Positions 1 to 12,367 of a stretch of DNA of 12,367 bases are shown here, one piece after another. The position numbers and the translations under genes are program-made. Each line of letters opens with the position of its first letter. Within the stretch, counting starts at the first letter, position 1. The stretch is from Legionellales bacterium (GTDB lineage: Bacteria; Pseudomonadota; Gammaproteobacteria; PIVX01): the NCBI GenBank assembly GCA_013215905.1, contig JABSQI010000027.1:1-12367 (forward strand), given 5' to 3'. The notes beneath the pieces are model-generated. The model ran no database searches and was not told the DNA's origin. It saw nothing but the letters and a program-made list of their open reading frames with translations.

Positions 1-560
1 AGCTATATTTATAAGTCATTCCAGACTCCAACTGTAGTACCAACCATCTAGAGTAGCACTTTACCTTTTTAGTAAATAATGCAATATTATTACCAGCTAA
101 AAGTAAATTTGCTGGAATTTATGCTGGTGCTGACATAAAAATGAAAAGAAGAGATATTTCAATAGCTGCATCTGTTGACTATAACGCCCCTTTATTATTC
201 GTGGGGTATTACACTATTAATGGGTGAATAAAAAAGAAATTAGATGGCCAAGACATTATGCAAACAGATGGATGGCTTATAAGGTTTTGCCCTGGATATT
301 TTCATGCTATGGTAAACACAAAAATAATTGATGCATTTGGTTCAGCCTTTGCTTCAGTCTTGGGAGTAGAGTCAGAGCCATCAACTGGCGAGAAACCAGA
401 TTTAACATTTTTTTCATTAGATACGAGTATAATTAAGCAATATATGTGGAAAAATGGGTTTAATTTTAGATGGGGAATTTATTTATTACATATAACTGAT
501 TTTAGAAAACATTACGGAATTGCTCCAATGTTATCATTTGGTTTTGGAATGATCTTTTAG
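1..560 (+). pseudogene. Decayed gene, probably the C-terminal part of an outer-membrane beta-barrel protein
   Basis: One reading frame carries protein-like sequence across this stretch but is interrupted. It has TAA at 12-14, TAG at 54-56 and TGA at 225-227, and ends at TAG 558-560. The segment 57-224 reads as alternating polar and hydrophobic residues (for example KFAGIYAGADIKM, then DYNAPLLFVGYYTING). The same frame resumes right after the TGA and holds an open 100-codon piece from ATG 258. That piece ends with short strand-like segments and a terminal phenylalanine (SFGFGMIF), typical of proteins folded by the BAM complex. The family is not recognised and the barrel assignment is inference from residue pattern only. 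The single TGA could be a TGG change. The gene begins left of the window, and an additional frameshift near its visible start is possible. No signal peptide is visible because the N-terminus is missing. Confidence 0.45.
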
Positions 561-594
561 ATTTTTGATTCAAATTTTTAAAATTGTTAAATAT

Positions 595-622
595 TTGAAA
601 ATGGTCTATTCTTAAGTATCAT
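595..622 (+). promoter_or_regulatory. Possible sigma70-type promoter for the 350-residue orphan gene
   Basis: TTGAAA at 595-600 is followed after 16 bases by TATCAT at 617-622, about 20 bases before the ATG at 643. The match is fair, but such hexamers are common by chance in DNA this AT-rich. No clear Shine-Dalgarno sequence precedes the ATG, so the transcript would have a short, weak leader. Confidence 0.25.
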
Positions 623-642
623 ATTGTATATCTGCTAAAAGT

Positions 643-1695
643 ATGAAAAAAGCCGAATTAAACAAAAAATTATATTCTGAAGCATTAAAAATAGTTAAAT
701 TTCCTGAATTTGACCCAACAGCAATATCTAAAAATGAAAAAAAAATTCTGGAACTACTCAAACGTAAAATGATGGAGAAAGCTATAAATGATATTTATAG
801 AAATTGCGTAAAAGAATCTAATGATGAATATACATTTACTGAGATAAAAAATCTTGACGAAGCAACTAGAGCTATAATTAATCTTGAAACTTTAAAATTA
901 CAAAATTATCTGTGTCGTCAATTGCTAAAAAGTATAACCCCCAATGGCTGTAATATAGATAATGAGAAATATTATCTTGTAGATAAAAAATTTGCATATG
1001 GAATTTTAGACAATGTAACTACACATCTAAAAAAAACATATGACGAACTAGTAGAAACAAATAATAAATTTTTAGAAAATAGTTTTATTGATCACTCAAA
1101 AAGAGTACATGATTTAAATAAACTAACTAAAAAACAAATCCAATCTCTAAATATTTCTATCCCTGAAGTAGAATATGATCCTATTGCTTCATATAATCCA
1201 ATACCTTTAATTGTAGGAGCAGCCCTCAGTATTGTAGTTGGTGCCATATGTGTAGCTACAGGAGGTATAGGAGCAATAGTTCTTGGAGTTTGTCTTTTAG
1301 GGTTTGGAGTTGCAGGAGGCTTTGGAGCAATAAGAGAGATGCGCAAAAAATCAAAATATTTTGAAAAACAGGATGAATCTTACCTTGCACAGAAAGAATT
1401 AGATCAAAATTATAATAGCAATTATGATAATATGCGTCGATATACAGGGAAATTAGGAAATGAAATAAATAAGCAAAGCACAAAATTGCAAATTATTCAA
1501 AAATCAAAAAGAGGTATGACTAAAATGAAACAACTTTCAAAAAAAACAAATGAACATGAAAATGTTAAAACGATAAAGCATGAAGGGAGCTCTAAACTTA
1601 TAGACGATAGTATTGTTATAAAAGAAAATTCTCATGATAAGTCCGAAAATGATGAACAAAAAAATCTACAAAACTCTACATTTCATAAAATGTAG
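643..1695 (+). CDS. Unknown protein with helical flanks around a glycine-rich double membrane segment
   Basis: This is an intact 350-codon gene that I cannot assign to a family. Residues 1-170 are highly charged, Lys/Glu/Asn-rich and probably alpha-helical. Residues 187-230 are a long glycine/alanine/valine-rich hydrophobic stretch, interrupted near residue 205, which fits two closely spaced membrane helices forming a hairpin. After it come basic residues (REMRKKSK) and a polar helical tail to residue 290, then a low-complexity Lys/Asn/Ser tail. There is no signal peptide and no recognisable catalytic motif. This layout is seen in some secreted effectors of intracellular bacteria that insert in host membranes, but also in ordinary membrane proteins, so the effector idea is inference. 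The gene stands alone between two pseudogenes. That it is open while its neighbours are broken suggests recent arrival or retained function. Confidence 0.75.
   Translation: MKKAELNKKLYSEALKIVKFPEFDPTAISKNEKKILELLKRKMMEKAINDIYRNCVKESNDEYTFTEIKNLDEATRAIINLETLKLQNYLCRQLLKSITPNGCNIDNEKYYLVDKKFAYGILDNVTTHLKKTYDELVETNNKFLENSFIDHSKRVHDLNKLTKKQIQSLNISIPEVEYDPIASYNPIPLIVGAALSIVVGAICVATGGIGAIVLGVCLLGFGVAGGFGAIREMRKKSKYFEKQDESYLAQKELDQNYNSNYDNMRRYTGKLGNEINKQSTKLQIIQKSKRGMTKMKQLSKKTNEHENVKTIKHEGSSKLIDDSIVIKENSHDKSENDEQKNLQNSTFHKM
1676..1695 (+). repeat. Perfect inverted repeat over the stop codon of the orphan gene
   Basis: CTACATTT (1676-1683) pairs exactly with AAATGTAG (1688-1695) across a four-base loop, and the right arm contains the TAG stop of the preceding gene. 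No run of T follows, so it does not look like a standard intrinsic terminator. It may form a weak hairpin at the mRNA end. Confidence 0.5.
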
Positions 1696-1745
1696 TAATT
1701 ACGGCACAGATGATAAAAAATCTACAACATTCCTCACAAGAAAAG

Positions 1746-1758
1746 GCCACTTCGTGGC
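1746..1758 (+). repeat. Short GC-rich hairpin (GCCAC-TTC-GTGGC)
   Basis: A perfect 5-base stem with a 3-base loop stands out in the AT-rich gap between the orphan gene and the IS91 remnant. No T-run follows on the plus strand. IS91-type elements carry small hairpins near their ends, so it could belong to the left end of the decayed element, but this is inference and the element boundary cannot be placed. Confidence 0.35.
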
Positions 1759-1846
1759 AACTTGGCGACCAATCATCCTTCTATGGCACAATAATAGACA
1801 GATTTGTTATCATATAATACATTTATTGCGCTAATAAAGTATAATT

Positions 1847-3074
1847 ATGTCTCTTTATGAGTTAATAATTATTATCTTGGAACATAAATAGACCATAAAA
1901 CAGATACTTACACATGACGAAGCTTGATGAACATTCTATGAGAAACATCAACACAGAATCATACTTCCTATCATTATCGCTGTTGTAAAATTTCTTAGCT
2001 GCAAAATATTATCAGAGGAGTACAGGATTTTTCTTGTACTAATCAATCTTGCTATTATGTTAAACGGATGTGTTTTACCTTCAAATCCAAAGCTTGTTCT
2101 TCATGTGGTAAGAAAGCAACGAGTATTTGGTTAAATAAGTAAATCAATACCCTTCTACGAACTCCTTTTCAACATATTACTTTTACCATGACTGATATCT
2201 ATGGGATTTCTTTTGGTACAACCGATATCTTCTTAATCTTATTGCTTTACTTGCTGTTGACTGTATCAAAAGAATTGCCAAAAAGAAAAATGTTATTCCT
2301 GGGAGCTTTATTTCTATCTATACCTTTGGACGTGACCTTTAACGTAATATTCACATTCATTTATTCGTTACTTTGGGTGGTTTATCTGATGATAATACTA
2401 GATGGATTAAATTATTCTTCAATAGAGAATATCTTATGAAGCAATGGCGATATAATATCATCAACCTTTTTAGAAATGAATTTAATCGAGGTCATCTTAT
2501 TGTTCCTAGTAAAATATCTCAATCTCTTTATCATGCTTTTACTTTTAACAACTTCCTTGACCAACAATACCAGAAATACTGGCATGTCCATTGTGCTAAA
2601 CCTTCTAACTCTTATAAGAAAGACCTTAAATATCTTAGTAGATGTATTAAAAGACCGCCTATTGATGAGTCTAGACTTAAACACTATGATGGCAACTATG
2701 TTGCTTTTAAATATCTTGACCATAAAACTAAACTTTTTAGACATTTTAAACTTACAACAGAAGACTTCATTGCCAAATTCATTTCTCATATTCACGATGT
2801 TAACTTTAGAACTATTAGATATTATGGCTTCTTATCTAATAGATTAATATCTGATTTATTACCTAAAGTTAAAGATATTATTGGCCAACATGACGATAAA
2901 CAATTAGCTCTACCTGGTTTCCAGAAACTCATGATTGATGAATTTAATGTTGCCCCTCTCAAGTGTCTCTTCTGCGGATGTCAGTTAGTTCTCAACAGTA
3001 TTAGATTTGGTATCACCAATGCTAAGAAACTTTTATCTTTTCATCGGGAGTTAGCTTTACTTAAAAATATCTAA
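1847..3074 (+). pseudogene. Decayed IS91-family transposase (HUH/Y2 rolling-circle type)
   Basis: Translation pieces from different frames line up into one IS91-like transposase. A possible start ATG is at 1847. The N-terminal part around 1931-2002 reads TFYEKHQHRI through to KFLSCK, in a frame broken by TAG 1889 and TGA 1925 and 1928. A shift near 2003 leads to the zinc-finger region (SCTN, CYYVKR, KSKACSSCGKK, with one expected Cys replaced by Phe) up to TAA 2140 and on to about 2202. A one-base loss near 2202 leads to the third frame, with TFGRDL, TAA at 2340-2342, then the HUH segment NIHIHLFVTLGGL. The rest, to 3074, is open: YWHVHCAKPS, CIKRPPI, YLDHKTK and RYYGFLSNR are strongly IS91-like. 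With at least four in-frame stops and two frameshifts it cannot make a full transposase. A 233-codon open piece from ATG 2373 begins after the HUH residues. Confidence 0.88.
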
Positions 3075-3110
3075 TTTTATTTAGCGGGCTCAGTACGCCT
3101 ATTTTTTGAA
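1847..3110 (+). mobile_element. Remnant of an IS91-family insertion sequence, ends not defined
   Basis: The element is recognised from its decayed transposase. IS91 elements have no terminal inverted repeats and make no target duplication, so the edges cannot be read directly. The left boundary probably lies in 1700-1846 and the right one in 3075-3200. The span given covers the transposase and a short downstream piece only. Confidence 0.55.
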
Positions 3111-3220
3111 TTTTGCCGATTTTTGATTAAATATTTTGCTGTTTTTAAAATGATTTTCAATCTATAGTTCATTGTTCATTACTATAATTTGAGTGATGAT
3201 CATATGAATATACCTGATAG

Positions 3221-3499
3221 GTGGTTTTGAAATTCCTTAATACTAAATATTTGTGGATCATAGATTTGATCGAAGATTACGGCGCGCAACTAGGAAAACC
3301 ATATGCTGATGTAATAGGAGATGGTTTGTTTGAAATTAGAGTTAAAGGAAAAGAATGAATAGCAAGAGCATTTTTTTGTTATGCTAAGAATGCAGAAATA
3401 ATAGTGTTACATTCTTTCATTAAAAAAACTCAAAAACCTCCTAAAAATGAATTAGAAATAGCAAAGAAGCGCTTAAAAGAGGTAGAACAAAATGAGTAA
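3221..3499 (+). pseudogene. Decayed RelE/HigB-type toxin (Gp49-like, type II toxin-antitoxin)
   Basis: The frame from 3221, just after TAG 3218-3220, reads IDLIEDYGAQLGKPYADVIG, then GDGLFEIRVKGKE, a TGA stop at 3356-3358, then IARAFFCYAKNAEIIVLHSF and IKKTQKPPKNELEIAKKRL up to TAA 3497-3499. This is the conserved body of the phage-derived HigB/Gp49 branch of the RelE/ParE family, which cleave mRNA at the ribosome. The family usually has about 100-115 residues with an N-terminal strand and helix. Here the first 20-30 residues are missing or shifted and the internal stop splits the core, so no active toxin is expected. The stop is one substitution from GGA, which would give the EGIAR commonly seen at this spot. 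An antitoxin stub overlaps its end. Confidence 0.82.
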
Positions 3500-3569
3500 G
3501 AAGATATTAAGTCATGACAAAAGGAGTTTATTTACCCTGCGCAGCGGCTCCAAGTTCCCAAATAGGTAA
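3492..3569 (+). pseudogene. Stub of the cognate antitoxin gene, truncated into the end of mshG
   Basis: An ATG at 3492 overlaps the toxin stop, the usual toxin-first HigBA arrangement. The frame reads MSKKILSHDKRSLF and then continues through sequence complementary to the mshG 3' end to TAA 3567-3569, 25 codons in all. The helix-turn-helix domain expected of a HigA-type antitoxin is absent. The start resembles the beginning of such antitoxins only loosely, so the identity rests mainly on position and overlap. Confidence 0.45.
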
Positions 3570-4760
3570 GAACACTCCTAAAGCTAGAAATAACACCATC
3601 ACACCTATAAATACAAGCAGGACAGGCTCTATGATATCTCCAATTCTATCTATTTCATAATCTACTTCACGCTCGTAGTACAAGGCAATCTCTTCCATCA
3701 TACGATCTAGCTCTCCAGAGTCTTCGCCTACAACTATCATCTGCAGAGCAATACGTGGAAACAAACCAACATCTTTGGAACTTGCCCCAAGAGACTCACC
3801 AGATTCCATTTTCTCTTTTATTTTATTAATTGATTTTTTAAAATGAGTATTACCAATAGAATTAGCAATCATATCAATCCCTTCATTAAGTGGTACACCA
3901 GTCTTTAATATCATCACCATGGTACGTGCAAATCTAGCTAATAATATTTTCTCTAAGACAGGTCCAACAGCTGGAATTTTCAACTGGAGACGATCAAATA
4001 TCTGCCTGCCATAATTTTTAGATATAAAATATCTAAAACTAAATATAGTAACAATCAATACTCCTAGTAAGGTTCCCCAATTAGCCAACATAAAATCCGA
4101 AAAAGCTATTAAAATTTTCGTAAAGATTGGTAAATCTGCACTAAAAGATTTAAATAATTTAGCAAAAGCAGGAACAACAAATATATTAACAATTACTATT
4201 GCAATAGATATTGCAACCACAACTATTATTGGATATCGCATAACTTTCTTCAATCTTGCTACTGTTTCTAGCTCTAAACTAATATACTCTCCAACTCTTT
4301 CAAAAGCTTCTTCAAGTCTACCTGTTTGTTCGCCAACACCAATTATATGTCTTAATATTGGTGGGAATATATTAGGAAATTGTTTAAATACTACAGAGAT
4401 ACTTTGACCACCAGCAACATCATCACACATCTTGAAAAGGGTACGTCTTAGGGTTGAATTTTTAGTAGATTCTGCAAGCCTCTTCAGAGCATTAGTAACT
4501 GGGATCCCTGATTTTAGCATTGTATACATTTGTCGACAAAACAAATGTAAATCTTTAGGGTAAACTTTTGGATCTGTTAATTCGAGATTTAATTTATTTC
4601 TCCATCCTGAAGAACTAGATACAATATCAATAGTAACTGGAATTAAGTTTTGATCTCTGAGTCTTTTAGCAACTAAAATTCTCTCAGTAATATCCGTGAA
4701 CTCACCATTAACTAGTTCTCCCTTTTGATTTCTAGCAATATAAATTGCTTTTTTTGCCAT
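3528..4760 (-). CDS. mshG: MSHA pilus inner-membrane platform protein MshG (GspF/PilC family)
   Basis: A polytopic inner-membrane protein that forms the core of the pilus assembly platform and is thought to pass the motion of the ATPase MshE to the growing pilus. Length (410 residues) is normal for the family. Two copies of the T2SF/GspF domain are visible, at about 68-190 (LHLFCRQMYTMLKSGIPV) and 270-392 (LARFARTMVMILKTGVPL). Each has the family's GExTG/GExSG loop: VGEQTGRLEEAF near 142 and VGEDSGELDRMM near 344. Membrane segments are at about 173-198, 215-245 and 375-400. The start lies 4 bases after the mshE stop, with AGG about 12 bases upstream of the ATG. It is the last msh gene present. 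Its stop codon lies at the junction with the degenerate toxin-antitoxin region, but the C-terminus looks complete. Confidence 0.93.
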   Translation of the reverse strand: MAKKAIYIARNQKGELVNGEFTDITERILVAKRLRDQNLIPVTIDIVSSSSGWRNKLNLELTDPKVYPKDLHLFCRQMYTMLKSGIPVTNALKRLAESTKNSTLRRTLFKMCDDVAGGQSISVVFKQFPNIFPPILRHIIGVGEQTGRLEEAFERVGEYISLELETVARLKKVMRYPIIVVVAISIAIVIVNIFVVPAFAKLFKSFSADLPIFTKILIAFSDFMLANWGTLLGVLIVTIFSFRYFISKNYGRQIFDRLQLKIPAVGPVLEKILLARFARTMVMILKTGVPLNEGIDMIANSIGNTHFKKSINKIKEKMESGESLGASSKDVGLFPRIALQMIVVGEDSGELDRMMEEIALYYEREVDYEIDRIGDIIEPVLLVFIGVMVLFLALGVFLPIWELGAAAQGK

Positions 4761-4764
4761 GATT

Positions 4765-6465
4765 TTATTTTACCTGATCTGTTAGTTGTCCTAATACTCT
4801 TTTTGCTTCCTCTATAGTAGTAATACCTTGCAAAGCTAAATTTAATGCAGCAGAACCAAGTGAAATATAGTCTTTTTTATTTTTAACTGCTTCATAGTAT
4901 TCATTAGAGTTATTACTATTTAATGCTTTATTCATGTTTTCATCTAAAATTAATAACTCAAAAACTCCTATCCTGCCTAGATATCCAGTACCATTGCAAT
5001 GCGAACAACCATTACCTTTTTTAAAATTGTTTGTATATCCTTTATCAGCAAAAATTTTATCTAACCAAACTTTCTCTCGATCTGAAATGTTATATTCTGC
5101 TGTACATTTGTTACAAACTTTTTTCACTAATCTTTGAGCCAAAACAGCTGTTAATGAAGTAGCAACTAAAAAACTATCGACCCCCATACTTACTAATCTT
5201 AAAGGACTAGAGGCGGCATCATTTGTATGAAGAGTTGCTAATACTAAATGTCCTGTCATTGAAGCTCTAAGAGCTATATTTGTGCTTTCTTCATCACGAA
5301 TTTCTCCAACCATTATAATATCTGGATCATGACGCAATGCAGAATGAAGCACTCTAGTAAACGTTAGCCCAACTTTTTCATGAATTTGGACTTGATTTAT
5401 TCTAGGCAAATGATATTCAATAGGATCTTCAACTGTAATAATTTTTTTCTCTTTTACGTTAATATTTTTTAATACACTGTAGAGCGTTGTAGTTTTCCCA
5501 CTTCCTGTGGGCCCTGTAACTAACACCATGCCATATGGTTGCTGAACAATTTTTTCTAAATTTTCTTGTATTCCACCTACTATACCTAATTCTTCATAAC
5601 TTAAAATACCTTTTGATTGATTTAAGATCCGCATCACGACAGTTTCACCATAATGAGTCGGTAATGTAGATAATCTTACATCGATACTTTGATCTTTTAC
5701 TTTAATATTGAATCTTCCATCTTGTGGTACTCTTTTTTCAGCAATATTAAGCCCGGCCATCAGTTTCAATCTTAAGGTCAATGAATTAGCAATTTTTTTC
5801 TCATTCATCAAAGTTTCCTGAAGATCACCATCAATTCTTAATCTTATTCTAAGAATAGACTCATCAGGTTCAATATGAATATCAGATGCATTCATATGTA
5901 CCGCATCAGAAAATAATGATTTAAGTAATTTTACTACTGGCGCATCCTCTGCTCCAACATCAACACTATAATCATCTATTTCAACTCCTCGAGATTTTAT
6001 TTCATCAGACAATTCCTCAGCAAACCCCGTTATTTCTTCTCTGTGCCTATATACTAAATCTATAGAATCAGAAAGATCATCAGCAACAGCCAATACTAAT
6101 TTTATCGGTTTATCAAGCTTTGTTGTAATCTCATCATAAGAAAAGATATCTGTTGGATCAGACATAGCTACCAAATAGTAATTTGGTTCTTCTTTTAAAA
6201 CCATAGCTTGGTATTTTCTGGCAAAATTTTCTGGAAGCTTTAAAGTATCTTCCTCATTAAATTCAAAAGATCTAACATCAACAAAATCAATATTAAGTTG
6301 TTTTGATAATGTTCTAGCTAATTGATATTTATCAATATCTCCTTGAGAAAGTAAAATTTCTCCTATTTTTGACCCTTGTTGTTTTTGCACTTCAAGAGCT
6401 TGAGATAGTTGTTCTTGTGTAATTAATTCATCTTCTAATAACAGCTCACCAATCTTTTTTCTCAT
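4765..6465 (-). CDS. mshE: MSHA pilus assembly ATPase MshE (GspE/PilB family) with MshEN domain
   Basis: A hexameric cytoplasmic ATPase that powers pilus extension by acting on MshG. The N-terminus is an MshEN c-di-GMP-binding domain with two tandem 24-residue motifs, residues 4-27 (KIGELL...ALEVQ) and 33-56 (KIGEILL...LSKQ), separated by the canonical five residues. Both begin with Lys where the consensus has Arg, and the first has Glu13 where Gly is expected. The ATPase core has Walker A GPTGSGKT at 318-325, the VEDPIE Asp-box region at 345-350, the Walker B region IIMVGEIRDEE at 383-393 and the His box HLVLATLHTND at 406-416. Four cysteines, two CxxC pairs at 451/454 and 487/490, form the zinc site of this branch. 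Length 566 is normal. The start fits because the first motif begins at residue 4. It follows mshN by 17 bases. Confidence 0.95.
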   Translation of the reverse strand: MRKKIGELLLEDELITQEQLSQALEVQKQQGSKIGEILLSQGDIDKYQLARTLSKQLNIDFVDVRSFEFNEEDTLKLPENFARKYQAMVLKEEPNYYLVAMSDPTDIFSYDEITTKLDKPIKLVLAVADDLSDSIDLVYRHREEITGFAEELSDEIKSRGVEIDDYSVDVGAEDAPVVKLLKSLFSDAVHMNASDIHIEPDESILRIRLRIDGDLQETLMNEKKIANSLTLRLKLMAGLNIAEKRVPQDGRFNIKVKDQSIDVRLSTLPTHYGETVVMRILNQSKGILSYEELGIVGGIQENLEKIVQQPYGMVLVTGPTGSGKTTTLYSVLKNINVKEKKIITVEDPIEYHLPRINQVQIHEKVGLTFTRVLHSALRHDPDIIMVGEIRDEESTNIALRASMTGHLVLATLHTNDAASSPLRLVSMGVDSFLVATSLTAVLAQRLVKKVCNKCTAEYNISDREKVWLDKIFADKGYTNNFKKGNGCSHCNGTGYLGRIGVFELLILDENMNKALNSNNSNEYYEAVKNKKDYISLGSAALNLALQGITTIEEAKRVLGQLTDQVK

Positions 6466-6482
6466 GATATTTTATTCTCGTG

Positions 6483-7664
6483 CTAATCCAGCTCATAAAT
6501 TCTAGATTCTACGTAATTTTGTAATTCAATATCTAAACCACCAACATCCAAGGCTTTATTAAATGCAGTTAAAGCTTGCCTTTCACTGCCAATTGAATCA
6601 TATGAGACTCCAAGTCCAGCCCACCATTCTCCTTCATGAGGATAAAGTTTTAATAAACTTGCATATAGTTTAATGGCTTTTTTATGATCCCCTAGCTTTT
6701 GTCTAACGGCGGCTATAAAAGCATAATAATCTCCATCTACAGTTATGTCTGGAAGTTGTGATAATAGTGTTTCTAACGCAGCTTGTGGCTGGTTATTTCC
6801 TAATAATAATTTTGCTTTAATTTTTTTATATATCAACATATTAGGTGCAAGATAAATGCCTTTTTCTAGAGCAATCTCAGCATCTTGTCTCCTGCCTAAT
6901 TCTAACGCTGACAAGATAAACATTTTTCTAGCTAGATGGTTATCTTGACGAAAACTGATAGCCCTTTTAGCGTTTAAATATGCTTTAGTGATATTACCTT
7001 CATTAGCAAAATCCAGTGCTTTTTGATAATACTCTTTAGACAACTCACTAGGAGTTTTTTGATTTTTAAGTTTTTTCACTTCTAAAGATTTTTTCTTGCT
7101 TTCATCATCAGTTTCATCTTTACTAAATAATTTTATAGCGAGCTTTGTAGAATTTTCATCTGTAAACGCAATTTCTGTAACGCTTGTTTTAGGTAATAAA
7201 TCAAAAGTCAATAATAGATCGTCTTCATCAACAGTTTTTACAATTAAATTAGACGCAGCTTGTGAAGAAATATCGCTTTTGAAATTCTGCCCTCTTATTG
7301 TATTATAGAGAGTCACTTTATATGTCCTTCCGTCTGTACTTCTAGTAGCCCCAAATTTTGTTTGGGCAGATAACTCTAGCATTATAATTGTAAATTTATC
7401 TTGTTCTAATACAAGCATGTTATTCAGACTACGACTAGGTTCTGCTGATTTTTGACCAACAAACCGTATTGAAGAATTTATAGGTAATTTCTTAACAACA
7501 TCATCCATGGCTTTTTGTTTAGAATATTTTTCTTTCCCTCCTGAAGATAACAAAAAATATGCAATAACACATAGTAGTATTGAAAATATGAAAAGCCATT
7601 TTTTCTTATTTATATTTGTGGTATTTTTTACAATTGTTTTTTTTTCTTTATCTAATTTACTCAT
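6483..7664 (-). CDS. mshN: MSHA biogenesis protein MshN-like, TPR repeat membrane protein
   Basis: A membrane-anchored protein, expected in the periplasm, probably supporting secretin or platform assembly; its precise role is not well known even in Vibrio. Residues 1-22 are basic, 23-41 are one membrane helix, and the rest should be periplasmic. Residues about 75-190 form a strand-rich domain (LVLEQDKFTIIMLELSA, YKVTLYNT, DLLLTFDLLP) that resembles AMIN-type domains; this comparison is inference. Residues about 208-380 are tetratricopeptide repeats, for example YYQKALDFANEGNITKAYLN and WWAGLGVSYDSIGSERQALT. The gene is named from its position between mshL and mshE and from the TM-plus-TPR layout; the sequence itself is less conserved than MshE or MshG. 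It starts 14 bases after the mshL stop, with only a weak GGA ribosome site. Confidence 0.78.
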   Translation of the reverse strand: MSKLDKEKKTIVKNTTNINKKKWLFIFSILLCVIAYFLLSSGGKEKYSKQKAMDDVVKKLPINSSIRFVGQKSAEPSRSLNNMLVLEQDKFTIIMLELSAQTKFGATRSTDGRTYKVTLYNTIRGQNFKSDISSQAASNLIVKTVDEDDLLLTFDLLPKTSVTEIAFTDENSTKLAIKLFSKDETDDESKKKSLEVKKLKNQKTPSELSKEYYQKALDFANEGNITKAYLNAKRAISFRQDNHLARKMFILSALELGRRQDAEIALEKGIYLAPNMLIYKKIKAKLLLGNNQPQAALETLLSQLPDITVDGDYYAFIAAVRQKLGDHKKAIKLYASLLKLYPHEGEWWAGLGVSYDSIGSERQALTAFNKALDVGGLDIELQNYVESRIYELD

Positions 7665-7678
7665 TTTTAAATTTTATT

Positions 7679-9400
7679 TTATCCAGGATTTAGCTCTTCA
7701 GAAGGTCTAAATATATGACTCTTACTGCCAAAATGAAATCCTCTATTTACTTTATCGAAAGAATCTCTTGTTTTCTTCGATTCATTTTCCCATGTTTCAT
7801 CATTGACAATTATAGGTCTAAGCATAATTACTAGTTCACTTTTAATTGAAACTTGCTTTGTTCTTCTAAACATAGTACCAACAACTGGAACATCACCAAG
7901 GAAAGGAGTCTTTGCAATTCCTTCTTGAGAGTGTGATTTCATTAATCCTCCAATAATAACTACTTGGCCGTTCTTTGCCTTGACAATGTTATCTGACTCT
8001 CTGATAGAGCTTAAAGCAGATGGTAAAGTTGATTGTTGTCCTTGAATATTAACAATTTTGGCTTTATCAGTAACTTCGCTTATCGTAGGATGGATATGTA
8101 AGATAACATCCCCATCTCTATCTATATGAGGGGTAACATCTAATGAAATACCAGAAAAGAATGGCGTTAACTCAATTGATTGGCTTTGTGTCGTTGACGC
8201 AGAAGTTGTGCCTTGAGAAGTATTCCCAGATACATCCGTTACAAAAAATTCATCACTTCCAACCTTAATAATTGCTTTTTGATTATTAACTGTAGATATT
8301 CTAGGACTAGATAAAACCTGAACATTCCCTTGAGTTGCAAGTAACTTCATTGTTAAATTAAAACGACCAAGTTTAGGTGTTAAAGTAAAAACACCATTAA
8401 AATCTCCTAAGCTATCTATACCTGAATAACCTCCTGTTGCTAGTCCATTGCTTTGTGCGCTTCCTAATTTACTAGATATAAATCCCCAATCAATTCCAGA
8501 TTGATAACTATCATTTAATACCACTTCAAGAATTTTAGCTTCAAGAATAACTTGTCTGTTCAAGCTCTTCTCTGCTCTATCTAAATACATTTCAACTTCT
8601 CTAAGCTCACGCGGTAAAGCCCTCACAACAACTATACCTGTTTGTGGGCTTACAACTACAGATCTACCTCCAGTTGTTCCAACCATCGCTTTTACTGTAT
8701 TTGCAACTTCTGGCCAGAAATCTGTAATTAATTCTGTACCAACACTTGCGCTTAAAGTAGCATTTCTATTTGAACTACCTCCTGAGCTTGATGAACTACC
8801 ACTACTACTACTACTACTACCACTATTCGAACCACTATTACCACCAGAAGTTAATTGTCCAGCAGAAACATTTGTTGTAGATTTTCCTGTACGTTTAATA
8901 TTTAAGTAATCTACATGAAATACTTTCGTAAGTAACCCAGCAGGCATTATCTTAAAACCATAATTAGTCGCTTCAAACTCATATCCATAAGCATCCCTTG
9001 CGGCACTAAGTGCTTCTCTAATGGTAACTGCTTTTAAGTTCAGGGATATTTCTCCTGAAACCCCAGGATTTACAACCATACTATATTTAGTTCCAGCAAC
9101 AAGTCCCATGAAAAACTCTTTAGCAGGGACATCCTGAACAGCTATATCAAATCTATCTTCTTTCTTTTTATTTTTAATAGGATTAAGAGAGATATCTAAT
9201 CCTGGGACTAAAGACTCAGTAATCATTAAGGGAGGGGCTTTACTTCTAGAAGAAGAAATTTTTCTATTATATTGTTCACTATCATCTAAAAAACTTACCA
9301 TTTCATCCATAGTATTTGGTCGTTCATAAGTAGAACTACATCCAACTAAACATAAAATCCCAACCACTATAAATAGTTTATTTAATCCCTTAGTTATCAT
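7679..9400 (-). CDS. mshL: MSHA outer-membrane secretin MshL (GspD/PilQ family lipoprotein)
   Basis: Forms the multimeric outer-membrane channel through which the pilus passes. The N-terminus is a lipoprotein signal peptide with lipobox LVGC (Cys21). An STN-like short secretin N-domain lies at about 84-150 (FDIAVQDVPAKEFFMGLVAG). An extended Ser/Gly/Asn-rich linker is at 186-212, followed by a secretin N-subdomain at about 213-280 (SVVVSPQTGIVVVRALPREL). The secretin domain at about 287-535 includes QVLSSPRISTVNNQKAIIKVG, a Ser/Thr-rich gate segment near 393-408, and the signature VVIIGGLMKSHSQEGIAKTP with ELVIMLRPII. Length 573 is normal. The start has a clear AAAGGAAA ribosome site and overlaps the mshK end by 11 bases. 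Unlike the Vibrio order, no mshM follows. Confidence 0.95.
   Translation of the reverse strand: MITKGLNKLFIVVGILCLVGCSSTYERPNTMDEMVSFLDDSEQYNRKISSSRSKAPPLMITESLVPGLDISLNPIKNKKKEDRFDIAVQDVPAKEFFMGLVAGTKYSMVVNPGVSGEISLNLKAVTIREALSAARDAYGYEFEATNYGFKIMPAGLLTKVFHVDYLNIKRTGKSTTNVSAGQLTSGGNSGSNSGSSSSSSGSSSSSGGSSNRNATLSASVGTELITDFWPEVANTVKAMVGTTGGRSVVVSPQTGIVVVRALPRELREVEMYLDRAEKSLNRQVILEAKILEVVLNDSYQSGIDWGFISSKLGSAQSNGLATGGYSGIDSLGDFNGVFTLTPKLGRFNLTMKLLATQGNVQVLSSPRISTVNNQKAIIKVGSDEFFVTDVSGNTSQGTTSASTTQSQSIELTPFFSGISLDVTPHIDRDGDVILHIHPTISEVTDKAKIVNIQGQQSTLPSALSSIRESDNIVKAKNGQVVIIGGLMKSHSQEGIAKTPFLGDVPVVGTMFRRTKQVSIKSELVIMLRPIIVNDETWENESKKTRDSFDKVNRGFHFGSKSHIFRPSEELNPG
8801..8820 (-). repeat. Trinucleotide microsatellite inside mshL (ACT on the plus strand, AGT as read in the gene)
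   Basis: Twenty uninterrupted bases of ACT repeat, with further ACT/ACC units on both sides, encode part of the poly-Ser linker of the secretin. Changes by whole units would lengthen or shorten the linker without shifting the frame. Confidence 0.85.
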
Positions 9401-9794
9401 AATTTTCCTTTAGATGAGTTTTTATAGGATTTTTAACATCCTCAAATATTTCATCATTTACTAAATCTCCACTATCAGATTTATGTTTCCTCCTTAGCAG
9501 CTTCAAGATTATCTTCTCGCCCTTAGGACCCTGTAACTCTACATACTCATCAGTGATATCAACCACTTTTGCATCAGCATAAACACCACCAATTTTTACT
9601 ATCTCTCCATTAATATTAGCAGTATGTTTACCATTTTTATTATCAAGTCTGATCATTTTTAACCGCAGTGGTTCTGTTTCAACTGTAACTTTTGGTGCTA
9701 ATTTTTTGGGAGGCTTAGTCGGATCAGCCATTTCAGCGTGCAAATTAAGCACAAACAAAGATATAATTATCCAAATAATTGATTTATTAACCAT
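9390..9794 (-). CDS. mshK: MSHA biogenesis protein MshK
   Basis: A small periplasmic protein of 134 residues. It has a signal peptide (hydrophobic residues 6-18, likely cleavage after LHA at about residue 20) immediately followed by the MADPTKPPKK stretch, the DPT[KR]PP motif characteristic of MshK and related pilus/secretion proteins. The middle part is strand-rich (KHTANINGEIVKIGGVYADA, VELQGPKGEKIILKLLRR), similar in design to GspC/PilP-type periplasmic domains that contact the secretin. The charged C-terminus (residues about 105-134) looks unstructured. It overlaps mshJ by 8 bases and mshL by 11, so the three are probably translated together. GAAGG lies just upstream of the ATG. It lies between mshJ and mshL as in other MSHA loci. 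Confidence 0.87.
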   Translation of the reverse strand: MVNKSIIWIIISLFVLNLHAEMADPTKPPKKLAPKVTVETEPLRLKMIRLDNKNGKHTANINGEIVKIGGVYADAKVVDITDEYVELQGPKGEKIILKLLRRKHKSDSGDLVNDEIFEDVKNPIKTHLKENYDN

Positions 9795-10698
9795 CTGAAG
9801 CCTTCGATAATACTAATAAATGAACTCTTATAGAAACTTTTGCAGTCGGATAATTGTCAACTAAATATTCAAGACTGTTCCAATAAATTCGCCAAGAATT
9901 TTCCAAACTGGTAAGAAATTTATATACATTTATATAATCACCGTCAATATCGAGCTCAATAGGGTGAATATAAATCTCTGGTAACTTATCTAATCCAATT
10001 TTTGTAGCACCTAAGGTTAAGGGCGTTGCTCTATATCTGCTTAATGAAGCTATTCTAAATAGTTTTAATATTTCATTTTGGGCTACTTTTGATTTTATTA
10101 TTTGTACCATCCTCGGTGTTTCCAATTGATTTTTCGTAAACTCCTCAATTTTGGCCACTTCTATTTGGATTTTTTTCTCAATTTCATTAATACTATCTTG
10201 CAAGCTTTTATTTGGATTATCAGAAATATCAGCTAAAAAAGCTTTTTCTTCACGAGCTAATGAAACTAATGATCTCTTGACACCTTTTGTTTTTATTTCA
10301 TTTAGTTTGAAGCTATTATATTCAGGTAATATATAAAACATCAAACCAATTAATAAAAGCGCTGCAGAACTAGCTACTAAAAACATAACCCTTCTTGAGT
10401 TATTCCAATTATCAAAATGAGAATATCCTGATGTTACCAACTCATCAATCTTATTATCAATATTCTGCATGAATGGTTTTAAATAAGTATTCCATTTTGG
10501 TAACAATTCTTTTTCGGCGTATGGGAGAAATTTGTTTTTATAAAATGGGTGAATATTATTTCTATAAATCGGTAAGAAAATTCTTCTTAAATATGGATGG
10601 AGTAACTCCATATATCTTCTATAAATATATGACCCTCCTCTTTTTACAAAAGAGAAAATCTTTTTAGCAGCATTGCTTGATAGATTATTGTTCAACAT
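9787..10698 (-). CDS. mshJ: MSHA biogenesis protein MshJ (PilO/GspM-like) with repeat-bearing N-terminal extension
   Basis: A bitopic inner-membrane platform protein. One membrane helix is at about 105-124 (FLVASSAALLLIGLMFYIL). After it come a coiled-coil-like stretch (about 130-190, KSLQDSINEIEKKIQIEVAK) and a C-terminal ferredoxin-like region (about 195-300, IHPIELDIDGDYINVYKFL), as in PilO/GspM/MshJ proteins. What is unusual is the first 100 residues on the cytoplasmic side. MshJ proteins usually have only a short tail there, but this one has six consecutive eight-residue units with proline at 35, 43, 51, 59, 67 and 75. NNSRRVMFL at 99-107 matches where the ordinary family sequence begins. 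It overlaps the PilN-like gene by 14 bases and mshK by 8. The ribosome site is weak. The start at 10698 is the only ATG giving the whole repeat; a later start would lose it. Confidence 0.82.
   Translation of the reverse strand: MLNNNLSSNAAKKIFSFVKRGGSYIYRRYMELLHPYLRRIFLPIYRNNIHPFYKNKFLPYAEKELLPKWNTYLKPFMQNIDNKIDELVTSGYSHFDNWNNSRRVMFLVASSAALLLIGLMFYILPEYNSFKLNEIKTKGVKRSLVSLAREEKAFLADISDNPNKSLQDSINEIEKKIQIEVAKIEEFTKNQLETPRMVQIIKSKVAQNEILKLFRIASLSRYRATPLTLGATKIGLDKLPEIYIHPIELDIDGDYINVYKFLTSLENSWRIYWNSLEYLVDNYPTAKVSIRVHLLVLSKASDG
10456..10599 (-). repeat. Eight-residue (24-base) periodic repeat in the cytoplasmic tail of MshJ
   Basis: Six units read HPYLRRIF, LPIYRNNI, HPFYKNKF, LPYAEKEL, LPKWNTYL and KPFMQNID (residues 34-81). 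Proline is always at position 2, a hydrophobic or His residue is usual at position 1, and the last position is usually hydrophobic. The first two or three units are similar enough in DNA to suggest tandem duplication; the later ones have drifted. Confidence 0.85.
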
Positions 10699-11344
10699 TT
10701 TTATCTTGTAAATTATCTATATTAGTTTCTTTATCATTTTCAGCAACTCGGGAAAAAATTTCTAAGGAAAATTCATCATTACCAGAACTTAGTGTGGATG
10801 TTTCTATTTTTTTTAATTTAATCGTTTTATTGCTAAAAACCTCATCAACTTCTAATTTTTTAATTAGACTTTGAACTTTAGACACATTATTAGTAAGCCC
10901 TTTTAAAACAATATATGTACCACCTTTTTGGATTTTAATCTCTGTTAACCATAAATCATCTTTTGCATGTCTGGATAAGGCTAAAAAATATTTAGAAAAT
11001 CCTTCTTCATTTGAAAATCTAGGGCTAGATATTTGTTGCTTTAAATCAACGTGCAATTCTCGAATATCTTTTAGCTCATTCAACTTACTCTGCAGAACTA
11101 CACTTTTGGCAATTTTAGGATATTTTTTCCTAAGTTGAATTATTGCATAACGTTTTGTTTTCTTTAATTCAATTGTATTATTCAAATCTATTTTAGAATA
11201 ATAACTGCGAATTGCTACATAACACCATGATACAAGTAGAAATACCAATATTGAAAACAATATTTTTAAATATGTTTCCCACGACATTCTGTTCTTAAAA
11301 TCATGTGGTAGGCAATTATATAAATTAATCTGCTTGTTCTTCAT
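10685..11344 (-). CDS. PilN-like MSHA platform protein (second gene of the mshI pair)
   Basis: A 219-residue bitopic inner-membrane protein. The N-terminus, MKNKQINLYNCLPHDF, carries the INLYN segment by which PilN-type proteins bind their actin-like partner (PilM, here MshI). A single membrane helix lies at about 25-45. A coiled-coil stretch follows (about 50-105), then a ferredoxin-like domain at about 110-185 (ISSPRFSNEEGFSKYFLAL, WLTEIKIQKGGTYIVLKGLT) typical of PilN. A charged tail of about 35 residues follows. It sits between mshI and mshJ, where many MSHA loci carry mshI2, and overlaps mshI by 20 bases, which suggests coupled translation. The overlap start has an AGGAGGGG sequence upstream, but rather far (about 17 bases) from the ATG. 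Confidence 0.83.
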   Translation of the reverse strand: MKNKQINLYNCLPHDFKNRMSWETYLKILFSILVFLLVSWCYVAIRSYYSKIDLNNTIELKKTKRYAIIQLRKKYPKIAKSVVLQSKLNELKDIRELHVDLKQQISSPRFSNEEGFSKYFLALSRHAKDDLWLTEIKIQKGGTYIVLKGLTNNVSKVQSLIKKLEVDEVFSNKTIKLKKIETSTLSSGNDEFSLEIFSRVAENDKETNIDNLQDKNVEQ

Positions 11345-12367
11345 TTTGATATCTTAATGCCCCTCCTAAAGCAACCATATTTGTATCGTCAGTCTCTACC
11401 CAATTTTCTAAAGAATCACTGATGTTAAACTCTTCTACATTCTTATTTATTAATTCAGAAAATTTTTGTTCAACCTTATTTATTTCCACAACTTGGCTAT
11501 ACAGCACTTGTTCTGGCTCATCAATATTTAAACTGTTAGTGCAATATTCAAATGATCTCTTAATCTCATCTGCTAATAGATCAATTACTTCTGGCGAAGC
11601 ACTATCACTTTTTGTTTCTGACTCTCGTTCAAGATCAAGATCATTTAAATCTTTTACTGCACTTTTAGTAATATTTAACTGGTGGATAGGTTCCTCATTT
11701 TCATTTGCAATAGTTAATTTTGAATTTGATGTTTCTGATATGTTTTTTTTTCGAGTTACCTTATATTCACTTTTAGCAGTTTCACTACTAGAGTCATCCC
11801 CCCAAGTCAAAGAAAGTTTTCTGGTTAAGAATAATCTATTATTTTTGCAAATTAATAGAGTTAATTTTCCAAAAACTTTAACTATTAACGCTACATTTTT
11901 ATTATCAAATTTTGTCCCCCTAAATAAATTCGTTAAAGCATTCTCAGTGATATCAATAGTACAAAGATTCAAGCGTGATGATTCAAGTATAGAAGCTCTC
12001 TCAATCATTTGTTTCTTATTAACAATAACTGAGAAAGTTTTGCTAGATTTATCGCTCTTTGAATTAGCGGGAATATCCATGAAATCCAACAAAACTTCTT
12101 CTTCTTCAGAATCAGTTTTCTCTAGTACTTCCCATTTCAATGCTTGTAATTGCTCTTCTTCAGGGATAGGTGGAATATCAAAAACTAACAATTTATATTC
12201 TTCAGGATTTAATATCCAATTGCATTTAGCTTGAGATAGGTCATGCCTTAAAACATAACTGGATATTTTTTTCTTCAGATCACTATTGTCATAAAATTTA
12301 TCAGAGTATTCGTGTAATATCTTAAAAGTATCATCTTTAGAAAGTTCAATTACTATTAGATAGAACT
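11325..12367 (-). CDS. mshI: MSHA biogenesis protein MshI (PilM/GspL-like), 5' end outside the window
   Basis: The reading frame is open without a stop from the right edge (first full codon at 12365) to 11325, about 346 codons. The upstream part reads SQAKCNWILNPEEYKLLVFDIPPIPEEEQLQALKWEV, matching the conserved MshI block CNWVL-x-P-x-x-Y. The TTG at 12191 is therefore internal and not the start. MshI is an actin-like cytoplasmic protein that should bind the PilN-like product downstream. Conserved actin-like features continue to about codon 188 of the visible part (VALIVKVFGKLTLLICKNNRLFLTRKL). A Ser/Glu/Lys/Asn-rich stretch of about 70 residues (11592-11804) then interrupts the fold, before RSFEYCTNSLNIDEPEQVLYS and the final NMVALGGALRY typical of PilM/MshI ends. 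It ends overlapping the PilN-like gene by 20 bases. Confidence 0.85.
   Translation of the reverse strand, partial: FYLIVIELSKDDTFKILHEYSDKFYDNSDLKKKISSYVLRHDLSQAKCNWILNPEEYKLLVFDIPPIPEEEQLQALKWEVLEKTDSEEEEVLLDFMDIPANSKSDKSSKTFSVIVNKKQMIERASILESSRLNLCTIDITENALTNLFRGTKFDNKNVALIVKVFGKLTLLICKNNRLFLTRKLSLTWGDDSSSETAKSEYKVTRKKNISETSNSKLTIANENEEPIHQLNITKSAVKDLNDLDLERESETKSDSASPEVIDLLADEIKRSFEYCTNSLNIDEPEQVLYSQVVEINKVEQKFSELINKNVEEFNISDSLENWVETDDTNMVALGGALRYQNEEQAD

Follow-up and report, generated by a model that had tools for sequence, protein, structure and literature searches.

Proline-led octads in the extended N-terminus of an MshJ-like pilus platform protein, possibly an amphipathic helix lying on the inner membrane

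The stretch of DNA analysed here (the window, 12,367 nt from the Legionellales bacterium contig JABSQI010000027.1, GCA_013215905.1) encodes a platform protein of the known MshJ/PilO/GspM kind that, judged from its sequence, carries a new N-terminal element. Six octads, each marked by a proline, precede the transmembrane helix, and the reading that we favour, tentatively and at somewhat less than an even chance, is that this tail forms a continuous amphipathic helix, kinked at its prolines, that rests flat against the inner membrane on its cytoplasmic leaflet. Searches found an octad tail in just one other protein, a 303-aa sequence, 64% identical, from the protein database entry for the MAG Gammaproteobacteria isolate Glo_16 (contig PIVX01000005.1; its msh locus is called L001 and its genome G001 below), which was the sole genome of its order in the sample compared.

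The msh genes of the window lie on one strand in the order MshI-like, PilN-like, mshJ, mshK-like, mshL, TPR gene, mshE and mshG, and were assigned as follows:

11325 to 12365, minus strand: MshI/PilM-like gene, truncated by the window edge (position; pilM TIGR01175 at E 3.2e-4, a score far below the curated cut-off; alignment with the MshI-like ORFs of relatives)
10685 to 11344, minus strand: PilN-like gene (mshI2), overlapping mshJ by 14 nt (PF05137, E 6.3e-7, above cut-off)
9787 to 10698, minus strand: mshJ-like gene for a PilO/GspM-type platform protein of 303 aa with an extended N-terminus (ORF; hhalign; gene order)
9390 to 9794, minus strand: MshK/PilP-like small protein (position only)
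7679 to 9400, minus strand: mshL secretin (PF00263, E 4.3e-38)
6483 to 7664, minus strand: mshN-like TPR protein (TPR families)
4765 to 6465, minus strand: mshE ATPase with MshEN domain (PF00437 and PF05157)
3528 to 4760, minus strand: mshG platform protein (PF00482)

The mshJ-like gene lies directly after the PilN-like gene and before mshK and mshL, where mshK is placed by position only; a family match was looked for with the MshK/PilP-like product and none was found. Using a profile of the window protein and its Glo_16 relative, residues 92–300 aligned with 20 ordinary MshJ sequences at 99.7% hhalign probability (E 8.5e-27). No match to Pfam T2SSM or PilO was obtained for the window protein at E up to 0.1; among the 20 ordinary MshJ proteins, T2SSM was matched by 15 and PilO by 2 at E up to 0.01. 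The naming of the gene as mshJ by the sequence-only reading is thus upheld by gene order and by the homology of residues 92–300 to ordinary MshJ. A passage of PMC4624765 gives P. aeruginosa PilO as the characterised homologue of mshJ, and in V. cholerae MSHA machines were marked by a functional MshJ-mCherry fusion, as described in part of PMC9815625. A full-length AlphaFold2 model of the window protein, in which the periplasmic ferredoxin-like fold was looked at, was poor (pLDDT 39, from a two-row alignment).

The space between mshL and the TPR gene leaves no room for a gene encoding MshM (ExeA-like ATPase), either in the window (7664–7679) or in L001 (8793–8808), and the same is seen at a further locus, L002, where the second gene is TPR-like by eye only. 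V. cholerae carries mshM between mshL and the TPR gene, according to Table 1 of PMC4624765.

Like MshJ/PilO/GspM proteins in general, the window protein follows a PilN-like gene, has one transmembrane helix and aligns with ordinary MshJ over residues 92–300; unlike them, it has a cytoplasmic N-terminus of about 102 residues, where ordinary MshJ has at most 29. The single N-terminal transmembrane helix is placed by sequence and prediction only, and the counterpart of the ordinary tail is the short segment just before it, at about residues 78–102. The features of this region are:

10468 to 10698, minus strand: N-terminal cytoplasmic extension, residues 1–77 (absent from 91 of 91 other readable relatives; present in Glo_16)
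10456 to 10599, minus strand: six octads, residues 34–81 (proline at 35, 43, 51, 59, 67 and 75)
10521 to 10568, minus strand: two adjoining 24-nt units, 79% alike (Tandem Repeats Finder score 61)
10324 to 10392, minus strand: transmembrane helix, about residues 103–125 (alignment A4; AlphaFold2 helix 100–127)

The octads read, in order, HPYLRRIF, LPIYRNNI, HPFYKNKF, LPYAEKEL, LPKWNTYL and KPFMQNID, with the unit consensus P-[YF]-hydrophobic-polar-polar-x-hydrophobic-x. For six prolines scattered randomly over a 103-residue tail, the chance of all being spaced by 8 would be 4.4e-8, and of being equally spaced by any one value from 2 to 20, 6.4e-7; no run of six equally spaced prolines arose in 200,000 random placements. 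The interval and the fixed proline spacing reported from the sequence alone are exact. The term "exact octapeptide repeat" holds for the proline spacing and not for the units, which are otherwise only loosely alike: their lag-8 BLOSUM self-score was reached by 257 of 5000 shuffles with proline held fixed (847 of 5000 for L001). Similarly, the described pattern of an aromatic or bulky residue after proline and a hydrophobic end applies to five of the six octads in each case, with lysine after the proline of unit 5 (the others being aromatic or aliphatic) and aspartate at the end of unit 6. Self-similarity over three octads (24 residues) was strong in L001, where 3 of 5000 proline-fixed shuffles reached it, and less marked in the window (75 of 5000). 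At the nucleotide level, lag-24 identity was reached by 30 of 5000 proline-fixed codon shuffles in the window versus 1462 of 5000 in L001; the likeness of the 24-nt units may be a weak trace of tandem duplication, one that is not clear in L001. The extension is also basic and rich in aromatics, with 14 K/R against 3 D/E and 15 aromatics in residues 1–77 of the window protein. Net charge over residues 1–81 is +10 in the window and +9 in L001; the median for 44 ordinary tails, which are much shorter, is +2.

To place the extension among relatives, MshJ matches were collected from 59 of 185 genomes related to G001 and from 89 of 369 genomes of the class, G001 being included in both of these overlapping samples, for which kinship among genomes was not given. 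Apart from G001, no match started ahead of query residue 80 in the 369-genome sample or of residue 78 in the 185-genome sample. N-termini were read at 95 loci from 94 genomes (46 + 49; G269 twice, and G002 from a separate search), taking as the start whichever start codon lay closest to the end of an upstream ORF, a rule that gave a 4-nt overlap in 65 of 95 cases (33/46 and 32/49). Three loci were set aside, L030 and L082 being cut by contig ends and the start of L101 not being placeable. With the Glo_16 locus (L004 in this set) excluded, all 91 other relatives have 1–29 residues before the transmembrane helix (median 20), the starts of L075 (tail of 1) and L098 (tail of 4) being doubtful. The motif RER lies within the last five tail residues in 68 of these 91 ordinary tails; proline occurs in 19, at most twice, and two prolines eight apart occur in none.

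Because all 91 other readable relatives have tails of at most 29 residues, the roughly 77 residues that stand before the ordinary tail are, on this comparison, an addition that, as far as sampled, belongs to this lineage alone. The unusual tail length that had been claimed is borne out by the same 91 sequences. An octad tail as a known family trait is ruled out, and the doubt that the extension might be such a trait of constant length falls with it, as other MshJ proteins lack the extension. A mobile domain found elsewhere was also considered and rejected, since searches returned only the known pair or mshJ itself: residues 20–100 gave only the two known proteins against the protein database up to E 10, with 10 candidates scored and the search confined to proteins of 0.55–1.75 times the length, and residues 1–103, up to the same limit, gave only mshJ within genome G001. 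A profile search with A4 returned four proteins among the best 7995 candidates scored, namely the known pair and two whose lengths, 236 and 234 aa, are ordinary. Scans of a genome-contig collection returned no relative for MshJ and three loci for MshE, and all matches of MshE to plasmids were under 60% identity.

Comparison of the two known tails was then used to examine coding status. The window and Glo_16 proteins align without gaps, the octad count is six in both and all six prolines coincide. Residues 1–34 have diverged fast (18% amino acid identity, pN 0.56, dS saturated), residues 35–77 much less so (53% identity, dN 0.32, dS 1.57, dN/dS about 0.2), and residues 126–302 are 76% identical (dN 0.15, dS 1.43). 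Three of the six proline codons, at residues 43, 59 and 67, have changed synonymously. Because the six prolines were kept despite a dS of 1.57 and these three synonymous changes, the octad segment is, on codon evidence, both translated and under selection, and this is clearest for residue 35 onwards. No frame break separates the window gene from its relative; the concern that a close relative might show stops within the repeat is thus answered by the open frame of Glo_16, the one relative that bears the tail. A non-coding reading of the octad tail is ruled out by the codon analysis of residues 35–77.

The pattern of side chains within the octads is that of an amphipathic segment. Counting proline as position 0, residues hydrophobic in both sequences occupy position 1 in 5/6 octads, position 2 in 6/6 and position 6 in 5/6, and positions 3 and 4 in 0/6. 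The hydrophobic moment of residues 35–82 was computed on the Eisenberg and Wimley-White scales and compared with 3000 shuffles in which the prolines were held fixed. Within the range of 60–124 degrees, the moment peaked at 90 degrees in both sequences on both scales, and this value was attained in 13 and 11 of the 3000 shuffles of the window sequence (Eisenberg and Wimley-White, respectively) and in 13 and 2 of those of L001. At 100 degrees, the angle of an ordinary helix, the corresponding counts were 48 and 613 for the window, and for L001 106 and 266, so that the moment there is also raised on the Eisenberg scale. When the best angle was left free over 60–124 degrees, the number of shuffles, out of 3000, that attained the peak rose to 176 and 83 for the window and to 240 and 32 for L001. 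Evidence for a hydrophobicity period of 4.0 residues in the octad tail is moderate because this free choice of angle makes the peak less striking; the two tails are homologous and do not count as independent evidence. The Wimley-White sum for residues 1–81, taken without a helix bonus, was slightly unfavourable in both (+4.4 and +1.1 kcal/mol).

AlphaFold2 modelling of residues 1–130 gave a helix from residue 4 to 95, running through all of the prolines, and a second helix at 100–127 (mean pLDDT 70, pTM 0.29), with block pLDDT values of 71–77 over residues 31–80. As the input alignment held two rows only, a continuous helix through six prolines is a prediction of modest confidence. Searched against the PDB with Foldseek, this model gave no match at E up to 10, a lone helix being a poor query. 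A sequence search of the PDB with the full profile likewise gave none at E up to 10, and one with the tail gave six matches, all weak (E 0.45 at best) and none of them named as an apolipoprotein.

Taken together, the proline spacing, the predicted helix and the amphipathicity make the membrane-skimming structure proposed by the sequence-only reading a plausible one. Over each octad an ideal alpha helix would turn through 800 degrees and so drift by 80 degrees, and if uncorrected the hydrophobic strip would turn 400 degrees from the first to the sixth unit. Local unwinding at each proline, suggested because the period lies near 4.0 residues with a proline in every octad, may remove this drift and keep the strip in line. 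All six octads could then present a single hydrophobic, aromatic face rimmed by bases to the lipid, and the basic and aromatic residues of the tail would suit an anionic interface. With one tail per MshJ subunit, such helices would widen the footprint of the platform on the inner leaflet and might serve to anchor the ring below the pilus, to space it or to make it stiffer; they could also determine the lipid surroundings of MshI and MshE at work. Acidic phospholipid stimulates the motor ATPase of the T2SS if the enzyme is copurified with the L protein, as reported in a portion of PMC3594185. The interface at the inner leaflet thus matters in a related machine, and by analogy, contact between the inner face of the platform and lipid is functionally plausible.

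Exchangeable apolipoproteins are built of proline-punctuated amphipathic helices with repeats of 11 or 22 residues. The tail would resemble these in its manner of working, as an apparent amphipathic helix with proline at regular intervals, but differs in its period of 8 and its moment peak at 90 degrees, and no Pfam apolipoprotein match was obtained at E up to 0.1. We know of no class of eight-residue proline-registered helix repeats in T4P or T2SS platform proteins. That the octads represent such a class, reaching 4.0 residues per turn by periodic unwinding at proline and forming an in-plane cytoplasmic skirt of the T4P platform, is a more doubtful proposal than the membrane-lying helix itself.

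The main rival to a membrane helix, which we consider rather unlikely, is a docking strip, in which the octads would form a ladder of equivalent sites for a partner in the cytoplasm, most probably MshI (PilM-like) or the MshE hexamer, and would have co-evolved with a longer loop in MshI:

11589 to 11807, minus strand: 73-aa loop inside the MshI-like protein (70 aa in L001; 8–46 aa in 31 other MshI-like sequences)

These lengths come from an alignment of 36 MshI sequences, from which L033, L041 and L056, which look like wrong ORFs, were omitted. The long loop of this lineage and the regular spacing, which suits repeated sites, both favour docking, and a platform protein's N-terminal cytoplasmic tail has a precedent as a docking element in T4aP, where a section of PMC5805733 describes an N-terminal PilN motif seated in a pocket of PilM. 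That contact is made by a single short motif on PilN, whereas here a long array of octads sits on the PilO-like protein, and in the same section the cytoplasmic N-termini of both PilN and PilO are described as short by prediction (PMC5805733). Little of the MshI loop is conserved, and its charge is of opposite sign in the two genomes, with 10 K/R versus 16 D/E in the window and 15 versus 11 in L001; an acidic MshI loop as the electrostatic partner of the basic tail was therefore ruled out. As only one lineage is involved, the co-occurrence of long loop and long tail amounts to a single event. On the motor side, MshE (566 aa) and MshG (410 aa) are equally long in both genomes, and the window copies pass the cut-off for T2SSE, MshEN and T2SSF only. 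If the tail does touch MshI or MshE, the contact would also link the motor to the platform in a new way.

Less probable again is that the tail folds by itself into a compact or superhelical domain. Here the proline-kinked helix, drifting by 80 degrees per octad, would wrap around another copy or a neighbour in the ring to form a right-handed bundle under the membrane. In coiled-coil geometry a period above 3.6 leads to right-handed supercoiling, which the period of 4.0 would fit, as would the three-octad self-similarity of L001 and, more weakly, of the window. Proline every eight residues, however, disfavours long coiled coils, and the Foldseek search, for what a lone helix is worth as a query, lends this domain no support. 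We think it improbable, though somewhat less so, that the tail is an unstructured spacer, an extended proline-marked linker with neither fixed structure nor partner, than that the repeat is never made at all. The fast divergence of residues 1–34 is what such a linker would show, but the octad part, with its 53% identity, retained hydrophobic positions and freedom from indels, is unexpected for one. A start-site artefact, by which translation would begin at Met77 (present in both genomes) and yield an ordinary-length protein of 227 aa, close to the median of 225 for the 91 relatives, is scarcely credible given the dN/dS of about 0.2 upstream of it, the synonymous changes at three proline codons, the gap of about 215 nt that it would leave in a tightly packed operon and the 14-nt overlap of the upstream start with the PilN-like gene in both genomes.

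PilO/GspM-type proteins are generally regarded as periplasmic spacers with short inner-side parts. In one lineage, a subunit of this type has gained a sizeable conserved cytoplasmic element that is basic, aromatic and proline-periodic. Returning to the membrane-lying helix, its simple sequence rule, proline every 8 residues and hydrophobic positions every 4, would provide a testable design for a flat, unwound amphipathic helix. A literature search by title, in which subscription journals were thinly covered, gave nothing on such an MshJ/PilO/GspM tail among the matches listed.

Outside the msh genes, the window contains an ORF for a transposase of the Y2_Tnp family at 2373–3071 on the plus strand (PF04986, E 3.1e-31), which we take to be of IS91 type. 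A 350-aa ORF at 643–1692, also on the plus strand, matched no Pfam family up to E 0.01 and has, by eye, a hydrophobic stretch near the middle with charged sequence on both sides. In Glo_16, the msh cluster is flanked on the opposite strand by pilin-like genes, recognised by eye from their N-terminal motif, at 3199–3690 and 14345–15921 of L001 (both minus strand).
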